Shown piece by piece: positions 1-64,000 of a DNA stretch of 64,000 nucleotides. Where the stretch lies: contig NZ_CM001022.1 in NCBI RefSeq assembly GCF_000165795.1, positions 2,389,812 to 2,453,811 on the forward strand. The letters are read 5' to 3'. Each line of letters begins with the position of its first letter. Position 1 is the stretch's first letter. Origin of the DNA: Aminomonas paucivorans DSM 12260. GTDB lineage: Bacteria > Synergistota > Synergistia > Synergistales > Synergistaceae. The notes beneath the pieces were generated by a model that had not been told where the DNA came from, did not search any database, and saw only the letters and a list, made by a program, of their open reading frames with translations. A program made the translations under genes and the position numbers.

Positions 1-1111
1 CACCACCGCCGGGGCCTCGGTGGAGATGGCGTTCTATCTCTTCGCCCCCTATCTGCGCGCCACCGGCTCCCCCCACATGGAGGCCCTGGGATGGATCCTG
101 GGGATCTGCTACGGGTTTTCCGCCTGCCTGCGCCCCCTGGCGGGGCAGCTGGTGGAGCGGGTGGGATCCCGGCGCACCCTCTGCCTGGGCTACGGACTGG
201 TCCTGGGAGGGGCGGCGACGGTGGCCCTGGGGGCCCGTTTTCTTCCTGCCCTGCTGGCGGGGAGAGCCCTCTTGGGGATGGGCTACAGCCTCACCATCGT
301 CTCCTCCACCACCTACCAGATCGCCGCGGTGCCCCCGGAGGCGCTGGGCCGCACCCTCTCCCTCACCGCCGTGGGCTATACCGTCCCCACCCTGCTGGTG
401 CTTCCCGCCCTGGAGGGCCTGCTCCGGGGAGGGCACACGGGGCTGTTCCTCCTCTTTCCCCCCCTCTTCGCCGGAGGGGCCCTCTTCCTGGCCTGGCGCC
501 TCCCCCCGGGGGAGCCTCCCCGGGCGCGGGACGCCGCCCCCGGGACCCCCTTCCGGGACATCCTGAAGGTCCCCGCCTTCCGGACCCTCTTTCTGGCGGT
601 GGTGGTCTTCGCCCTGACCGACGCGGCCACCATGCAGATCTCCGCCCTGGCCCTCTCCAAGGATCTGGTGGCCTCGTGGTTCTTCCTCTCCCAGTCCCTG
701 GTGGCCCTGGGGACGCGGCTCCTCGCCCTGGGCTTCATCGACCGGTTCCCCCGCCGTCGGCTGGTGGTGCTGGCTACGGGGCTCTCCGCGGGAGGGCTGG
801 TGCTGGGGACCTTCGCGGAGGGGCCCCGGCTCTTCCTCGCCGCCGGGGCGGTGTTCGGCCTGGGCATGGGCTTCGGCTTTCCCGCCCTCATGGCCCTCAT
901 CGGGGACGTGGCGGAGCCGAAGCTCCGCCCCCGGGTGTCCGCCCTCTTCTGGCTCTTCTACTCCGCCTGCTTCTTCGTGGCCCCCATCCTCATCGCCCGA
1001 GGCGCCTCTCTCCTGGACTACGACGGGGCCCTGCGGCTTCTGGGGGTCCTCCTCTGCGGGTCCCTCCTGCCCCTGCACCGTCTCCTGAAACGCGGGGACC
1101 CCGCCCCATGA
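1..1111 (+). CDS. MFS transporter, 5'-truncated by window edge
   Basis: Integral membrane transporter of the major facilitator superfamily, substrate unknown. The frame is open from the first base, so the true start lies outside the window; the GTG at 20 and ATG at 26 fall inside what looks like the first helix. Visible are about eleven hydrophobic segments and, after the second, a GQLVERVGSRRTL stretch that fits the conserved MFS loop 2-3 motif. A polar central loop follows around residues 160-180 of the visible part, then a second half of helices. The stop is at 1109-1111. The next 298 bases hold no gene I can support, only GC-rich sequence and a small hairpin at 1372-1388 just before the cupin gene's ribosome binding site. 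Confidence 0.85.
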   Translation, partial: TTAGASVEMAFYLFAPYLRATGSPHMEALGWILGICYGFSACLRPLAGQLVERVGSRRTLCLGYGLVLGGAATVALGARFLPALLAGRALLGMGYSLTIVSSTTYQIAAVPPEALGRTLSLTAVGYTVPTLLVLPALEGLLRGGHTGLFLLFPPLFAGGALFLAWRLPPGEPPRARDAAPGTPFRDILKVPAFRTLFLAVVVFALTDAATMQISALALSKDLVASWFFLSQSLVALGTRLLALGFIDRFPRRRLVVLATGLSAGGLVLGTFAEGPRLFLAAGAVFGLGMGFGFPALMALIGDVAEPKLRPRVSALFWLFYSACFFVAPILIARGASLLDYDGALRLLGVLLCGSLLPLHRLLKRGDPAP

Positions 1112-1409
1112 GCGAAGGGGGGATCCCGTCGACGGCCTCCCCCCCGGAGGAGTCGGACCGCCGCACAGGAAGGGAAGGACGAGCCGTCCCTCCTTGCATC
1201 CCTGGAGCGATACCCCCCATGCACAACGGGCTTTCAGCCTTCCGTAGGATCCGAGAATCCGAATGGATTCACAACCAGGTATCTTTTTGTCCCGTTCTCT
1301 CGAAGAGGGCCCCTCCCCAAATCCCCCGTTTCGTCCAATACGCCCTCCCGGTTTCGGCCTAACCTGAGGTCGGACGCCTCGGGCGTCCCAGGACAAGGAG
1401 GGGATCCAC

Positions 1410-1763
1410 ATGGAGGAAAGGACGGTTCGGGCGTGGACCCGGGCGGAGACGGAGCGTCGGGAGGGGGACCCCCATCCTCGCTTTCCCGGAGTGACCCTGA
1501 AGGAACGGGCGGACGGGGCGGTGCGGGTTCTGACGGTGCGGGTGGAACCGGACCGGGAAATCGGGACCCACAGGCACGAGAGGGAGTGGGAGATCCACCA
1601 GGTGCTTGAGGGTCGAGGGTGCCTGGAGACGGAGGAGGGCACCTTCCCCTACGAGCCCGGGGCGGGAACCCGGATTCCCCCCCGGGTGTCCCATCGGGTG
1701 GCGGCGGGCCCCGAGGGGCTTCTCCTCCTGGCGGTCTTCGCACCCCAGGACGCGTCGGCCTGA
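1410..1763 (+). CDS. small cupin-domain protein
   Basis: Single-domain cupin of 117 residues with no signal peptide, probably cytoplasmic; ligand or reaction unknown. The first cupin motif is seen as GTHRHEREWE followed by a glycine-rich turn, giving the HxH plus Glu metal ligands. The second is the RIPPRVSHRV stretch with the last histidine. The ATG at 1410 has a strong AAGGAGGGG site about 8 bases upstream. A short hairpin (1372-1388) precedes the binding site and a perfect 11-base inverted repeat follows the stop. It may act together with the convergent AraC-type gene downstream, which also has a cupin-like sensor, but nothing in the sequence proves this. Confidence 0.8.
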   Translation: MEERTVRAWTRAETERREGDPHPRFPGVTLKERADGAVRVLTVRVEPDREIGTHRHEREWEIHQVLEGRGCLETEEGTFPYEPGAGTRIPPRVSHRVAAGPEGLLLLAVFAPQDASA

Positions 1764-1777
1764 AACTGCGGGACGAG

Positions 1778-1817
1778 GACCGAGGCGACCTCCCGGAAGG
1801 GCTCTCTCGCCTCGGTC
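1778..1817 (+). terminator. hairpin after the cupin gene
   Basis: Perfect 11-base inverted repeat (GACCGAGGCGA and its complement) with an 18-base loop that holds a smaller CCC/GGG hairpin. There is no T-tract, so it would be a weak or factor-assisted terminator. Confidence 0.5.
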
Positions 1818-1822
1818 CCTGA

Positions 1823-2064
1823 CCGGGGTTCCCCGGTGCCCAACCTCACCCGCCCCTCCCGGACGGAGCGTCCCTGCCGCCTCCGGGGCTCCCGCTGCAT
1901 CCCCAGGACGTCTTCGGGGTCTCCTCCTTCGGTGAGGATCTCCTGCCGGGGACGTGCTCCTGATCCCCTGCCAGGGGGCCACCACCTTCCGCCTCGCCCC
2001 ATCGTTCCTCAAGCCCCTGCCCCCGTTGGGGGAACTGCCCGCCCCCGATACTGCTCCGGCGTGA
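1823..2064 (+). pseudogene. possible frameshifted gene remnant
   Basis: Two adjacent frames read like ordinary protein if joined at the G-run at 1948-1951. The first gives ...HPQDVFGVSSFGEDLLPG and then stops at 1961. The second starts as GDVLLIPCQGATTFRLAP and ends with a TGA at 2062-2064. One extra G would make a continuous frame. The second part resembles the tail of a cupin or sugar-isomerase type beta fold, but I cannot name a family. No start codon or ribosome binding site is evident, and the last 56 bases overlap the end of the opposing AraC gene. High-GC DNA throws up many false open frames, so confidence is low. Confidence 0.25.
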
Positions 2065-2644
2065 GTCCCCAGAGGCGGCGAAACTCCCGGATCAGGTGGG
2101 ACTGATCCGCATAGCCGCAGAGCGCGGCGACCTCCGCCCCGGAGGCGCCCTCCAGGAGAAGCGCTCCGGCGCGCCAGAGGCGCCGAAGCCGTTTCCCCCG
2201 GAAGGACGAAACTCCCGAACCACGAAGGCATCCGGCCAAGGGGATCGCGCCCTCCGCAGCTCGGGCCAGCTCTTCCGGCGTGCGGGGAAGGGCGTCTCCC
2301 CACCCGAGACGGACCCAGGGACGCCGACTCAGACGGGGAGGGAATCCTTCCGCCCAAAGGCCCCAACGCCCCGGGGCAAGACGCATCCCCTCCAGCATCC
2401 CCTCGCCTCGCCCGCATCGGTGCGTCGTCCCCGGAGGGATCGCCAGGAGATCCTCCGGTCCCAGCAGGATCTCCTGCCCTCCGAAGCGGAAGCTCCAGGT
2501 CCCGAGACGGGAGAGCACCAAGCACCCCCCGCGATGGAGGTGAAGTCCCACCTCCCCTCGGACACCTTCCACCCGGAACCGTTCCTCCTCCGGGTCTCTT
2601 CCGTCCCGTCGAAGGCGAACCCTCGTACCCGGCGGTCGCCCCAT
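2009..2644 (-). CDS. AraC-family transcriptional regulator
   Basis: Cytoplasmic DNA-binding regulator of about 211 residues. The N-terminal half looks like a cupin sensor ([12 protein letters not shown], then a [16 protein letters not shown] stretch). The C-terminal roughly 50 residues hold the second AraC helix-turn-helix, with the recognisable [20 protein letters not shown] signature. The first helix-turn-helix (near [14 protein letters not shown]) is compressed, so the protein is shorter than the usual 250-300 residues. I chose the ATG at 2644 because a GGGGGAGGAGC site lies directly upstream; the frame stays open further 5' but has no better site. It converges on the cupin gene. Target genes are unknown; the divergent chemoreceptor gene is one candidate. 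Confidence 0.75.
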
Positions 2645-2774
2645 GCTCCTCCCCCTCCAAGACATCCCCGGAATCCCGTTCCTCCCGGAGTGTAATGCGA
2701 CAACCCCCCAAAAAGGGTACAATTGGGGCCGCGTCTCAAAAAGCCCTCTACAACCAATCTTCGGAAGGAGTGGA

Positions 2775-4808
2775 ATGGACTTGACCATCCGCGGACGTCT
2801 GACCTTTCTTGCCCTGGGGATTCTGGGAGCGGTTCTCGTCATGGGGGGGCTGGCCTACGTGAACAGCCGATCCCTGGCCACCCGCCAGATGGAGGAGACG
2901 GGGAGCTTCGCCTCCGAGGCCGCGGCGGCCAACGTGGAGCTGTACCTCCAGAAACGGGCCAACCTGCTGGAGGACGTGGCCACGGCGGTGGAGCAGATGG
3001 CCGCTTCGGGGGCGTCGCAGCAGCAGATCCTGGACGTCCTGACCCAATGGACCAAGAAGACGGAGAACTTGAGCCTCACGGGGTTCTACGGGGTGGTCCA
3101 GGGGACCTACCTGGACGGCTCCGGCTGGGTCCCCCCGGCGGACTACGTCCCCACGGAACGCCCCTGGTACAAGGCCGCCAGCGCCGCGGGCAAGCTGGTG
3201 TTCACGGACCCCTACGTGGACGCCCAGCGGGGGGATCTGGTGGTCACCATCGCCCGCCCCCTGGCGGGACCCGACGGGGCATCCCTGGGCATCCTGGCCA
3301 ACGACGCCACCCTGGCGGAGCTGGCCAAGTTCGTCTCGGAGCGGCGCATCCAGGGGAAGGGCTTCGGCTTCCTGGTGGGCCCCGACGGGACGATCCTCTC
3401 CCACCCGGACAAGAAGCTCATCCTGAAGGAGAACGTGGCCAAAGCGGGGACACGCATCCCCCCGGAGCTGGCGGCGGCGGGGCAGGCCATGATCCAGGGC
3501 AAGACCGGGTCGGCGACCTACACCTTCGACGGGCAGCGACGGGACCTGTTCTTCCGTCCCCTTTCCAACGGCTGGAGCTTGGGGCTTACGGTGCCGGAGG
3601 CGGACCTGACCGCCCCCGTGAAGGCCCTGGGGATGCGGCAGCTCCTGGTGGGCCTGCTGGCTCTGGCTGTCTCGGGGGGGCTCCTCTTCTCCGTGTCCCG
3701 CTCCATCCTCGGCCCCCTGAACCGGCTCCTGGAAACCACGGAGCGGGTCAAGGCGGGGGACCTCACCGTCCAGGCGGGCCTCGCCTCCCGGGATGAGCTG
3801 GCCCGGGTGGGGCGGGCCCTGGACGAGGTCATCGAGACCCAGAGGGGCTTCTTCCGGGAGCTGAAATCCCAGAGCGACCGCATGGGGGATCAGTCCCGGG
3901 GCATGGAGGAGGTCGCCCGGACCTCCCGGGACATCGTGGACACGGTGCGGGAGCAGACCGAGGGGCTCCGGCAGGCGGCGGACGAGAACGCCCAGGCCAT
4001 CGAGACGGGGAACGCGGGCATCGAGGAAGTGGCCTCCTCCGCCCAGGGAGCCGCCAAGGCCGCCGCCGAGGCCTCGGGGCAGGCGGAGACCCTTCGCTCC
4101 ACCGCCGAAGGAGCCCAGGGGGTGGTGCGGTCCAACACCGCCCGGGTGGGGGAGATGGCGGGATCCTTCCGCCAGGTGGCCGACGCGGTGGGACACCTGA
4201 AGGAACAGGCGGGGCAGATCGGCAGCATCGTGGCCACCATCGGGGGCATCGCGGACCAGACCAACCTGCTGGCCCTGAACGCCGCCATCGAGGCGGCCCG
4301 GGCGGGGGAGGCGGGACGGGGCTTCGCCGTGGTGGCGGAGGAGGTCCGCAAGCTGGCGGAGGAGAGCAACACCGCGGCCAAGCAGATCGGGGACCTGGCG
4401 GGGGCCATCGCCCAGGGCACCGAGTCGGCGGTGCGCTCCGCCTCCCAGGGGGTCTCCCTGGCGGCCACGGCGGAGGAACAGACCCGGTCCATGCAGGACC
4501 AGATCGACGACATGCTGGGGGCGGTGTCCCGCATCGTGGACCAGATCCAGAGCGTGGCCGCCACGGCGCAGGAACAGTCCGCCTCCTCCCAGGAGATGGC
4601 GGCCTCCATGGACCGGATCGCCCAGGGGGCGGACCACACCCGCCAGGGCGCGGACCGCATCGCCGGAGAGATCCGCTCCATGACGGATCTGGCGGAACGC
4701 CTGGGGGCCTTCTCCCAGGACATGGAGCACATCTCCGGCGGGGTGGCCCAGCACCTGGCCCGATTCCGGATCGAAGGCGACGGGCCGGCCCGCGCCCTGA
4801 AAGGATGA
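2775..4808 (+). CDS. methyl-accepting chemotaxis protein with dCache-type sensor
   Basis: Inner-membrane chemoreceptor of 677 residues. It has an N-terminal membrane helix (about 10-28) and a periplasmic sensor with a dCache-like core ([10 protein letters not shown] near residue 130, then FTDPYVD). A second membrane helix lies at about 290-312, followed by a HAMP linker and a long cytoplasmic coiled coil. The signalling tip ([20 protein letters not shown], then [18 protein letters not shown]) is at about 485-535. The start ATG at 2775 has AAGGAG 5 bases upstream; earlier in-frame ATGs lack a site. The dCache fold typically binds amino acids or small carboxylates, which fits an amino-acid fermenter, but the ligand is not shown. 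Its stop overlaps the start of the next gene by 4 bases. Confidence 0.93.
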
Positions 4809-6685
4809 GATCTCTGGTGAAGACCCTGACCCTGGCGGCCCTGTCCCTCTGGATGGCCGCTGCCTCCCAACCAGCCCTGGCCTCCGGGAGCGTGCCCAAG
4901 CGCAGCGAGATCCCCGAACCCCTCCGTTGGAAGCTGGAGGACATCTACCCCACCGACGAGGCCTGGGAGGCGGACTACGCCGCCGCCAAGGAGGCCCTGC
5001 CCCGGATGCAGTCCTTCCGGGGAACCCTGGGGCGATCCCCCCGGGACCTGCTGGCCTGCCTCGTCGCCCGGGACGACCTGGGGATCCGCGTGGGAAAACT
5101 GGTGGTGTACGCCACCATGCGCAGCCACGAGGACACGGCGAACCCGGTCTACCAGGCCCTGGCGGACCGGGCCTCGACCCTCTCCGTGCAGGTCTCCGAG
5201 GCGGGGAGCTTCGTCGTCCCGGAGATCCTCTCGGTGCCGGAAAAGACCCTGCAGGACTTCCAGACCCGGGAGCCCGGCCTGGCCCCCTACCGCTTCACCC
5301 TGTCGGAGCTGCTCCGCCAGAAGGCCCACGTGCTCTCCCAGCCCGAGGAGGCCCTCCTGGCAGGGATGGGGGAGGTGCTCCAGGCACCGGAAGGCGCCTT
5401 CTCCATGCTCACCAACGCGGACCTGAAGTTCCCCCAGATCACCGACGAGAAGGGCAAGACCGTGGAACTCTCGGAGGAGCGCTACGCCAAGTTCCTGCGC
5501 AGCCCCGACCGGAAGGTCCGGGAGGCGGCCTTCCGGGGCCTCTTCGAGACCTACGGGAAGCTCCGCAACACCCTGGGGGCCACCTTCAGCGGGGCCGTCA
5601 AGGGAAGCGCCTTCGTCGCCCGGGCCCGGAAGTACCCCTCCTCCCTGGCGGCGGCCCTGGATGGGGACGCGATCCCCGAGTCGGTCTACCACAACGTGGT
5701 GGACACCATCGAGAAGAACCTGGCCCCTCTGCACCGCTACATGGCCCTGCGGCGGCGCATCCTGGGGCTGGCGAAGCTGGCCCCCTGGGACCTCTACGTC
5801 CCCCTGGTGGCGGACCCGGACCGGGAAATCCCCTGGGAGCGGGCGGTGGAACAGGTGACGGCGGGACTGACCCCCCTGGGGCCGGACTACCTGGGAGACC
5901 TGAAGGCGGGGCTTTCCTCCCAGTGGGTGGACGTGCTGGAGAACCAGGGCAAGCGCAGCGGAGCCTACTCCTGGGGCAGCTACGGCACCCATCCCTACAT
6001 CCTGATGAACTACAACGGGACCCTCCACGACGTGTTCACCCTGGCCCACGAGCTGGGGCACTCCCTCCACTCCTTCTACTCCAACCGGAGCCAGCCCTAC
6101 GCGGACGCGGGGTACACCACCTTCGTGGCGGAGGTGGCCTCCACCACCAACGAGGCCCTGCTGCTGGACCACCTTCTCCGGGAGGCCCGGGACCAGAACA
6201 CCAAGCTCTTCCTGCTGAACCAGCGGCTGGAGCAAATCCGCACCACCGTGTACCGCCAGGCCCTCTTCGCCTCCTTCGAGCGCACGGTGCACCGCCGGGT
6301 GGAGGCGGGGGAGGCCCTGACCCCCGAGGACCTGGGCAAGCTGTGGCACCAGCTCAACGAACGCTACTACGGCCCGGACCTGGAGGTGGACCCCCTGCTG
6401 GACGGGGAGTGGTCCCGCATCCCCCACTTCTACTCCCCCTTTTACGTGTTCCAGTACGCCACGGGCTACGCCGCCGCCACCTCCCTGTCCCGGCAGATCC
6501 AGAAGGGAGGGGAGCCCGCCCGGAAGCGCTACCTCCACATGCTGACCCGGGGGGGATCCGCCCACCCCATCGACCTGCTGCGGGACGCGGGGGTGGACAT
6601 GGCCACCCCCCAGCCCCTGCTGGACACCCTCCGGGTCTTCGAGGAGACCCTGGATGCCTTCGAGGAGCTGGCAAACCAGAAGTAA
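4805..6685 (+). CDS. pepF: oligoendopeptidase F-type metallopeptidase (M3) with signal peptide
   Basis: Zinc metallopeptidase of 626 residues that cleaves short peptides. The catalytic HELGH is at about residues 415-419, and the third zinc ligand region is [14 protein letters not shown]. The PepF signature [15 protein letters not shown] precedes the zinc motif. Unlike the usual cytoplasmic PepF, residues 1-27 form a classical signal peptide (basic start, hydrophobic core, ending ALASG), so the enzyme is probably exported to the periplasm. The ATG lies inside the ATGA overlap with the chemoreceptor stop, which indicates one transcript and translational coupling. A strong hairpin terminator follows. 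Coupling suggests that peptide breakdown and chemotaxis toward the products are linked; that is inference. Confidence 0.92.
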
Positions 6686-6703
6686 CCCACCTCCTTTCCC
6701 AAG

Positions 6704-6747
6704 CCCCGCAAGAGGGGCCCCGCCACAGCGGGGCCCCTCTTGCGGGG
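6704..6747 (+). terminator. strong hairpin terminator after pepF
   Basis: A perfect 20-base stem (starting CCCCGCAAGAGG) with a CACA loop, directly after the pepF stop. It lacks a T-run, as do most hairpins in this GC-rich window. Confidence 0.75.
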
Positions 6748-6830
6748 GTGCCTCCCCCAGACGTACCGTCCCCTCGTCCGACGATCCGACACCCCCCCTT
6801 CCGCAAGGACCAACCCCACGACCGGGGAGG

Positions 6831-6836
6831 TATAAT
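6831..6836 (+). promoter_or_regulatory. -10 box (TATAAT) before the ABC transporter operon
   Basis: Perfect TATAAT about 34 bases upstream of the GTG start of the solute-binding protein gene. No good -35 hexamer is seen at 16-19 bases. Confidence 0.5.
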
Positions 6837-6869
6837 CAGGAACTGTCGAATCACCGGAGGTGGAACGCC

Positions 6870-7814
6870 GTGAGCAAAACCCCTTTCTCCTTCCTTTCGT
6901 TGCGGATGGGAGGCGCGATCCTGGGCCTGCTCCTCGGGACCCTGCTTCTCGCCCTTCCCTGCGAGGCCCTCACCCTGCACCACCCCCTGGGCCCCTCCCT
7001 GCTGGCGGCCACGGGGATCCTGGATCGAAGCTCCCTGGGCTCGGTTCCCCTCGTCCTGCGTCCCTGGCGGAGCCTGGAGGAGGCGGGGGCCGTGCTGGCC
7101 AAAGAGCCTGGGGGCCTGGCGGTGCTTCCCACCACCACCGCCGCCTTCCTGGCGGAGCGGGGCATCCCCCTGCACCTCCTGGGGGTACACCTCTGGAAGG
7201 CCTTCTTCCTCCTGAGCTCCCGGGAAAACCCCCTCAAAGACCTTTCCGCCGCCGGGGGGACGCGAATCCTGGTGCCCTTCGGACGGGGGGACGTGGCGGA
7301 CGGGGTGCTGCGGACCCTGCTGAAGGCCTCTTCGGTCCGGAACGTGAAGCTCCTCTACGCCTCGCCCCAGGAAGGGGTGGCCCTGCTGGCGGCGGGGAAG
7401 ATCGACGGGGCGGTGCTTCCGGAGCCCTTCGCCACCCTGGCGCGACGCGGGGGAGCCCACGCCCTGGACCTCCAGGTCGAGTGGGCCCGGCGCTTCGGAG
7501 GGCGGCCCCGGCTTCCCGTGACGGGGCTCTTCCGGGTGGGGACCCTGGACCCGGCGACGGAGCAGGCCGCGGTGGCAGCGTTCCAGCGAAGCGTCGCCCG
7601 GGCCCTTCGGGATCCCCAAGGGGCGGGGGCCGTGGCGGCGGAGACGCTGCACATGGAACCCGCCCTGGTGCGGGAGGCGGGCAGAAGGCTCACCCTGGAG
7701 TTCGTCCCTCCCCGGGCGGCCGCCCCGGAGCTGCGGCGGTTCTTCCAGATCCTCTCCCGCCACGCCCCGGAGACCCTGCCCCCGACCCCCGACCGGGCCC
7801 TGGACCTCCCCTGA
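6870..7814 (+). CDS. ABC transporter substrate-binding protein, NitT/TauT type
   Basis: Periplasmic binding protein of 314 residues for a nitrate/sulfonate/taurine-class ABC importer; the ligand may equally be a thiamine precursor or another small molecule. A signal peptide (residues 1-33, ending LPCEA) is followed by the two-lobed fold, with a GGTRILVPFGRGDVADGVLR hinge region and LLAAGKIDGAVLPEPFA, which is typical of this class. GTG at 6870 is chosen: GGAGG lies 9 bases upstream and the signal peptide begins right there. The stop is 2 bases from the start of the permease gene, forming a three-gene operon with it and the ATPase. Confidence 0.85.
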   Translation: MSKTPFSFLSLRMGGAILGLLLGTLLLALPCEALTLHHPLGPSLLAATGILDRSSLGSVPLVLRPWRSLEEAGAVLAKEPGGLAVLPTTTAAFLAERGIPLHLLGVHLWKAFFLLSSRENPLKDLSAAGGTRILVPFGRGDVADGVLRTLLKASSVRNVKLLYASPQEGVALLAAGKIDGAVLPEPFATLARRGGAHALDLQVEWARRFGGRPRLPVTGLFRVGTLDPATEQAAVAAFQRSVARALRDPQGAGAVAAETLHMEPALVREAGRRLTLEFVPPRAAAPELRRFFQILSRHAPETLPPTPDRALDLP

Positions 7815-7816
7815 GC

Positions 7817-8540
7817 ATGCGCACCGCCGGCGTCCTGGGTCTGCTGGCCCTCTGGCAGGGCGCGGCCGTCCTCCTGGGGCCCCGGGGCCGGCTGATCCTC
7901 CCGCCCCCCCCGGGCCGTCCTGGAGCGGCTCTTCACCCTGGGAGCGGAGGGGGCCTTCTGGGCGGACGGGGGACGCACCCTCCTGGAGGTGTCCGCCGCC
8001 CTGGGACTGATCCTGGGGCTGGGGCTGTTTCTGGGGGTGGCCCTGGGGGCCTCCCGGCGCCTGGACGCCCTCTGCGAACCCGCCCTGGCTCTGCTTCAGG
8101 CCACCCCGGTGGTCTCCTGGCTGGCCCTGGCGGTGTTCGCCTTCGGCATCGGCTGGCGGGGACCGGTGCTCCTCACCACCCTGAACCTCCTTCCCCTGGC
8201 GACCCTGACGGTGCGGTCGGGGTTCCGCAGCGTGGACGGGGAGCTGCTGGAGATGGCCCGGGTCTTCCGGGTGCCCCGGGGGCGGGTGCTGGCCCGGATC
8301 GTGCTGCCCTCCCTGCGCCCCTTCCTAGGGGCGGCCCTGGACGTGGCGGCCCCGGGGGCGTGGAAGGCGGTGCTGGTGACGGAGTACCTCTGCGGCGACG
8401 GGGGGTGGGGGGTGCGCCTCGCCTGGGCCCGGCAGACCGTGGACACCCCCGCCCTCTACGCCGTGACCCTGGCGGCGGTGCTGGGGGGCTGGGGCTTCGA
8501 GCGGCTCCTGCGCCGCCTGGGGAGGCGGTTCTCGTGCTGA
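7817..8540 (+). CDS. ABC transporter permease, NitT/TauT type, frameshifted in a C8 tract
   Basis: Inner-membrane permease of the binding-protein-dependent importer. The frame that starts at ATG 7817 (MRTAGVLGLLALWQGAAVLL, first helix) runs into a run of eight C at 7904-7911. The rest of the protein continues in another frame from RAVLERLFTLGAEGAFWADG to the stop at 8538-8540. Removing one C gives a continuous protein of about 240 residues, a normal length for the family. The ABC permease loop EMARVFRVPRGRVLARIVLP is intact. This is either a real frameshift, a phase-variable homopolymer or a sequencing error. The GTG at 7989 could start only a truncated form. Overlaps the ATPase gene. Confidence 0.75.
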
Positions 8541-9139
8541 CCCTGCGGGGCGTGGGGGTGACCTACGGGGACCGATGGGTCCTGCGGGGCCTGGACCTGA
8601 CCCTGCCTCCGGGAGAGCGGGCGGCGGTGCTGGGCCCCTCGGGGTGCGGCAAGACCACCCTGCTCCGGGTGGCCGCGGGCCTGCTGACGCCCCGGGAGGG
8701 ACGGGCCGACCGATCCTGCCGCAAGCTGGCCTACGCTTTCCAGGAGCCCCGGCTGGTCCCGTGGCTTTCCCTGGAGGAGAACCTGCTCCTGGTGCTGGGG
8801 GAGACCACCACCCCCGCACCCGTCCGGGATCTGGCAGAACGCTTCGGCCTGACGCCCCTGCTGAAGCAAAGGGCCCGCACCCTCTCGGGGGGACAGCGGC
8901 AACGGGCGGGGCTGGTACGGGCCCTTTCGGTGCGGCCGGACCTGCTCCTCCTGGACGAACCCTTCGCCTCCCTGGACCGGCCGACCCGAGATCGGCTCCT
9001 GAAGGAGACGGCGGATCGGATCCACCGGGAGGGAACCGCCCTCCTCCTGGTGACCCATGACCCCACCGAGGCCCGGACCCTGGCGGAGCGAATCCTGGAA
9101 CTGCCCGACCTCGCGGCCCCGGCATCGGATCTTTCCTGA
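8534..9139 (+). CDS. ABC transporter ATP-binding protein, NitT/TauT type
   Basis: Cytoplasmic ATPase of 201 residues, energising the importer encoded with it. Walker A is GPSGCGKTT (near residue 35), the Q-loop region is [10 protein letters not shown], the signature is [15 protein letters not shown], and Walker B is [12 protein letters not shown] with the H-switch in VTHDPTEA. It is short for the family because the C-terminal extension is missing. The GTG start overlaps the permease stop by 7 bases and has GGAGG 8 bases upstream. A TATACT-like -10 at 9154-9159 lies after the stop and may serve the next gene. Confidence 0.88.
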
Positions 9140-9210
9140 CGCCCCGAAAGCGCTATACTACAACACAGTAAAGAAACATCGCGACAATGCACCCCCGATG
9201 GAGGACAAAC

Positions 9211-12045
9211 ATGAACCGAACCCCCGGACACCCCCTTTTCTGGCTGTCCCTGCTGGCGGTCCTCCTGCTCCTGGAGGGAGCCTCCCCTCTTTGTGCCGCA
9301 CCCCCGCCCCTTCGAGTGGCCGCAGAGGAGCACCCCCCCTACACCTACCAGGACGAGCAGGGCGTTCCTCGGGGACTGCTGGTGGAGCTGTGGGAGCGAT
9401 GGAGCCTCCGCAACGGGCGACCCGTGTCCTTCGACGTCCTCCCCTGGCAGGAGGCGGTGGATCGGGTCCTGGAGGGGCGGGCGGACCTCCTGGAGGGGGT
9501 CTTCCCCCCGGAGGAGCCGGACCCCCGGCTCCTCCTCTCCGCCCCCTACGGGCGCATCCCCGTCTCCCTCTTCGTCCACCGGAGGATGCCCTACCCCCGG
9601 AGGCTCAAGGACCTGGAGGGCCTGGTGGTGGGGGCCGTGCAGGGGGAACGGTCCATCCCCTTCCTCCTGGAGCAGGGGATGGATTCGGTGCTCCCCTATC
9701 CGGACTACCCCTCCCTGGTGGAGGGCTTCGCCAAGGGGCGGGTCCGGGCCTTCCTGGGGGAGGACCCCTCCGCCCTGTGGGCGCTGGAGCAGGCGAGGCT
9801 CGGCCAGAACTTCCACCGGGGGGCCCCCCTCTTCGAGGTGCTGCTCCGTCGGGGGGTGTTAAAGAAGAACGCGGCCCTGCTCCAGGAGGTGGAGCGGGGT
9901 TTCGAGGGCCTGGAAGCGGACCGGGAGGCCCTGCTGGACCGGTGGCCGGGGCAGGACCTGGGACGCCGGGACGCGGGGGGGCAGCTCCTCCTGGCGGTGG
10001 TGCTGGCGGTTTCTCTGCTCTTGGCCCTGGCGCTCCTGCTGGTCTTCTTCTGGAACCGGGGCTTGAAGAACCGGGTGGCGGAGCGCACGGAGGAGCTGAA
10101 CCGAAGCCTGGCGAACCTCCACGACAGCGAAGCCCGCTACTCCCGGGTCCTGGAGGCCACCCACGACGCCTTCTGGGAGCACGACCTCTCGACGGGGACC
10201 TGGTTCCGCTCCTCCCGCTGGTACACCCTCCTGGGCTACGCGCCGGGGGAGATCGACCCGGACTTCGAGGAGAACCTGGCCCGGATCCACCCCGACGACC
10301 GGGACCGGGTGCGCCAGGCCTTCACCCTCCACCTCCAGGGACGCAGCCCGGACATCCTGGTGGAGTACCGTTCCCGACACCGGGACGGGACCTACCGCTG
10401 GTTCCTGACCCGGGGCTCCGTCTCCCAGCGGGACGGGCAGGGCAGCCCGACGCGCCTCTCCGGGATCACCCTGGACATCACGGAGCGGAAGCGGGACGAG
10501 CAGGACAAGGCCCTGCTGTACCACCTGGGGGAGATGACCCAGGAGGCCAAGACCCTCCAGGAACTGTACCCCGCCATCCACCTGGCCCTCCTGGAGTTCA
10601 TGAGGCTGCCCAACCTGTATCTCGCCCTCTACGACGAGACGACGAATCTGCTCCACTTCCCCTATTACGCGGACGAGCGGGACGACGAACACCCCGCCCC
10701 CATGCCCCTGGGGAAATCCCCCACGGCTCTGGTGATCCGGACGGGAAAACCCCTGCTTCTGACCCCGGAGACCCTTCAGCCCCTCCTGGACTCCGGGGAG
10801 ATGGTCCTGGTGGGCTCCCGTCCCGTGGACTGGCTGGGGCTGCCCCTGAAGACGGAGGGGCGCACCCTGGGGGTCCTGGCGGTGCAGAGCTACGACGAGG
10901 AACTCCGGTTCACGGAGGAGGACGAGCGGGTCCTGGCCTTCGTGTCCGGGCAGATCGCCCAGGCCATCGAGCGCAAGCAGACGGCGGAGCAGATCTCCTA
11001 CATCGGCTTCCACGACGCGGTGACGGGGCTGTACAACCGAGCCTTCTTCGAGGAGGAGCTGTACCGGCTGGACACGAACCGCAACCTCCCCTTGAGCCTC
11101 CTCATGGGAGACGTGAACGGCCTGAAGCTGGTGAACGACGGGTTCGGCCACCTCATGGGAGACCTGCTGCTCCAGCGCACCGCCGAGGCCATCCGCTCCG
11201 CCTGCCGCCAGGAGGACGTGGTGGCCCGATGGGGGGGGGACGAGTTCGTGGTGCTCCTGCCCCGGACCCCGGAGGACCAGGCGGAGGCCGTGGCGGACCG
11301 CATCCGGGAGACGGTGGCCCGGATCGACGACCTCCCCGTGCAGCCCAGCATCGCCCTGGGGGTGGCGGTGAAGCGCACCCCGGAGGAGGACGTGCGAACC
11401 GCCCTGCTGCGTCAGGCGGAGGAGCGGATGTACCGCAACAAGCTCACGGAGAGCGCCAGCGCCCGCAGCGCCCTGCTGGACTCCCTGAAGGAGGCCTTCT
11501 GGGACCGGGAGGAGGGACAGCGGGAGCACGGCACCCGCATGAGGGAGCTGGCCCTGCACCTGGGCGCGGCGGCGGGGCTGTCGGGAAGCGAGCTGGAGGA
11601 CCTGGGGCTGGTGGCGCTGCTCCACGACATCGGCAAGGCCGCCCTGCCCCCGGAGCTGTTCCGCAAGCACCCCCTGACGGAGGAGGAATGGGAGCAGGTG
11701 CGGCAGCACCCGGAGATCGGGTGCCGCATCGCCAAGGCGGCCCCGGATCTGGTGCCCCTGGCCCCCCTGATCCTCTCCCACCACGAGCGATGGGACGGGA
11801 CGGGATACCCCCAGGGGCTGAAGGGGGAGGAGATCCCCCTCCTCTCCCGCATCGTGGCCCTGGTGGACGCCTTCGACATCATGACCCATCCCCAGGCCTA
11901 CGGGGCCCAGCCCAGGACCTTCCAGGAAGCCCTCCAGGAAATCGCCGACGGGGCGGGAACCCAGTTCGACCCCTACCTCGCCCGGCTGCTGCTGCGCCTC
12001 CTGGCGGGGGGCGGGGAGTCGACGGAGACCATCACGGGAGAGTGA
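9211..12045 (+). CDS. multidomain c-di-GMP sensor: binding-protein domain, PAS, GAF, GGDEF and HD-GYP
   Basis: Membrane-bound signalling protein of 944 residues. In order: signal peptide; periplasmic amino-acid-binding-type sensor (about 30-245); one membrane helix (about 255-280); short coiled coil; PAS/PAC domain (about 300-430); GAF domain (about 440-590); GGDEF domain with intact GGDEF and an upstream RQED inhibitory site (near 665-680); and HD-GYP domain with HDIGK and HHERWDGTGYP (near 808 and 855). Both the synthesis and the breakdown motifs for c-di-GMP are intact. ATG 9211 is chosen over 9187 because GGAGGA precedes it and the signal peptide starts there. A TATACT box at 9154-9159 may be its -10. 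The periplasmic domain suggests control by an extracellular amino acid; that is inference. Confidence 0.9.
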   Translation: MNRTPGHPLFWLSLLAVLLLLEGASPLCAAPPPLRVAAEEHPPYTYQDEQGVPRGLLVELWERWSLRNGRPVSFDVLPWQEAVDRVLEGRADLLEGVFPPEEPDPRLLLSAPYGRIPVSLFVHRRMPYPRRLKDLEGLVVGAVQGERSIPFLLEQGMDSVLPYPDYPSLVEGFAKGRVRAFLGEDPSALWALEQARLGQNFHRGAPLFEVLLRRGVLKKNAALLQEVERGFEGLEADREALLDRWPGQDLGRRDAGGQLLLAVVLAVSLLLALALLLVFFWNRGLKNRVAERTEELNRSLANLHDSEARYSRVLEATHDAFWEHDLSTGTWFRSSRWYTLLGYAPGEIDPDFEENLARIHPDDRDRVRQAFTLHLQGRSPDILVEYRSRHRDGTYRWFLTRGSVSQRDGQGSPTRLSGITLDITERKRDEQDKALLYHLGEMTQEAKTLQELYPAIHLALLEFMRLPNLYLALYDETTNLLHFPYYADERDDEHPAPMPLGKSPTALVIRTGKPLLLTPETLQPLLDSGEMVLVGSRPVDWLGLPLKTEGRTLGVLAVQSYDEELRFTEEDERVLAFVSGQIAQAIERKQTAEQISYIGFHDAVTGLYNRAFFEEELYRLDTNRNLPLSLLMGDVNGLKLVNDGFGHLMGDLLLQRTAEAIRSACRQEDVVARWGGDEFVVLLPRTPEDQAEAVADRIRETVARIDDLPVQPSIALGVAVKRTPEEDVRTALLRQAEERMYRNKLTESASARSALLDSLKEAFWDREEGQREHGTRMRELALHLGAAAGLSGSELEDLGLVALLHDIGKAALPPELFRKHPLTEEEWEQVRQHPEIGCRIAKAAPDLVPLAPLILSHHERWDGTGYPQGLKGEEIPLLSRIVALVDAFDIMTHPQAYGAQPRTFQEALQEIADGAGTQFDPYLARLLLRLLAGGGESTETITGE

Positions 12046-12070
12046 GGGGGGCGGCCCTCTCGGACGCACC

Positions 12071-12103
12071 GGCCCCCGCCTTCCCGAGGGGAGGGCGGGG
12101 GCC
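12071..12103. terminator. bidirectional hairpin between convergent genes
   Basis: 15-base stem (GGCCCCCGCC plus five, one G-T pair) with a 3-base loop, between the convergent sensor gene and manC. Confidence 0.65.
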
Positions 12104-12131
12104 GAGGGCGCACCCAAGGGCGAAGGGAAGC

Positions 12132-13544
12132 TCAGACTTCCGGGACCCGGCGGAAGTCGTCGGAGAGGCGGACGATGTCGTCCTCCCCCAGGTACTCGCC
12201 GCACTGCACCTCCACGATCTCCAGGGGGATCTTTCCGGGGTTGCCCAGGCGATGCCGGGACCCCTTGGGGACGAAGACGCTCTCCCCCTCGTGGAAGAGC
12301 CGCTCCGTCCCGTCCACCTCCACCTTGGCGGTGCCCTGCACCACCACCCAGTGCTCCGACCGGTGGTGATGGTATTGGAGGGACAGACGCGCCCCGGGGA
12401 GGATGGTGATCTGCTTGACCTTGTAGCGTCCCGACTGGGAGACCACCCGGTAGGCCCCCCAGGGACGGGCGCTCACCGGGGCTTCCACCAGCTCCCGGCG
12501 CCCCTCCTCCTGAAGCTGCCGCACCACCTCTCGCACCTTCTGGGAGCTGCCCCGAGGGGCCACGAAGACCGCGTCGGGGGTGTCCACCACGATGGTCTCC
12601 GTCAAGTCCACCCCCACCACCAGACGCTCCCGGGCGAAGACCAGGTTGTCCTGCCCGTCCAGGAGCCGGGCGTCCCCGAAGAGGGCGTTGCCCGAAAGGT
12701 CCTTCTTCGCCAGATCGTACACCGCATCCCAGGACCCCACGTCGGACCACCCCGCGTCCAGGGGGACGCAGGCCACCCGGGGAGCCTTCTCCATGAGGGC
12801 GTAGTCGATGGACCGGGAGGGCAGGCCGGGGTAGGCCGCCCGGAGGGCCGCCTCCCCCGCGGCGGCGGGCTCCCCGATCTCCGGGGCCCATTCCCGCAGG
12901 GCCTCCAGGAAGGCGTCCACCCGGAAGCAGAAGATACCCCCGTTCCAGAAGAACCCTCCCTGCTCCAGAAACGCCGCCGCCCGCTCCGCGTCGGGCTTCT
13001 CCACGAACTGGGCCACCTTCAGGAAGGGGCGGTCCGGCAGGGGTTCCGTCTGGAGGTAGCCGTACCCCGTCTCGGGGCGGTCCGGGACGATGCCGAAGGT
13101 GACCAGGTACCCCTCCTCCGCCGCCTGCCGGGCAAGGGCCACCGCCTCGACGAACCGGTCCACGTGGGCCACCGCGTGGTCGCAGGGGCACACCAGCACC
13201 AGGTCCTCCCCCGAAGCTCCCTCCTCCACCAGTCGGGCCACCCCCAGGGCGATGGCGGCGGCGGTGTTCTTCCCCTGGGGCTCCGAGATCACCGGATCCT
13301 CCAGGGAGGCGGCGCAGGCCTGGGCCTGTTGGGTCACCAGGGCCCGAAAGGACTCCCCCGTCACCACCCGGATGCGCTCCGGAGGGGTCAGGCGGAGCAC
13401 CCGCAGCACCGTCTCCTGGAGCAGGGAACGGGAATCCGTCAGGGGCAGGAACTGTTTGGGCAGCTCCTGTCGGGAAAGGGGCCAGAGGCGGGTGCCGCTT
13501 CCCCCCGCCAGGAGAAGCAGGTGAAGCTGAGGGTCCTGGGTCAT
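12132..13544 (-). CDS. manC: mannose-1-phosphate guanylyltransferase / mannose-6-phosphate isomerase
   Basis: Bifunctional cytoplasmic enzyme of 470 residues making GDP-mannose for exopolysaccharide or LPS. The N-terminal nucleotidyltransferase domain begins with LLAGGSGTRLWPLSR and has the PKQFL lysine region and the FVEKPD motif. The C-terminal type II cupin isomerase domain contains RPWGAYRVV, then QYHHHRSEHWVVVQGTAKV, and ends near LEIVEVQCGEYLGEDDIVR. The ATG at 13544 overlaps the stop of the upstream diguanylate cyclase (ATGA) and has GGCGGAG upstream. The length and domain order match the ManC/AlgA/CpsB family. Coupling to a c-di-GMP enzyme suggests polysaccharide synthesis under c-di-GMP control. 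Confidence 0.93.
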   Translation of the reverse strand: MTQDPQLHLLLLAGGSGTRLWPLSRQELPKQFLPLTDSRSLLQETVLRVLRLTPPERIRVVTGESFRALVTQQAQACAASLEDPVISEPQGKNTAAAIALGVARLVEEGASGEDLVLVCPCDHAVAHVDRFVEAVALARQAAEEGYLVTFGIVPDRPETGYGYLQTEPLPDRPFLKVAQFVEKPDAERAAAFLEQGGFFWNGGIFCFRVDAFLEALREWAPEIGEPAAAGEAALRAAYPGLPSRSIDYALMEKAPRVACVPLDAGWSDVGSWDAVYDLAKKDLSGNALFGDARLLDGQDNLVFARERLVVGVDLTETIVVDTPDAVFVAPRGSSQKVREVVRQLQEEGRRELVEAPVSARPWGAYRVVSQSGRYKVKQITILPGARLSLQYHHHRSEHWVVVQGTAKVEVDGTERLFHEGESVFVPKGSRHRLGNPGKIPLEIVEVQCGEYLGEDDIVRLSDDFRRVPEV

Positions 13545-15625
13545 GAACTCTCCGCCTTTCTTTGAAGGATGGAAAGAGGGAAACCGTGCTTCCTCTCTCC
13601 CTTGTGGCGGTACATCCGCTCGTCCGCCAGCTTGAGCAGGTCCGTCAGGTCCCGCCCGTCCTCGGGGAACCCCGCCACCCCGTGGTCGCAGGGCACCCCC
13701 TCGGGACCTCCCGGAACCGCCAGGCGGGCCAGGCGGGCCTCGAAGCGCCGCATCACCTCCCGGGCCCCCTCCGGGGAGGTTCGGGGGAAGAGGACCACGA
13801 ACTCGTCCCCCCCGTACCGGGCCGCCACGTCGCTGGCCCGGACGCTGTCCTTCAGGCACCGGGCGGTCTCCTGGAGCACCAGGTCCCCCACGAAGTGGCC
13901 GTACCGGTCGTTGGTCTCCTTGAAGTCCGTCAGGTCCACCAGGGCCAGGCTCAGGGGCTCCTCGTCCCGTCCCAGCCGTCCCTGCTCCTCCTGCATCCGG
14001 GCCTCCAGGTAGCGCCGGTTCCACAATCCCGTCAGGGGGTCCTTCATGGTCTGGAGCCGCATGTCCCCGATGAGGTCCCGCACCGCCCAGAGAGCCCCCA
14101 GGTGTCCCGCCAGGATCTGGAAGGCCGCCTCGTCCTCCCCGTCGAAGGGCCGTTCCAGGGATTCCAGGGAGAGCACCCCCCGGATGCGCCCGGAGAAGGA
14201 GATCGGGACGTCCAGCTGGTGCCTCGTGCCCGAGGCCACCAGGGAGACGAACCCCGCCTCCGGCCCGATGTCCCGGTGGTTCATCAGCCGCCCCAGCCGG
14301 GCGCAGCGGCACACCAGCCCCCCGCCCCGGGCGGTCAGTTCCTGGGAGCGCCGTTCCAGGTCCTCCCGGGGGATGATGCTGGAGGCCAGAAAGCGCAAAG
14401 AGAGGGTCGTCCCCTCCTCCCGGACCTCGTAGAAGCTCACCAGGTGGCAGCCCATCCGCTGGGCCACCAGGTCCACCACCCGCTGGGCCAGATCGGGAAG
14501 CTCCCGGGTCTGTCCCAGATCCTGCACCAGGCCGTGGATCAGCCTCATCCGGTCCAGCTCCCGCTGGAGGGAGTCGAAGGCCTCCCGGCGCTCCAGGCGC
14601 AGCACCAGGGAGGCGGCCAGGGCGGTGAGGATCTCCCCGTCCTGGGGGGTGAGGCTCCCGGGGCCTCCCTGGTTCAACAGCAGGAACCCCCAGGTGTGGC
14701 CGTCGGAGCCGAGGAGGGGCACCCCCAGCTCGCAGCGGGCCTCGGGGTTGACGGCCACCACCAGGGGGTCCTTGCGGGTGTCGGGACAGAGGTAGGGCTT
14801 CCCCGTCTCGAGGATCCTCCCCACCAGCCCCCCCCGGCTCTCCAGGAGGGCCGTCACCTGCTCCTCCGGGGGAGCAAATCCCTGGAAGCACTGAAGGCGC
14901 ACCGGTTCGTCCCGTCGGCTCCGGCAGGCCAGGTAGACGTGCTCGTACCCCAGCACCCCGTGCAGGTCCTCCACCACGTCCCGGAACAGGGCGTCCAGGG
15001 ACACGTGTCCCCCCATCTTCACCAGCAGGTCCACCAGTCCCCGCTGCTGTCGGGAGAGCTTCTGCAGGGCCGCCTCCCGAAGCTGCGCCGCCCCCAGCGC
15101 CCGGCCCAGGCGCTCCCGCACGGAGAAGTGGGAGAGGCAGTGGGCCAGGAGGCTCGCCAGAAGCTCCATGAGCCGCACGTCCTTGGGACGGTAGGCATGG
15201 AGCCGGGGGCTCTCCGCGTCCAGCACCCCGAAGATCTCCTGCCGCCAGAGGAGGGGCACGGCGATCTCCGACCGGGCCTCCTTGCAGCTTTCCACGTAGT
15301 CCGGGTCCAGACGCACGTCGTCCACCACCTGGGTGGCCCGGGTCTCGAAGGCCCGGCCCACCACCCCCTGTCCCCGGGCCAGGGTCAGCCCCCCGGGACG
15401 GTAGGTTCCCTGGTTGGCCACCCGAACCACCCGGTTGGGGTCCTTGGGGTCCACCAGGAAGGCGTCGGGGTTGCAGAAGGGGGTGCCGCGCTGGAGGAAG
15501 AGGACCGCCTGGGCGCAGGCCTCCTGGGGCGTGGAGGCCTGGTTCAGCTGGTCGATGAACTGAAGGATGAGGGTCCGTTCCCTCTCCACGGGAGAGGAAA
15601 GGGGACCTTCGCGGGAAGGGGGCAT
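13541..15625 (-). CDS. diguanylate cyclase with GAF domains
   Basis: Soluble signalling protein of 694 residues that makes c-di-GMP. No signal peptide or membrane helix is visible. Three GAF-like regions occur (about 15-165, 190-335 and 360-505). A C-terminal GGDEF domain follows, starting DPLTGLWNRRYLEARM, with an RASD inhibitory site and intact RYGGDEFVVLFPR. The start ATG at 15625 has an AGAGGTG site. The leader ending in GGTGTGGCCATG resembles that of the HD-GYP gene upstream. The 4-base overlap with manC downstream means one transcript. Multiple GAF domains suggest sensing of a small ligand or redox state; nothing identifies it. Confidence 0.9.
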   Translation of the reverse strand: MPPSREGPLSSPVERERTLILQFIDQLNQASTPQEACAQAVLFLQRGTPFCNPDAFLVDPKDPNRVVRVANQGTYRPGGLTLARGQGVVGRAFETRATQVVDDVRLDPDYVESCKEARSEIAVPLLWRQEIFGVLDAESPRLHAYRPKDVRLMELLASLLAHCLSHFSVRERLGRALGAAQLREAALQKLSRQQRGLVDLLVKMGGHVSLDALFRDVVEDLHGVLGYEHVYLACRSRRDEPVRLQCFQGFAPPEEQVTALLESRGGLVGRILETGKPYLCPDTRKDPLVVAVNPEARCELGVPLLGSDGHTWGFLLLNQGGPGSLTPQDGEILTALAASLVLRLERREAFDSLQRELDRMRLIHGLVQDLGQTRELPDLAQRVVDLVAQRMGCHLVSFYEVREEGTTLSLRFLASSIIPREDLERRSQELTARGGGLVCRCARLGRLMNHRDIGPEAGFVSLVASGTRHQLDVPISFSGRIRGVLSLESLERPFDGEDEAAFQILAGHLGALWAVRDLIGDMRLQTMKDPLTGLWNRRYLEARMQEEQGRLGRDEEPLSLALVDLTDFKETNDRYGHFVGDLVLQETARCLKDSVRASDVAARYGGDEFVVLFPRTSPEGAREVMRRFEARLARLAVPGGPEGVPCDHGVAGFPEDGRDLTDLLKLADERMYRHKGERKHGFPLSILQRKAESS

Positions 15626-15677
15626 GGCCACACCTCTTTCGCTCTTCCTCGTTCTCTCCCGAGGGGGCCGGGCCCCG

Positions 15678-17072
15678 TCAGGATGCGTGTTTGCGGAAGA
15701 TCTCCTGAAAACCCTCCTGGACCTGGAAAAACGCCTCCACCACGGAGGGGTCGAAGTGGATCCCTCCCTGCTCCCGGATGTGCTCCGCCGTCCGCGGGTG
15801 GTCCCAGGGGGCCTTGTAGGGCCTGCGGCTCCGCAGGGCGTCGTACACGTCCGCCACGGCGGTGATCCGGGCGGCCAGGGGGATCTCCGTCTCCTTGAGA
15901 TGGGAGGGATAGCCGCTGCCATCCCACCGTTCGTGGTGTCCCCGGGCGATCTCCGCCGCCAGGGCCAGGCTGGGCTTGTCCTTCAGGATATTGTAACCGA
16001 TCAGGGCGTGGCTCTTCATGATCTCGAACTCGTCCGGGTCCAGCTTGCGGGGGGCCAGGAGGATCCGGTCCGGGATACCCACCTTGCCGATGTCGTGGAA
16101 GGGGGCGAAGAGTTCCAGGTCCCGGGCGAACTTCCCCGGGAGCCCCAGGGTTTCCGCCAGCAGGCGGGCATAGGCGCCGATGCGCACCAGATGGGCCCCC
16201 GTCTCCTCGTCCCGCATCTCCGCGGTGAGGGTGATGGCCCGGTAGGTTTCCAGGCGGACCTGCTCCTCCTGCTCCTTCTGGGCGGTGAGGTCCATGGGGG
16301 TGGCGAAGAAGGCGGTGACGTCCCCCCGAACGTCTCGGATGGAACTGATGTACAGGCGTACCCACATGAGGGACCCGTCCCTGCGGCGGTTGATCAGTTC
16401 CCCCTCCCAGGCTCCCCTCTCGGGGTCCAGGAGGGCCTCCCACATCTCGCTGAAGAGCCGGTCGTAGGTCTCCTCGTCCACCCCCCACTCCCGATAGACC
16501 CGGCGCCCGGGGTTGAGGATCCGGGGGTTCTTGCCCCGGGCCTCCTCCTGGGTGAAGCCGTAGAGTTCCTCGAAGGCCCGGTTCACATAGAGGATGCGAC
16601 CCCGCACGTCGGTGATGCACATCCCGTGCACCGCGTGCTGCAGAGCGTGGTAGAAGAGCTTGCGCTCCTCCTCCACCCGGGCCCGGTCCGTCACGTCTCC
16701 TCCGTGGGCGATGCAGGCCCGCACCGAACCGTCGGGACGGCGCGCGACGCTGAACCGGGTGAGGAAGGTCCGCTCTCCCTCCGGGCAGGGGGCCTTCCAG
16801 AGCAGGGGCACCGCGGGGCTTCCCTCCAGTGCCCGGCGAAAGGAGCGCTCCACCAGTCCCCGGTCCTCCTCCCGAGGCAGGTCCCCGATCCGGACCTCCC
16901 GGGTCTCCGCCAGGACCTTCCCGAGGAGACGGGTCGCCGCGGGGTTCGCGTAGGTCACCCGGCCCTGGGGGTCCAGCTGGAGGATCAGGGCGTCCATGGC
17001 CTCCACCAGGGTGCGGTGCAGGTCCTCCTGGGAATCGGGAACCTCCCGAAGCGGCGACGGGGTCTCGTCCAT
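15678..17072 (-). CDS. PAS-PAS-HD-GYP phosphodiesterase
   Basis: Cytoplasmic c-di-GMP phosphodiesterase candidate, about 464 residues. Two PAS domains (about 20-125 and 145-265; the second carries the GFTQEEARGKNPRILNPG turn and a PAC tail) are followed by an HD-GYP domain. That domain contains FHDIGKVGIPDRIL and HHERWDGSGYPSHL, all metal-binding residues intact. ATG 17072 is preferred to the in-frame GTG at 17078 because GGGAGGAGGGG sits 8 bases upstream. It lies 52 bases upstream of the diguanylate cyclase gene in the same direction, so synthesis and breakdown enzymes are probably co-transcribed with manC. Divergent from pstS; a TAGAAT at 17118-17113 on this strand may be its -10. Confidence 0.88.
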   Translation of the reverse strand: MDETPSPLREVPDSQEDLHRTLVEAMDALILQLDPQGRVTYANPAATRLLGKVLAETREVRIGDLPREEDRGLVERSFRRALEGSPAVPLLWKAPCPEGERTFLTRFSVARRPDGSVRACIAHGGDVTDRARVEEERKLFYHALQHAVHGMCITDVRGRILYVNRAFEELYGFTQEEARGKNPRILNPGRRVYREWGVDEETYDRLFSEMWEALLDPERGAWEGELINRRRDGSLMWVRLYISSIRDVRGDVTAFFATPMDLTAQKEQEEQVRLETYRAITLTAEMRDEETGAHLVRIGAYARLLAETLGLPGKFARDLELFAPFHDIGKVGIPDRILLAPRKLDPDEFEIMKSHALIGYNILKDKPSLALAAEIARGHHERWDGSGYPSHLKETEIPLAARITAVADVYDALRSRRPYKAPWDHPRTAEHIREQGGIHFDPSVVEAFFQVQEGFQEIFRKHAS

Positions 17073-17142
17073 GGCCACACCCCTCCTCCCGGCGCTCGAG
17101 GGCGCCTCGGGCTATTCTAGCAAGCCCCGCGCCCCCGGGGGG

Positions 17143-17198
17143 CTGTAACTTTTCCGTTACTCCCCTGTAAAACAACCGGAAGCCCTCCTCCGTAGACT
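17143..17198 (+). promoter_or_regulatory. Pho box (three tandem 11-base repeats) and -10 of the pst operon
   Basis: Three consecutive 11-base units begin CTGTAAC (17143), CCGTTAC (17154) and CTGTAAA (17165). This matches the known PhoB-site layout, a CTGTnAn heptamer plus a 4-base spacer in direct repeat. A TAGACT -10 lies 17 bases after the last unit, so the box replaces the -35, as in known Pho promoters. It is followed by pstS with AAGGAGGA. The response regulator encoded in the operon is the likely activator. Confidence 0.75.
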
Positions 17199-17259
17199 GC
17201 ACGGTGAGGCGACGTCTCGGCGTCCCCGACCCCAGTCCCCAAAGGAGGACATCACGAAC

Positions 17260-18078
17260 ATGAAACGTTTCGGTCTTGCAGCGAGCACCCTGGCACTTGC
17301 GGCTTTTCTCTTCTCCGGCACCGCCCTGGCGGGAGAGTTGGTGATGAACGGCTCCACCACGGTACTCCCCTTCGCCCAGTCCTCCGCGGAGGCCTTCATG
17401 AAGGCCAATCCGGGGATCAAGATCTCCGTGTCCGGCGGCGGCAGCGGCAACGGCATCAAGGCCCTCATCGACGGCACGGCCCAGATCGCCAACGCCTCCC
17501 GTCAGATGAAGAAGGAAGAAGTGGCCCAGGCCAAGGGGAAGGGGATCAACCCGGTGGAGCACACCGTGGCGGTGGACTGCATCGTCCCCATCGTGCACCC
17601 CTCCAACCCCGTGTCCGACCTGTCGACAGAGCAGCTCAAGGACATCTACACCGGCAAGATCACCAACTGGAAGGAAGTGGGCGGCCCCGACAAGCCCATC
17701 GCCGTGGTGGGTCGGGACACCAGCTCCGGCACCTTCGAGGTGTGGGAGGAGAAGATCCTGAAGAAGGAGCCCGTGACGCCCCGGGCCCTCATCGTCGCCT
17801 CCTCGGGCGCGGTGATCCAGACCGTGGCCAAGAACCCTCTTGCCCTGGGCTACGACAGCCTGGGCTACGTGGACACCAAGTCCGTGAAGGCCCTGAAGAT
17901 CGCCGGCGTGGTGGGGACCCCCGAAACCGCCCGAGGCGGCAGGTTCGCCACCTCCCGGAAGCTCTATATGTACACCAACGGAACCCCCCAGGGGGACGCG
18001 AAGAAGTACCTGGATTTCCTGATGAGCCCGGAAGGTCAGAAGTACGTGGCGAAGGAAGGCTTCGTCACCCTGAAGTAG
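17260..18078 (+). CDS. pstS: phosphate ABC transporter substrate-binding protein
   Basis: Periplasmic high-affinity phosphate-binding protein of 272 residues. A signal peptide ends at about residue 24 (GTALAG). The phosphate-binding loops are visible as MNGSTTVLPFAQSSAEAF near the N-terminus, INASRQ-like NASRQMKKEE, and VGRDTSSGTFEVWEEKIL. It is the first gene of a complete pst-pho operon and has the AAGGAGGA site 10 bases before its ATG. A hairpin with T3 after the stop would let this gene be expressed above the membrane genes. Confidence 0.95.
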   Translation: MKRFGLAASTLALAAFLFSGTALAGELVMNGSTTVLPFAQSSAEAFMKANPGIKISVSGGGSGNGIKALIDGTAQIANASRQMKKEEVAQAKGKGINPVEHTVAVDCIVPIVHPSNPVSDLSTEQLKDIYTGKITNWKEVGGPDKPIAVVGRDTSSGTFEVWEEKILKKEPVTPRALIVASSGAVIQTVAKNPLALGYDSLGYVDTKSVKALKIAGVVGTPETARGGRFATSRKLYMYTNGTPQGDAKKYLDFLMSPEGQKYVAKEGFVTLK

Positions 18079-18105
18079 GGGCACCATGAGGGACGCAGAG
18101 ATTTC

Positions 18106-18137
18106 GGGGGCGGGCTCCGCTGGAGCCCTCCCCCTTT
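18106..18137 (+). terminator. attenuator-like hairpin between pstS and pstC
   Basis: A 12-pair stem with one mismatch (GGGGG, GGGCTCC and complements), a 3-base loop and TTT after it. It is probably a partial terminator that sets the excess of binding protein. Confidence 0.6.
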
Positions 18138-18172
18138 CGCGATCCATCACGTCCGGGAAAAGAGGGGGCTCC

Positions 18173-19057
18173 ATGAACGACACTATGAAGGGAGACCGCC
18201 TTCCCCGCATCCTGATCTCCCTGGTGGCGGCGGCGGGAATCCTCATCATGATCTTCATCCTGTTCTTCCTCGTCCGGGAGAGCTTCCCCATCCTTCGGGA
18301 GGCCACCCTGGGGGAGATCCTCCTGGGCTCCCTCTGGTACCCCACCATGGAGCCCCCTAAGTTCGGCATGTTCCCCCTCATCGTCGGTTCCCTCGCCGTG
18401 ACCCTCCTGGCCTCCCTGATGGCGGTGCCCTTCAGCCTGGCCCTGGCGGTGTTCCTGGCGGAGACCTGCCCCCTGGGCCTTCGGGAGGTCTTCAAGCCCG
18501 TCCTGGAGATCCTGGGCTTCTTCCCCTCGGTGGTGTTGGGGTTCATCGGCATGGTGGTGCTGGCGCCGGAGCTTCAGAGCCGGTTCGAACTCCTCTCGGG
18601 ACTCAACCTGTTCAACGCCGCCCTGCTGTTGGGGATCCTCACGATCCCCATCGTGGCCTCCATCGCCGAGGACAGCCTGGCGGCGGTGCCCCAGGCCCTG
18701 CGGGACGCCTCCTTCGCCCTGGGGGCCACGAGGAGCGAGACCATCTTCCGGGTGGCGGTGCCCTCTGCGCTGCCGGGAATCCTCCAGGCCTGCCTCCTGG
18801 GGATCATGAGGGCCCTGGGGGAGACCATGGTGGTCCTCATGGCGGCGGGAGGCGCGGCGATCCTCCCGGAGGCCCTCATGGACCCGGTGCGCCCCCTCAC
18901 CTCCACCATCGCCGCGGAGATGGGAGAGACCCCCGTGGGGTCCCCCCACTACCACGCCCTGTTCTTCATGGGGCTCCTGCTCCTCCTGCTCACCCTGGCG
19001 ATCAACCTGGGAGCCCTGTGGATCGAGCACCGGGGACGGAGGTGGCGGGGATGCTGA
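18173..19057 (+). CDS. pstC: phosphate ABC transporter permease PstC
   Basis: Inner-membrane permease of 294 residues with six hydrophobic segments; partner of PstA in the phosphate channel. The coupling loop reads ALRDASFALGATRSETIFRV, followed by the conserved IMRALGETMVVLMAAG helix. ATG 18173 is chosen because AGAGGGGG precedes it and the hydrophobic start fits the family; an upstream in-frame ATG at 18086 would run through the pstS-pstC hairpin. Its stop overlaps the pstA start (ATGCTGA). Confidence 0.93.
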   Translation: MNDTMKGDRLPRILISLVAAAGILIMIFILFFLVRESFPILREATLGEILLGSLWYPTMEPPKFGMFPLIVGSLAVTLLASLMAVPFSLALAVFLAETCPLGLREVFKPVLEILGFFPSVVLGFIGMVVLAPELQSRFELLSGLNLFNAALLLGILTIPIVASIAEDSLAAVPQALRDASFALGATRSETIFRVAVPSALPGILQACLLGIMRALGETMVVLMAAGGAAILPEALMDPVRPLTSTIAAEMGETPVGSPHYHALFFMGLLLLLLTLAINLGALWIEHRGRRWRGC

Positions 19058-19908
19058 ACCGAAGGACCCTGGCGGACCGAGCCACCACGCTCTTCCTGTG
19101 GCTGTCCATGGGTTTCGTGCTCCTGGTTCTGGGGGGGATCCTGGGCTTCCTGATCCTCCAGGGGGCGGGAAGCCTTTCCTGGAGCTTCTTGGTCGAGCCT
19201 CCCCGCAACGGCATGACCGAGGGGGGCATCCTGACCCCCCTGGTGGGAACGGTGCAGCTCATCGCCGTCTCCATGGCCTTCGCCTTCCCCGTGGGGGTCT
19301 TCACGGCGGTGTACCTCAACGAGTACGCCCGGGACGACGGCTTCACCCGGACCTTGCGCCTGGCGGTGCGCAGCCTCGCCGGGGTGCCCTCGGTGGTCTT
19401 CGGACTCTTCGGGTTCTCCTTCTTCTGCGTGTTCCTCCGCATGGGAGCCAGCCTCCTGGCGGCGGGACTCACCCTGGGATGCCTGGCCCTGCCGGTGATC
19501 GTCGGGGCCGCGGAGGTGGCCCTGCAGAACGTCCCCCAGGACTACCGGGACGCCTCCTTCGGCCTGGGGGCCACCCGATGGCAGACCATCCGCCGGGTGG
19601 TGCTCCCCGCAGCCCTGCCCTCCATCCTCACCGGGGCCATCCTGAGCGTCGGCCGGGTGGCGGGGGAGACGGCCCCCATCATCTTCACCGGAGCGGCGTT
19701 CTTCACCCCCGGCCTGGCCAAGAGCCTCTTCCAGTCCGTCATGGCCCTGCCCTACCACGTGCTGGTGCTGGCCACCGCGGGCACCCAGATCGACAAGACC
19801 CGGCCCATCCAGTACGGCACGGTGCTGGTGCTGCTGATCCTGGTGCTGGGCATCTCCCTGGTGGGGGTGCTCTGGCGGGCCCACCTGCGCCTGAAGACCT
19901 CCCGATGA
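19051..19908 (+). CDS. pstA: phosphate ABC transporter permease PstA
   Basis: Inner-membrane permease of 285 residues, the second half of the phosphate channel. Six hydrophobic segments are seen. The characteristic [12 protein letters not shown]-like periplasmic entry (here [12 protein letters not shown]), the [11 protein letters not shown] loop, the coupling loop [19 protein letters not shown] and the [17 protein letters not shown] helix are all present. It overlaps pstC by 7 bases with GGAGG 8 bases before the ATG, so the two permeases are made in step. Confidence 0.93.
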
Positions 19909-19939
19909 ACCCGTCGGGGACGAAGAAAGGGGAACGTTC

Positions 19940-20749
19940 ATGATTGCAGCGTCGGTGCCTCCGGTAGCCCGGGAAACCGGGACGCCCGGGGCGGAGAAGC
20001 TCCGGGTGGAGCACCTGTTCCTCACCTACGGGGGCAACAAGAGCCCCTCCCTCAAGGACATCGGCCTGTCCATCCCGGAAAACAGCGTCACCGCCTTCAT
20101 CGGCCCTTCCGGGTGCGGCAAGAGCACCTTCCTGCGCTGCCTCAACCGGATGAACGACTTCATCCGGGGGGTCTCCGTGGAGGGGCAGGTGTTCCTGGAC
20201 GGGGAGGACATCTACGCCCCCCAGACGGACGTCATCGGCCTGAGGAGGCGGGTGGGCATGGTCTTCCAGCGCCCCAACCCCTTCCCCTCCTCCATCCGGG
20301 AGAACGTGGCCTACGGCCCCAAGCTCCACGGCACCCGGGATCGCCGCTCCCTGGACGAGCTGGTGGAACGCAGCCTCCGAGGCGCCGCCCTGTGGGACGA
20401 GGTGGCGGACAAGCTGGACTCCCCCGCCCTGTCCCTCTCCGGGGGCCAGCAACAGCGCCTCTGCATCGCCCGGGCCATCGCCGTGGAACCGGAGGTGCTG
20501 CTGATGGACGAGCCCACCTCCGCCCTGGACCCCATGGCCACGGCGAAAATCGAGGAACTGGTCCGGGAACTGAAGGAGAAGTACACTGTGGCCATCGTCA
20601 CCCACAACATGCAGCAGGCCGCCCGGGTGTCGGACACCACCGCCTTCTTCCTCCTCGGGGAGCTGGTGGAGGTGGGACCCACCCACGAGATCTTCACCTC
20701 TCCCTCGGATCGGCGCACGGAAGACTACATCACCGGCCGTTTCGGCTAG
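19940..20749 (+). CDS. pstB: phosphate ABC transporter ATP-binding protein
   Basis: Cytoplasmic ATPase of 269 residues driving phosphate import. Walker A is GPSGCGKST, followed by [10 protein letters not shown], which is typical of PstB. The Q-loop is VFQRPNPFP, the signature is [14 protein letters not shown], Walker B is [13 protein letters not shown], and the H-loop is [14 protein letters not shown] 30-residue N-terminal extension before the core is slightly longer than in E. coli PstB. The ATG is preceded by AAAGGGGAACG. Confidence 0.95.
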
Positions 20750-20789
20750 GCCGGACGGAACCTGGCGGCACGGGAAGGACGGAAGACCC

Positions 20790-21479
20790 ATGCAGGAGAG
20801 CAACATTCGCAAGCACATGGACGAGGAGATGGAACGGATCCGGGCGGACCTGCTGAAACTGGGAGGCCTGGCGGGTTCCTTCATCCAGAACGCCGTCTGG
20901 GCCCTGGCGAAACAGGACCTGGACCTGGCCCGCCAAGTGGTGACGGGGGACGACGAGGTGGACGACCTGGCCAAGCGGATCGACACGGACTGCTTCCAGT
21001 TCATCGCCCGCTACCAGCCCCTGGCAGCGGACCTGCGCACCGTGTCCTCCGCCATCCACATGACCGTGGACCTGGAGCGCATCGCCGACATCGGGGTGAA
21101 CGTGGCGGAATCGGCCCTGGAGATCGGCACCGCCCGCCCCCTGAAGCCCCTGGTGGACATCCCCCGGATGGGACAGCTGGTGGGAGAGATGGTGGACGGA
21201 GCCATGAGGGCCTTCCTCAACCGGGACGCGGAGGCGGCCCGGCGGGTCTGCGCCGCGGACGACGAGGTGGACGACCTGGAACGGCAGGTCTTTCGGGAGC
21301 TTCTGGTCCTGATGATCGAACACCCCAAGTCCATCGAGCAGGCCACGACCCTCATCAATGTGGCCCGCAACCTGGAACGGGCGGGGGACCACGCCACCAA
21401 CCTGGGGGAGCACATCCTCTTCCTGATCGAGGGACAACACGTGAAGGCCTCTTCCTTCCGCCGCCCCCTGGGGGCCTGA
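20790..21479 (+). CDS. phoU: phosphate signalling protein PhoU
   Basis: All-helical cytoplasmic regulator of 229 residues that links the Pst transporter to the PhoR kinase and represses the regulon when phosphate is plentiful. The two PhoU repeats are visible, each with its metal-binding signature: DDEVDDLAKRID followed by LRTVSSAIHMTVDLERIADIG, and DDEVDDLERQV followed by ARNLERAGDHATNLGE. The stop lies 2 bases before the response-regulator start. Confidence 0.95.
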   Translation: MQESNIRKHMDEEMERIRADLLKLGGLAGSFIQNAVWALAKQDLDLARQVVTGDDEVDDLAKRIDTDCFQFIARYQPLAADLRTVSSAIHMTVDLERIADIGVNVAESALEIGTARPLKPLVDIPRMGQLVGEMVDGAMRAFLNRDAEAARRVCAADDEVDDLERQVFRELLVLMIEHPKSIEQATTLINVARNLERAGDHATNLGEHILFLIEGQHVKASSFRRPLGA

Positions 21480-21481
21480 CC

Positions 21482-22189
21482 ATGCCGGGAGAGCGGATCC
21501 TGGTGGTGGAGGACGAGCGGTCCATCGCGGACCTGGTGGCGGAGGCCCTCCGGCGCCAGGGATACCGGGTGGAGACCGCAGGGGACGGGGACCAGGCCCT
21601 GGAGGTGGCGGAAACCACCCTCCCGGACCTGGTGATCCTGGACCTGATGCTGCCCAAGCTGGACGGCTGGGAGGTGTGCCGCCGCCTCCGGGAGGAGGAG
21701 ACCACGCGGCGCATCCCCATCATCATGCTCACCGCCCGGCGGGACGAGAAGGACGTGGTGGCGGGGCTGGAGCTGGGGGCGGACGACTACCTGCGCAAGC
21801 CCTTCTCCCTGGCGGAGCTGCTGGCCCGGGTGAAGGCGCACCTGCGGGCCCGGGCCCAGGACGCCCTGGGGGACGAGGGCATCGCCGTGGGCCCCCTGAC
21901 CCTGGAACCCCGAAGCGGGGAGGTGCTCCTGGACGGGACCCCCCTGGACCTCTCCCCGGTGGAATACCGCCTCCTGGAGACCCTGGTGCGGGGCAAGGGT
22001 CGGCTGGTGTCCCGGGAGGAGCTGCTGGCCAAGGTGTGGGGCTACGTGGCGGGGGACACCCGCACCGTGGACGTGCACATCTTCCGGCTCCGCCGGAAGA
22101 TCGAGCCGGACCCGGAGCACCCCCGACTGGTACACACCGTCCGGGGCCGGGGGTACCGGCTCCTGTGGACCCCGGAGGACCGGCGGTGA
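21482..22189 (+). CDS. phoB: PhoB-type response regulator
   Basis: DNA-binding response regulator of 235 residues of the OmpR/PhoB class. The receiver domain (about 5-120) has the acidic pair EDE, the phospho-acceptor Asp at about residue 54 (VILDLMLPKLDG) and the conserved lysine in DDYLRKPF. A winged-helix domain (about 135-230) ends with the typical TVRGRGYRLLW tail. It follows phoU directly and its stop overlaps the kinase gene (GTGA). Its position in the pst operon and the Pho box upstream support the PhoB assignment. Confidence 0.9.
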   Translation: MPGERILVVEDERSIADLVAEALRRQGYRVETAGDGDQALEVAETTLPDLVILDLMLPKLDGWEVCRRLREEETTRRIPIIMLTARRDEKDVVAGLELGADDYLRKPFSLAELLARVKAHLRARAQDALGDEGIAVGPLTLEPRSGEVLLDGTPLDLSPVEYRLLETLVRGKGRLVSREELLAKVWGYVAGDTRTVDVHIFRLRRKIEPDPEHPRLVHTVRGRGYRLLWTPEDRR

Positions 22190-23970
22190 AGACCCTCCAG
22201 GGAAAGATCATCCTCCTGGTGGGGGTCATGGCGGCCCTCTCCTTCGCCCTGGGGGCGGTGCTGGTGGTGGGGGACGTGCGCCGCCAGCTGGACGACCAGA
22301 CCCGGGAGATCCTGCAGACGCGCACCCACGCCCTGGCCCAGGCCCTGACGGACCAGGGGACGGAGGCGGTCCGGAACCGGTTGGGAACGTGGCGGGACAT
22401 CCTGGGCCTGCGCATCACCCTGGTGGACCCGCAGGGGATCGTCCTGGGGGACAGCGACATCCCCCAGGGGAAACTGAAAGGCCTGTCCAACCACCTGACC
22501 CGACCGGAGGTGCAGGAGGCCCTCCGCACCGGAGAGGGCTCGGACCTGCGCTACAGCGAGAGCACCGGGGTGGCGTACCTCTACGAGGCCCGCCGGGTGC
22601 CCCTGGCGGACGGGAGCTTCCTGGTGGTGCGCACCTCCATGCCCCGTCAGGACTACGACCACCTCCTCTGGAGGATCCGACGGCACCTCTTCGCCTCCCT
22701 GGCCCTGGCGGCCCTCCTCTCCCTGGGCCTGGGCATCTGGGGGGTACGCCGCATCACCCGCCCCCTGGGGGAGCTGGCCCGGGCCGCGGGGGCAGTGGAA
22801 CTGGGGGAGAAGGCCCACTTCCCCCTGGAGGGCACCCTGGAGATCCGTCGGCTCTCCGGGGCGCTGAAGCACATGGCGGAGCGCCTCACCGCCACCCTGG
22901 AGGACCTGGAGGAGGAGCGGGAACAGCTGCGCCGACTGGTGGAGTCCCTCCCCGTGGGGGTGCTCCTGGTGGACCCCAAGGGACGAGTACGCTACGCCAA
23001 CGACGCCCTGAAGGGACTGCTCCGGGACCTCCCCGCCCGCCTGGAGGGAGCCCCCGTGCAGGGGGCCCTGCGCCACCCTCCCCTGCTGGACCTCATCGAG
23101 CGGGTCGCCGGAAACCCGGCAACGGGGGGGGACAACATCACCTTCCGCGACCGGGGGGAACGGGAGTCCTTCCTCCGGGCGGAGGCGGTGCGGGTGCACC
23201 AGCAGACCCTGGTGGTGGTGCAGGACCTCACGGAACAGGTGCTCATGGAAGAGGCCCGCAAATCCTTCGTGGCCGACGCGGGACACGAACTCCAGACCCC
23301 CCTCACGGCCATCCGGGCGGCGGCGGAGCTGCTCCTCTCCATGGACCCCTCCACGGGGGCGGAGCGGGCCCCCTACCTGGACCGCATCGTGGAACAGCAG
23401 GAACGCATGACCTCCCTGGTGGACGACCTGCTCCTCCTCTCCCGGCTGGAGAGCGGCGTCCCCGTGCAGACGGAGGAAGACCTGGACCTGGCCGCCCTCC
23501 TGGGAGACCTGGTGGAGAGGGCGCGGCAGCACCCTCTGGCGAAGGACCTGGCCTTCCAGGTCCGCCTGCCCGAGACGGCCCCCTTCCGGGGGAGGCCCGA
23601 GGAGCTGCGCCGGGCCTTCGAGAACCTCCTGGAGAACGGGGTCAAGTACACCCACCGCCGCTTCGGGGACCAGTCCGGAGGAGTCCTGCGCCTGACCCTG
23701 GAGACCACCCCCGAGGGCTACCGGGCGGAAGTGCGGGACAACGGGGTGGGGATCCCCCCCTCCATGAGGGAGCGGATCTTCGAGCGCTTCGAGCGGGCGG
23801 AGAAGCACCGGGCCCGGGGCAACGACCCCAAGGGGGGCTACGGCCTGGGGCTGGCCATCGCCCGGCGGGCCCTGGAGGGGCATGGGGGCTCCCTGGAGCT
23901 GGCGGAGACCGCCGGAGAAGAGCCCGAGGGCACGGCCTTCCGGATCCGCCTGCCCCGCAAAGGCCGTTAA
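22186..23970 (+). CDS. phoR: PhoR-type sensor histidine kinase
   Basis: Membrane histidine kinase of 594 residues. There is an N-terminal helix (about 8-28), an extracytoplasmic region of about 130 residues, a second helix (about 165-185), HAMP, and a PAS-like domain (about 245-350). HisKA follows, with the phospho-acceptor His near residue 367 (DAGHELQTPLTAIR, with Q in place of the usual R). The ATPase domain has N-box ENLLENGVKYT, G1 VRDNGVGIP and G2 GGYGLGLAIARR. The periplasmic sensor is larger than in E. coli PhoR and resembles the Gram-positive form. The GTG start overlaps the regulator's stop. Confidence 0.9.
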   Translation: MKTLQGKIILLVGVMAALSFALGAVLVVGDVRRQLDDQTREILQTRTHALAQALTDQGTEAVRNRLGTWRDILGLRITLVDPQGIVLGDSDIPQGKLKGLSNHLTRPEVQEALRTGEGSDLRYSESTGVAYLYEARRVPLADGSFLVVRTSMPRQDYDHLLWRIRRHLFASLALAALLSLGLGIWGVRRITRPLGELARAAGAVELGEKAHFPLEGTLEIRRLSGALKHMAERLTATLEDLEEEREQLRRLVESLPVGVLLVDPKGRVRYANDALKGLLRDLPARLEGAPVQGALRHPPLLDLIERVAGNPATGGDNITFRDRGERESFLRAEAVRVHQQTLVVVQDLTEQVLMEEARKSFVADAGHELQTPLTAIRAAAELLLSMDPSTGAERAPYLDRIVEQQERMTSLVDDLLLLSRLESGVPVQTEEDLDLAALLGDLVERARQHPLAKDLAFQVRLPETAPFRGRPEELRRAFENLLENGVKYTHRRFGDQSGGVLRLTLETTPEGYRAEVRDNGVGIPPSMRERIFERFERAEKHRARGNDPKGGYGLGLAIARRALEGHGGSLELAETAGEEPEGTAFRIRLPRKGR

Positions 23971-24005
23971 AGGGGCGTTTCCACCAGCGCTGCCAAGGAG
24001 AAAAC

Positions 24006-24042
24006 AATACTGCCCCGGGGCCTTTCCCTGGGGCAGTATTTT
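24006..24042 (+). terminator. intrinsic terminator of the pst-pho operon
   Basis: Perfect 11-base stem AATACTGCCCC with its complement and a 13-base loop, ending in a T-run; the only classical rho-independent terminator with a T-tract near this operon. Confidence 0.85.
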
Positions 24043-24093
24043 CATGGGAAAACCACCGTAATCCCCCGGTCTTTTCACTTCGATCTACAAGAG

Positions 24094-24121
24094 TTGCCTC
24101 AATCCCCCCATTCGCTATAAT
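24094..24121 (+). promoter_or_regulatory. sigma-70-type promoter of the transglycosylase gene
   Basis: TTGCCT, 16-base spacer, TATAAT, about 80 bases before the ATG. Confidence 0.7.
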
Positions 24122-24207
24122 ACCCTCACCTGAAACACCGGGAGCCGAGACCGCACCATAGAGGGAGCAACCCGCCCTTCGGCCCCCCTGTAGAAGGAGG
24201 AGAAGAC

Positions 24208-25020
24208 ATGGAATCCACGCGACGCCTGTGGAACCTGCCTCTCCTGATCCTGGCAGCGTTTCTGGGGCTTCTTCTGGCCCCGCCGGGATCGGAGGCGGAG
24301 ACCACGACGGTGATTCAGGTGGTGGACCAACCCCTGAACGCCTACCGCGCCAACGAACCGACCCCATCGGCACCCCTTCAGGAAACACCCGAGGCTGTTT
24401 CACCCCTCTCCCCCCCCCTAGCCTCCGTCCCCGCCGCGACGAGCGGCTACGACAGCTCGGTCCGAAAGGCCCTCCAGGAGATGGCCCTACGGACGGAGCA
24501 TCTGGATCTGTGGGCGGACCTGCATCCCAACTCGGCCCTCCGGGACCTCAAGACCATGTCCACGGGGCACCAGCGCACGGTGGCCAACATCGTCAAGTAC
24601 ATCCGCACCCACAACACCCGCATCGACCCCAAGACGGCCTGGCGGGAGGCTGCGGCCCTGGTGCGGTACAGCAACAAGTACGGCATCCCCGCTCCCCTGG
24701 CCACGGCGGTGGCCCATGCGGAGAGCCGCTTCGACCCCAACGCCCAGAGCAGCAAGGGCGCCCTGGGGGTCATGCAGGTCATGTGGCGGGTCCACAACGG
24801 CCTGCTCCAGTCCAACGGCATCGAGACCCGCAAACAGATGTTCGACCCCGAAAAGGGCATCGCCGCGGGCTGCCTGCTCCTGTCCCGGTACATCAAGGCC
24901 TACGGGTCCGTGCAGAAGGCCATCAACCGCTATTACGGCGGCGTGGCGGTGGCGTACTTCCACAAGGTGAACCGCAACATGGCGAAGCTGGTCTCCCAGT
25001 CCGCCGCCAACGGCTACTAA
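24208..25020 (+). CDS. lytic transglycosylase (SLT domain)
   Basis: Exported peptidoglycan-cleaving enzyme of 270 residues. Signal peptide residues 1-31 (ending SEAET) are followed by a low-complexity linker to about residue 80 and a helical region. The SLT domain runs from about residue 145 to the end: AVAHAESRFDPNAQSSKGALG carries the catalytic Glu and the GALGVMQVM motif, and INRYYGG is the closing motif. The ATG has GAAGGAGGAG upstream. It stands alone between a strong promoter and a hairpin. It may remodel the wall during growth or for envelope structures; the target is not shown. Confidence 0.9.
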   Translation: MESTRRLWNLPLLILAAFLGLLLAPPGSEAETTTVIQVVDQPLNAYRANEPTPSAPLQETPEAVSPLSPPLASVPAATSGYDSSVRKALQEMALRTEHLDLWADLHPNSALRDLKTMSTGHQRTVANIVKYIRTHNTRIDPKTAWREAAALVRYSNKYGIPAPLATAVAHAESRFDPNAQSSKGALGVMQVMWRVHNGLLQSNGIETRKQMFDPEKGIAAGCLLLSRYIKAYGSVQKAINRYYGGVAVAYFHKVNRNMAKLVSQSAANGY

Positions 25021-25043
25021 GGGCTCCTAGGGACACCACAAAA

Positions 25044-25070
25044 CGGCCCCGGAGCACAGCCCCGGGGCCG
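25044..25070 (+). terminator. hairpin after the transglycosylase gene
   Basis: 9-base stem CGGCCCCGG with its complement and a 9-base loop. Confidence 0.55.
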
Positions 25071-25095
25071 AAGCACAGGAAAAGGGTTTCAGGTG

Positions 25096-25129
25096 CACGA
25101 GGGGGCGTCCGGGGGGACGCCCCCTCGTG
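25096..25129 (-). terminator. terminator of the TPP-enzyme gene
   Basis: Perfect 15-base stem (CACGAGGGGGCGTCC) with a 4-base loop, six bases beyond the stop of the leftward gene. Confidence 0.65.
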
Positions 25130-25134
25130 GTGTT

Positions 25135-26856
25135 CTAGTAGAGGCAGTCCATCCCCGCACGGAGGGCTTCGGCGCACCACCCGGGCACGGGGGGCAGGTC
25201 CCGGTCCTCCGGGACGCAGGGCAGGGAGATCAGGGACGGACCGTCCAGGGCCAGGGCCCGGGAAAGGACCTCCCGGAAGACCTGAGGCGTCGTCGCCTCG
25301 AAGCCTGCCACGCCGAAACCCTTCGCCACGGCGGGGTAGTCCACCGGGGCGAAGTCCGTGAACCGCCCGTACCCCTCCCCCAGCTCGGAGCCTCGGATCA
25401 CCCGTTCCGTCCCCCGGATCCAGCCGTAGGTCCGGTTGTCGAACACCAGGAAGATCACCCGGCTCCCCCAGCGCGCGGCGGTCTCCAGCTCCCCCGCGAC
25501 GAAACCGAAGCTCCCGTCCCCCACCAGCCCCACCACCGGGGCACCGGAGGCCACCCCCCAGCGGGCTCCCAGGGCCGCAGGAAGGGCGTAGCCCAGGGCC
25601 CCCATGGCGAAGTTGTACGCCGTCCGGCGTCCCGCGGAGGAAAGGCGCAGGAACGCGGCGGAATAGGCCGCCGCCACCCCCGGATCCACCGCCAGGAAGG
25701 CATCCTCCGGCAGGACCTCCTCCAGGATGCGGGCCACGTGGAGGGGGTGCAGTTCCCGGCGCTCCGCCAGGGCCCGGACCACCCGCTCCTCGTGGGCCTC
25801 CCGTCCCCCCGCCAGCTTCTCCAGCCAGGGGGACCGGTCCGGGGCGACCTCCCTGCCCAGGACCTCCAGGAGCCCCCGCAGGGTCTCCCGGGCGTCCCCC
25901 AGGAGGGGAAGCACGGGGTAGTTCAGCCCCAGTCCCTCCCCGCTCACATCCAGCTGGAGGAAGGTCTTCCCGGAGTTCGGGTCGGGAAGGCGCCAGCCGT
26001 CGGTGCCCGCGGAATCGGTGCTGTTCCCCAGGAAGAACACCAGGTCCGCCTCCGCCAGGGCCTCGTTGGCCCAGCTCCGCCCTCCCCGGGCCCCCAGCAC
26101 CCCGAGGCTCAGGGGGTGGGTCTCCGGGAAAGCGCCCTTGGCGTTGATGGTGGTCCCCACAGGGGCGGAGAGGCGCTCCGCCAGGGCCCGCACCTCCGCC
26201 CAGGCCCCGGAGTGCACCACCCCCTGCCCGCAGAACAGCACAGGCCTCCGGGCGCCCCTCAGGGCCTCGGCGGCGGCGGACAGGTCCTCCGGAGCGGCGA
26301 CGCTGCGGCACCCGGGGAACCGGCCATAGCGAGGATCCGCCCAGGCCTCCCGATCCGGACACTCCCCCTCCAGCACGTCCGAGGGGAGCCGCAGGTGCAC
26401 CGGCCCGGGACGCCCCGTGACGGCGGTGCGGAAGGCCAGGCGCACCAGATGGGGCACCTCCTCCGACGCCGTGGCGGTGAGGGTGGCCTTGGTGATCCCC
26501 TGAAACAGGGCGGTCTGGTCGCACCCCGTGAGCATGTTGCGCCGCTCGTACCGCAGGGGGATCTCCGAAGTGAGCACCACCAGGGGCACGCAGGCGTGGA
26601 AGGCCTCCGTCACCCCCGGAACCATGTGGGTGGCCCCCACGCTGGGCCCCTCGCACACCCCCACCTTCCCCGAAGCCTTGGCGTACCCATCCGCCATGAA
26701 CACGGAACTCCGCTCGTCCCGGCACAGGTGGTGCCGCACCTGGGGGAACCGCTCCCACTCCCGGTAGAGGGCCAGGGTGGTCTCCCCGGGGAGGCCGAAG
26801 ACGTGCTCCACCCCCAGGTCCTTCAGTTGTCGCAACAGCGCCTCAGTGACCTTCAT
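25135..26856 (-). CDS. thiamine-pyrophosphate enzyme, acetolactate-synthase-like
   Basis: TPP-dependent enzyme of 573 residues with the three domains of the acetolactate synthase/benzoylformate decarboxylase family. These are the N-terminal PYR domain with catalytic Glu at about residue 25 (GLPGETTLAL), a central domain, and the C-terminal PP domain with GDGSFGF at 446-452 and the Asn of the TPP motif in VFDNRTYGW. No valine/leucine operon surrounds it, so a catabolic carboligase or 2-oxo-acid decarboxylase role is as likely as acetolactate synthesis. The promoter (TTGACG, 17, TAGACT) carries an operator shared with two other operons of this region, next to the FCD regulator gene. Substrate not identifiable from sequence. 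Confidence 0.85.
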   Translation of the reverse strand: MKVTEALLRQLKDLGVEHVFGLPGETTLALYREWERFPQVRHHLCRDERSSVFMADGYAKASGKVGVCEGPSVGATHMVPGVTEAFHACVPLVVLTSEIPLRYERRNMLTGCDQTALFQGITKATLTATASEEVPHLVRLAFRTAVTGRPGPVHLRLPSDVLEGECPDREAWADPRYGRFPGCRSVAAPEDLSAAAEALRGARRPVLFCGQGVVHSGAWAEVRALAERLSAPVGTTINAKGAFPETHPLSLGVLGARGGRSWANEALAEADLVFFLGNSTDSAGTDGWRLPDPNSGKTFLQLDVSGEGLGLNYPVLPLLGDARETLRGLLEVLGREVAPDRSPWLEKLAGGREAHEERVVRALAERRELHPLHVARILEEVLPEDAFLAVDPGVAAAYSAAFLRLSSAGRRTAYNFAMGALGYALPAALGARWGVASGAPVVGLVGDGSFGFVAGELETAARWGSRVIFLVFDNRTYGWIRGTERVIRGSELGEGYGRFTDFAPVDYPAVAKGFGVAGFEATTPQVFREVLSRALALDGPSLISLPCVPEDRDLPPVPGWCAEALRAGMDCLY

Positions 26857-26900
26857 GACCCAACCCCTTTTCTCAAGGAGGATGCTTGCACCTATCCATA

Positions 26901-26957
26901 GCTCATCATTTATGAGCAGCTACCGCCCAGTCTAGGAGCCCTTCCCCGTTCCGTCAA
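26901..26957 (-). promoter_or_regulatory. promoter and operator of the TPP-enzyme gene
   Basis: On the minus strand, TTGACG (26957-26952), a 17-base spacer and TAGACT (26934-26929). Downstream, at 26917-26901, is a palindrome of GCTCAT and ATGAGC around a 5-base centre, overlapping the expected transcription start. The half-site is shared with 27027-27046 and 32047-32071. Confidence 0.65.
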
Positions 26958-26994
26958 CACGGGGGGAAAAAATCGAAGACCAATTGCGAATGGA

Positions 26995-27046
26995 TTGACA
27001 GGTACGCCAAGGGGCTCCTATACTTCGCTCATCATCGGTGATGAGC
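26995..27046 (+). promoter_or_regulatory. promoter and operator of the DUF2294 operon
   Basis: Perfect TTGACA (26995-27000), an 18-base spacer and TATACT (27019-27024). The operator at 27027-27046 is GCTCATCA, four bases, TGATGAGC, a perfect 8-base inverted repeat starting 2 bases after the -10, a repressor position. Confidence 0.75.
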
Positions 27047-27053
27047 TGCGGAG

Positions 27054-27443
27054 GTGGGCATCCTGACCCCCGGCGATCTGAAACAGGAACTCATGCGGAT
27101 CAACAACGCGGTGAACCAGGAGATGTTCGGCGTGGGCCTCCGGCGACAGAAGGTGGACCTGCTGGACGACCGGATCCTCCTCATGGCCCAGAACCCTCGG
27201 GTGAAGGCCCTCACGGTGTTCGACAGCGGCGAGGGCATCACCGGTCGGCTCATGGATCTGGCCCTGCTGGAGGAGTACAAGAAACGGCTTCGAAAGGCCC
27301 TGGAGGATCGCCTGGGGGTTCAGATCCGCTCCGTCCTGAAGGACTACGATCCCGCGGAGGAGCTGGCCTTCACCCTGGTGGTCCTATGCGGAACCCTGGA
27401 GGACCTGCTCCGGGGAACCGAGCAACCCCGCTCAGCTGGCTGA
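27054..27443 (+). CDS. DUF2294-family protein
   Basis: Small soluble protein of up to 129 residues resembling the DUF2294 family (function unknown). It has an LMRINNAVNQEMFG helix, the VDLLDDRILLMAQN strand pair, a charged helix with EEYKKRLRKALEDRLG and a final LAFTLVVL strand. The start is uncertain. GTG 27054 has its GGAG directly abutting; CTG 27063 is better spaced behind GGAGGTG; ATG 27093 has AGGAAC but would cut into the conserved first helix. It is the first gene behind the operator-bearing promoter and is followed by a nested hairpin and the Nif3-like gene. Confidence 0.7.
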   Translation: MGILTPGDLKQELMRINNAVNQEMFGVGLRRQKVDLLDDRILLMAQNPRVKALTVFDSGEGITGRLMDLALLEEYKKRLRKALEDRLGVQIRSVLKDYDPAEELAFTLVVLCGTLEDLLRGTEQPRSAG

Positions 27444-27465
27444 GGGACATCCGAAGAGGATCGCC

Positions 27466-27537
27466 CGAGAGGACCGCTGACCGACGAAGCCCCCCGAGAC
27501 CCCTCGGGCGGGCAACGTATGGTCGGCGGTCCTCTCG
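27466..27537 (+). other. 72-base nested stem-loop in the operon
   Basis: A 17-base inverted repeat (CGAGAGGACCGC..., one G-T pair) encloses a second hairpin (CCCGAG/CTCGGG at 27493-27508). It lies between the DUF2294 and Nif3-like genes. It could be a partial terminator, an RNA processing site or a protein-binding element; no T-run follows. Confidence 0.5.
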
Positions 27538-27599
27538 TCGTCTGGGGAGACGGCGATCCTCCCGAGAGACGAGGGGACAAGGGAAGGGAGAGAGCAGGA

Positions 27600-28613
27600 A
27601 TGGCGGAAAGCGTGACGGTGCGGGACATTCTGGAGGCCCTGGATTGGATCACCGGGGGCCGGGTGGTGAAGGGCCCCGGCGACCTGGGGGGGCAGAACCC
27701 CTTCGTGTTGACCAAGTCGTCGGGGATCCCGGGGAAGTCGGTCACGGAGACCCCCGGCCTGGTGTGGGGGGACCCGTCGGCCCGGGTGCGGCGGGCGGCG
27801 GTGCTCATGACCCTCACGGAGAGCGCCATCGAACTGGCCGCCGCCACGGGGGTGGAGTGCCTGGTGGCCCACCACCCCATCGCCGACGGGGCCAACTCCG
27901 GCGGGGTGACCCTGAAGAACTACCTGGGCCTCTACGGTCTCCACGCCCTGGAGCTGCACGAGGCCTTCCACGGCCTCCACCCGGGGATTCCCTGGCTCCA
28001 CGGCCACCGGGCCCTGGAGGTGGACATCCGGGCGGGGGGGATCCACGGGAACATCCTCTACTACGGCGAGGCCCTGCCGGAGGTGCGCACCCTGGGGAAC
28101 CTGCTGGACCGGCTGGAATCCCTCATGGACCTGAAGACGGAACGGGAGGCCCTGGAACAGGAACGGCGCCTCCGGAACTGCCCGGACCTCCTGGAGACCT
28201 GCGTCTCCACCCGGGGGCACATCCTCCTGGGGACTCCCGAAAGCCCGGTGCGCCGGCTGCTGCACATCTTCCCCCACACGGGCTTCACCCCGGAGCACCT
28301 GGAGGCGGCCAAGGCGGCCCACCCCGACGCGGACACGGTGCTGGCCACCATCAGCCGGGTCTACCCGGGCAACCCCCTGATCGACAAGGCGCGGGAGCTG
28401 GGGATGAACTTCCTCTGCGGCAACTCCCACGCCCTGGAAATCCTGGAAAACGGCATCCCCCTGGCCCGGGCCCTGGCGACGCGGCTCCCCGGCCTGGAGG
28501 TGCGGGTCTTCCGGGAGCGGGTGACCAGCTACCCCCTGGACGAGGTGGGATCCGGCACGATCCGGGACTACGGGCGGGACATGGCCTCCCGCTACCTGCC
28601 CGGGACCCGGTAA
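27600..28613 (+). CDS. Nif3-like dinuclear metal-centre protein
   Basis: Protein of 337 residues, tentatively of the Nif3/YbgI family of dinuclear-metal proteins, whose cellular reaction is not settled. The support is the VECLVAHHPIADG motif (vicinal histidines as in the Nif3 HHP motif) near residue 90 and HGHRALEVD near 140, with further candidate ligands in LLHIFPHTGF and LCGNSHALEIL. It differs from the usual compact family member in having an extra N-terminal stretch. ATG 27600 has AGGGAGAGAGCAGGA upstream. It is the second gene of the operator-controlled operon; a role in ring opening or amide hydrolysis of the operon's substrate is a guess. Confidence 0.6.
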   Translation: MAESVTVRDILEALDWITGGRVVKGPGDLGGQNPFVLTKSSGIPGKSVTETPGLVWGDPSARVRRAAVLMTLTESAIELAAATGVECLVAHHPIADGANSGGVTLKNYLGLYGLHALELHEAFHGLHPGIPWLHGHRALEVDIRAGGIHGNILYYGEALPEVRTLGNLLDRLESLMDLKTEREALEQERRLRNCPDLLETCVSTRGHILLGTPESPVRRLLHIFPHTGFTPEHLEAAKAAHPDADTVLATISRVYPGNPLIDKARELGMNFLCGNSHALEILENGIPLARALATRLPGLEVRVFRERVTSYPLDEVGSGTIRDYGRDMASRYLPGTR

Positions 28614-28642
28614 CGGGGAAGACGAGGAAGGGAGAGAGGATC

Positions 28643-29734
28643 ATGAGCGAAGCGCGGGCAGAGCGGGTGGAATCGACGGGGGTTCGGCGATTCGAGCGGA
28701 TCGAAGGGGTGGGACTGGGGCTGGTGGCCCTGTCCCTGGGGCTTCTGGTGTGGAACCCCGGAGCCATCGCGGGGCTCTTCAACGCCATGGTGGACCGGGC
28801 CTTTCCCCTGGTGGTGAGCGTGTTCCTCACCGGCAAGGTGGGGGTGGCCATCCTGTGCAGCGTCATGATGGGACGCATCCTGGAGCGGTGCGGCTTCACC
28901 GACGCCCTCATGCGCCTCTTCGTGCCCCTCACCTCCCGGCTGGGGGTGAACGCGGCGGTGATCGTGCCGTCGGTGTACAACATTCTGGGGGACATCAACG
29001 CGGCGGGGCGCATCGCCGGTCCCATCCTGGTGAAGGCGGGGGCCACCAAGGACGAGCAGAAGATCGCCATCGCCACCATGGTACAGTCCCAGCAGTCCTT
29101 CTCCACCTTCATGTTCGGTCTCATCGCCCTCACCGCCGTGGGGGTCAAGGCCTACGCGGTGGTGTTCCTGGCGGTCTTCGCCCCTCTGGTGGTGGTGCCC
29201 CTGGTGCTGCGCCTCACCCTGTGGCGGAACACCCGAGCGGTAGCGATCCACGAGCTGCCCCGGTTCACCCCCACCAAGGGGGCCCTGCCCACCCTCTTCG
29301 GGGCGGCCAAGGAGGGGGCGGAACTGCTCTTCCTGCTCATCATCCCCGCCGTGGGGGCCATCTTCGCCCTCATCGGCGCCCTGGACTACCTGGGGATCTG
29401 GAAGCCCATCGAATCGTCCCTGGGGAGCCTGCTGTCCGCCCTGGCCATCGACCCCAAGACGGGGATGGTGTCCATCCTGGCCTCCCCCACCCTGGCCATG
29501 GCGCAGCTCAAGGACGTGGCGGCGGGGATGGACCCGAAGCTGGTGGTGGGTTCCTTCGTCCTGGCCGCCTCGGGGTTCCCCTTCTCGGTGATCCTGGGGC
29601 AGATCCCCGCCATCTGGTCGGACTGCACGGACCTGAACGAGAAGGAGGCCATGGGGGCGGCGGTGCTGGGGGCCACCATGCGCCTGTTCACCGCCGGGGC
29701 GGTGGCCCTGCTGGTGACCCCCCTGGTGCTGTAG
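28643..29734 (+). CDS. GATE-domain (nucleoside-recognition-like) membrane protein
   Basis: Inner-membrane protein of 363 residues with about eight hydrophobic helices. Polar signatures lie within helices, such as NILGDINAAGRIAGPI and VQSQQSFSTFMFG, and the second half begins with LFLLIIPAVGAIFALIGAL. This pattern is seen in proteins carrying the GATE/nucleoside-recognition domain (PF07670), many of which are uncharacterised transporters. ATG 28643 has GGGAGAGAGGA 5 bases upstream. It follows the Nif3-like gene by 29 bases and precedes an FAD oxidoreductase gene, so it probably imports the operon's substrate. Confidence 0.7.
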   Translation: MSEARAERVESTGVRRFERIEGVGLGLVALSLGLLVWNPGAIAGLFNAMVDRAFPLVVSVFLTGKVGVAILCSVMMGRILERCGFTDALMRLFVPLTSRLGVNAAVIVPSVYNILGDINAAGRIAGPILVKAGATKDEQKIAIATMVQSQQSFSTFMFGLIALTAVGVKAYAVVFLAVFAPLVVVPLVLRLTLWRNTRAVAIHELPRFTPTKGALPTLFGAAKEGAELLFLLIIPAVGAIFALIGALDYLGIWKPIESSLGSLLSALAIDPKTGMVSILASPTLAMAQLKDVAAGMDPKLVVGSFVLAASGFPFSVILGQIPAIWSDCTDLNEKEAMGAAVLGATMRLFTAGAVALLVTPLVL

Positions 29735-29818
29735 CCCCACGGGACGGAAGAAGGACGGAACGGGCCGGGCCCCCGGCACTCGGGGGCTCGGCGGATCGGG
29801 GAAGGAAGGGATGAACCG

Positions 29819-31123
29819 GTGAAAAGGGAGACGAAGGTCCTGGTGTCGGGAGGCGGCTGGGGAGGCTGCGCCGCCGCAGAGGCGGCAGCCCTGGCGGGAG
29901 CCCGGGTGACCCTGCTGGAGCGCACGGACATGCTCCTGGGAACGGGGCTGGTGGGGGGCATCTTCCGCAACAACGGGAGGTTCGCCGCAGCAGAGGAGCT
30001 GATCGCCCTGGGCTGCGGCCTGGTGGAGGTGATGGACGCCTGCGCCCGGCATCGGGACGTGGACTTCCCGGGGCACCGCCACGCCAGCCTCTACGACGTG
30101 TACCGCATCGAACCCGCCGTGCAAGCCCGGCTGGAGGAGCTGGGGGTGCGGGTGCTCACCGAGACCTCCGGGGTGGACGCGGCGGTGGAGGGGGGACGGG
30201 TGGTCTCGGTGCGCACCTCCCGGGGGGAGACCCTGGAGACGGACGCCCTGGTGGACGCCTCAGGCACCTCCGCCACCCCGGGCAACTGCGTCCGCCACGG
30301 CAAGGGCTGCGCCCTGTGCATCCTGCGCTGTCCCGCCTTCACCCCCCGGGTGAGCCTCACCACCCGCCTGGGGGTGGAGGAGTACGACGGCCATCGCGCC
30401 GACGGAACCCTGGGTGCCATGAGCGGCTCCTGCAAGCTCTTCAAGGAGTCCCTGGACCCTGCCCTGGCCCGGGAGCTGGACGAGAAGGGAGTCTGTCTGG
30501 TACCGGTGCCCGAGGCGGTGCGGGAGGACCTCTCCATCCTGGGGACCAAGGCCTGCCAGCAGTACGCCCTGAAGGAGTTCGTGGAGAACCTGGTGCTCCT
30601 GGACACGGGCCCCGCCAAGCTCATGACCCCCACCTTCCCCCTGGAGCAGCTCCGCCGGGTCCCGGGGATGGAGCGGGCCCGGTTCGAAGACCCCCTGGGA
30701 GGGGGACGGGGCAACTCCATGCGCTTCTTCCGCTTCGCCCGGTGCGACGCCTCCCTGCGGGCCCGGGGCCCCGCCGAAAACCTCTTCTGCGCCGGGGAGC
30801 GGGGAGGCCCCATGGTGGGACACACGGAGGCCCTGGTCACGGGAGCCCTGGCGGGGCACAACGCGGCGCGGTGCGCCCTGGGGCTGGACCCCCTGGTGCT
30901 CCCCCCCTCCCTGGCCTGCGGGGACTTCGTGGCCCACGTGCTGGAGCAGGTGGAGACGGAGGCAGGACGGGGCACCAAGTTCACCTTCTCCGGCTCCGTC
31001 TACCTGGAACGCATGAAGGCCCTGGGCCTGGACGGGACGGATGCCCCGGCGATCCGCCGACGGGTGGAGGCTGCGGGGCTCCGGCAGGTCTTCCGTACCC
31101 CCCTGACGACCCTTCGGGCATAG
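29819..31123 (+). CDS. FAD-dependent oxidoreductase
   Basis: Flavoprotein of 434 residues of the FAD-dependent oxidoreductase group (PF12831-like). The N-terminal dinucleotide-binding fold is visible as VLVSGGGWGGCAAAEAA, ending in LLERTDML, followed by a TGLVGGIFRNNGRF flavin contact. A middle region has the cysteine cluster GKGCALCILRCP, which could be redox-active or metal-binding. The C-terminal FAD motif FCAGERGGPMVGHTEALVTG is typical of the fold. GTG 29819 is used; the ATG 8 bases earlier runs into a stop. Fourth gene of the operator-controlled operon, closed by a terminator. Substrate unknown. Confidence 0.82.
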   Translation: MKRETKVLVSGGGWGGCAAAEAAALAGARVTLLERTDMLLGTGLVGGIFRNNGRFAAAEELIALGCGLVEVMDACARHRDVDFPGHRHASLYDVYRIEPAVQARLEELGVRVLTETSGVDAAVEGGRVVSVRTSRGETLETDALVDASGTSATPGNCVRHGKGCALCILRCPAFTPRVSLTTRLGVEEYDGHRADGTLGAMSGSCKLFKESLDPALARELDEKGVCLVPVPEAVREDLSILGTKACQQYALKEFVENLVLLDTGPAKLMTPTFPLEQLRRVPGMERARFEDPLGGGRGNSMRFFRFARCDASLRARGPAENLFCAGERGGPMVGHTEALVTGALAGHNAARCALGLDPLVLPPSLACGDFVAHVLEQVETEAGRGTKFTFSGSVYLERMKALGLDGTDAPAIRRRVEAAGLRQVFRTPLTTLRA

Positions 31124-31132
31124 AAAACCACG

Positions 31133-31173
31133 AGCCCCCCTTCACCTTCCGGCGAAGAGGGGCTACCCTTTTT
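31133..31173 (+). terminator. terminator after the FAD-oxidoreductase gene
   Basis: A 10-pair stem with one mismatch (AGCCCC and CTTC arms), then ACCC and five T. Confidence 0.7.
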
Positions 31174-31214
31174 CCCAGCTGCCCCCTTGCGGGGCGTCGC
31201 GAGGAGGTCACCCC

Positions 31215-31934
31215 ATGCACGAACGCTCCAACGTCCAGACCGCCCTGCTGTCCATCCTGGGTTCCGCCCGGCAGCCCCTGGGGGCCGGAGCGGCCCGGGA
31301 GGCCCTCTGCCGGGAGGGCTTCGAGGTCAGCGAGGCCACGGCGGGACGGCTCCTCCGGGCCCTGGAGGAGCAGGGCCTGGCCCGCAAGGTGAGCGTCCAG
31401 GGACGCCTCCTCACGGACCAGGGACGCCTCCTTCTGGAGACCACCCAGCGGGAACAGCGGCGCTCCCAGTCCGCGGAGGCCTTTCTGGAGGTGCTGGAGG
31501 CCACCCAGAGGCGGGAGATGATCGACCTCCTGGTGGCCAGAAGGGCCATCGAGGGAGAGATCGCCTCCCTGGCGGCCCGCTACGGCACGGAGGAGGAGCT
31601 GCGGCAGCTTCGGGAGCTTCTGACCCTGACCCAGGTGGCCCGGGCGGAGGGGCGCAACCTGGCCGCCCTGGACCAGCGCTTCCACGGCCTCATCGCCGCC
31701 ATGTCCCGCAACCGGGTGTTGGAGGCGGCTCTCCAGCTCATCCGACAGCACGGGGACCCCTCTCCCATCCTCCCGGAGATCCGGGCCCGCTCAGGCCACG
31801 GCTCCGGGCAGGACCACGTCCTCATCCTGGAAGCCCTGGAGGCACGGGACCCGGAGCGGGCCCGGGAGGCCATGACGAACCATCTGGGGAGCGTCCTGGC
31901 GGACGTGGAAGCCTATCCGGAAAAACCCCTTTGA
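31215..31934 (+). CDS. FCD-domain transcriptional regulator with an atypical winged helix
   Basis: Cytoplasmic regulator of 239 residues. The N-terminal 70 residues form a winged helix (LLSILGSARQPLGAGAAREA, then VSEATAGRLLRALEEQGLAR) that looks more like the RNase R-type/NrpR winged helix than the GntR domain usual for this class. The C-terminal 150 residues are an FCD ligand-binding domain, with metal-ligand candidates in DLLVARRAIEGEIASLAA, DQRFHGLIAAMSRNRVLEAAL and the H in EALEARDPERAREAMTNHLG. It sits between three promoters that share a GCTCATCA half-site and is the natural candidate to bind them. FCD domains usually bind small organic acids. Confidence 0.8.
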   Translation: MHERSNVQTALLSILGSARQPLGAGAAREALCREGFEVSEATAGRLLRALEEQGLARKVSVQGRLLTDQGRLLLETTQREQRRSQSAEAFLEVLEATQRREMIDLLVARRAIEGEIASLAARYGTEEELRQLRELLTLTQVARAEGRNLAALDQRFHGLIAAMSRNRVLEAALQLIRQHGDPSPILPEIRARSGHGSGQDHVLILEALEARDPERAREAMTNHLGSVLADVEAYPEKPL

Positions 31935-31965
31935 GCGCCCTTCCAACCCGGTTTGTTCCACCTGT

Positions 31966-31990
31966 CGCCCCTCCCTTCGGGAGGGGCGTT
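31966..31990 (+). terminator. terminator of the FCD regulator gene
   Basis: Perfect 10-base stem CGCCCCTCCC with a TTC loop, followed by TTGTATT. Confidence 0.75.
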
Positions 31991-32014
31991 GTATTCTCTT
32001 CGCCCTAGCGGGGA

Positions 32015-32071
32015 TTGACAGACATGGGGGACAACCCTAGCATGTTGCTCATCAGTGATGATGTGCTCATC
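32015..32071 (+). promoter_or_regulatory. promoter and operator half-sites of the ddh-dapF operon
   Basis: TTGACA (32015-32020), a 17-base spacer and TAGCAT (32038-32043). Directly after it are GCTCATCA (32047), TGATGATG (from 32056) and GCTCATCC (32064), half-sites of the motif seen at 26901 and 27027 in a denser, overlapping arrangement. Confidence 0.65.
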
Positions 32072-32118
32072 CGTGAGGAGTCTCGGGGACCGGTCCTGAG
32101 GAAAAAGGAGGGAGTGTC

Positions 32119-33027
32119 TTGGAAAAGCGACGAATCGCCGTGGTGGGCTTCGGCCACGTGGGGTGCGGCGCCGTGGAGGCCCTGGAGGTGGCCCCGGACC
32201 TGGAACTGGCGGGGGTGGTGCTCCAGGATGAGGGGGAGATCCGCCGGGCCTGCTGCAGCCTGGGAAGCGTGCCGGTGGTCCGACACCTGGCAGAGCTGGA
32301 AAAGGTGGACGCGGCGCTCCTGGCGGTGCCCAGCCGCTGCGTCCCCAAACTGGCCCCCCCCATCCTGGAGACGGGGGTCGCCACGGTGGACTGTTACGAC
32401 ATCCACGGGGATCCCCTCATGACCCTTCGGGCGACCCTGGATCCCATCGCCCGGGAGCACGGCACCGCGGCGGTGATCTCCGCGGGGTGGGACCCGGGGA
32501 CGGACTCGGTGGTGCGGACCCTGCTGGAGGCCCTGGTCCCCCGGGGGATCACCTACACCAACTTCGGCCCGGGGATGAGCATGGGACACACGGTGGTGAT
32601 CAAGGGCTTCGAGGGGGTGGAGGACGCCCTGTCCCTCACCATTCCCAAGGGGTGCGGCCTCCACAAGCGGTACGTGTACCTGAAGACCCGGCCGGGGACG
32701 GACTTCGACGCCCTGGTGGCCCGCATCTCCCAGGACCCCTACTTCGCCCACGACGAGGTGCACTTCTTCCCCTGCGAGGACGTGCAGGCCCTGGTGGACA
32801 CGGGGCACGCGGTGCACCTGGAGCGCCGGGGCTCCGCCGGGAAGACCCACAACCAGAAGGTGGACTTTCTCATGTCCGTTACCAACCCCGCCGCCACGGG
32901 ACAGGTGCTGGTCTCCGCCGCCCGGGCGGTCCTGCGCCAGCGCCCGGGAGCCTACACCCTCCCGGAGATCCCCCCGGTGGACTTCCTCCCGGGAGATCGG
33001 GAGTCGCTGCTGCACCGCCTGATCTGA
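32119..33027 (+). CDS. ddh: meso-diaminopimelate D-dehydrogenase-like protein
   Basis: NAD(P)H-dependent dehydrogenase of 302 residues. It matches the pattern of diaminopimelate dehydrogenase (one-step reductive amination of tetrahydrodipicolinate, or the reverse oxidation of meso-DAP). It has the nucleotide motif VVGFGHVGCGAVEAL, then VDCYDIHGDP, the substrate signature SAGWDPGTDSV, and GPGMSMGH. The start is a TTG with AGGAGG 7 bases upstream. It is next to dapF, which supports a DAP/lysine role. The promoter carries the presumed FCD-regulator operator, unusual for a housekeeping pathway, so a related catabolic amino-acid dehydrogenase (such as diaminopentanoate dehydrogenase) is the main alternative. 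Confidence 0.78.
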   Translation: MEKRRIAVVGFGHVGCGAVEALEVAPDLELAGVVLQDEGEIRRACCSLGSVPVVRHLAELEKVDAALLAVPSRCVPKLAPPILETGVATVDCYDIHGDPLMTLRATLDPIAREHGTAAVISAGWDPGTDSVVRTLLEALVPRGITYTNFGPGMSMGHTVVIKGFEGVEDALSLTIPKGCGLHKRYVYLKTRPGTDFDALVARISQDPYFAHDEVHFFPCEDVQALVDTGHAVHLERRGSAGKTHNQKVDFLMSVTNPAATGQVLVSAARAVLRQRPGAYTLPEIPPVDFLPGDRESLLHRLI

Positions 33028-33052
33028 CCCTTCCGCGAGAGGAGAGGCTTCC

Positions 33053-33880
33053 ATGACCCGATACGCCAAGCTTCACGGCAACGGCAACGACTTCCTCGTC
33101 CTGGACCTGCGGGGCACCCCCGGGGAGGGGAAGGACCACGCCGCCGAGGCTCGCGCCCTCTGCCGCCGGGAGGAATCCCTGGGGGCCGACGGACTCCTGC
33201 TGGTGGAAAGCTCCTCCCGCCTGAACTTCCGGATGCGCCTGTTCAACCGGGACGGGTCGGAGGGGGAGATGTGCGGCAACGGGGCCCGGTGCATCGCCCG
33301 GTACGCCTGGGAAACGGGCATCGCCCCGGCGGAGATGGCCTTCGAGACCCTGGGGGGGGACGTGCACGCCCGGGTGGACGCCCCCTTCGTGCGCCTCCGC
33401 CTGGCGGAGGTGGATCTGGGCGACGCGACCTGGGAACGGAAGACCTCCGCAGGGGGGCAGGAGCTGGCCTACTCCTTCCTCACCGTGGGGGTGCCCCACT
33501 GCGTGGTGTTCCTGGAGGACCTGGCGACGCGCCCCCGGGAAGAACTGTTCCGCCTGGGCCGGGAGCTGCGCGGCCGCACGGACCTGTTCCCCCGGGGGAC
33601 CAACGTGAACTTCCTGGCCCCGGAGAAGGAAGGGCTTTTCCTCATCACCTACGAAAGGGGGGTGGAAGACCTCACCCGATCCTGCGGAACCGGCTCCGTG
33701 GCCGCCGCCGTGACGGCCCGTCGCCTGGGCCGATGCGGCGACGACGTGAAGGTGCGCAACCTGGGGGGCATCAACCGGGTCCTCCTGGAGGACTCGGGAC
33801 CGGACCGGGTACGCCCCTCCCTGGAGGGACGCACCGCCCTGGTGGCCTGGATGGAGCCCACGGAGGAGGCTCTGGTTTAG
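33053..33880 (+). CDS. dapF: diaminopimelate epimerase
   Basis: Cofactor-independent epimerase of 275 residues interconverting LL- and meso-diaminopimelate in lysine and peptidoglycan synthesis. Both catalytic cysteines are present, Cys74 in MCGNGARC and Cys211 in SCGTGSVA, with the N-terminal KLHGNGNDFLV and the PHCVVF region. The ATG has GAGAGGAGAGG upstream, and it lies 25 bases behind ddh in the same operon. With Ddh producing meso-DAP directly, DapF would supply or use the LL-isomer. Confidence 0.93.
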   Translation: MTRYAKLHGNGNDFLVLDLRGTPGEGKDHAAEARALCRREESLGADGLLLVESSSRLNFRMRLFNRDGSEGEMCGNGARCIARYAWETGIAPAEMAFETLGGDVHARVDAPFVRLRLAEVDLGDATWERKTSAGGQELAYSFLTVGVPHCVVFLEDLATRPREELFRLGRELRGRTDLFPRGTNVNFLAPEKEGLFLITYERGVEDLTRSCGTGSVAAAVTARRLGRCGDDVKVRNLGGINRVLLEDSGPDRVRPSLEGRTALVAWMEPTEEALV

Positions 33881-33970
33881 GTACGGACATCCTGCGGTAC
33901 GATCCGCGCCGCTTTCCCCGGTTTGGACGGCACCCCGCGTCCGGGTCAAGAGACAAAGGAGGTTCGGAAC

Positions 33971-35233
33971 ATGTCGGAGAAGCAAGAGAACAGCCTCTGG
34001 AAGGCCTATCGGTTTCCTCTCATCCTCATCAGCTCCATCGCCCTGGGCTGCATCCTGGGGGCCCACATGGGCAAGGACGCCCTGATCTTCAAACCCCTGG
34101 GGGACATTTTCCTCAACGCCATGTTCATGGTGGTGGTGCCCCTGGTGTTCACCACCATCTGCAGCGCCGTGGCCAGCATGTCCTCCATGAAACGCCTCGG
34201 CAAGGTCATGGGCTCCATGGTGCTGATCTTCGCCGTCACCGGGGCCATCGCGGCCGTCCTGATGGTGGGCACCGTGGTCCTCTTCCCCCCCGCCGAGGGC
34301 ACCGCCATCACCCTCACCCAGCCGGAGAACCTGGAGAAGCTCAACACGGCGGACCAGGTGGTGCAGGCCATCACCGTGGGGGACTTCCACGAACTCCTCT
34401 CCCGGCGTCACATGCTCCCCCTGATCCTCTTCACCATCCTCTTCGGCATCAGCCTGCAGATGTTGGGGGAACGGTCCCGACCCATCGCCCAGGGCATCTC
34501 CATCCTGGCGGACGCCACCCTCAAGATGGTCCAGATCATCATGTACTACGCCCCTGTGGGCCTGGCGGCCTACTTCGCCACCCTGGTGGGGGACTTCGGC
34601 CCCAACCTGCTGGGGGCCTACTTCCGCTCCATGGTGGTGTACCACGTGGTCACCCTGGCCTACTTCTTCGTGGCCTTCACGGTCTATTCCTGGCTCGCCA
34701 CGGGGGGCCGGGGAACAGGGATCTTCTGGAAGAACATTGTCACCCCCGCCCTCACCGCCCTGGGCACGGGCAGCAGCACCGCCACCCTGCCGGTGAACCT
34801 GGCGGCGGCGGCGCGCATGGGCATCCCCCAGGACATCCGGGAGGTGGTGCTCCCCATCGGAGCCACCGCCCACATGGAAGGCTCCTGCCTCAGCGGGATC
34901 CTCAAGATAGCCTTCCTCTTCGGCATCTTCCACATGCCCTTCGCGGGCCTGGGGACCTTCGCCAGCGCCATCCTCGTGGCGGTGTTGAGCGGCGTGGTGC
35001 TCTCGGGCATCCCCGGCGGCGGACTGGTGGGGGAGATGCTCATCGTGAGCCTCTACGGCTTCCCCCCGGAGGCCTTCCCCATCGTGGCCACCCTGGGCTT
35101 TTTGGTGGACCCCGCCGCCACCATGGTCAACGCCACCGGGGACACCTGCTCCGCCCTCATGGTCTCCCGCATGGTGGAGGGCAAGGGCTGGTTCCAGCGG
35201 TTCTACAAACCCCAGGACGACCCGACGGCCTGA
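33971..35233 (+). CDS. dicarboxylate/amino acid:cation symporter
   Basis: Inner-membrane carrier of 420 residues of the DAACS (glutamate/aspartate symporter) family. Eight helices and two re-entrant hairpins are expected. The serine-rich hairpin is seen as TALGTGSSTATLPVNLAAA, and the substrate/cation region as PIGATAHMEGSCLSGI (family usual NMDGT, here HMEGS), ending with DPAATMVNATGDTCSALMV. The last stretch carries the Asp/Asn/Thr that bind amino acid and cation. The ATG has AAAGGAGG 8 bases upstream, 90 bases behind dapF. It probably imports an amino acid or dicarboxylate coupled to Na+ or H+. Confidence 0.9.
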   Translation: MSEKQENSLWKAYRFPLILISSIALGCILGAHMGKDALIFKPLGDIFLNAMFMVVVPLVFTTICSAVASMSSMKRLGKVMGSMVLIFAVTGAIAAVLMVGTVVLFPPAEGTAITLTQPENLEKLNTADQVVQAITVGDFHELLSRRHMLPLILFTILFGISLQMLGERSRPIAQGISILADATLKMVQIIMYYAPVGLAAYFATLVGDFGPNLLGAYFRSMVVYHVVTLAYFFVAFTVYSWLATGGRGTGIFWKNIVTPALTALGTGSSTATLPVNLAAAARMGIPQDIREVVLPIGATAHMEGSCLSGILKIAFLFGIFHMPFAGLGTFASAILVAVLSGVVLSGIPGGGLVGEMLIVSLYGFPPEAFPIVATLGFLVDPAATMVNATGDTCSALMVSRMVEGKGWFQRFYKPQDDPTA

Positions 35234-35245
35234 GACGTCCACCCC

Positions 35246-35267
35246 AAGGGGCCCTGCGGGGCCCCTT
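35246..35267 (+). terminator. terminator after the symporter gene
   Basis: Perfect 9-base stem AAGGGGCCC with a 4-base loop, then CGCCTTGTTC. Confidence 0.65.
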
Positions 35268-35293
35268 CGCCTTGTTCACGAGGAGGTAAGACC

Positions 35294-36316
35294 ATGAAGA
35301 CCCACGAGCTTCGAGAACGGCTTCGAACCTTTCCCCGGTTTCCCCTTCTGCGGGACGCCACCCCCCTGCACCCCCTGGAGAACCTCTCCGGGGAACTGGG
35401 GGTGGACCTGCGGGTCAAACGGGACGACCTGACGGGCCTGGCTGCGGGGGGCAACAAGACCCGCAAGCTGGAGTACCTCATCGGGCGGGCCCAGGCGGAG
35501 GGGGCCGACACGGTGCTCACCGCGGGGTGGTACCACTCTAACCACGCCCTCCAGACCGCCGCAGCGGCGGCCCGGGCGGGGCTGGAGTGCATCCTCTACC
35601 TGAAGGCGGGGGACCCCCGGAAGGGAAGCCTCTTCCTGGACGCCCTCTGCGGCGCCCAGGTGCGCCTCTTCGACGTGCCGGGCAGCGGCGCCCTGGGCCC
35701 GGAGATGGAACGGGGCGCCGAGGCCCTGCGCCGGGAGGGGCGGAAGCCCTACGTCATCCCCGTGGGGGGATCGGACCCCGTGGGGTCCCTGGGCTACGTG
35801 GAGGGGGCCCTGGAGATGCGGGAACAGTGCGACGAGACGGGTTGGGAACCGGACCTGGTGGTGTGCCCCACCAGCAGCGGGGGCACCCACGCGGGGCTCT
35901 TGGCGGGAATCCCCGCCCTCTTCCCCCGGACCCGGGTGCTGGGCATCGGGGTGGGGGACGACCCGGGGGAGGTCCGGGAGAAGGTGGGACATCTCCGGGA
36001 CGCCTTGGGGGAGCTTCTTTCTCTACCCCCTCTGGACGACCGCACCCTGGACGAGGCCTTCTGTTTCGACTACGGCTTCGGGGCCTACGGAACCCTGGCG
36101 GGCCCGGTGATGGACCTGATCCGGGAGGTGGGCTCCCGGGAAGGGTTCTTCCTGGACCCGGTGTACACCGGCAAGGCCTTCTACGGCCTGCTGGACCGCA
36201 TCCGCCGGGGGATCGTCCCCCTGGCCTCCCGGGTGCTCTTCCTCCACACCGGGGGCCTGTCGGGGCTCTTCCAGTACGAGGAGGAGGTGCACCGCCACCT
36301 GGCGGGGACGGACTAG
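35294..36316 (+). CDS. D-cysteine desulfhydrase / ACC deaminase-family PLP enzyme
   Basis: PLP-dependent enzyme of 340 residues of the tryptophan-synthase-beta fold, closest in pattern to D-cysteine desulfhydrase (D-cysteine to pyruvate, H2S and ammonia). The PLP lysine is in AAGGNKTRKLEYL, followed by AGWYHSNHALQTAAAAA; the phosphate-binding glycine loop is SSGGTHAG. The ATG is 27 bases after the terminator of the symporter gene and has GAGGAGG upstream. Length fits the family (about 330). Activity on other D-amino acids is possible. The terminator between it and the symporter leaves open whether it has its own promoter. Confidence 0.85.
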   Translation: MKTHELRERLRTFPRFPLLRDATPLHPLENLSGELGVDLRVKRDDLTGLAAGGNKTRKLEYLIGRAQAEGADTVLTAGWYHSNHALQTAAAAARAGLECILYLKAGDPRKGSLFLDALCGAQVRLFDVPGSGALGPEMERGAEALRREGRKPYVIPVGGSDPVGSLGYVEGALEMREQCDETGWEPDLVVCPTSSGGTHAGLLAGIPALFPRTRVLGIGVGDDPGEVREKVGHLRDALGELLSLPPLDDRTLDEAFCFDYGFGAYGTLAGPVMDLIREVGSREGFFLDPVYTGKAFYGLLDRIRRGIVPLASRVLFLHTGGLSGLFQYEEEVHRHLAGTD

Positions 36317-36433
36317 GTTCTGTCCGCAATTGCCCTGAGAATTCGCAAACTGGGTTTCTTGAGCCCCCAGGGCCTGTTTGCTTTCTTATCCAGAGGGGAC
36401 ACGGGGCGATCCGAACCCAGGCTAGATAGGGTT

Positions 36434-36481
36434 GAGCCAATTTGTCGTATCGGGTTGCGACCCGGTACGACAAGCTGGCTC
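36434..36481. repeat. extended inverted repeat between convergent genes
   Basis: Two-part stem: GAGCCA/TGGCTC (6 pairs), a 2x2 internal loop, then a 14-base arm (TTGTCGTA...) with one G-T pair and a TGCG loop. It probably terminates both convergent genes; its size also fits a dispersed palindromic element. The remaining intergenic bases (36317-36433 and 36482-36544) contain no gene I recognise. Confidence 0.55.
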
Positions 36482-36544
36482 GAAAGACCCTGGTCAGGAC
36501 GCTCCACGCTTCCTGCCTGCGACGGATCCCACGGGAAACAGGAC

Positions 36545-37225
36545 CTAAGAAGCGGGAGCCTCCCCTTTGGCCTCCCGCCCCTCCCTCAGGTAGGCGTAGA
36601 TGGTGTACTTGGTCTTGCCCATCTCCCGGGCCAGCACCTCCACCGCCCCCTTGAGGAGGAAGAAGCCCCGGGCCTGGAGACGGCGAACCGCCTCCACCTT
36701 CTCCCCCCGGGAAAGGGCCGCCAGGGGGCGCCCCGCCCAGATCCGCACCTCCCCCAGGGTCTCCTCCACCAGGTCGTCCAGGTCCCGGGAAAACCGCTCC
36801 CGAACCGCCCCCGGGCGGATCTCCTCCATCTCCACCCGGAACAGGTCGTCCAGCATCTCCCGAGCGGCCTGGTACTTGCTGGCGTCCATGTTGATGCACA
36901 GAAAGCCGATGATCCGCCCCTCCCCGTCCCGGAGGAACACCACCCCGCACTTGAGGAGCCGGCCGTCCTGGGTGCGGGCCAGGTAGTTGAAGACCCCGTC
37001 CTTGTCCCGGTATTCGTCGGCGGTGAGCATGAGCAGGCCGAAGTCCGTCATGGGACACCCCACCCCCCGACCGGTGACGTGGCCGTTCTCGCAGGCCACG
37101 ATGGAGTGGTCCGGCTGGGACACGTCGTGGAGGAGCACCTCGCAGTGCTTCCCCAGGATGGCCGCCAGACCCCGCACCAGGGGGAAGTAGGGCTTCAGCA
37201 GGGGGTGGATCTTCTGGGATTCCAT
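36545..37225 (-). CDS. YheO-family PAS/HTH transcriptional regulator
   Basis: Cytoplasmic regulator of 226 residues of the YheO family. The N-terminal YheO-like PAS domain (about 10-120) contains GKHCEVLLHD and GFLCINMD, both typical. The C-terminal helix-turn-helix (about 165-220) has LEREMGKTKYTIYAYLRE-type recognition (here AREMGKTKYTIYAYLRE). Members such as DauR control D-amino-acid catabolism (established for Pseudomonas). Here it lies between a D-cysteine desulfhydrase-like gene and a proline racemase gene, both D-amino-acid enzymes, so it is a plausible regulator of them. The ATG has GGGAGG about 11 bases upstream. Confidence 0.85.
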   Translation of the reverse strand: MESQKIHPLLKPYFPLVRGLAAILGKHCEVLLHDVSQPDHSIVACENGHVTGRGVGCPMTDFGLLMLTADEYRDKDGVFNYLARTQDGRLLKCGVVFLRDGEGRIIGFLCINMDASKYQAAREMLDDLFRVEMEEIRPGAVRERFSRDLDDLVEETLGEVRIWAGRPLAALSRGEKVEAVRRLQARGFFLLKGAVEVLAREMGKTKYTIYAYLREGREAKGEAPAS

Positions 37226-37254
37226 GGATTCGTCGACCTCCCGGAGACGGGGAT

Positions 37255-37295
37255 GAAAGCGCCCCCATCCTAAGGGGCGCCCGTGGGCAGGACAA
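37255..37295 (-). promoter_or_regulatory. promoter of the YheO-type gene, with a 23-base core repeated before hsdM
   Basis: On the minus strand, TTGTCC (37295-37290), 17 bases and TAGGAT (37272-37267). The 23 bases at 37255-37277, from CCCC before the -10 to GCTTTC after it, recur identically at 50928-50950. Confidence 0.5.
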
Positions 37296-37317
37296 GGCCC
37301 CGGGGAAGGCCGGGGCC
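37296..37317 (-). terminator. hairpin after the proline racemase gene
   Basis: 8-base stem GGCCCCGG with its complement and a 6-base loop, downstream of the leftward racemase gene. Confidence 0.5.
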
Positions 37318-37333
37318 GCGAGGGGACGGGGGG

Positions 37334-38356
37334 TCAGCTCCCCAGGATGCGGAAGCCCTCGGGCAGGGGATCCTCCGGATCCAGGACGATCTGGTTGAAC
37401 CCCATGATGTGGGCGGTTCCGGAGATCTCCGGGATCACCGCGGGACGCCCCGCCACCACGGTCTCCTCCGCCACCCGCCCCTGGAACACCGTGTCGATGA
37501 TGCTGTGGTTCTCCAGGATCTGATCCTTCCGCAGAACCCCCCGGGCGAAGAGCTGGGCCACCCGGGCGGAGGTGCCGGTGCCGCAGGGGGAACGGTCCAC
37601 CTCCGCGTCGGCGAAGACGCAGATGTTCCGGCTCACCAGGCGATCCCCCCGGTCCTGGGGCGGGGTGGTGAGGATGGTGCCGTAGATGCCGTGAAGCCCC
37701 TTCTCCAGGGGGTGTTCGATGGAACGCATCTCCATCACCTTGTGCTTGATCTCCATGCCCCGACGCACCAGGGCCTCGACCTGCTCGGGCACCACGTCCA
37801 GCCCCAGCTGCGCCGCATCCAGGAAGACGTAGAAGGCCCCGCCGTACACCACGTCGGCGGTCACCTCCCCGATCCCCTCCACGGGGACCCGAAGGCCCTC
37901 CAGGTGCACGAAGGAGGGGACGTTGAGGAAGGAGACCCGTTTCACCCGTCCCCCCTCGCAGAGGGAGGTGGAGGTGACCCGCCCGGCGGGGGAGTCGATG
38001 CGCAGCACGTTGGGGCCGTCCTGGGGAACCACCATCCCCGTCTCCAGAGCCACCTTGGACACCCCGATGATGCCGTGCCCGCACATGGTGCTCAACCCCT
38101 CGTTGTGGGTGAAGAGGACCCCGAAGTCCCCGTCCTCCGTCACCGGCTTGGTGAGGATGCAGCCGTACATGCCGCTGTGCCCCCGGGGTTCCAGCATGAG
38201 GAGTTTGCGCAGGTGGTCCAGGTGCTCCACCACGTAGGCCCGCTTCTCCAGGATGGTGTTCCCCGGAATGGGGGGAAAGCCGGAGGTGACGATCCGCAGG
38301 GGCTCCCCCACGGTGTGGGCGTCGATGCAGGTGATGACGTTTTGAAACTGGATCAT
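37334..38356 (-). CDS. prdF: proline racemase family protein
   Basis: PLP-independent racemase/epimerase of 340 residues. Both catalytic cysteines are present, Cys92 in MCGHG and Cys258 in DRSPCGTGTSAR, with the GHSGMYGC signature. Two cysteines fit proline racemase or 4-hydroxyproline 2-epimerase and argue against the dehydratase branch, in which the second is Thr. Divergently transcribed from an ornithine cyclodeaminase-like gene, which suggests a proline route: L-proline made from ornithine or an imine, then converted to D-proline for reduction. No D-proline reductase gene is in the window, so the gene symbol is tentative. The ATG has GGGAGGG upstream. Confidence 0.88.
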   Translation of the reverse strand: MIQFQNVITCIDAHTVGEPLRIVTSGFPPIPGNTILEKRAYVVEHLDHLRKLLMLEPRGHSGMYGCILTKPVTEDGDFGVLFTHNEGLSTMCGHGIIGVSKVALETGMVVPQDGPNVLRIDSPAGRVTSTSLCEGGRVKRVSFLNVPSFVHLEGLRVPVEGIGEVTADVVYGGAFYVFLDAAQLGLDVVPEQVEALVRRGMEIKHKVMEMRSIEHPLEKGLHGIYGTILTTPPQDRGDRLVSRNICVFADAEVDRSPCGTGTSARVAQLFARGVLRKDQILENHSIIDTVFQGRVAEETVVAGRPAVIPEISGTAHIMGFNQIVLDPEDPLPEGFRILGS

Positions 38357-38419
38357 CTCGTGGATCCCTCCCGATGGACGTTCTGGCGGTCCCGGTCCCC
38401 CAGGACCGGACGCACTCTT

Positions 38420-38448
38420 CTTGTACGTTCCATCAATTTTTTTGTCAA
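38420..38448 (-). promoter_or_regulatory. promoter of the proline racemase gene
   Basis: On the minus strand, TTGACA (38448-38443), 17 bases and TACAAG (38425-38420). A GC-rich hairpin lies in the leader. Confidence 0.5.
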
Positions 38449-38546
38449 CCAGCCCCCACCGATAGCGGGGTGTACTCGAAAAACGCCGATCAACACCGGG
38501 CCAGACTCAGGAGACACTCCGAGACAACCTAACGGACGCCAGAGAT

Positions 38547-38575
38547 TTGACACTTTTTTGGTGATGCCCTAGGAT
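38547..38575 (+). promoter_or_regulatory. promoter of the ornithine cyclodeaminase-like gene
   Basis: TTGACA, 17 bases, TAGGAT; about 50 bases before the ATG with its AAGGAGG site. Confidence 0.7.
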
Positions 38576-38625
38576 TTTGCCGGACCCCCTCCCGGGGGCA
38601 CCCCGCAAACCAAGGAGGCGTCGTC

Positions 38626-39582
38626 ATGCTCTACCTGGACCCGAAGGCCCTGCTCGCCGCCGCTACCCTGCCGGAGCTGATGGACCGCATGGAACAAGCC
38701 CTGCTGGCGGAGGAGGAGGGAAAGGCCATCCTTCCCCTGCGCACCAGCGTCTTCCAGGGAGAGGACACCCTGATGCTCATGCCCTGTCTGGAGGAACGGA
38801 CCTGGGGGCTGAAGATCCTCACTCTGAAGCCCGGCAACCCCGCCCAGGGGCGTCCCTATATCGACGGGCTGGTGGTGCTCTTCGACGGGGGCACCGGGGC
38901 TCCCTCCGCCCTCATGGACGGCAAGCTGCTCACGTCCCTGCGCACCGGGGCCATCGGGGGGCTGGGGATCCGGCACCTGTCGAAGCCGGACACCCGCTCC
39001 CTGGGATTGGTGGGCGCGGGGGTGCAGGGGTTCTGGCAGGCCCGGTTCGGCTGCGCCGCCCGGGACATCCGGGAGGTGTGGGTGCTGGACGCCTTCCCGG
39101 AGAAGCTGCCCCCCTTCCTGGACCGGCTGGGACAGGCCCTGCCGGGGGTGCAGGTGCGAGCCGCCCGCAGCGCGGAGGAGCTTCTGGAGCGCACCGAGGC
39201 GGTGATGAGCGCCACCAACGCCTCCGTGCCCCTCTACCCGGAGGACCCGGACCGGCTGCGGGGACACTGTTTCGTGGCCATCGGGTCCTACCGGCCGGAC
39301 ATGCACGAGGTCCCCGACGCCCTCTTCGGCCTGCTGGACCGGGTCTACGTGGACACCCTCCACGCCCTGGAGGAGACGGGGGACCTGACGGGACCCCTGG
39401 AGAGGGGGATCCTGCGGCGGGAGGATGTGCGCCCCCTGGCGGACCTGCTGCGGGAACCCCGCCCCGCCCCGGAGACGGGATTCTACAAGTCCGTGGGGGG
39501 AGCCCTCTTCGACCTCCACGCGGCGGACCTCCTGGCACAGACCGCCCGGGCCAAGGGCCTGGGGACGGAGCTGCCCCAGTAG
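38626..39582 (+). CDS. ornithine cyclodeaminase / mu-crystallin family protein
   Basis: NAD(P)-dependent enzyme of 318 residues. Members either convert ornithine to proline plus ammonia or reduce cyclic imines such as pyrroline-2-carboxylate to L-proline. Seen are the substrate-binding ILPLRTSVFQG and LKILTLKPGN segments, RTGAIGGLGIRHL, and the nucleotide fold GLVGAGVQGFWQ. The HxxE-like variations do not let me choose between cyclodeaminase and imine reductase. The divergent arrangement with proline racemase and the strong promoter point to one proline/ornithine pathway. A perfect hairpin follows. Confidence 0.85.
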   Translation: MLYLDPKALLAAATLPELMDRMEQALLAEEEGKAILPLRTSVFQGEDTLMLMPCLEERTWGLKILTLKPGNPAQGRPYIDGLVVLFDGGTGAPSALMDGKLLTSLRTGAIGGLGIRHLSKPDTRSLGLVGAGVQGFWQARFGCAARDIREVWVLDAFPEKLPPFLDRLGQALPGVQVRAARSAEELLERTEAVMSATNASVPLYPEDPDRLRGHCFVAIGSYRPDMHEVPDALFGLLDRVYVDTLHALEETGDLTGPLERGILRREDVRPLADLLREPRPAPETGFYKSVGGALFDLHAADLLAQTARAKGLGTELPQ

Positions 39583-39605
39583 CCCCTCCCCACCCGCGAC
39601 GCCCA

Positions 39606-39631
39606 GGGGGGACCCCAGGTGGGGTCCCCCC
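39606..39631. terminator. bidirectional terminator between the cyclodeaminase-like gene and hsdR
   Basis: Perfect 11-base stem GGGGGGACCCC with an AGGT loop. Confidence 0.65.
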
Positions 39632-39666
39632 TGCACTGCCTGCGCCGGGCCTGGGGGACGGGACAC

Positions 39667-42600
39667 TCAGATCAGGCCGAAGAAACGCTCGAAGAACGCC
39701 CCCAGCTTCTCCAGCACCCTCTGTTTCTTCAGCCCATGGCTGCCGTTTTTGTCGAAGCGGGAAAGGGGCGGGAGGATCTTCGTGATCGCCGTGCCCGTGA
39801 CGGAGATCTCCCCGTCTCGGAAGGCCGCCTCCACGAACGCTCTCGTCTCGTCGGCCCGAAGCCCCTCCTCGGCGATGATCCGGTCCAGCTCCTGGGCCTT
39901 GCGGGCCGAGATGAAGGCGATCCACTCCTCGTCCACCTTGGCCTTGGCGGAGAGGGCGTCCACGAACTGTTCGATCAGGTCCTTCTTGTTCCGCAGGGAC
40001 GGGCTGGCATCCACCGCCCCGTGGATGGCGATCCGGATCTCCTTGTCCTCCCCGGAGCCCTTCTTTTCCAGATACCTCGCCACCAGCATCAGGATGTAAT
40101 CGACCCCGATCTCCACCTGCTTGATCAGCTCGATCTCGAACACCACGTCGTCGTTGATCCGCTCCTTCTCCCCGTCCCCCGCCCCCCGCATGTGGGCGTG
40201 CAGGTCCAGATACAGGCTCTGGTAATCCTGGAAAGCCCGAGGGGACAACAGCTCGTTCCCCTGAAAGTCGTCGAAGGCCACCAGAATGTTCTTCAGCCGC
40301 AGGATCGCGCCGAAGAGCCCGACGAAGGCCCTCTGCTGCTCCTCCCCCACCGGAGGCCGATCCGGGGGGAACTCCTCCGTCAGCTCCTCCACCCGTTTTT
40401 TGTACTCTTCGTAGTACTCCCCATAGGGCTTCAACAGCACGACTCCCCGGGCGTCCCGGTTGCCGAACAGGGCCAGGGCGTCGTTGGTGGCCTGCTCCAG
40501 ATCGCGGAAGGAAACGATGTTGCCGTAGGTCTTCACCGAATTGAGGATGCGGTTGGTGCGCGAGAACGCCTGGATCAGCCCGTGGGCGCGCAGATTCTTG
40601 TCCACCCAGAGAGTGTTGAGGGTGGTGGCGTCGAACCCGGTGAGGAACATGTCCACCACGATCACCAGGTCCAGGTCCCCCTGCTTCAGGCGCAGCGACA
40701 GGTCCTTGTAGTAGTTCTGGAACCGGTCGTTCGACGTGTCGTAGCTCGTGCCGAAGAGGGCGTTGTAGTCCCGGATCGCCCCCTCCAGGAAGTCCCGGGA
40801 GCACGAGTCCAGCCCGTCGGTCTCGAAAGCCTCCTCCCGCAACAGCCCATCCCCTTCCTCCTCGTTGGGGGCGAAGCTGTAGATCAGGCCCACCTTGAGA
40901 CGCTGCGGGAGGGGCAGGTCCCTTTGCTGTTCCGCAAACGCCGCATAGTAGCGTTTGGCCGCCTCGATGGAGGAGGTGGCTAACAGGGAGTTGAACCCCC
41001 TCCGCATCCGATCCTTCACGCGGTAGGAGACGGCGCGATGGGTCTTCTGGTCGAAGTGCTCCCGGATGTAGCCCACCACCTGGGCGATGCGCTCCGGGGC
41101 CAGCAGGGCCCGTTCCGTGTCGATGGCCGAAACCTGTTTGTCCCGGATGACCGGAGCCGTCCGGAGGGTGTTGATGGTGTCGATGCGGAAGGGCAGCACG
41201 TTCTTGTCGCCGATGGCGTCCACGATGGTGTAGGTGTGCAGCCTGTCCCCGAAGGTCTGTTCGGTGGTGCGGCGCAGCGGGTTGCCCCCCGCTCCCGCGT
41301 TGTCCGGGAAGATGGGGGTGCCCGTGAACCCGAACAGATGATAGCGCCGGAACGCCCGGGTGATCTCGCCGTGCATGTCCCCGAACTGGCTGCGGTGGCA
41401 TTCGTCGAAGATCACCACCACATGGGCGTCGTAGACCGGATGCCTTTTGTTCTTCCCCACGAAACGGCTGAGCTTCTGGATGGTGGTGATGAGGAGGCGG
41501 GCGTTCGGGTCCTCCAGCTGCCTCTGCAGCACCGCCGTGGAGGCGTTGGAGTTGGCCGCCCCCTTCTCGAAGCGCTCGTACTCCACCATGGTCTGGTAGT
41601 CCAGGTCCTTGCGGTCCACCACGAAGAGCACCTTGTCCACACCTTCCAGCCCCAGGGCCAGCTGCGCCGTCTTGAAGCTGGTCAGCGTCTTCCCCGATCC
41701 GGTGGTGTGCCAGATGTACCCCCCCGCTTCGGCCTTGCCCCACTGTCGGAGGTTCGTGCTCGCGACGATGCGCTGCAGGATCCGCTCCGCCGCCGCGATC
41801 TGGTAGGGCCGCATCACCAGGAGCTTGCGATCCGCGTCGAACACGCAGTAGCGGGTCAGGATGTTCAGCAGGGTGTGCCGGGCGAAGAAGGTTCTGGTGA
41901 AGCTCATCAGATCCATGATGGGCCGGTTTTTCCCGTCGGCCCACCAGCTGGTGAACGCGAAGCTGTTGGAGGTCCTGCGTCGGCTGCGGCCGTTGCGCCG
42001 CTCCGCCAGATGGCCTCCCCGAACCGTGTTGCTGTAGTACTTGGTCAACGTGCCGTTGCTGATGACGAAAAGCTGCACGTACTCGAACAGCCCCGACCCC
42101 GCCCAGAAGCTGTCCCGCTGGTAGCGGTCGATCTGATGGAAGGCCTCCCGGAGGTCCACGCCCCGGCGCTTCAGCTCCACGTGCACCAGGGGCAGACCAT
42201 TCACCAGCACCGTCACGTCGTAGCGGTTGGACCGGGCGCCCTCCGCCTCGTACTGGTTGATCACCTGCAGGCGGTTGTTGTGGATGTCCCCCTTGTCGAT
42301 CAGGCGGACGTTCTTCTTCTCCTTGCCGCCGTCGCGCACCAGCACCTGCACCGGGTCCTCCTGGATCCGGGCGGTCTTCTCCACGATGCCGTCCTTCTCC
42401 CCGGCGATGCGGCCCTTGAAAAAGCGTTCCCACTCCGTATCGGAGAACGTCATGTCGTTGAGCCGCTCCAGCTGGCGGCGCAGGTTGGCGATCAGTTCCG
42501 CCTCCGAGGCGATCCGCAGGTACTCGTAGGCCTGGGACTGGAGCTGCTCTAGGAAGGCCCTTTCCAAGGCCGCCTCGGACTGGTAGGCTCCCTCCCGCAC

Positions 42601-42687
42601 CCGGTCGGGGAGGAACTCCGCGACCACGGTGCTCTCCTCGGACAACGCGACGGGTTCGTAGCGGTGGGGGGTGAGGTTTTCGCTCAT
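39667..42687 (-). CDS. hsdR: type I restriction endonuclease, R subunit
   Basis: ATP-dependent translocase/nuclease of 1006 residues of a type I restriction system. The nuclease core shows Asp157 (RYDVTVLVN) and Glu171-x-Lys173 (VHVELKRRG). The helicase has Walker A HTTGSGKT (327-334), motif II DECH (428-431), FTGTPI, and later VVDMFLTGFDATTLNTLWVDK and QAFSRTNRIL. The C-terminal region ends with EQFVDALSAKAKVDEEW and a helical assembly tail. The ATG overlaps the hsdS stop (ATGA) and has AAGGAGG. All catalytic motifs look intact, so this subunit should be functional. Confidence 0.95.
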   Translation of the reverse strand: MSENLTPHRYEPVALSEESTVVAEFLPDRVREGAYQSEAALERAFLEQLQSQAYEYLRIASEAELIANLRRQLERLNDMTFSDTEWERFFKGRIAGEKDGIVEKTARIQEDPVQVLVRDGGKEKKNVRLIDKGDIHNNRLQVINQYEAEGARSNRYDVTVLVNGLPLVHVELKRRGVDLREAFHQIDRYQRDSFWAGSGLFEYVQLFVISNGTLTKYYSNTVRGGHLAERRNGRSRRRTSNSFAFTSWWADGKNRPIMDLMSFTRTFFARHTLLNILTRYCVFDADRKLLVMRPYQIAAAERILQRIVASTNLRQWGKAEAGGYIWHTTGSGKTLTSFKTAQLALGLEGVDKVLFVVDRKDLDYQTMVEYERFEKGAANSNASTAVLQRQLEDPNARLLITTIQKLSRFVGKNKRHPVYDAHVVVIFDECHRSQFGDMHGEITRAFRRYHLFGFTGTPIFPDNAGAGGNPLRRTTEQTFGDRLHTYTIVDAIGDKNVLPFRIDTINTLRTAPVIRDKQVSAIDTERALLAPERIAQVVGYIREHFDQKTHRAVSYRVKDRMRRGFNSLLATSSIEAAKRYYAAFAEQQRDLPLPQRLKVGLIYSFAPNEEEGDGLLREEAFETDGLDSCSRDFLEGAIRDYNALFGTSYDTSNDRFQNYYKDLSLRLKQGDLDLVIVVDMFLTGFDATTLNTLWVDKNLRAHGLIQAFSRTNRILNSVKTYGNIVSFRDLEQATNDALALFGNRDARGVVLLKPYGEYYEEYKKRVEELTEEFPPDRPPVGEEQQRAFVGLFGAILRLKNILVAFDDFQGNELLSPRAFQDYQSLYLDLHAHMRGAGDGEKERINDDVVFEIELIKQVEIGVDYILMLVARYLEKKGSGEDKEIRIAIHGAVDASPSLRNKKDLIEQFVDALSAKAKVDEEWIAFISARKAQELDRIIAEEGLRADETRAFVEAAFRDGEISVTGTAITKILPPLSRFDKNGSHGLKKQRVLEKLGAFFERFFGLI

Positions 42688-43907
42688 GATGCCTCCTTGA
42701 AGCTCAGCAGCCGATCCCGGTAGTGCTCGTACTGTCGGCGCCGGGCGGCGATCTCGGCGGGAAGGCCGCAGGAAAGGTCGCTCACCAGGGCGTCGAAGGC
42801 GTCGAGGATGGCGACGATGCGTTCTTGCTCGGCGAGGGGGGGGACGGGGATGGCGAGCTTGCCCAGGCTTTCCCCGGACAAGCGTTTGACCTTTGCTCGG
42901 GCCACAAACTTGTTTTTCTCTGCGTGGAAGGCTGTGGTCTGGAAGTAGTAAGACACGAACTTCGGATTCAGTGAGTGCCGAAATGCAAAGCAATCGTCAT
43001 GTATCGCCACTTCACCGTCGCCAAGCCATGCCACGGCCTTGCCGACGTCCTCGACGGTCTCCCCAACACCGGCGATCACCACGTCGCCCCGCTTTGCAAA
43101 TCGCAAGATGGGCATCATGTCCGAACGGACATGCGAGACCGTCGCCGTGGCGGCAACGCCGTACTGTGTGTAGATATCGCCATAGTGAATGCATTCGACC
43201 CCATCAGGAGCATAGTCATCCTTGGTAAATCGCCGCCCGCGAAAAAACTCTCCGACCTCGGCCATCGTGGTCCATGAAACGTCCTGATTACCCAAGGCGA
43301 ACAGCGCATCGCGATAGTGCCGATACTGACGCCGCCGGGCCTCCAGCTCCGCCTCCAGCTCCGCCTCCAGTTGGGTGAAGGCGTCTAGCACCTTCACGAT
43401 CTCGCGCTGCACCTCCAGCGGCGGGACGGGGATTTTGATTTTTGCAAGGCTCTTTGCCGTGACCTCGATCACCTTTGTGCCTGTTGCGAGCGCTTTCTTT
43501 TCGGCGAAGAAGCGCGGTGTCTGCAGATAGTAGGAGAGATATTTCGGGTCTTGATCGTGTTTGAGCACCGTGGCGTGACCACCCGTGACAATCTGAACGT
43601 CTCCCAACCAGGCAACTGCCTTGCACACGTCTTCAACGTTTTCGCTGGTATTCGTGATGACCAAATCACCAGGATAAACCTTAATTAATCTTTCCGCTTT
43701 CTCATGCGGGATGAAAGAGCGTGTCTCCTTTGCCCAAACCCCATAGTAGGTATAAATCTGACCATAATGAATACATCCAACACCTGAATCCGCGAAGTCG
43801 GATTTCGGCATTCCGTTGCCCCGTACCAATTCGCCAAGATCGCCAATGGCCTTGTACTCCACCCCGTCCGGGCACAGCTTGGCGATCAGCTCATCAATCC
43901 GGCTCAT
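42684..43907 (-). CDS. hsdS: type I restriction specificity subunit
   Basis: DNA-recognition subunit of 407 residues. There are two target-recognition domains (about 20-170 and 215-360), each followed by a conserved coiled-coil region (LDAFTQLEAELEAELEARRR and LDAFDALVSDLSCGLPAEIA). The second copies of IPVPPL and RRRQYxHYRD mark the internal repeat. The two recognition domains are visibly related (IHYGxIYTxYGV, EDVxKAVAWLGD and AEKN/K stretches in both), so the two half-sites read may be similar. ATG 43907 (MSRIDELIAKLCPDGVEY, the common start of this family) is chosen; the frame extends a few codons to a TTG at 43925. Base composition is clearly less GC-rich than flanking genes. Confidence 0.92.
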   Translation of the reverse strand: MSRIDELIAKLCPDGVEYKAIGDLGELVRGNGMPKSDFADSGVGCIHYGQIYTYYGVWAKETRSFIPHEKAERLIKVYPGDLVITNTSENVEDVCKAVAWLGDVQIVTGGHATVLKHDQDPKYLSYYLQTPRFFAEKKALATGTKVIEVTAKSLAKIKIPVPPLEVQREIVKVLDAFTQLEAELEAELEARRRQYRHYRDALFALGNQDVSWTTMAEVGEFFRGRRFTKDDYAPDGVECIHYGDIYTQYGVAATATVSHVRSDMMPILRFAKRGDVVIAGVGETVEDVGKAVAWLGDGEVAIHDDCFAFRHSLNPKFVSYYFQTTAFHAEKNKFVARAKVKRLSGESLGKLAIPVPPLAEQERIVAILDAFDALVSDLSCGLPAEIAARRRQYEHYRDRLLSFKEAS

Positions 43908-44279
43908 GGTTTTTATTCCCCGCAATTTTCTTCTGTATTGTCTTCACGGTTTCCATGTAGGCCGTTTCCACCTCCGAAGGAAGCACGACCTGCTGACTCT
44001 GATATTTGGCGTATTCGACCTCGGCCTTTTCCAGCGCCTGCCGGTGAGTGACCGTGCCCGCCCCCTTCAAGGCCTTGCCGCCCATGGCCGCAATTAGTTG
44101 CTCCAAGTGTGCGAGCCAATCCTTCATATACGTGGGCTCGTGATTCATGGCACGAAACTCGGCGGCATCGAAATAAGCCGAGACCAGGGTGTTTATAGTG
44201 GACCCCGAAAAATGGACCAGGAGCTAAGCTAAGTGCGGAGTCGGTCCGAGCCCTGGGCCCCCGAAAGAGAGGGGACACG

Positions 44280-44564
44280 ATGACGGTCAAACGGCAACGA
44301 CGATCACCGGAGTTCAAGAGCAAGGTGGCCCTGGCGGCGCTCAAAGGGGACAAGACCCTGGCCCAGCTATCCAGCGAGTTCGGCGTCTGTTCCGTCCAGA
44401 TCAGCCAATGGAAGGCCCAGCTCCTGCAGCAGCTCCCGAACGCCTTCCAGCACCAGGAGCGACCGGTGAGGGCGGAGACCCTGACAGCCCCGTTGTACCA
44501 GGAGATCGGTCGGCTCAAGATGGAGCTTGACTGGCTCAAAAAAAAAGCTGGAGTTGACGCTTGA
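44280..44564 (+). CDS. IS3-family transposase, OrfA
   Basis: DNA-binding protein of 94 residues. It has a helix-turn-helix (RSPEFKSKVALAALKGDKTL, then LSSEFGVCSVQISQWKAQL) and a C-terminal leucine-zipper-like stretch (LYQEIGRLKMELDWLKKK). It runs into a run of nine A at 44538-44546, where ribosomes are expected to slip -1 into OrfB, giving the full transposase. Confidence 0.92.
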   Translation: MTVKRQRRSPEFKSKVALAALKGDKTLAQLSSEFGVCSVQISQWKAQLLQQLPNAFQHQERPVRAETLTAPLYQEIGRLKMELDWLKKKAGVDA

Positions 44565-45408
44565 GGCCAAACGAGCCTCCGTGGATCCCCATCACCCCCG
44601 GATCAGCATCCGTCGCCAGTGCGACCTCCTGGGCCTGAATCGTTCCAGCTACTACGTCGGAGATTCCTGGGGCACGCAGACGCAGGAGAACCTTGAAATC
44701 ATGGAGCGCCTCGACCGTCAGTACACCGCCGTGCCCACCTACGGGAGCCGTCGGATGACCGCCTGGTTACGTCGGGAGGGCTACGACGTGAATCGAAAAC
44801 GCATCCAGCGTCTGATGCAGCTCATGGGTCTCGAAGGCTTGGCCCCCAAGCCGGGCAAGTGCAAGTCTCACCCGGAGCACGAGATCTACCCCTACCTGCT
44901 TCGCAGTGTCTCCATTGACAGGCCGAACCAGGTATGGAGCACGGACATCACCTACCTTCCCATGAACAGCGGCTTCCTGTACCTTGTGGCGGTGATCGAC
45001 TGGCACAGCCGGTACGTCCTGTCCTGGGGACTGTCCAACACCCTGGACGCGACCTTCTGCATCGAAGCTCTGGAAGAGGCCCTGTCCCAGGGGACACCGG
45101 AGATATTCAATACCGACCAGGGCAGCCAGTTCACCAGCAAGGCCTTCCTGGGGCCACTGAAGGACCGGGAGATCCGCATCAGCATGGATGGCCGAGGGCG
45201 AGCGTTGGACAACATCTTCGTGGAACGTTTCTGGAGGACCTTGAAGTACGAATGGCTCTACCTGAACGACTACCAGGAGGTTCGAGAGCTCAAGTTGGGA
45301 CTTAGAGAGTATATGAAGTTCTACAACGAGCAACGGCTTCATTCATCGCTGCGCTACCGGACTCCACAGGAAGTGCACTTCACCACCCCGGGTTCCATGG
45401 CGGTCTGA
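44527..45408 (+). CDS. IS3-family transposase, OrfB (DDE integrase domain)
   Basis: Catalytic half of the transposase, expressed mainly as a -1 frameshift fusion with OrfA; this frame as listed is 293 residues. An HTH_21-like region (RISIRRQCDLLGLNRSSYY) precedes the rve integrase core with catalytic Asp140 (WSTDITYLP), Asp197 (FNTDQGSQF) and Glu233 (FVERFWRTLK), the last two 35 residues apart as required. The ending RYRTPQEVHF is typical. The frame is complete. Confidence 0.93.
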   Translation: MTGSKKKLELTLEAKRASVDPHHPRISIRRQCDLLGLNRSSYYVGDSWGTQTQENLEIMERLDRQYTAVPTYGSRRMTAWLRREGYDVNRKRIQRLMQLMGLEGLAPKPGKCKSHPEHEIYPYLLRSVSIDRPNQVWSTDITYLPMNSGFLYLVAVIDWHSRYVLSWGLSNTLDATFCIEALEEALSQGTPEIFNTDQGSQFTSKAFLGPLKDREIRISMDGRGRALDNIFVERFWRTLKYEWLYLNDYQEVRELKLGLREYMKFYNEQRLHSSLRYRTPQEVHFTTPGSMAV

Positions 45409-46611
45409 CCTTAACAAACCTTGCCGCTCCCGTGGTCTTGACATTGGGGTCCACCATAGTTCAGACGCTTGAGTTCGTCTACATTCAGGTAATTTTTGGC
45501 AGTGGCAATTTCTGCCCGAGTGGGCTGCTTGCCTCTGAATGACAGCAGCCCCATAAACGGTTTGTCGGCGTCGGCCCGCGCCGCGATGACTTCGGCGGCA
45601 GTCTGGCCGTGGGCGGCGTAGTGCAGTTTGTTTTGCACCGTCTTGAAGAAGCTGACGCTGGTTTCTGCCTTCGGATCGTAATCCACGCTGGTGGCGTAGA
45701 GATCAAGCACCTGCCTGTAGAGCACCTTTTCGCTGCTGCGGATGTCGCGGATGCGATCGAGCAACTCTTTCCAGTAATACCCGCCGCCGAGGTTCTTGAG
45801 ACGGACATCGTCCATGGTGAAACCCTTGATCAGGTATTCGCGCAATCGCTCGGTGGCCCAGATGCGAAAGGCCGTGGCAATGTTTGAGCGCACCCGGTAA
45901 CCCAGCGAAATAACGAGATCCAGGTTGTAGAAGGGCAGCGTTCGGGCAACCTGACGGCTTCCTTCGGTGCGAACCTGTCGGAAATCCCGACAGGTTGCCT
46001 CCTGGCTCAACTCCCCCTCTGCGTAGATATGGGCGATGTGCTCGACCACATTGGCACGAGAAGTCTGAAACAAGTCGGCAAGCTGCTGTTGGCTCAGCCA
46101 CACCGTATCGCCATCAAGCCGCACATCGATCGCGGGCGCATCAGCACGCTGGTAAAGGATGATTTCCCCGCCGGGTTGCTTGCTCATGGCCGCTCTCCTT
46201 CCAATTCGCGCTTGATCTTCTTGATGCTGGGCAGGCTGGTCCGCAACGATTCGGGCAAGAAGTCCAGCAGCTTCTTCACGGCGTTTCCCTGGCGTTCCAG
46301 CAGACGGGTTTCGATCTGCATCACCAGGACGTTGCGGGACCAGTTGTGTTCCAACGTCTTGAACGCGTAGGCCAACCGTTCCTCCCGAGTCTTGAGCTTC
46401 GACAACAGCACCAGATTATGTCCCCAGGGCAATCGTCCAACAGCCTGTTGGACGATTGCCTCCTCCGGCCACGCCTCGGCTGTATTCGGTAATCTAAAAG
46501 CCCCCCAGTTCGGGGTCCAATGGTCGTCGAAAAGGCACCCACCCCGCACATGTTCCCCTATCATCCTGCGAAAGGAACGGGCATTCCGGTTCGCAGGGAG
46601 GACGAGAGGAG

Positions 46612-48081
46612 ATGTACGGGGTGGTTGACAGGGAGTATATCCGCAAGCAGCACTTCCGGGAAGGTTGGTCCATCCGGAAGATCGCCCGGCAGTTGGGGAT
46701 GTGCCGCAAGACGGTCCGCAGGCTGTTGGAGGATTCGCAGGTTCCCACCTACACCCTCAAGGAGCCCCGTCCGCGTCCGGTCACGGGGCCCTATCTGGAA
46801 GTCATCCGGACCTGGCTTACGGAGGACCTCCAGGCTCCCCGCAAGCAGCGCCATACGGCCCGGCGGGTGTACGACCGGCTGGTGACGGAGAGGGGGTTTG
46901 GGGGCAGCGAGTCCATCATCCGCAAGGTCGTTGCGGAGCTGAAAAGAGAGATCGCTCCGAAGAAGGGGTTCCTTCCCCTGGAGGCGGACCCGGGAGAGCA
47001 GGCTCAGGTGGATTGGGGGGAGGCGATGGTGCGTCTCGAAGGGGAATCGACGCGGGTGCATCTGTTCTGCATGAGGCTTCGTCGCAGTGGAACTCCCTTC
47101 GTCTACGCCTTCCCCGACGAAGGGCTGGAGGCGTTTCTGGCGGGGCACCGTCTGGCCTTCGAGTTCTTCGGCGGGGTTCCCAGGGAGTGCGTTTACGACA
47201 ACCTCAAGTCGGCGGTCACCAAGGTGCTCCAGGGACCCCACCGGGAGGAGAACCGGCAGTTCTCGGCCCTTCGCGGCCACTACCTCTTCGAGAGCGTCTT
47301 CTGCAATCCTCGAAGCGGCCACGAGAAGGGGGCGGTGGAGCACCTGGTGGGGTTTGTCCGCAGGAACGTCCTGGTTCCCGTTCCGGATCTGCCCTCCCTG
47401 GAGGAACTCAATCTCTGCCTGGCCCGGTGGTGCGAAAAGCAACGCAGGAGCCGAGGGACCTCCTTCGACGAGGAAGCGACCTGTCTGCTGCCGTTACCGG
47501 CGCTGCCCCATCCGTGCGCCCTTCAGACCGTTGCGGTGGTAAGCCCCACATCTCTGGTGCGGTTCGAGGGAAACGTCTACTCCGTTCCCGTGGGCCACGA
47601 GGGGGAAGCGGTGAACCTCTCCACCACCTGGGACCGGATCCGCATCTCCCGTAACGGCACCCTCCTGGCGGAACATCCCCGGCTTTCCGGGAAGGGGAAG
47701 GCCTCCATGGAGCTGGTCCACGTTCTCCCGTTGCTGCAGTTCAAACCGGGGGCGGTGCGCAACGCGGCGGTTCTCCGGCGCTTGGCGGAACCCTGGCAGA
47801 AGGCCCGAACGCTCCTGTGCGCTCAACCGGAGGGCTATCGGGAGTTCTGCGCCATCCTCCTGCTGCACCGGGACCATTCCCTGGAGGTTCTCACGGAAGC
47901 CCTGGAGGAGGCCCTTGCCCTCAAGCGGGTCACGGCAGAGACGGTTCGTCAGCTGGTGTGGAACCGAACCCCCTCGGTGGTCCCGGAGGCCTCGGTCCCG
48001 GATCCCCTGGCGGAGTTGCCCGCCGGCTGCGCCCCCGACCCGAGCCGCTACGACACCTTGCTGGGGGAGGCGGTGGCATGA
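46612..48081 (+). CDS. istA: IS21-family transposase IstA
   Basis: Transposase of 489 residues. The N-terminal helix-turn-helix (HFREGWSIRKIARQLGMCRK) is followed by the integrase core with Asp134 (QAQVDWGEA), Asp196 (VYDNLKSAV) and Glu238 (GHEKGAVEH), and a C-terminal Mu-type beta domain (LVRFEGNVYSVPVGHEGEAV). The stop overlaps the istB start (ATGA), so the two are coupled. Intact. Confidence 0.95.
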   Translation: MYGVVDREYIRKQHFREGWSIRKIARQLGMCRKTVRRLLEDSQVPTYTLKEPRPRPVTGPYLEVIRTWLTEDLQAPRKQRHTARRVYDRLVTERGFGGSESIIRKVVAELKREIAPKKGFLPLEADPGEQAQVDWGEAMVRLEGESTRVHLFCMRLRRSGTPFVYAFPDEGLEAFLAGHRLAFEFFGGVPRECVYDNLKSAVTKVLQGPHREENRQFSALRGHYLFESVFCNPRSGHEKGAVEHLVGFVRRNVLVPVPDLPSLEELNLCLARWCEKQRRSRGTSFDEEATCLLPLPALPHPCALQTVAVVSPTSLVRFEGNVYSVPVGHEGEAVNLSTTWDRIRISRNGTLLAEHPRLSGKGKASMELVHVLPLLQFKPGAVRNAAVLRRLAEPWQKARTLLCAQPEGYREFCAILLLHRDHSLEVLTEALEEALALKRVTAETVRQLVWNRTPSVVPEASVPDPLAELPAGCAPDPSRYDTLLGEAVA

Positions 48082-48827
48082 GCGGACCGACCCACGACCG
48101 GGACACGGCCGTCCAAACCCTCTGCCGGGACCTCAAACTCCCCGGGGTCCTGAGACACTACCGAAACGGCATCGTCCCCACCGACCCCAAGGACTACCTC
48201 CAGGAAAGCCTGGAGGCGGAACGGACCTCCCGACGGGAGAAACGGCTGAAGAACCTCCTGAAGGGAGCGAGGCTTCCCTACGCCCGCACCCTTTCGGAGT
48301 ATGACTTCCTGCGCCTTCCCTCCCTGCCGAAGGAGCAGATCCTGTCCTTGGCCCAGGGGGACTTCCTTCGTCGCCGGGAGAACCTGGTCCTCCTGGGGAA
48401 CTCGGGCACCGGCAAGACCCATGTGGCCATTGGCGTAGCCGCATCCTGCATCGCCGCAGGCTACGCAGTCCGGTTCACCACCGCCCTGACGCTGGCCCAG
48501 GAACTGCTCCTGGCCCAGGACGAACACCGCCTCCCCCGGGTGCTCAAATCCTACGACCGGTATGACCTCGTGGTGGTGGACGAACTGGGTTACCTGGGCC
48601 TGGGTCCCGGAGGAGCCCCCCTGTTCCAGTTCTTTGCGGAGCGGTACGAGAGAAAGAGCGTCTGCATCACCACAAACCTGGAGTTCGGCCGTTGGGCCGA
48701 GGTCTTCGGGGACGCCACCCTGACGGAGGCCCTCCTGGACCGCCTGACCCACCACGCACACATCTTTGTCTTCAGGGGGGAATCCTATCGGTTTGCTCAG
48801 CGCAGCGCCAGGACAATGACCGCCTAG
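48078..48827 (+). CDS. istB: IS21-family helper ATPase IstB
   Basis: DnaA/DnaC-like ATPase of 249 residues that assists IstA in target selection. An N-terminal IstB domain (LCRDLKLPGVLRHYR) precedes Walker A GNSGTGKT (107-114) and Walker B LVVVDELGYLG; the sensor region contains ITTNLEFGRWAEVFGD, typical of IstB. The C-terminus ends at RSARTMTA, 81 bases before the right end of the element. Confidence 0.95.
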   Translation: MSGPTHDRDTAVQTLCRDLKLPGVLRHYRNGIVPTDPKDYLQESLEAERTSRREKRLKNLLKGARLPYARTLSEYDFLRLPSLPKEQILSLAQGDFLRRRENLVLLGNSGTGKTHVAIGVAASCIAAGYAVRFTTALTLAQELLLAQDEHRLPRVLKSYDRYDLVVVDELGYLGLGPGGAPLFQFFAERYERKSVCITTNLEFGRWAEVFGDATLTEALLDRLTHHAHIFVFRGESYRFAQRSARTMTA

Positions 48828-49192
48828 GCGGCATCCATCAGGCAAGGGGGATTGGGGTGGGTCCCTTTTCGAGGATCACACTGGGCGCATTTTCGGTTGA
48901 CGAAAACACTCGGCGAAGGCCCGCATGTACATCAGGTTGGCCCGAGAAAACCCCTTCATGTCCGGAAAGGCCCGGCGCAGGTCCTGAGCCAGCCGGTCGA
49001 TGACCTTGGCGCCCCATCCCTGTTCGGCCTGCCGGGCCAGGATATCCCGCCCGATCTGCCAGTACAGCAGGACCAGCTCCCGGTTGACCGCCAGGGTGGC
49101 GCGCTGCTGGGCGGCATGGATGCGGGTTTTCAGGTCCCCCAGCCAGTCGGCGTAGCCTTCCGGCGGAATCAGCAGGGAAACGGGCTTGTCGC

Positions 49193-50839
49193 TCATGCCT
49201 GGTCCCCCTCCAGGTCCGCCACCAGGGCGTCGATCTGGGCCCGCAGCTCCCCCTGACGGGCCACGATGCGGGCGATCTCCGCGTTGAGGGCCCGGATGTC
49301 CACGGCCTCCCGGGTGTCCCGCTGCTCCACGTAGCTCGATACGGCGATGTTGTAGCCGTTCCGGGCGATCTCCTCGTTGTCCACCAGGCGAGCGAAGTGG
49401 GGGACGTCCCGGCGGGCCCTGTAGGCCTGGAGGATTTTCTGCCGGTGCTCCGGGTCGAGGCGGTTCTTGTTGCCGCTGCGCACGCATTCGCCGCTGGCGT
49501 CGAGGAACAGGGTGGCGTTGTCCCCCTTGGACTTCTTGAGCACGATGACGCAGGTGGCGATGGTGGTGCCGAAGAACAGGTCCGCAGGAAGCTGGATGAC
49601 CGCATCCACGTAGTTGTTGTCGATGAGGTAGCGGCGGATCTTGGCCTCCGCCCCGCCACGGTAGAGCACCCCGGGGAACTCGACGATGGCCGCCGTCCCG
49701 TTCACCGCCAGCCAGCTCAGGATGTGCATGGTGAAGGCCAGGTCGGCCTTGCTCTTGGGGGCCAGCACCCCCGCGGGGGCGAAGCGCGGGTCGTTGATCA
49801 GCAGGGGGTTGGCGTCTCCCTCCCACCGGATCGAGTAGGGGGGGTTGGAGACGATGGCCTCGAAGGGTTCGTCGTCCCCGTGGGCCGGGTCGGTGAGGGT
49901 GTCGCCGTGGGCGATGTGGAACTTTTCGTAGTTCACGTCGTGCAGAAACATGTTGATGCGGCACAGGTTGTAGGTGGTCAGGTTGATTTCCTGGCCGAAG
50001 AAGCCCTGGCGCACCCTGTCGGGCCCCAGCACCTTGAGGAACTGGAGCAACAGCGATCCGGAGCCGCAGGCGGGGTCGTAGACCTTGTTGACCTCCCTCT
50101 TTCCCGCGGCGGCGATGTGGGCCAAAAGCTCGGAGACCTCCTGGGGGGTGTAGAACTCCCCGCCGGACTTGCCGGCGGTGGAGGCGTACATCTGCATCAG
50201 GTATTCGTAGGCGTCGCCGAAGAGGTCGATGGTGTTGTCGGCGAAACCGCCCCCTCCCCCGGCGAGGGGCAGGTCGCCGATGGCGTCCAGGAGCTTCACG
50301 AGCTTTTCGTTTCGTTTGGCCACCGTGGGGCCGAGTTTGCCGGAGTTGACGTCCAGGTCGTCGAACAGGCCCTTGAAGTCGTCCTCGCTGTCCGTGCCCC
50401 TCGCGGAGCCTTCGATGTGGGCAAACACCCGGTCCAGGGTCTCGTTGAGGTCCTCGTCGCGGCGCGCCCGGGCCCGCACGTTGGCGAAGAGTTCCGAAGG
50501 CAGGATGTAGAAGCCCTTTTCCTTCACCGTCTCGTCGCGGCCCTGTTCCGCTTCGGCGTCGCTCAGGGCGGCGTAGTCGAAATCCGGGGTTCCTGCGCGG
50601 CGTTCCTGTTCGTTGAGGTAGGCGGTCAAGTTCTCGGAGATGAAGCGGTAGAACAGCATGCCCAGCACGTAGCTCTTGAAGTCCCAGCCGTCCACGCTGC
50701 CCCGCAGGTCGTTGGCGATGCGCCAGATGGTCTTGTGGAGTTCCGCCCGTTCCGCTTCCTTGGCCCCATGGGTTCCGTTGGTCCCGAAGCCCGTGCCTGC
50801 CTCCTCACGCAGTCCCAGGGAGTCTTCCCTCTCGGCCAT
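49193..50839 (-). CDS. hsdM: type I restriction modification methyltransferase, M subunit
   Basis: N6-adenine DNA methyltransferase of 548 residues. The N-terminal HsdM domain (about 25-190) contains IANDLRGSVDGWDFKSYVLG. The methylase core has SAM motif I DPACGSGS (255-262), the catalytic NPPY (near 332-335) and the preceding GGEFYTPQEVSELLA. A C-terminal helical region ends in VARQGELRAQIDALVADLEG. ATG 50839 has AGGAGGAG upstream. It is the first gene of the leftward operon hsdM, DUF1016, rhuM, hsdS, hsdR, all joined by ATGA overlaps before the insertions. Transposon insertion downstream may lower hsdS and hsdR expression unless the elements supply promoters. Confidence 0.95.
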   Translation of the reverse strand: MAEREDSLGLREEAGTGFGTNGTHGAKEAERAELHKTIWRIANDLRGSVDGWDFKSYVLGMLFYRFISENLTAYLNEQERRAGTPDFDYAALSDAEAEQGRDETVKEKGFYILPSELFANVRARARRDEDLNETLDRVFAHIEGSARGTDSEDDFKGLFDDLDVNSGKLGPTVAKRNEKLVKLLDAIGDLPLAGGGGGFADNTIDLFGDAYEYLMQMYASTAGKSGGEFYTPQEVSELLAHIAAAGKREVNKVYDPACGSGSLLLQFLKVLGPDRVRQGFFGQEINLTTYNLCRINMFLHDVNYEKFHIAHGDTLTDPAHGDDEPFEAIVSNPPYSIRWEGDANPLLINDPRFAPAGVLAPKSKADLAFTMHILSWLAVNGTAAIVEFPGVLYRGGAEAKIRRYLIDNNYVDAVIQLPADLFFGTTIATCVIVLKKSKGDNATLFLDASGECVRSGNKNRLDPEHRQKILQAYRARRDVPHFARLVDNEEIARNGYNIAVSSYVEQRDTREAVDIRALNAEIARIVARQGELRAQIDALVADLEGDQA

Positions 50840-50927
50840 CTCTTCAGCTCCTCCTGGACGGTCGGTTTGCCGCCGTCCCTGTCCGCCCCGCAGGCGGGGG
50901 CCCTCCGAACGCCCCGGGGAGGGGCTG

Positions 50928-50969
50928 GAAAGCGCCCCCATCCTAAGGGGTACCGGGGGAACGGGGCAA
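50928..50969 (-). promoter_or_regulatory. promoter of hsdM sharing a 23-base core with the YheO-type promoter
   Basis: On the minus strand, TTGCCC (50969-50964), 18 bases and TAGGAT (50945-50940). Bases 50928-50950 are identical to 37255-37277, covering the -10, the GC-rich discriminator and the first transcribed bases. Confidence 0.5.
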
Positions 50970-51145
50970 GGGACGAGGGAACCAACCGAACCTGCATCCC
51001 CCTGGTTCCTCAAAGAAGAACGACGCGGTGCAAGAATCGCCTCCGCTCCGTCCCCGTTCTCTCTGCCCCCCGGGCAAGCCTCGTCGTGCCCTTGACGGAA
51101 CGGGGAGATCATCGTAACGTCGTCTTAGTTCCACTGTAAAAACCA

Positions 51146-51166
51146 TTGTTCTATTCAATGGAACAA
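51146..51166 (+). promoter_or_regulatory. near-palindromic operator before eda-kdgK
   Basis: 21-base inverted repeat with arms TTGTTCTATT and AATGGAACAA around one central base, with a single mismatch. The GTTCxATT/AATGGAAC arms resemble sites of IclR-type (KdgR) repressors, which commonly control KDG metabolism. No IclR gene is in the window. Confidence 0.5.
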
Positions 51167-51285
51167 GAACCCGGCGCAACCCTCCCCCAAGGGGGGCCGC
51201 CCCGGAGGGTTATGCCCCGGGACGCTGTTGGGGTATTGCCGCGCCGGAGGCGAAGAAACCCAGACCGGAACGGAGGAGGCATTCC

Positions 51286-51948
51286 ATGGATTCCATCGTG
51301 AAACACGAAATCCTGCGACAGATCGGCGAGACGGGGGTGGTGGCGGTGATCCGGGCACGGAGCCCGGAGGAGGGGATCGCCCTGGGAGAGGCCCTCCTGG
51401 AGGGGGGCATCCGAGCGGTGGAGGTGGCCATGACCACCCCGGGAGGGCTGAAGGTCCTGGAGTCCCTGGCGGCTCGCCTGGAGGACCGGGGGCTTCTCCT
51501 GGGGGCGGGAACGGTGCTGGACCCCGAGACCGCCCGAAGCTGCATCCTCGCCGGGGCCCGATACGTGGTGGCCCCGAACCTGAACGGGGACGTGGTCCGG
51601 TGCTGCCACCGTCACGGCCTGCCCTGTCTGCCCGGGGTGGGAAGCGTGACGGAACTGCTCCAGGCCCTGGAGTGGGGGGTGGACGTGGTGAAGCTCTTCC
51701 CCGGGGAGGTGCTGGGGCCCCGGTTCATCAAGGCGGCCCGGGGACCGGTTCCCCACGCCCGCATCCTGCCCACGGGAGGGGTCAGCCTGGAGAACCTGGA
51801 GGAATGGTTTCGGGCGGGGGCCTTCGCGGTGGGCATGGGAGGGTCGCTGACCCACGCAGGAGGAGTCCCCCGGTCGCCGGAGGAGGTCCGGGACACCGCC
51901 CGAGGGGTGACGGAGCGGATCGCCGTCCTTCGGGGCGGCCGGGCCTGA
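51286..51948 (+). CDS. eda: 2-keto-3-deoxy-6-phosphogluconate aldolase
   Basis: Class I aldolase of 220 residues splitting KDPG (or 4-hydroxy-2-oxoglutarate) into pyruvate and glyceraldehyde 3-phosphate (or glyoxylate). The Schiff-base lysine is in VDVVKLFPGE, the general-base glutamate in AVEVAMTTPGG, and the phosphate-binding region is LPTGGVSLENLEEW. The ATG has CGGAGGAGGC upstream. It is followed 46 bases later by KDG kinase, so the pair completes ketodeoxygluconate breakdown. No dehydratase or uronate gene is in the window. Confidence 0.93.
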   Translation: MDSIVKHEILRQIGETGVVAVIRARSPEEGIALGEALLEGGIRAVEVAMTTPGGLKVLESLAARLEDRGLLLGAGTVLDPETARSCILAGARYVVAPNLNGDVVRCCHRHGLPCLPGVGSVTELLQALEWGVDVVKLFPGEVLGPRFIKAARGPVPHARILPTGGVSLENLEEWFRAGAFAVGMGGSLTHAGGVPRSPEEVRDTARGVTERIAVLRGGRA

Positions 51949-51994
51949 CCCGCCCCCCATGACCACGGACGGGCAACGGAAGGAGACGGCAACC

Positions 51995-53023
51995 ATGGGC
52001 AAGATCGTGACCTTCGGCGAGATCATGCTGCGCCTTTCCCCCCCGGACCACGAGGTGCTCCTCCAGTCCCCCCGCTTCATCGCCCACCTGGGGGGAGCGG
52101 AGGCCAACGCGGCGGTGTCCCTGGCGAACTACGGGGAGGCGGCAGCCTTCGTCACCGCCCTGCCCCCGGGGGAGCTGGGGGACGCGGCGATCCGGGAGCT
52201 GCGGAAGTTCGGGGTGGAGACCCGGCACATCCTGCGCCAGGGGGAACGCCTGGGGATCTACTTCACCCAGCGGGGCTCCTGCTCCCGTCCCTCCAAGGTG
52301 CTCTACGACCGGGCCGGGTCGGCGGTGGCCTGCGCCGCCGCCCGGGACTATCCCTGGAAGGCCATCCTCCAGGGGGTGGACTGGTTCCACGTGACGGGCA
52401 TCACCCCCGCCCTCTCCCAGCAGGCCGCCGAGGCCACCCTGGAGGCCCTGGAAGTCTGCGGACGCCGGGGCATCACCGTGTCCTGCGACCTGAACTACCG
52501 CAAGAAGCTGTGGAAGTGGGGCAAGGCCGCCACGGAGGTGATGCCCCAGGTGGTGCGGAACGCGGACGTGCTGGTGGCCAACGAGGAGGACTGCCAGATG
52601 GCCCTGGGCATCCAGTCCAACGCGGACGTGGCCTCGGGGAAGCTGGACCCCGCCTGCTACCGGGGTCTGGCCGCCCGGGTGCTGGAGGCCTACCCCCGGC
52701 TTCGATATCTGGCGGTCTCCCTGAGGGAGAGCCACAGCGCGGACCACAACGGCTGGTCCGGGGTCCTGGCGGGACGGGACGGCTTTTTCGTGAGCCGCAA
52801 GTACGCCCTCACCCACATCGTGGACCGCATCGGGGGAGGGGACTCCTTCGGAGCAGGGCTCATCCACGGCCTGCGGACCCTGAACTCCCCCCAGGAGGCC
52901 CTGGAGTTCGCCGTAGCTGCCTCGGCTCTGAAGCACACCATCCCCGGGGACTTCAACTACGCCCGGCGGGAGGACGTGCTGGCCCTGATGGCGGGGGACT
53001 CCAACGGCCGGGTGCAGCGCTAG
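51995..53023 (+). CDS. kdgK: 2-keto-3-deoxygluconate kinase (PfkB family)
   Basis: Ribokinase-fold sugar kinase of 342 residues, phosphorylating KDG to KDPG for the adjacent aldolase. The N-terminal GEIMLRLSPP and HLGGAEANAAVSLAN motifs, the CDLNYRKKLWKW segment typical of KDG kinases, and the catalytic GGGDSFGAG near the C-terminus (the Asp is the base) are all present. ATG 51995 has GGAAGGAG 9 bases upstream. The stop is followed within 8 bases by the TTGACG of the next promoter. Confidence 0.9.
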   Translation: MGKIVTFGEIMLRLSPPDHEVLLQSPRFIAHLGGAEANAAVSLANYGEAAAFVTALPPGELGDAAIRELRKFGVETRHILRQGERLGIYFTQRGSCSRPSKVLYDRAGSAVACAAARDYPWKAILQGVDWFHVTGITPALSQQAAEATLEALEVCGRRGITVSCDLNYRKKLWKWGKAATEVMPQVVRNADVLVANEEDCQMALGIQSNADVASGKLDPACYRGLAARVLEAYPRLRYLAVSLRESHSADHNGWSGVLAGRDGFFVSRKYALTHIVDRIGGGDSFGAGLIHGLRTLNSPQEALEFAVAASALKHTIPGDFNYARREDVLALMAGDSNGRVQR

Positions 53024-53030
53024 GGGCTTG

Positions 53031-53059
53031 TTGACGCCCGGAAATGGCAAGACTATACT
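53031..53059 (+). promoter_or_regulatory. promoter of the binding-protein / guanidino-enzyme operon
   Basis: TTGACG, 17 bases, TATACT. The expected transcription start is near 53066, leaving a leader of about 320 bases. Confidence 0.75.
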
Positions 53060-53064
53060 GACAA

Positions 53065-53385
53065 CGTTCCGTTGAAAGAATCATCGTTTCGCCAAACGGA
53101 ACAAACAGGTTCTCGGAGGCCCGCCGACACCCGCCCTGGCCGGAAGGGCCTCCGGAACGCCCACCGGAAATCCCCCCGTCCGTCCCTTCCTTCGTTCTCG
53201 GGGAATCCTCCTCCGGGGGCGGGGACGATCCCGGGGGAGGCCGCGTGCGCGGACCTGCTTCGGGAAGGACGTTCGCAGAGGGGGTGTTGGGTCTCCGACA
53301 GAGTCCGCGACGCGACTTCGCGCACCGAAGGTGGTCGAGTGCGGGGTTCCCGCAGCAGTGGGACGAGGAGGAGGAGTGAGGGGAC
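53065..53385 (+). other. long structured 5' leader, candidate regulatory RNA
   Basis: About 320 non-coding bases between a strong promoter and the first gene. Hairpin 1: GTTCCGTT with AACGGAAC (53066-53102). Hairpin 2: GTTC and CGGAGGCCC with complements, one bulged T (53109-53158). Further GC-rich complementary segments follow up to the GAGGAGGAG ribosome binding site. I do not recognise a known riboswitch core. No sizeable open frame with a ribosome binding site is seen. Confidence 0.45.
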
Positions 53386-54555
53386 ATGCGAAAGGGTCTG
53401 GCGTGGGCACTGGCGCTGGCGCTGACGGCGATGGTTCCGGGGTTCGCCGCCGCAGGCGGCCCTCCCATCAGGGTGGGGAACCTTCCTGCGGTGACAGGCT
53501 CCGGGGCCACCTGGGGCATCTGCCACCGGGACTCGTCCATCCTGGCGGTGGAGGAGTTCAACGCCCAGGGGGGCGTGGACGGCCGCAAGGTGGAGTTCTT
53601 CTGGTACGACACCAAGGGCAAGGCGGAGGATGCGGTGAACGGCCTCCGCAGGCTGATCGAGAAGGACAAGGTCACCGCCGTCACCGGGACGGTGGACAGC
53701 GGCATCCAGCTGGCCATCGTGCCCATCGGCGAACGGGCCAAGGTGCCCCTCATGGGCATCGCCTGCACCAACCCCACGGTCACGGTGAACCCCAAGACCG
53801 GCAAGGTGCGTCCCTATTCGTTCCGCATCTGCTTCACCGATCCATACCTGGCCAAGTGCGTGGCGGAGCTGGCCTTCAAGGAGATGGGCAAGAAGACCGC
53901 CACGGTGTTCTACGACGTGGGCAGCGCCTACGCGGAGGGGATGAAGGCCTTCTTCGTGGAGCGCTTCTCCAAGCTGGGGGGGAACGTCCTCAACACCCAG
54001 GGCTACCGGGACGGGGACGTGGACTTCCGGGCTCAGATCAGCGCCGCCAAGGCCAGCGGGGCTCAGGTGTGCTTCCTCCCGGGGAACTACAAGGAGATGG
54101 CCCTCATCATCAAGCAGTCCCACGAGCTGGGCTGGAAACCCGCCTTCATCGGCGGGGACGGATACAGCCCCAACATGTACGAGATCGCCGGGCCCGCCAT
54201 GGAGGGGACCTACTGGTGCTCCCCCATCGACTTCCACGACCCCAAGCTGATGCCCCTGTTCCGGCGTTACGAGAAGCGCTTCGGCGCCTACCCCGTGGAG
54301 CCGGGCTCCGTGGCCCACGCCTACGACGCCATGTGGTGCCTCCTCCAGGCCATGAAAAAGGCCCAGAAGGATTTCGGCCGGGTGGACGGGGACACCATCG
54401 CCAAGACCCTGGAGAACACCCGGAACCTGAAGCTGGAGCACTTCGTCTACACCTGCAACCCCAAGACCCACGACCCGGTGAAAAAACCCGTGGTCATCCT
54501 GAAGATCCAAGACAAGACGGAGAAGGTCCATTCCAGCGTCATCGCGGAGGAGTAG
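53386..54555 (+). CDS. branched-chain-amino-acid-type ABC substrate-binding protein (copy 1)
   Basis: Periplasmic type I binding protein of 389 residues of the LivJ/LivK class. A signal peptide ends at about residue 23 (GFAAAG). The mature part begins IRVGNLPAVTGSGATWG, with VTGTVDSGIQLAIVPIGERA and FIGGDGYSPNMYEIAG as fold markers. The pocket region reads TDPYLAKC and YDVGSAYAEGM. The ATG has GAGGAGGAG upstream. A second, clearly related copy follows 91 bases later. The LivFGMH permease genes lie on the opposite strand 5.8 kb on. Ligand unknown; neighbours suggest a guanidino or ureido amino-acid-like compound. Confidence 0.9.
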   Translation: MRKGLAWALALALTAMVPGFAAAGGPPIRVGNLPAVTGSGATWGICHRDSSILAVEEFNAQGGVDGRKVEFFWYDTKGKAEDAVNGLRRLIEKDKVTAVTGTVDSGIQLAIVPIGERAKVPLMGIACTNPTVTVNPKTGKVRPYSFRICFTDPYLAKCVAELAFKEMGKKTATVFYDVGSAYAEGMKAFFVERFSKLGGNVLNTQGYRDGDVDFRAQISAAKASGAQVCFLPGNYKEMALIIKQSHELGWKPAFIGGDGYSPNMYEIAGPAMEGTYWCSPIDFHDPKLMPLFRRYEKRFGAYPVEPGSVAHAYDAMWCLLQAMKKAQKDFGRVDGDTIAKTLENTRNLKLEHFVYTCNPKTHDPVKKPVVILKIQDKTEKVHSSVIAEE

Positions 54556-54646
54556 TCCCGATCGTACGACGCTATCGAGAAGGACCGAGCCGAGCTACAA
54601 ACGTACCGAAGTTTCAGGTATAACCTATCCATGGGGAGGGAATGCA

Positions 54647-55822
54647 ATGAAAAAAGCACTGGGATTCACCCTGCTGGCGGCTTCCCTGGCGGTCTCCTGC
54701 GCCGCCTTCGCCGCGGACAAGTCGCCCATCAAGATCGGCAAGCTGGCGGCCCTGACGGGCGACGGGGCCACCTGGGGGGAACACCACCGCAACGCCGCCA
54801 TCATGGCGGTGGAGGAAGTGAACGCCAAGGGCGGCATCGCGGGGCACAAGGTGGAACTGGTGGTGTACGACACCAAGGGCCGGGCGGAGGACGCGGTGAA
54901 CGCCACCCGGCGACTCATCGAGATGGACAAGGTGGTGGCCATCTCCGGCACCAACACCAGCGGGCAGCAGATCGCCATCCGTCCCCTGAGCCAGAAGGGA
55001 CAGGTCCCCATCATGTCCACCGCCGCCACCAACCCGGTGGTGACCCAGGATCCCAAGACGGGCAAGCCCTATCCCTACTCCTTCCGGATCTGCTTCACCG
55101 ACCCCTACGTGAGCACCTGTGTGGCGGAACTGGCCTACCGCTACCTGGGCAAGCGCAAGGCGGTGCTCTTCACCGACGTGGGCAGCGACTACGCCGAGGG
55201 GATGAAGGTCTTCTTCGTGAAGCAGTTCGAGAAACTGGGAGGCAAGATCGCCACCATCCAGGGCTATCGGGGCGGGGACGTGGACTTCCGAGCTCAGATC
55301 ACCGCGGCCAAGGCCAGCGGGGGGGACGTGGTCTTCGTGCCCGGGGTGTACAAGGACATGGCCCTGATCATCAAGCAGTGCGCGGAGATGGACTGGCACC
55401 CCGCCTTCATCGGTGGCGACGGCTACAGCCCCGCCATGTACGAGATCGCCGGGGCCGCCATGGAGGGCACCTACTGGGTCTCCAACGTGGACTGGGACGA
55501 CCCGAACCTGGTCCCCTTCGCCAAGGCCTACGAGAAGCGCTGGGGCAAGTACCCCGTGGAGATGGGGGCGGCGGTGTACTCCTACGAGGCCACCATGGCC
55601 CTGCTGGACGCGGCCAAGCGGGCCGCGGCGGCCAACGGCGGCAAGGTGACCGGAGCCCTCATCGCCCGGGAGGTGGTGAAGACGAAGAACCTGAAGATGC
55701 CCGACTTCACCTATACCTGCGACCCCGCCACCCACAACCCCCTGAAGCGCCCCGTGGTGATCCTGAAGGTGAAGGACAAGAAGACGGTGATGCACAGCCG
55801 GGTCGTGCCGAGCGACCTGTAG
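54647..55822 (+). CDS. branched-chain-amino-acid-type ABC substrate-binding protein (copy 2)
   Basis: Paralog of the preceding gene, 391 residues, same signal-peptide type (ending FAADK) and same layout. Matching segments include the start IKIGKLAALTGDGATWG, ISGTNTSGQQIAIRPLSQKG, the shared SFRICFTDPY, and FIGGDGYSPAMYEIAGAAME. The copies differ most around residues 90-130, the ligand-pocket side, so they may bind related but different compounds for one permease. The ATG has GGGGAGGG upstream. A 13-base hairpin follows, probably protecting the mRNA or attenuating read-through into the enzyme genes. Confidence 0.9.
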   Translation: MKKALGFTLLAASLAVSCAAFAADKSPIKIGKLAALTGDGATWGEHHRNAAIMAVEEVNAKGGIAGHKVELVVYDTKGRAEDAVNATRRLIEMDKVVAISGTNTSGQQIAIRPLSQKGQVPIMSTAATNPVVTQDPKTGKPYPYSFRICFTDPYVSTCVAELAYRYLGKRKAVLFTDVGSDYAEGMKVFFVKQFEKLGGKIATIQGYRGGDVDFRAQITAAKASGGDVVFVPGVYKDMALIIKQCAEMDWHPAFIGGDGYSPAMYEIAGAAMEGTYWVSNVDWDDPNLVPFAKAYEKRWGKYPVEMGAAVYSYEATMALLDAAKRAAAANGGKVTGALIAREVVKTKNLKMPDFTYTCDPATHNPLKRPVVILKVKDKKTVMHSRVVPSDL

Positions 55823-55826
55823 ACCC

Positions 55827-55860
55827 TGCGGCGGGGCTCCGGTCTTCGAGCCCCGCCGCA
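55827..55860 (+). terminator. hairpin after the second binding-protein gene
   Basis: Perfect 13-base stem TGCGGCGGGGCTC with an 8-base loop and no T-run; likely a partial terminator or mRNA stabiliser, as often seen after binding-protein genes. Confidence 0.55.
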
Positions 55861-55882
55861 CCACCCCGAAAGGAATGAGACC

Positions 55883-56788
55883 ATGACGACCAAGACCGAA
55901 AACGAGCTGATCCGTCCCCTGAACTGGTGGAACGCCCTCCCCCGGGAGGGCTACCGCTCCCTGGAAAGGATCTCCACGAACCAGAGCTGGTACTCCGTCT
56001 ACCGGATCGACCCCCAGACTCTGGTGATCTCCGAGGACGGGCAGTTCGACGAAAACGTCTCCTATCTGGTCATGGGGGAGAAGCGGGCGGCCCTGATCGA
56101 CACGGGAGACAACCTGGCGGACCTGCGGGAGCTGGTCCGGGGGCTCACCTCCCTGCCCGTCTTCGTGCTCAACACCCACCGTCACCTGGACCACATCGGG
56201 GCGAACTACCTCTTCGACGAGGTCTGGGCCTTCGACCACCGGGTCTCCCGGGAGGCGGCGGCCCTCGGGGTCCCGCAGCCCCACGTGCTGGAGGTCATCC
56301 AGCCCGGGAGCCTCTGCAAGGAGATCCCCGCCCCGTTCTACGAAAAGGCCTACTGCATCCCCCCCTACCGCATCACCCACTGGGTCCGGGACGGGGAGAC
56401 CATCGACCTGGGGGGCCGCACCCTGGAGGCGATCCACACCCCCGGGCACTCCCCGGACCACCTGTGCTTCTACGAAGGGCGCACCCGGTACCTGTGGACC
56501 GGGGACATCTTCTACACCGGGTGCGTGTACACCCACCTGCCCTGGGGGGACCTGGACGTGTTCCTCCGCACCTACGAGAAGCTGCTGGAGCGCTACGACG
56601 AGTTCGGCCTCCTCATGCCCAGCCACAACGACCCCTGCATCGACAAGAGCGTCCTGCGGGAGATGCACGCCCTGGCCCTCCAGGCGCGAAGGGGCGAGGG
56701 GACCTACGAGGCGGGAGAAGGCGGCATGAGGAAGTATCGGGGCAGCTGCTTCTCCCTGGTCATCGGGGAAAAGCAGGCGGACCGCTAG
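55883..56788 (+). CDS. metallo-beta-lactamase-fold hydrolase
   Basis: Zinc hydrolase of 301 residues, cytoplasmic (no signal peptide). The metal motif is THRHLDHIGANY, followed by HTPGHSPDHLCFY, the bridging Asp in WTGDIFYTG and the last His in PSHNDPC. The fold covers glyoxalases, lactonases and amide hydrolases, so the reaction cannot be named. Lying directly before two guanidino-modifying enzyme genes in the same operon, it may open a lactam or hydrolyse an intermediate of that pathway. The ATG has AAAGGAATG upstream. Confidence 0.88.
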   Translation: MTTKTENELIRPLNWWNALPREGYRSLERISTNQSWYSVYRIDPQTLVISEDGQFDENVSYLVMGEKRAALIDTGDNLADLRELVRGLTSLPVFVLNTHRHLDHIGANYLFDEVWAFDHRVSREAAALGVPQPHVLEVIQPGSLCKEIPAPFYEKAYCIPPYRITHWVRDGETIDLGGRTLEAIHTPGHSPDHLCFYEGRTRYLWTGDIFYTGCVYTHLPWGDLDVFLRTYEKLLERYDEFGLLMPSHNDPCIDKSVLREMHALALQARRGEGTYEAGEGGMRKYRGSCFSLVIGEKQADR

Positions 56789-56808
56789 AGGGAAGGGAGA
56801 CGAGAACC

Positions 56809-57774
56809 ATGGTTCGGGACAAGAGCGCGGTGGAGGTCTACGACGACGATTACGGCGAGAAGTGGTTCAGCGACGAGGCGTCCTTCCAGGACGACCTGGT
56901 GCCCGTCTGGGGCCGCCGCTGGAGCGTCTCCTCCGAGGTGGGGCGCCTTCGGGCGTGCCTGGTACGCCGTCCGGGCAAGGAGATCGAGTGCGTGAAGAAC
57001 CCCGCGGACTGGCGCTGGGGAGACGTGATGGACCCCCAGAAGGCCCGGGATCAGCACGACGCCTTCACCCAGGTCTACCGGGACCACGGGGTGGACGTGT
57101 TCTACGTGGAGGAGCAGCGGGAGGACCGTCCCAACGCCATCTTCATGCGGGACAATCTCCTGGGCACCCCGGAGGGGGCCATCGTCTGCCGCCAGGCCAC
57201 CCGGTTCCGCCGGGGGGAGGAGGCGGCGGTGACCCGGGCGGTGGCGAAGATCGGCTGCCCCGTGGTGCGCACCATCTCGGGACACGGCTACTTCGAGGGA
57301 GCCTGCGCCATGTGGATCGACCGGCGGACCATCGTCCTGGGGACGGGGGTACGGGCCAACGCCGAGGGAGTGCGGCAGGTGGAAGAGGTGCTCCGTCCCA
57401 TGGGGGTGGAGACGGTCCTGCCCTTCCAGATCCCCTACGGCCACGCCCACCTGGACGGACTCATGAACCCCGTGGACCGGCGGAAGCTGCTCATCTTCCC
57501 CTGGCAGACCCCCTACGACGTCATCGACCCCCTGAAGCGGATGGGCTTCGAACTCATCGAGGCACCGGACGTGGACGAGGTGAAGCACGGCTCCTCCATC
57601 AACCTGGTAGCCCTGGCCCCGGGACTGGTGGTGATGCCCGCGGGCAACCCCAAGACCCAGCGGGCCCTGGAGAAGGCGGGGGTGGAGGTCATCCCCGTGG
57701 ACGTTTCGGAGCTCATGAAGGGCTACGGTTCCCTGCACTGCATGACCGCCTTCCTGGAACGGGAAGAGATCTAG
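56809..57774 (+). CDS. guanidino-group-modifying enzyme (arginine deiminase/DDAH/amidinotransferase fold), copy A
   Basis: Cytoplasmic enzyme of 321 residues of the pentein guanidine-modifying superfamily. The catalytic set is present: Asp115 in IFMRD, Glu163 in YFEGAC, His214 and Asp216 in AHLDG, and nucleophilic Cys311 in SLHCMTAF near the C-terminus. The usual GGxxHC loop is GYGSLHC here. Members hydrolyse arginine, methylarginines, agmatine or transfer amidino groups; the residues do not fix the substrate. At 321 residues it is shorter than classical arginine deiminase (about 410) and closer to DDAH and amidinotransferases. It lies 14 bases before a second copy. Confidence 0.85.
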   Translation: MVRDKSAVEVYDDDYGEKWFSDEASFQDDLVPVWGRRWSVSSEVGRLRACLVRRPGKEIECVKNPADWRWGDVMDPQKARDQHDAFTQVYRDHGVDVFYVEEQREDRPNAIFMRDNLLGTPEGAIVCRQATRFRRGEEAAVTRAVAKIGCPVVRTISGHGYFEGACAMWIDRRTIVLGTGVRANAEGVRQVEEVLRPMGVETVLPFQIPYGHAHLDGLMNPVDRRKLLIFPWQTPYDVIDPLKRMGFELIEAPDVDEVKHGSSINLVALAPGLVVMPAGNPKTQRALEKAGVEVIPVDVSELMKGYGSLHCMTAFLEREEI

Positions 57775-57787
57775 GGGTCCCGGGTCC

Positions 57788-58807
57788 GTGAGCCAGCTGA
57801 AGAACAGCTCCCAGTACTACCACCGGGTGCTCCAGCGCATCCCCCCCCAGGCCCTCCCGGCCTTTCAGGACGAGGACATGCAGCGGCGCGTCTGGGGCCG
57901 CCGCTGGGGGGTGTTCAACGACGTGGGCACCCTGCGGACCATCCTGCTCCACCGGCCGGGGGAGGAGATCCGGGTCATGACGCCGGACAAGTACGACCCG
58001 GAGATCGAGGCCCTCATCGACGACGACGAGCAGTGGTACTTCCGCTCCGACCAGGGGCCGGACCTGGAGAAGATGCAGCAGGAGCACGACGCCTTCGCCC
58101 GGCTCCTCGGAGACAACGGGGTGGAGCTGGTGTACATGGACGGGGGTCCCCGGGACCCCAACGCCATGTTCGTGCGGGACTGCGGCATGGTGGTGGACGG
58201 CGGGGTCATCGTCTCCCGCATGGGCCCCGTGGGGAAGGAGCACGGCACGGGCCGCCGGGGGGAGGAGCGCTACATCACCGCCAAACTGGCGGGGATGGGC
58301 ATGCCCATCCTGCGGACCATCGCGGGAGACGGCCTCATGGAGGGGGGCAGCTTCTGCCTCCTGGACGAGAAGCACGCCGCCCTGGGCATGAGCTTCCGGG
58401 GCAACGACTCCGGGGCGGACCAGGTGGAGGACGTGCTCCGCACCCTGGGGATGGAACTGATCCGGGTCCCCCTGCCGGGGTTCGCCATGCACCTGGACGG
58501 GGGCATCCTCATGGTGGACCACCGCAAGGCCCTGGTGAACGTGGAGCGCCTCCCCTACTGGTTCCTCCGGACGCTGAAGGAGCTGGACATCGAACCCATC
58601 TACGGGGACTATCGGGACATCTCCTTCGCCATCAACGTCCTGGCCCTGCGCCCCGGGGTCATCGTCATGGACCGGCGGGGCGTGTGGACCCGGGAGATCC
58701 TGGAACGGCACGGGGTGAAGACCCTGCCGGTGGACTGGGAAGAATGCACGAAACACGGGGGCGGGGTACACTGTTCCTCCCTGCCCCTGGTGCGCGACAG
58801 GGATTAG
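57788..58807 (+). CDS. guanidino-group-modifying enzyme (arginine deiminase/DDAH/amidinotransferase fold), copy B
   Basis: Second pentein of 339 residues, similar in plan to copy A. Both share an RVWGRRWGVFNDVGxLR-type entry (VWGRRW in each). The catalytic set is Asp131 in MFVRD, Glu185 in LMEGGS, His235 and Asp237 in MHLDGG, and Cys329 in GGGVHCSSLP. The final loop is the standard GGGxHC, unlike copy A. Start is GTG at 57788, eight bases behind the stop region of copy A, so they are co-translated. Two active-looking copies suggest either a heteromer or two successive deiminations. Confidence 0.85.
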   Translation: MSQLKNSSQYYHRVLQRIPPQALPAFQDEDMQRRVWGRRWGVFNDVGTLRTILLHRPGEEIRVMTPDKYDPEIEALIDDDEQWYFRSDQGPDLEKMQQEHDAFARLLGDNGVELVYMDGGPRDPNAMFVRDCGMVVDGGVIVSRMGPVGKEHGTGRRGEERYITAKLAGMGMPILRTIAGDGLMEGGSFCLLDEKHAALGMSFRGNDSGADQVEDVLRTLGMELIRVPLPGFAMHLDGGILMVDHRKALVNVERLPYWFLRTLKELDIEPIYGDYRDISFAINVLALRPGVIVMDRRGVWTREILERHGVKTLPVDWEECTKHGGGVHCSSLPLVRDRD

Positions 58808-58829
58808 CCTGACCACCACCCTCCCGAAA

Positions 58830-58867
58830 GCAGGGGCCCCCGGAGCGGACGCTCCGGGGGCCCCTGC
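58830..58867. terminator. bidirectional terminator between convergent operons
   Basis: Perfect 17-base stem beginning GCAGGGGCCCCC with a GGAC loop, followed by CGTTTG. Confidence 0.75.
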
Positions 58868-58889
58868 CGTTTGCCCCGTCCCGGCCTGC

Positions 58890-60314
58890 CTACAGCTTGC
58901 CTTCCTCCATGAAGCGGAAGTTGGTGCCCCGGACGGACCGGAAGGTCTCCTCCGACGCCTCCCCGATGGGGTCCGCCAGACGCAGGACCTCCTCCCGGAC
59001 CTCCTCGGCGTCGAGGGTGAGGAAGGCCCCGTCCTCGTAGAGCACCCTTCCGTCCACCGCGACCAGACAGACCTCGTTTCCCCGGGCGGCGTAGACCAGG
59101 TTGGGCACCAGGTTCCTCATGGGCCGGACGAAGAGGGGCATCATGGTGGGGGCCTGGAGGTCCACCAGGATGAAATCCCCCCGCTTGCCCTCCTCCAGGG
59201 AACCCACCCGATCCCCCAGCCCCACCGCCCGAGCCCCCTCCACCGTGGCCATGCGGAGCACCTTCCAGGCGGGCATGGCCTCCGGATCCTGGTGGCGGAT
59301 CTTGTGGAACAGGGCGGTGAGCTTCATTTCGTTGAACATGTTGTGGTTGTTGTTTCCCGGGGCCTGATCGGACCCCAGCCCCACCACGCCCCCCGCCTCC
59401 AGGAAAGTCCGGGCCGGAGGCACCACCCCATCGATGATGCCGATGGAGTTGGAGCACAACACCATGGAGGCACCGCTTCGGGCCACCAGGCGGGTCTCCT
59501 CCTCCGTGGCGTCGGTGAGGTGCACCGCGATGAGGTGCTCGTCCAGATAGCCCCTCTCCTGGAGCCAGGGGATGGTGCGCTTGCCGTAGCGCAGGAGCAT
59601 CTGCTCCGTCTCCCGGTCTCCCTGGGCCACGTGGAGGTGCACCCGCGTGCCCCGCCGAAGGGCCTGCTCCCGCACCTCTCCCAGCAGGGCCTCCCCCAGA
59701 AAATCCGGCCCCATGGGGCCGAAGAGGATGCGGATGCGTCCGTCCCCCCGGCCGTCCCACCGGTCGAAGAGGTCCAACAGGTTCTCCAGGTCCCGGCGAC
59801 CGTAGGCCTCGTCGAAGCGGTACAGCTCCCCCGGGGCGTAGACCCGCTCGGGCATCTCCCGGACCAGCTGGGTCAGGTTCCCCCGCAGGCCCATCTCCTC
59901 CACCAGGGCGGCCTCCTGGTGCATCAGGTCGTCGTAGTTGCCCAAGGTGGTGGTCCCCGCCGCCAGGGCCTCCAGGACCCCCAACCGGAAGCCCCAGAGA
60001 CGGTCCCGGGGGCTCACCGACCCCTTGAAGGGGTTGAGGCCGTACATCATCCAGTGCCCCGTGTCCTGGGCCAGCCCCCGGAGCACCGAAAGCTCCATGT
60101 GGCAGTGGGCGTCCACGAAACCCGGCATCAGGAGGGTGCGGGGCCTGCGGATGAGCCGTTCCGGGGCGTAGGCCCCCAGGATCTCCTCCGTCGGCCCCAG
60201 GGCCACGATCCGCCCCCGGTCCACCGCCAGGGCGGAGTCGGCCCGGTAGCCCACCCCTTCCCCCTCCATAGTCAGCACGTGGGGCGCCGCCACCACCAGG
60301 TCGATGCTCCGCAC
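58890..60314 (-). CDS. amidohydrolase (chlorohydrolase / deaminase type)
   Basis: Metal-dependent hydrolase of 474 residues of the TRZ/ATZ branch (guanine, S-adenosylhomocysteine and triazine deaminases). It has VDAHCHMELS (HxH), HLHVAQGDRE, the next ligand His in IAVHLTDATEEE and the Asp in VGLGSDQAPGNNNHNMF; composite-domain strands lie at both ends. Start is GTG at 60314 behind a GGGAGCGG site. It could remove ammonia from an amidine or guanidine-like ring. It is last in the leftward liv operon but separated from livF by a hairpin. SAH/MTA deaminase is an alternative; the neighbours favour a dedicated catabolic role. Confidence 0.87.
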   Translation of the reverse strand: MRSIDLVVAAPHVLTMEGEGVGYRADSALAVDRGRIVALGPTEEILGAYAPERLIRRPRTLLMPGFVDAHCHMELSVLRGLAQDTGHWMMYGLNPFKGSVSPRDRLWGFRLGVLEALAAGTTTLGNYDDLMHQEAALVEEMGLRGNLTQLVREMPERVYAPGELYRFDEAYGRRDLENLLDLFDRWDGRGDGRIRILFGPMGPDFLGEALLGEVREQALRRGTRVHLHVAQGDRETEQMLLRYGKRTIPWLQERGYLDEHLIAVHLTDATEEETRLVARSGASMVLCSNSIGIIDGVVPPARTFLEAGGVVGLGSDQAPGNNNHNMFNEMKLTALFHKIRHQDPEAMPAWKVLRMATVEGARAVGLGDRVGSLEEGKRGDFILVDLQAPTMMPLFVRPMRNLVPNLVYAARGNEVCLVAVDGRVLYEDGAFLTLDAEEVREEVLRLADPIGEASEETFRSVRGTNFRFMEEGKL

Positions 60315-60367
60315 CGCCGCTCCCCCCCTCTTCCCTTCGGTCCGCCCCCCCGGGGAGAGGCGGGAAA

Positions 60368-60391
60368 GGGGCGGCCCCGCGGGGCCACCCC
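60368..60391 (-). terminator. hairpin after livF
   Basis: 11-pair stem GGGGCGGCCCC with one G-T pair and a 2-base loop, just beyond the livF stop; no T-run, so read-through into the amidohydrolase gene is likely. Confidence 0.5.
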
Positions 60392-60396
60392 GCCCT

Positions 60397-61131
60397 TCAG
60401 CGCTTCTTTCCCCCCAGGTATGCGGCCTCGATCTCCGGGTTGTGGAGGAGTTCCTGGGAGGGTCCCTCCATGAGGAGGTGCCCCGTCTGGATGACGTAGG
60501 CCCGGTGGGAGAGCATGAGGGCCTGCTTGGCGTTCTGCTCCACGATGAGGATGGTGAGGCCCATCTCCTGGTTCACCCGTTTGAGTTCCTTGAAGATCTC
60601 CTTGATGATGATGGGCGCCAGCCCCAGGGAGGGTTCGTCCAGCAGCAGCACCCGGGGGCGAGCCATGAGGGCCCGGCCGATGGCCAGCATCTGCTGCTCC
60701 CCCCCCGAGAGGGTCCCGGCGTACTGGTCCTTCCGCTCCTCCAGGCGCGGGAAGAGGTCGTAGACCTTCCGCAGGTCTCCCTGGATGTCCGTCTCCGACT
60801 TCTGGGGGAACGCCCCCATGCGGAGGTTCTCGTACGTCGTCAGGGGGGCGAAGACCTTTCGCCCCTCCGGGGAGATGGATACCCCCGAGGTGACCACCTG
60901 GAAGCTCTTGGTGGGAAGGGAACGTCCCTCCAGGAACACCTCGCCCCCCGCCCGGGGGACGCTGCCCATCACCGCGTTCATCAGGGTGGACTTCCCCGCT
61001 CCGTTGGCCCCGATGACCGCCACGATCTCTCCGGCGTACACGTCCAGGTCCAGTCCCTGCAGGGCCTTGATGGCCCCGTAGTTCACCACCAGGTTCCGCA
61101 CCGAAAGGAGGGGGGTTCTTTCCTGCGACAT
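60397..61131 (-). CDS. livF: branched-chain-type amino acid ABC transporter ATP-binding protein LivF
   Basis: ATPase of 244 residues. Walker A is GANGAGKST, the signature LSGGEQQMLAIGRAL, Walker B VLLLDEPSLGLAP, H-loop VEQNAKQAL, and it ends with PEIEAAYLG as LivF does. Partner of LivG; cytoplasmic face of the importer fed by the binding proteins on the other strand. It lies 4 bases behind livG. Confidence 0.94.
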   Translation of the reverse strand: MSQERTPLLSVRNLVVNYGAIKALQGLDLDVYAGEIVAVIGANGAGKSTLMNAVMGSVPRAGGEVFLEGRSLPTKSFQVVTSGVSISPEGRKVFAPLTTYENLRMGAFPQKSETDIQGDLRKVYDLFPRLEERKDQYAGTLSGGEQQMLAIGRALMARPRVLLLDEPSLGLAPIIIKEIFKELKRVNQEMGLTILIVEQNAKQALMLSHRAYVIQTGHLLMEGPSQELLHNPEIEAAYLGGKKR

Positions 61132-61135
61132 GGGT

Positions 61136-61903
61136 CTAGTCCTCCTCTCCCAGGTAGGCCTTGAGGACCTCCGGGTGGCTCTGGATGTCCTCCGGGCCCC
61201 CCTCGGCGATCAGGGCGCCGAAGTTCATGCAGACGATGTGGGGGCAGATGGCCATCACCAGCTCCATGTGGTGTTCGATCACCAGGATGGTGAGCTTGAA
61301 GTCCCGGTGGATCCCCAGGATCAGGTCGTTGAGCTGTTCCACTTCCTCCGGGTTCATCCCCGCGGCGGGTTCGTCCAGAAGCAGCAGCTCCGGCTGGAGG
61401 GACAGGGCCCGGGCGATCTCCAGACGCCGCTGGAGGCCGTAGGGCAAGGTACCCGCCGCCTGTTCGGCCCGGTCCGCCAGGCCCACCCGCTCCAGCAGCT
61501 CCATGCTATGGGTCCGGTTGGCCTTCTCCCGGCTCCCCCAGCGCCCCAGGTGGGTGCAGGCCTCGAAGAAGCCGTAGGGGTGGTGCTGCTGGCAGGCGGT
61601 CATGACGTTGTCCAGCACCGAGGAGGTGGGGAAGAGGCGCAGGTTCTGGAAGGTGCGGGCGATGCCCTTGCGGATCACCTCGTAGGTCTTCAGGGGGGTG
61701 ATGTCCTCCCCCTTGAAGTGCACCTTTCCGTCGGAGACGTCGTAGACCCCCGTGATGAGGTTGAAGATGGTGGTCTTTCCCGCCCCGTTGGGGCCGATGA
61801 GCCCCGCCAGTTCCCCCTCCTGGAGGGAGAAGGTCATGTCCCGCACGGCCTGCACGCCCCCGAAGGCTTTCCCCACTCCGGTCAGTTCCAGCACCGCGTT
61901 CAT
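61136..61903 (-). CDS. livG: branched-chain-type amino acid ABC transporter ATP-binding protein LivG
   Basis: ATPase of 255 residues. Walker A is GPNGAGKTT, ARTFQNLRLFP is the Q-loop region typical of LivG, the signature is the relaxed LPYGLQRRLEIARAL, Walker B LLLLDEPAAGMNP and H-loop EHHMELV. ATG 61903 overlaps the livM stop (ATGA). Order and overlap match the classical livHMGF layout. Confidence 0.94.
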   Translation of the reverse strand: MNAVLELTGVGKAFGGVQAVRDMTFSLQEGELAGLIGPNGAGKTTIFNLITGVYDVSDGKVHFKGEDITPLKTYEVIRKGIARTFQNLRLFPTSSVLDNVMTACQQHHPYGFFEACTHLGRWGSREKANRTHSMELLERVGLADRAEQAAGTLPYGLQRRLEIARALSLQPELLLLDEPAAGMNPEEVEQLNDLILGIHRDFKLTILVIEHHMELVMAICPHIVCMNFGALIAEGGPEDIQSHPEVLKAYLGEED

Positions 61904-62799
61904 CGGGTCTCGCTCCCCTCGCTTCCGATCGTCCCGACCCGGCGCCCCTTGCGGCGGAAGAGCCTCTTCAGATAGGACCAGGAAAGCTCGTTCTGCCCCA
62001 AAAGCCCCTCGGGACGGGCTACCATGATGACCACCAGCACGAGGCCGTAGATCAGCATGCGGTACTGGGAGATGGGGCGGAACAGCTCCGTCACCAGGGT
62101 CAGGATGGCGGACCCCAGGAGACACCCGCTCATGGAGCCCAGGCCTCCGAACACCACCACCGCGGTCAGCTCCGTGGATTTTCCTCCATCGAACATGACG
62201 GGCTGGATGAAGGACATGAACCCCGCCATGAGGGCTCCCGCCACACCGCAGTAGAACCCCGAGATGGCCAGGGAGAGCACCCGGTAGCGGGCGGTGTGGA
62301 AGCCCAGGAGGGACGCGGCCAGGTAGTCGTCCCGGCAGGCCTTGAAGGCCCGGCCGAAGTTGCCGTTGATGAGCAGGAACATGGCGGCGGACAGGGCCAC
62401 CAGAAAGCCCACCGCCACGGGCAGGGTGGTGAAGCCGTCGATGCCCGGATAGCCCCGGGCGCCCAGGGTGATGTCCCCCCCGTTCTCCAGGAGCAGGCGG
62501 ATGGCCTCTCCCAGCCCCAGGGAGGCGATGGTGTAGTAGTCCCCCAGCAGGCGCAGGGTGGGCACCCCGATGACGAAGGACACCAGCATGGCTAAAAGGC
62601 CCCCCAGAAGGATCGCCGGGAGCCAGTGGACCCCGTATTCCACCGTGAGGATGGCCGCCACATAGGCCCCCACGGCCATATACCCCGCATGTCCGAGGCT
62701 GAAGATCCCCGTGAAGCCCGTGAGGAGGGAAATCCCCAGGGCGGCGATGCAGTTGATGCACAGCAGGATGACGATGCCCTGCCCGTATCCGTCCAACAT
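61900..62799 (-). CDS. livM: branched-chain-type amino acid ABC transporter permease LivM
   Basis: Inner-membrane permease of 299 residues with about nine helices. TGFTGIFSLGHAGYMAVGAY, the ABC loop AFKACRDDYLAASLLGFHTARY, and ELTAVVVFGGLGSMSGCLLG are the LivM marks. ATG 62799 has GGGGGTGGG upstream. The C-terminus carries a basic tail (KRLFRRKGRR). Confidence 0.93.
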   Translation of the reverse strand: MLDGYGQGIVILLCINCIAALGISLLTGFTGIFSLGHAGYMAVGAYVAAILTVEYGVHWLPAILLGGLLAMLVSFVIGVPTLRLLGDYYTIASLGLGEAIRLLLENGGDITLGARGYPGIDGFTTLPVAVGFLVALSAAMFLLINGNFGRAFKACRDDYLAASLLGFHTARYRVLSLAISGFYCGVAGALMAGFMSFIQPVMFDGGKSTELTAVVVFGGLGSMSGCLLGSAILTLVTELFRPISQYRMLIYGLVLVVIMVARPEGLLGQNELSWSYLKRLFRRKGRRVGTIGSEGSETR

Positions 62800-62810
62800 G
62801 ATCCCACCCC

Positions 62811-63695
62811 CTAGACCTTCTCGTCCACGGACTTGCCGAAGAAACCCGTGGGGCGCACCAGCAGGGTGATGATCAGCATGGCGAAGACCACCAGGTCCCG
62901 GAACTGGCTGGAGATGAACCCGGCGGTGAGCATCTCCGCCAGGCCCAGGATGAGGCTCCCCAGCACCGCCCCGGGGAGGGAGCCCAGGCCCCCGATCACC
63001 GCCGCCACGAAGGCCTTGGTGGTGATGGCCCCCAGCTGCGGGAAGAGGGTATAGCGCACGGAGAGGAAGATGCCCCCCACCGCCGCCAGAAGCCCTGCCA
63101 CGAAGAAGACGATGGAGATGAGGAGGTTCACGTTCACCCCCATGAGCCCGGCGGTGCGGAGGTTGTAGGACGCCGCCCGGATGGCCAGGCCCCACTTGGT
63201 CTTCACCAGGAAGAGCTGGAGCCCCACCAGGCAGACCACCGAGGTGACCAGGGAGAGGAGGTCGAAGGCGCTGGTGGTGGCCAGGCCGAAGAGGTTCACC
63301 GGGTTCGTGGGGATCACCGGAGGCAGGGCGCGGAAGCGGCCTCCCACGGTGACCACGAAGAGGTTCTCGATGACGATGCTGATGCCCATGGAGGCGATCA
63401 TCATGTACAGCGTCAGGGGGGTCCGCTCCCGGATGGGTTTGTACCCCAGGCGCTCCGTCAGCACCGCCGCGATGCCCGCCCCGATCAGGGCCACCCCTGC
63501 GGCGACCCAGATGTTTCCTCCTTGGAGGCGCAGGATGCCGTAGCACAGATACCCGCCGATGACCAGGAAGCCCCCGTGGGCGAAGTTGGAGAACAAAAGG
63601 ATGGAATAGACCAGGGAATACCCCACCGCGATGAGGGCATAGACCGAACCCAGGGACAACCCGTTGATGACCTGCTGGAAGAACATGCCGTTCAC
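62811..63695 (-). CDS. livH: branched-chain-type amino acid ABC transporter permease LivH
   Basis: Inner-membrane permease of 294 residues, partner of LivM. It has INGLSLGSVYALIAVGYSLV, SNFAHGGFLVIGGY, and the ABC loop region LAIRAASYNLRTAGLMGVNV. GTG 63695 is taken because GGAGGAGAGGGGGG lies upstream; an ATG three codons later is the alternative. The GTG overlaps the stop of the upstream PLP-enzyme gene (GTGA), so transporter and enzyme are in one transcript. Confidence 0.92.
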   Translation of the reverse strand: MNGMFFQQVINGLSLGSVYALIAVGYSLVYSILLFSNFAHGGFLVIGGYLCYGILRLQGGNIWVAAGVALIGAGIAAVLTERLGYKPIRERTPLTLYMMIASMGISIVIENLFVVTVGGRFRALPPVIPTNPVNLFGLATTSAFDLLSLVTSVVCLVGLQLFLVKTKWGLAIRAASYNLRTAGLMGVNVNLLISIVFFVAGLLAAVGGIFLSVRYTLFPQLGAITTKAFVAAVIGGLGSLPGAVLGSLILGLAEMLTAGFISSQFRDLVVFAMLIITLLVRPTGFFGKSVDEKV

Positions 63696-64000
63696 GAACG
63701 CACCCCCCTCTCCTCCGGCGACCCGCCCCCGCGGGGGGGCATCCGCCGTGCCGCCTCTTCCCGAAGCGCCTCGGGGACCCCGGCCCCCCGGGGGATCCGA
63801 AGGATCGACCGGTCCAGGTTCTCCAGGTCCTCCCACTCCCCCAGGACCTTCAGCCCCGTCCCCGTGGCCACCGCCACCGCCACATCCCCCTCCCGGACCA
63901 GTCCCTCCCTGCGGCAGCGCAGCAGCGCCGCCAGGGAGACCGCGCCGGTGGGTTCCACCAGCATGCCCTGTCGGGCCAGGAGGAGGGTGGCCGCAGCCAG
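63692..64000 (-). CDS. PLP-dependent enzyme, threonine synthase/dehydratase type, C-terminal part
   Basis: Partial gene whose 5' end lies beyond the window; the visible part is 102 residues, with no need for the internal ATG at 63964. The segment LLARQGMLVEPTGAVSLAALL and then VAVAVATGTGLK are the C-terminal marks of fold-type II PLP enzymes such as threonine synthase and threonine or diaminopropionate ammonia-lyase. It is the first visible gene of the leftward liv operon, overlapping livH by 4 bases, which suggests it acts on the imported compound or its product. Confidence 0.72.
   Translation of the reverse strand: MAAATLLLARQGMLVEPTGAVSLAALLRCRREGLVREGDVAVAVATGTGLKVLGEWEDLENLDRSILRIPRGAGVPEALREEAARRMPPRGGGSPEERGVRS

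Follow-up and report, generated by a model that had tools for sequence, protein, structure and literature searches.

A predicted local regulon around a chimeric HTH_12-FCD regulator gene in Aminomonas paucivorans DSM 12260

Introduction

Do three promoters that surround an FCD-domain regulator gene of the amino-acid-fermenting bacterium Aminomonas paucivorans DSM 12260 share one operator, and do the genes behind them belong to one regulon? The question arose from a first-pass annotation of the window, i.e., the stretch of 64,000 nucleotides from position 2,389,812 to 2,453,811 of contig NZ_CM001022.1 that was analyzed here. On the sequence evidence described below, the HTH_12-FCD regulator, the operator and the target set very likely form one local regulon. 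The control circuit is real, because the same palindrome stands at the same genes beside the same regulator gene in distant relatives across the phylum; apparently, it has not been described before.

Operators and promoters

Palindromes were found at all three positions where the first-pass annotation had placed them (26901, 27027 and 32047). Operator A (26901..26917; GCTCAT-N5-ATGAGC, GCTCATCATTTATGAGC) lies in the divergent TPP / DUF2294-like region and serves the minus-strand promoter of the gene for a TPP enzyme. Operator B (27027..27046; GCTCATCATCGGTGATGAGC, i.e., GCTCATCA-TCGG-TGATGAGC) is a perfect 8+8 inverted repeat with an N4 spacer, and operator C (32047..32071) consists of GCTCATCAGTGATGATG / CTCATCAGTGATGAT followed by an extra CTCATC half-site. 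The form originally given for the motif, GCTCATCA-N4-TGATGAGC, describes operator B, which is an exception, but not the family, in which the spacing is N1 (CTCATCANTGATGAG). With up to 3 mismatches, GCTCATCA-N4-TGATGAGC matched 3 times in the window (0.15 by chance in shuffle controls), and TCAT-N5-ATGA 4 times (0.21 expected). Specificity is lower for the half-site GCTCATCA taken by itself, which has 10 copies, part of them away from promoters.

The region 26800-32200 contains exactly three sigma-70-like promoters (0.1 expected), each with a palindrome downstream: those of the TPP gene (26929..26957, minus strand; TTGACG-N17-TAGACT), of the DUF2294-like operon (26995..27024, plus strand; TTGACA-N18-TATACT) and of ddh-dapF (32015..32043, plus strand; TTGACA-N17-TAGCAT). 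Their -10 elements end at 26929 (minus strand), 27024 and 32043, and the gaps to operators A, B and C measure 11, 2 and 3 bases, in agreement with the 2-11 bases noticed earlier. Ahead of the window's own regulator gene no promoter or operator was recognizable, and an Rfam scan of 26700-32300 revealed no RNA family.

The 2.63-Mb genome was scanned by pattern searches with the family consensus, the 15-mer CTCATCANTGATGAG. Only two matches with at most 1 mismatch were obtained, namely operators A and C, whereas 2 mismatches were shown by operator B, the additional half-site of operator C and four sequences within long reading frames. The genome-wide scan, which had been recommended as a check on the regulon, thus found the motif not to be frequent, its closest matches being confined to this locus.

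Conservation of the operator

Regarding the relatives, the operator was present upstream of ddh in eight of eight cases (at most 2 mismatches to the consensus) and in all six promoters of DUF2294-like orthologues (at most 1 mismatch). It also stands ahead of TPP enzyme, FAD protein and regulator genes, the regulator gene itself being preceded by it in several relatives. Orthologues of the TPP gene either carry the operator or lie downstream of ddh, directly so in families f6, f7 and f10. Among the potential first genes of the relatives 26 of 68 had an operator, compared with 0 of 31 operon-internal genes at 1 mismatch; 250 permuted palindromes used as a control gave an average of 0.00 and a maximum of 1. 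The exact 15-mer CTCATCANTGATGAG has 8 copies in 188 Synergistota genomes, all 8 beside the regulator, ddh or TPP gene. A comparison with relatives had likewise been recommended: several families have the operator in front of their orthologous operons, and there it tracks the HTH_12-FCD regulator. In other phyla, the operator was not found in homologous operons that lack this regulator; these loci were collected with the FAD protein alignment, the alignment of seven regulators being too diverged for a collection scan.

A near-consensus promoter with its -10 ending 3-15 bp ahead of the site core accompanied 26 of 31 sites (1 of 20 control sites), so that the repressor position claimed for the window holds family-wide. 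This promoter test took the place of stop-to-stop frame length, which was tried as an intergenic test of control motif matches and proved uninformative, since GC-rich DNA is all covered by long frames.

Genes of the regulon

The proposed grouping of a TPP enzyme, a membrane/FAD operon and a DAP-type dehydrogenase is supported, the actual set being wider (dapF, transporters and a D-cysteine-desulfhydrase-like enzyme). The TPP-dependent enzyme (25135..26856, minus strand) belongs to the acetolactate synthase / 2-oxo acid decarboxylase superfamily. All other genes are on the plus strand. First in its operon is a DUF2294/MpsC-like small protein (27054..27443; start codon uncertain), for which the former label DUF2294 is sub-threshold (17.7 bits to MpsC/PF10057 at a Pfam gathering cut-off of 23), although the alignment spans nearly the whole protein. 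It is followed by a DUF34/NIF3-like protein (27597..28613; Pfam), a Gate / nucleoside-recognition-like membrane protein (28643..29734; below the Pfam cut-off) and an FAD-dependent protein with a GidA/TrmFO-like fold (29819..31123) and relatives in many phyla. The operator puts the uncharacterized FAD protein, the TPP enzyme and the DUF2294-like and NIF3 proteins into one group with ddh and dapF, and a joint function becomes testable. In the diaminopimelate (DAP) pathway considered below, however, no step falls to the FAD protein or to the NIF3, Gate and DUF2294-like proteins.

The third unit comprises ddh, a meso-diaminopimelate dehydrogenase of the Symbiobacterium type (32119..33027; single genome copy), a dapF-like diaminopimelate epimerase (33053..33880; second genome copy, the additional dapF lying elsewhere), a sodium:dicarboxylate symporter (33923..35233; Pfam) and a PLP enzyme of the D-cysteine desulfhydrase / ACC deaminase family (35294..36316). 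Ddh scored 247.6 bits with family model TIGR01921 (cut-off 180.6), the nearest PDB entry being 3wb9, and keeps 10 of 10 meso-DAP contacts (D92, W121, F146, S151, M152, G153, T171, R181, H227 and N253); across the regulon all ten are kept save one position in one relative. The NADP 2'-phosphate site R35-R36-K37 of StDAPDH, a cofactor feature of that enzyme and not family-defining, is replaced by L35-Q36-D37, which suggests a preference for NAD and thus hints at oxidation. DapF scored 193.4 bits with TIGR00652 (cut-off 114.65) and has both catalytic cysteine motifs, MCGNG and SCGTG.

Possible pathways

The regulon genes probably serve uptake and breakdown of a diamino or D-amino acid, with diaminopimelate favored: DapF would supply its meso form, Ddh would oxidatively deaminate meso-DAP to L-2-amino-6-oxopimelate, and the TPP enzyme would decarboxylate the 2-oxo acid to an aldehyde. 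Catabolism of diaminopimelate, or of a related D-amino acid, via decarboxylation is suggested by the ten conserved Ddh contacts, the second dapF elsewhere and the pairing of ddh with TPP; an aldehyde dehydrogenase adjoining TPP-fad in five proteobacterial loci also counts in its favor. As a specific claim, breakdown of diaminopimelate is nevertheless only tentatively proposed. A literature search for the phrase 'diaminopimelate catabolism' returned nothing, which is no proof of absence.

The regulon could well be right and its pathway another, with chances only a little short of even, if racemase and D-amino-acid dehydrogenase act on other amino acids, or if Ddh is biosynthetic and serves meso-DAP/lysine formation. 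StDAPDH reportedly forms D-amino acids by amination of 2-keto acids (PMC7084900), and an O-ureido-serine racemase is among the DapF homologues. The type of transporter (symporter, TRAP, ABC) changes from one relative to another, and the substrate may therefore vary too; the Pseudothermotoga cluster contains an Asp/Glu racemase and a B12 protein in addition; both observations count for a pathway other than that of DAP. Against it stand the meso-DAP contacts kept across the regulon, the L-Q-D motif with its hint at NAD and oxidation, and the second dapF. The most far-reaching version of the diaminopimelate reading appears unlikely: an undescribed Synergistota route of DAP fermentation (DapF, NAD-linked Ddh, TPP decarboxylation to 2-aminoadipate 6-semialdehyde), joined to a chimeric repressor whose GntR domain was replaced by an HTH_12/PadR-like domain with an operator of a new kind, its FCD sensor travelling with the TPP-FAD module across phyla.

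The regulator protein

The regulator gene (31215..31934, plus strand) encodes an HTH_12 / PadR-like winged helix (residues 1-95) and an FCD sensor (97-235), as assigned by Pfam, AlphaFold and fold matches. Pfam detected FCD (PF07729, 88.1 bits, residues 104-225) and, above cut-off, HTH_12 (PF08461, 34.7 bits) at the N-terminus, and no GntR winged helix (PF00392). The FCD regulator noticed among the promoters is therefore present, without the GntR DNA-binding domain: it is a domain chimera and not a GntR protein. In the AlphaFold model (pLDDT 85), the FCD part matches the PdhR C-domain (Z 20.8, 135 residues, 1.5 A) and also DhdR, and residues 1-95 resemble PadR structures (Z 12.7, 88 residues). 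D153, H157, H201 and H223, the Asp and three His of the FCD metal site, are invariant in seven sequences, and the domain is a putative metal-type sensor. The class is apparently undescribed in Synergistota; a literature search on its architecture and on FCD regulons in Synergistetes found nothing, which does not prove absence. Prediction from sequence now assigns this class a definite operator and set of targets, which agree from family to family, in a phylum that has no genetic system according to the CodY study (PMC9318921).

That the palindrome serves an unlinked regulator, with the neighboring FCD gene a bystander, is improbable. One candidate is the paralogue G000:851774, 40% identical to the regulator, whose recognition helix is almost the same and whose own -10 is followed by a CTCATCA half-site, so that it could also act at these operators; its closest relatives use direct repeats, however, not the regulator's palindrome. 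The phylum is also known to have a CodY-like global regulator (PMC9318921), but its published boxes have AT-rich arms (AATTTTCWGAAAATT-like) and it reportedly covers 8-13% of genes, whereas the operator is confined to the regulon; CodY was rejected because the operators are CTCATCA palindromes. In several genomes, moreover, the HTH_12-FCD gene itself has an operator next to it, which argues against an unlinked regulator. Within the regulator family, one half-site occurs as inverted repeat, with varied spacings, or as direct repeat by subfamily, which provides a usable case of operator evolution.

Proposed mode of control

Binding, repression, ligand and reaction order are predicted here from the sequence features above. 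The HTH_12-FCD protein would act as a dimeric transcriptional repressor that binds CTCATCANTGATGAG-type palindromes at three promoters, in each case across the transcription start. Its targets would be the TPP gene, the DUF2294-like/NIF3/Gate/FAD operon and the ddh-dapF-symporter-D-Cys-desulfhydrase-like operon, and it would come off the DNA when its metal-type FCD domain binds a small carboxylate or amino acid. A repressor covering +1 and freed by such a ligand is most likely the mode of control. Some FCD regulators can activate, yet activation from the same sites is very improbable here: in 26 of 31 cases they lie downstream of a near-consensus -35/-10 and over the expected +1, and activators normally bind upstream of the -35. 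Chance repeats, or shared ancestry without function, for which the occurrence of the half-site elsewhere would speak, are a negligible explanation, for practical purposes already refuted by the shuffle and permuted-palindrome controls, the eight exact copies at regulon genes and the conservation between families.

Comparison with known systems

The Synergistetes CodY regulon also has palindromic operators at promoters of amino-acid metabolism in the same phylum, but differs in its AT-rich boxes, global extent and GAF-wHTH protein (PMC9318921). An FCD regulator also adjoins homologous TPP and/or FAD genes at loci of Chloroflexi and Proteobacteria (L091, L095, L096, L098, L101, L103, L110, L115, L124 and L128). 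The DNA-binding helix of these regulators is of the canonical GntR kind, by a Pfam test for L101 alone and by inspection of the ORFs for L095 and L110; the loci are without the CTCATCA palindrome, often contain an aldehyde dehydrogenase, and ddh was not detected in them. PadR-family and NrpR/RNase R-type winged helices resemble the N-terminal HTH_12 part of the regulator, the FCD sensor taking the place of their effector domain. GntR repressors of the FadR subfamily (PdhR, DhdR, LldR, NanR) share the FCD fold, the conserved metal-site residues and repressor-type operators, and control carboxylate and amino-acid catabolism. The FadR consensus operator consists of TKGT/ACMA boxes (GT-N-AC) (PMC4494728), which are absent from the predicted operator CTCATCANTGATGAG; the DNA-binding domain is GntR there and HTH_12 / PadR-like here, which fits a non-GntR operator.

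Candidate operators and promoters

Scanned for promoters, 26800-32200 contains three of sigma-70-like type and no more, where shuffled sequence would give 0.1. Each runs into one GCTCAT palindrome: site A (26901-26917) after the minus-strand promoter of the TPP-dependent enzyme gene (-10 ending at 26929), site B (27027-27046) after that of the DUF2294-like operon (-10 ending at 27024) and site C (32047-32071) after that of ddh-dapF (-10 ending at 32043). The three palindromes, described in the first-pass annotation as lying just past the -10, were confirmed at these positions; as they start 11, 2 and 3 bases past it (A, B and C, respectively), they cover the expected transcription start, which is a repressor position. 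The pattern GCTCATCA-N4-TGATGAGC (at most three mismatches) had three matches in the 64-kb window, compared with 0.15 expected. A terminator-type hairpin (31966-31988) separates the regulator gene (31215-31934, plus strand) from the promoter of site C.

The G+C content of the window was 67.9%. A very stable hairpin (27466-27536; MFE -89 kcal/mol over 157 nt, z -5.8) was seen between the DUF2294-like and NIF3-like genes; the Rfam search matched no family to it, and it is possibly an attenuator, a processing site or a repeat element.

The genome, a single contig of 2,630,170 bases, was searched with the family consensus palindrome, the 15-mer CTCATCANTGATGAG. The motif was not frequent at random sites: with at most one mismatch only sites A and C were matched. 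Allowing two mismatches brought in site B, another half-site at C and four further matches, these four inside long reading frames.

Conservation in relatives

Regulator homologues were found by protein search in 48 of 61 relatives, many of the weaker matches spanning the FCD part alone. Loci of full-length homologues contain the same genes, though their order varies (TPP enzyme, FAD-dependent protein, DUF2294-like/NIF3/Gate, ddh, dapF, symporter and D-Cys-desulfhydrase-like), beyond which TRAP, ABC or permease genes occur. In the 300-bp stretches before genes, the consensus was present upstream of ddh in 8/8 cases (at most two mismatches) and of the DUF2294-like gene in 6/6 (at most one mismatch). 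Upstream of the FAD, TPP and regulator genes it occurred mainly when these start an operon. At one mismatch, 26 of 68 potential first genes carried the consensus, compared with 0/31 operon-internal genes (dapF, D-Cys-desulfhydrase-like, gate, nif3 and symporter); all these upstream counts ignore the kinship of the genomes. In a control with 250 permuted palindromes, the mean count was 0.00 and no palindrome exceeded 1. Among the remaining genes of the same loci, 6/371 had the consensus, including a ddh fragment and TRAP genes, which are likely regulon members.

Sigma-70-like promoters (score at least 9 of 12) accompanied 26 of 31 regulon sites in relatives, the -10 ending 3-15 bp ahead of the 15-bp core. 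Among control motif matches in family f3, genus g24, where no full-length regulator was found in the genomes searched, 1 in 20 had such a promoter, and among random positions 2.8%.

The exact 15-mer occurred in eight of 188 Synergistota genomes, one copy each, and a reversed control pattern in none of the 188. It precedes the regulator gene in G042, G059, G066 and G074, ddh in G041, G058 and G083, and a TPP gene adjoining the regulator in G157; in G074, of family f3, the site lies immediately before the gene of a full-length regulator. Among 71 named-genome loci collected with the FAD protein, the motif (at most one mismatch) was found in the regulon-bearing Synergistota loci L079, L084, L085 and L086, and outside such loci only in L145, a Bacillota groundwater contig (exact 15-mer at 4415, 2.7 kb off the FAD gene) in which no regulator homologue was detected. 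It was absent from the Thermotogae, Negativicutes, Proteobacteria and Chloroflexi loci, and from L081 (Synergistaceae, with TPP and FAD genes) even at two mismatches. Site conservation and co-occurrence in relatives favour the single local regulon proposed in the first-pass annotation; as a prediction, it is strongly supported by this comparative evidence.

Operator variants

In a tree of 26 regulators, the paralogue from the same genome (851774) groups with homologues from G002, G022 and G032, whose promoters have CTCATCA-CTCATCA direct repeats downstream of the promoter elements. CTCATCA-CTCATCA(-ATCATCA) follows the promoter upstream of the sister-group regulators in L051, L053 and L054, and the paralogue promoter (L035, about 7520-7770) has single CTCATCA half-sites. 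A second group (G014 and G029) has CTCATCA-N4-TGATGA. Site B has N4 spacing, whereas its orthologues have N1. Judged by sequence, the predicted half-site is constant, with spacing and orientation varying among regulator subgroups. Right after the -10 upstream of the second G040 regulator (L045), another long palindrome, TTTGAGCTGATCACCAATGGTGATCAGCTCAAA, suggests another operator class.

Predicted pathway

The nearest relative of Ddh was the Symbiobacterium meso-diaminopimelate (meso-DAP) dehydrogenase (StDAPDH), and all ten substrate contacts listed for such enzymes (PMC7424261) are kept; at the NADP phosphate site, however, Ddh has L-Q-D where StDAPDH has R-R-K. The genome has one ddh copy. 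With a second dapF at 210836, in another gene neighbourhood, the copy in the predicted regulon is unlikely to be the housekeeping one. Ddh would convert meso-DAP to 2-amino-6-oxopimelate, which the TPP enzyme would then decarboxylate. The TPP gene directly follows ddh in families f6, f7 and f10. In five proteobacterial loci an aldehyde dehydrogenase gene adjoins TPP-fad, an arrangement that fits a decarboxylase role. Pseudothermotoga has fad, permease, ddh and dapF together in a cluster that lacks the operator. In Pseudothermotoga-type loci (L083:13975-16628 and L082:12678-15331), dapF is followed by genes for a protein of 592 aa, whose B12-binding domain at the N-terminus is weakly similar to parts of lysine 5,6- and ornithine 4,5-aminomutase, and for a KamB-like reactivase. 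This may be an undescribed B12-dependent aminomutase.

Regulator architecture

In Pfam the regulator matched FCD (88.1 bits) and, N-terminal to it, HTH_12 (34.7 bits), with no GntR domain. In its AlphaFold model (pLDDT 85), the C-terminal part matches PdhR and DhdR (Z about 20) and the first 95 residues match PadR-family regulators (Z 12.7). D153, H157, H201 and H223, the residues that form the metal site in the FCD family, are invariant in seven homologues. In the literature searched, largely open-access papers, neither this regulator nor its operator was found described. Unlike the operator consensus of the FadR subfamily (PMC4494728), the candidate operators have no TKGT/ACMA boxes. Homologous TPP-FAD modules of Chloroflexi, Burkholderiales, Holophagaceae and Telmatospirillum are accompanied by FCD regulators and, in several instances, by an aldehyde dehydrogenase. 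These regulators appear to be of the canonical GntR-FCD type (tested with Pfam in L101; seen in the ORFs of L095 and L110). From this distribution, rather than from an FCD-domain tree, the FCD sensor seems to travel with the TPP-FAD module while the DNA-binding domain varies.
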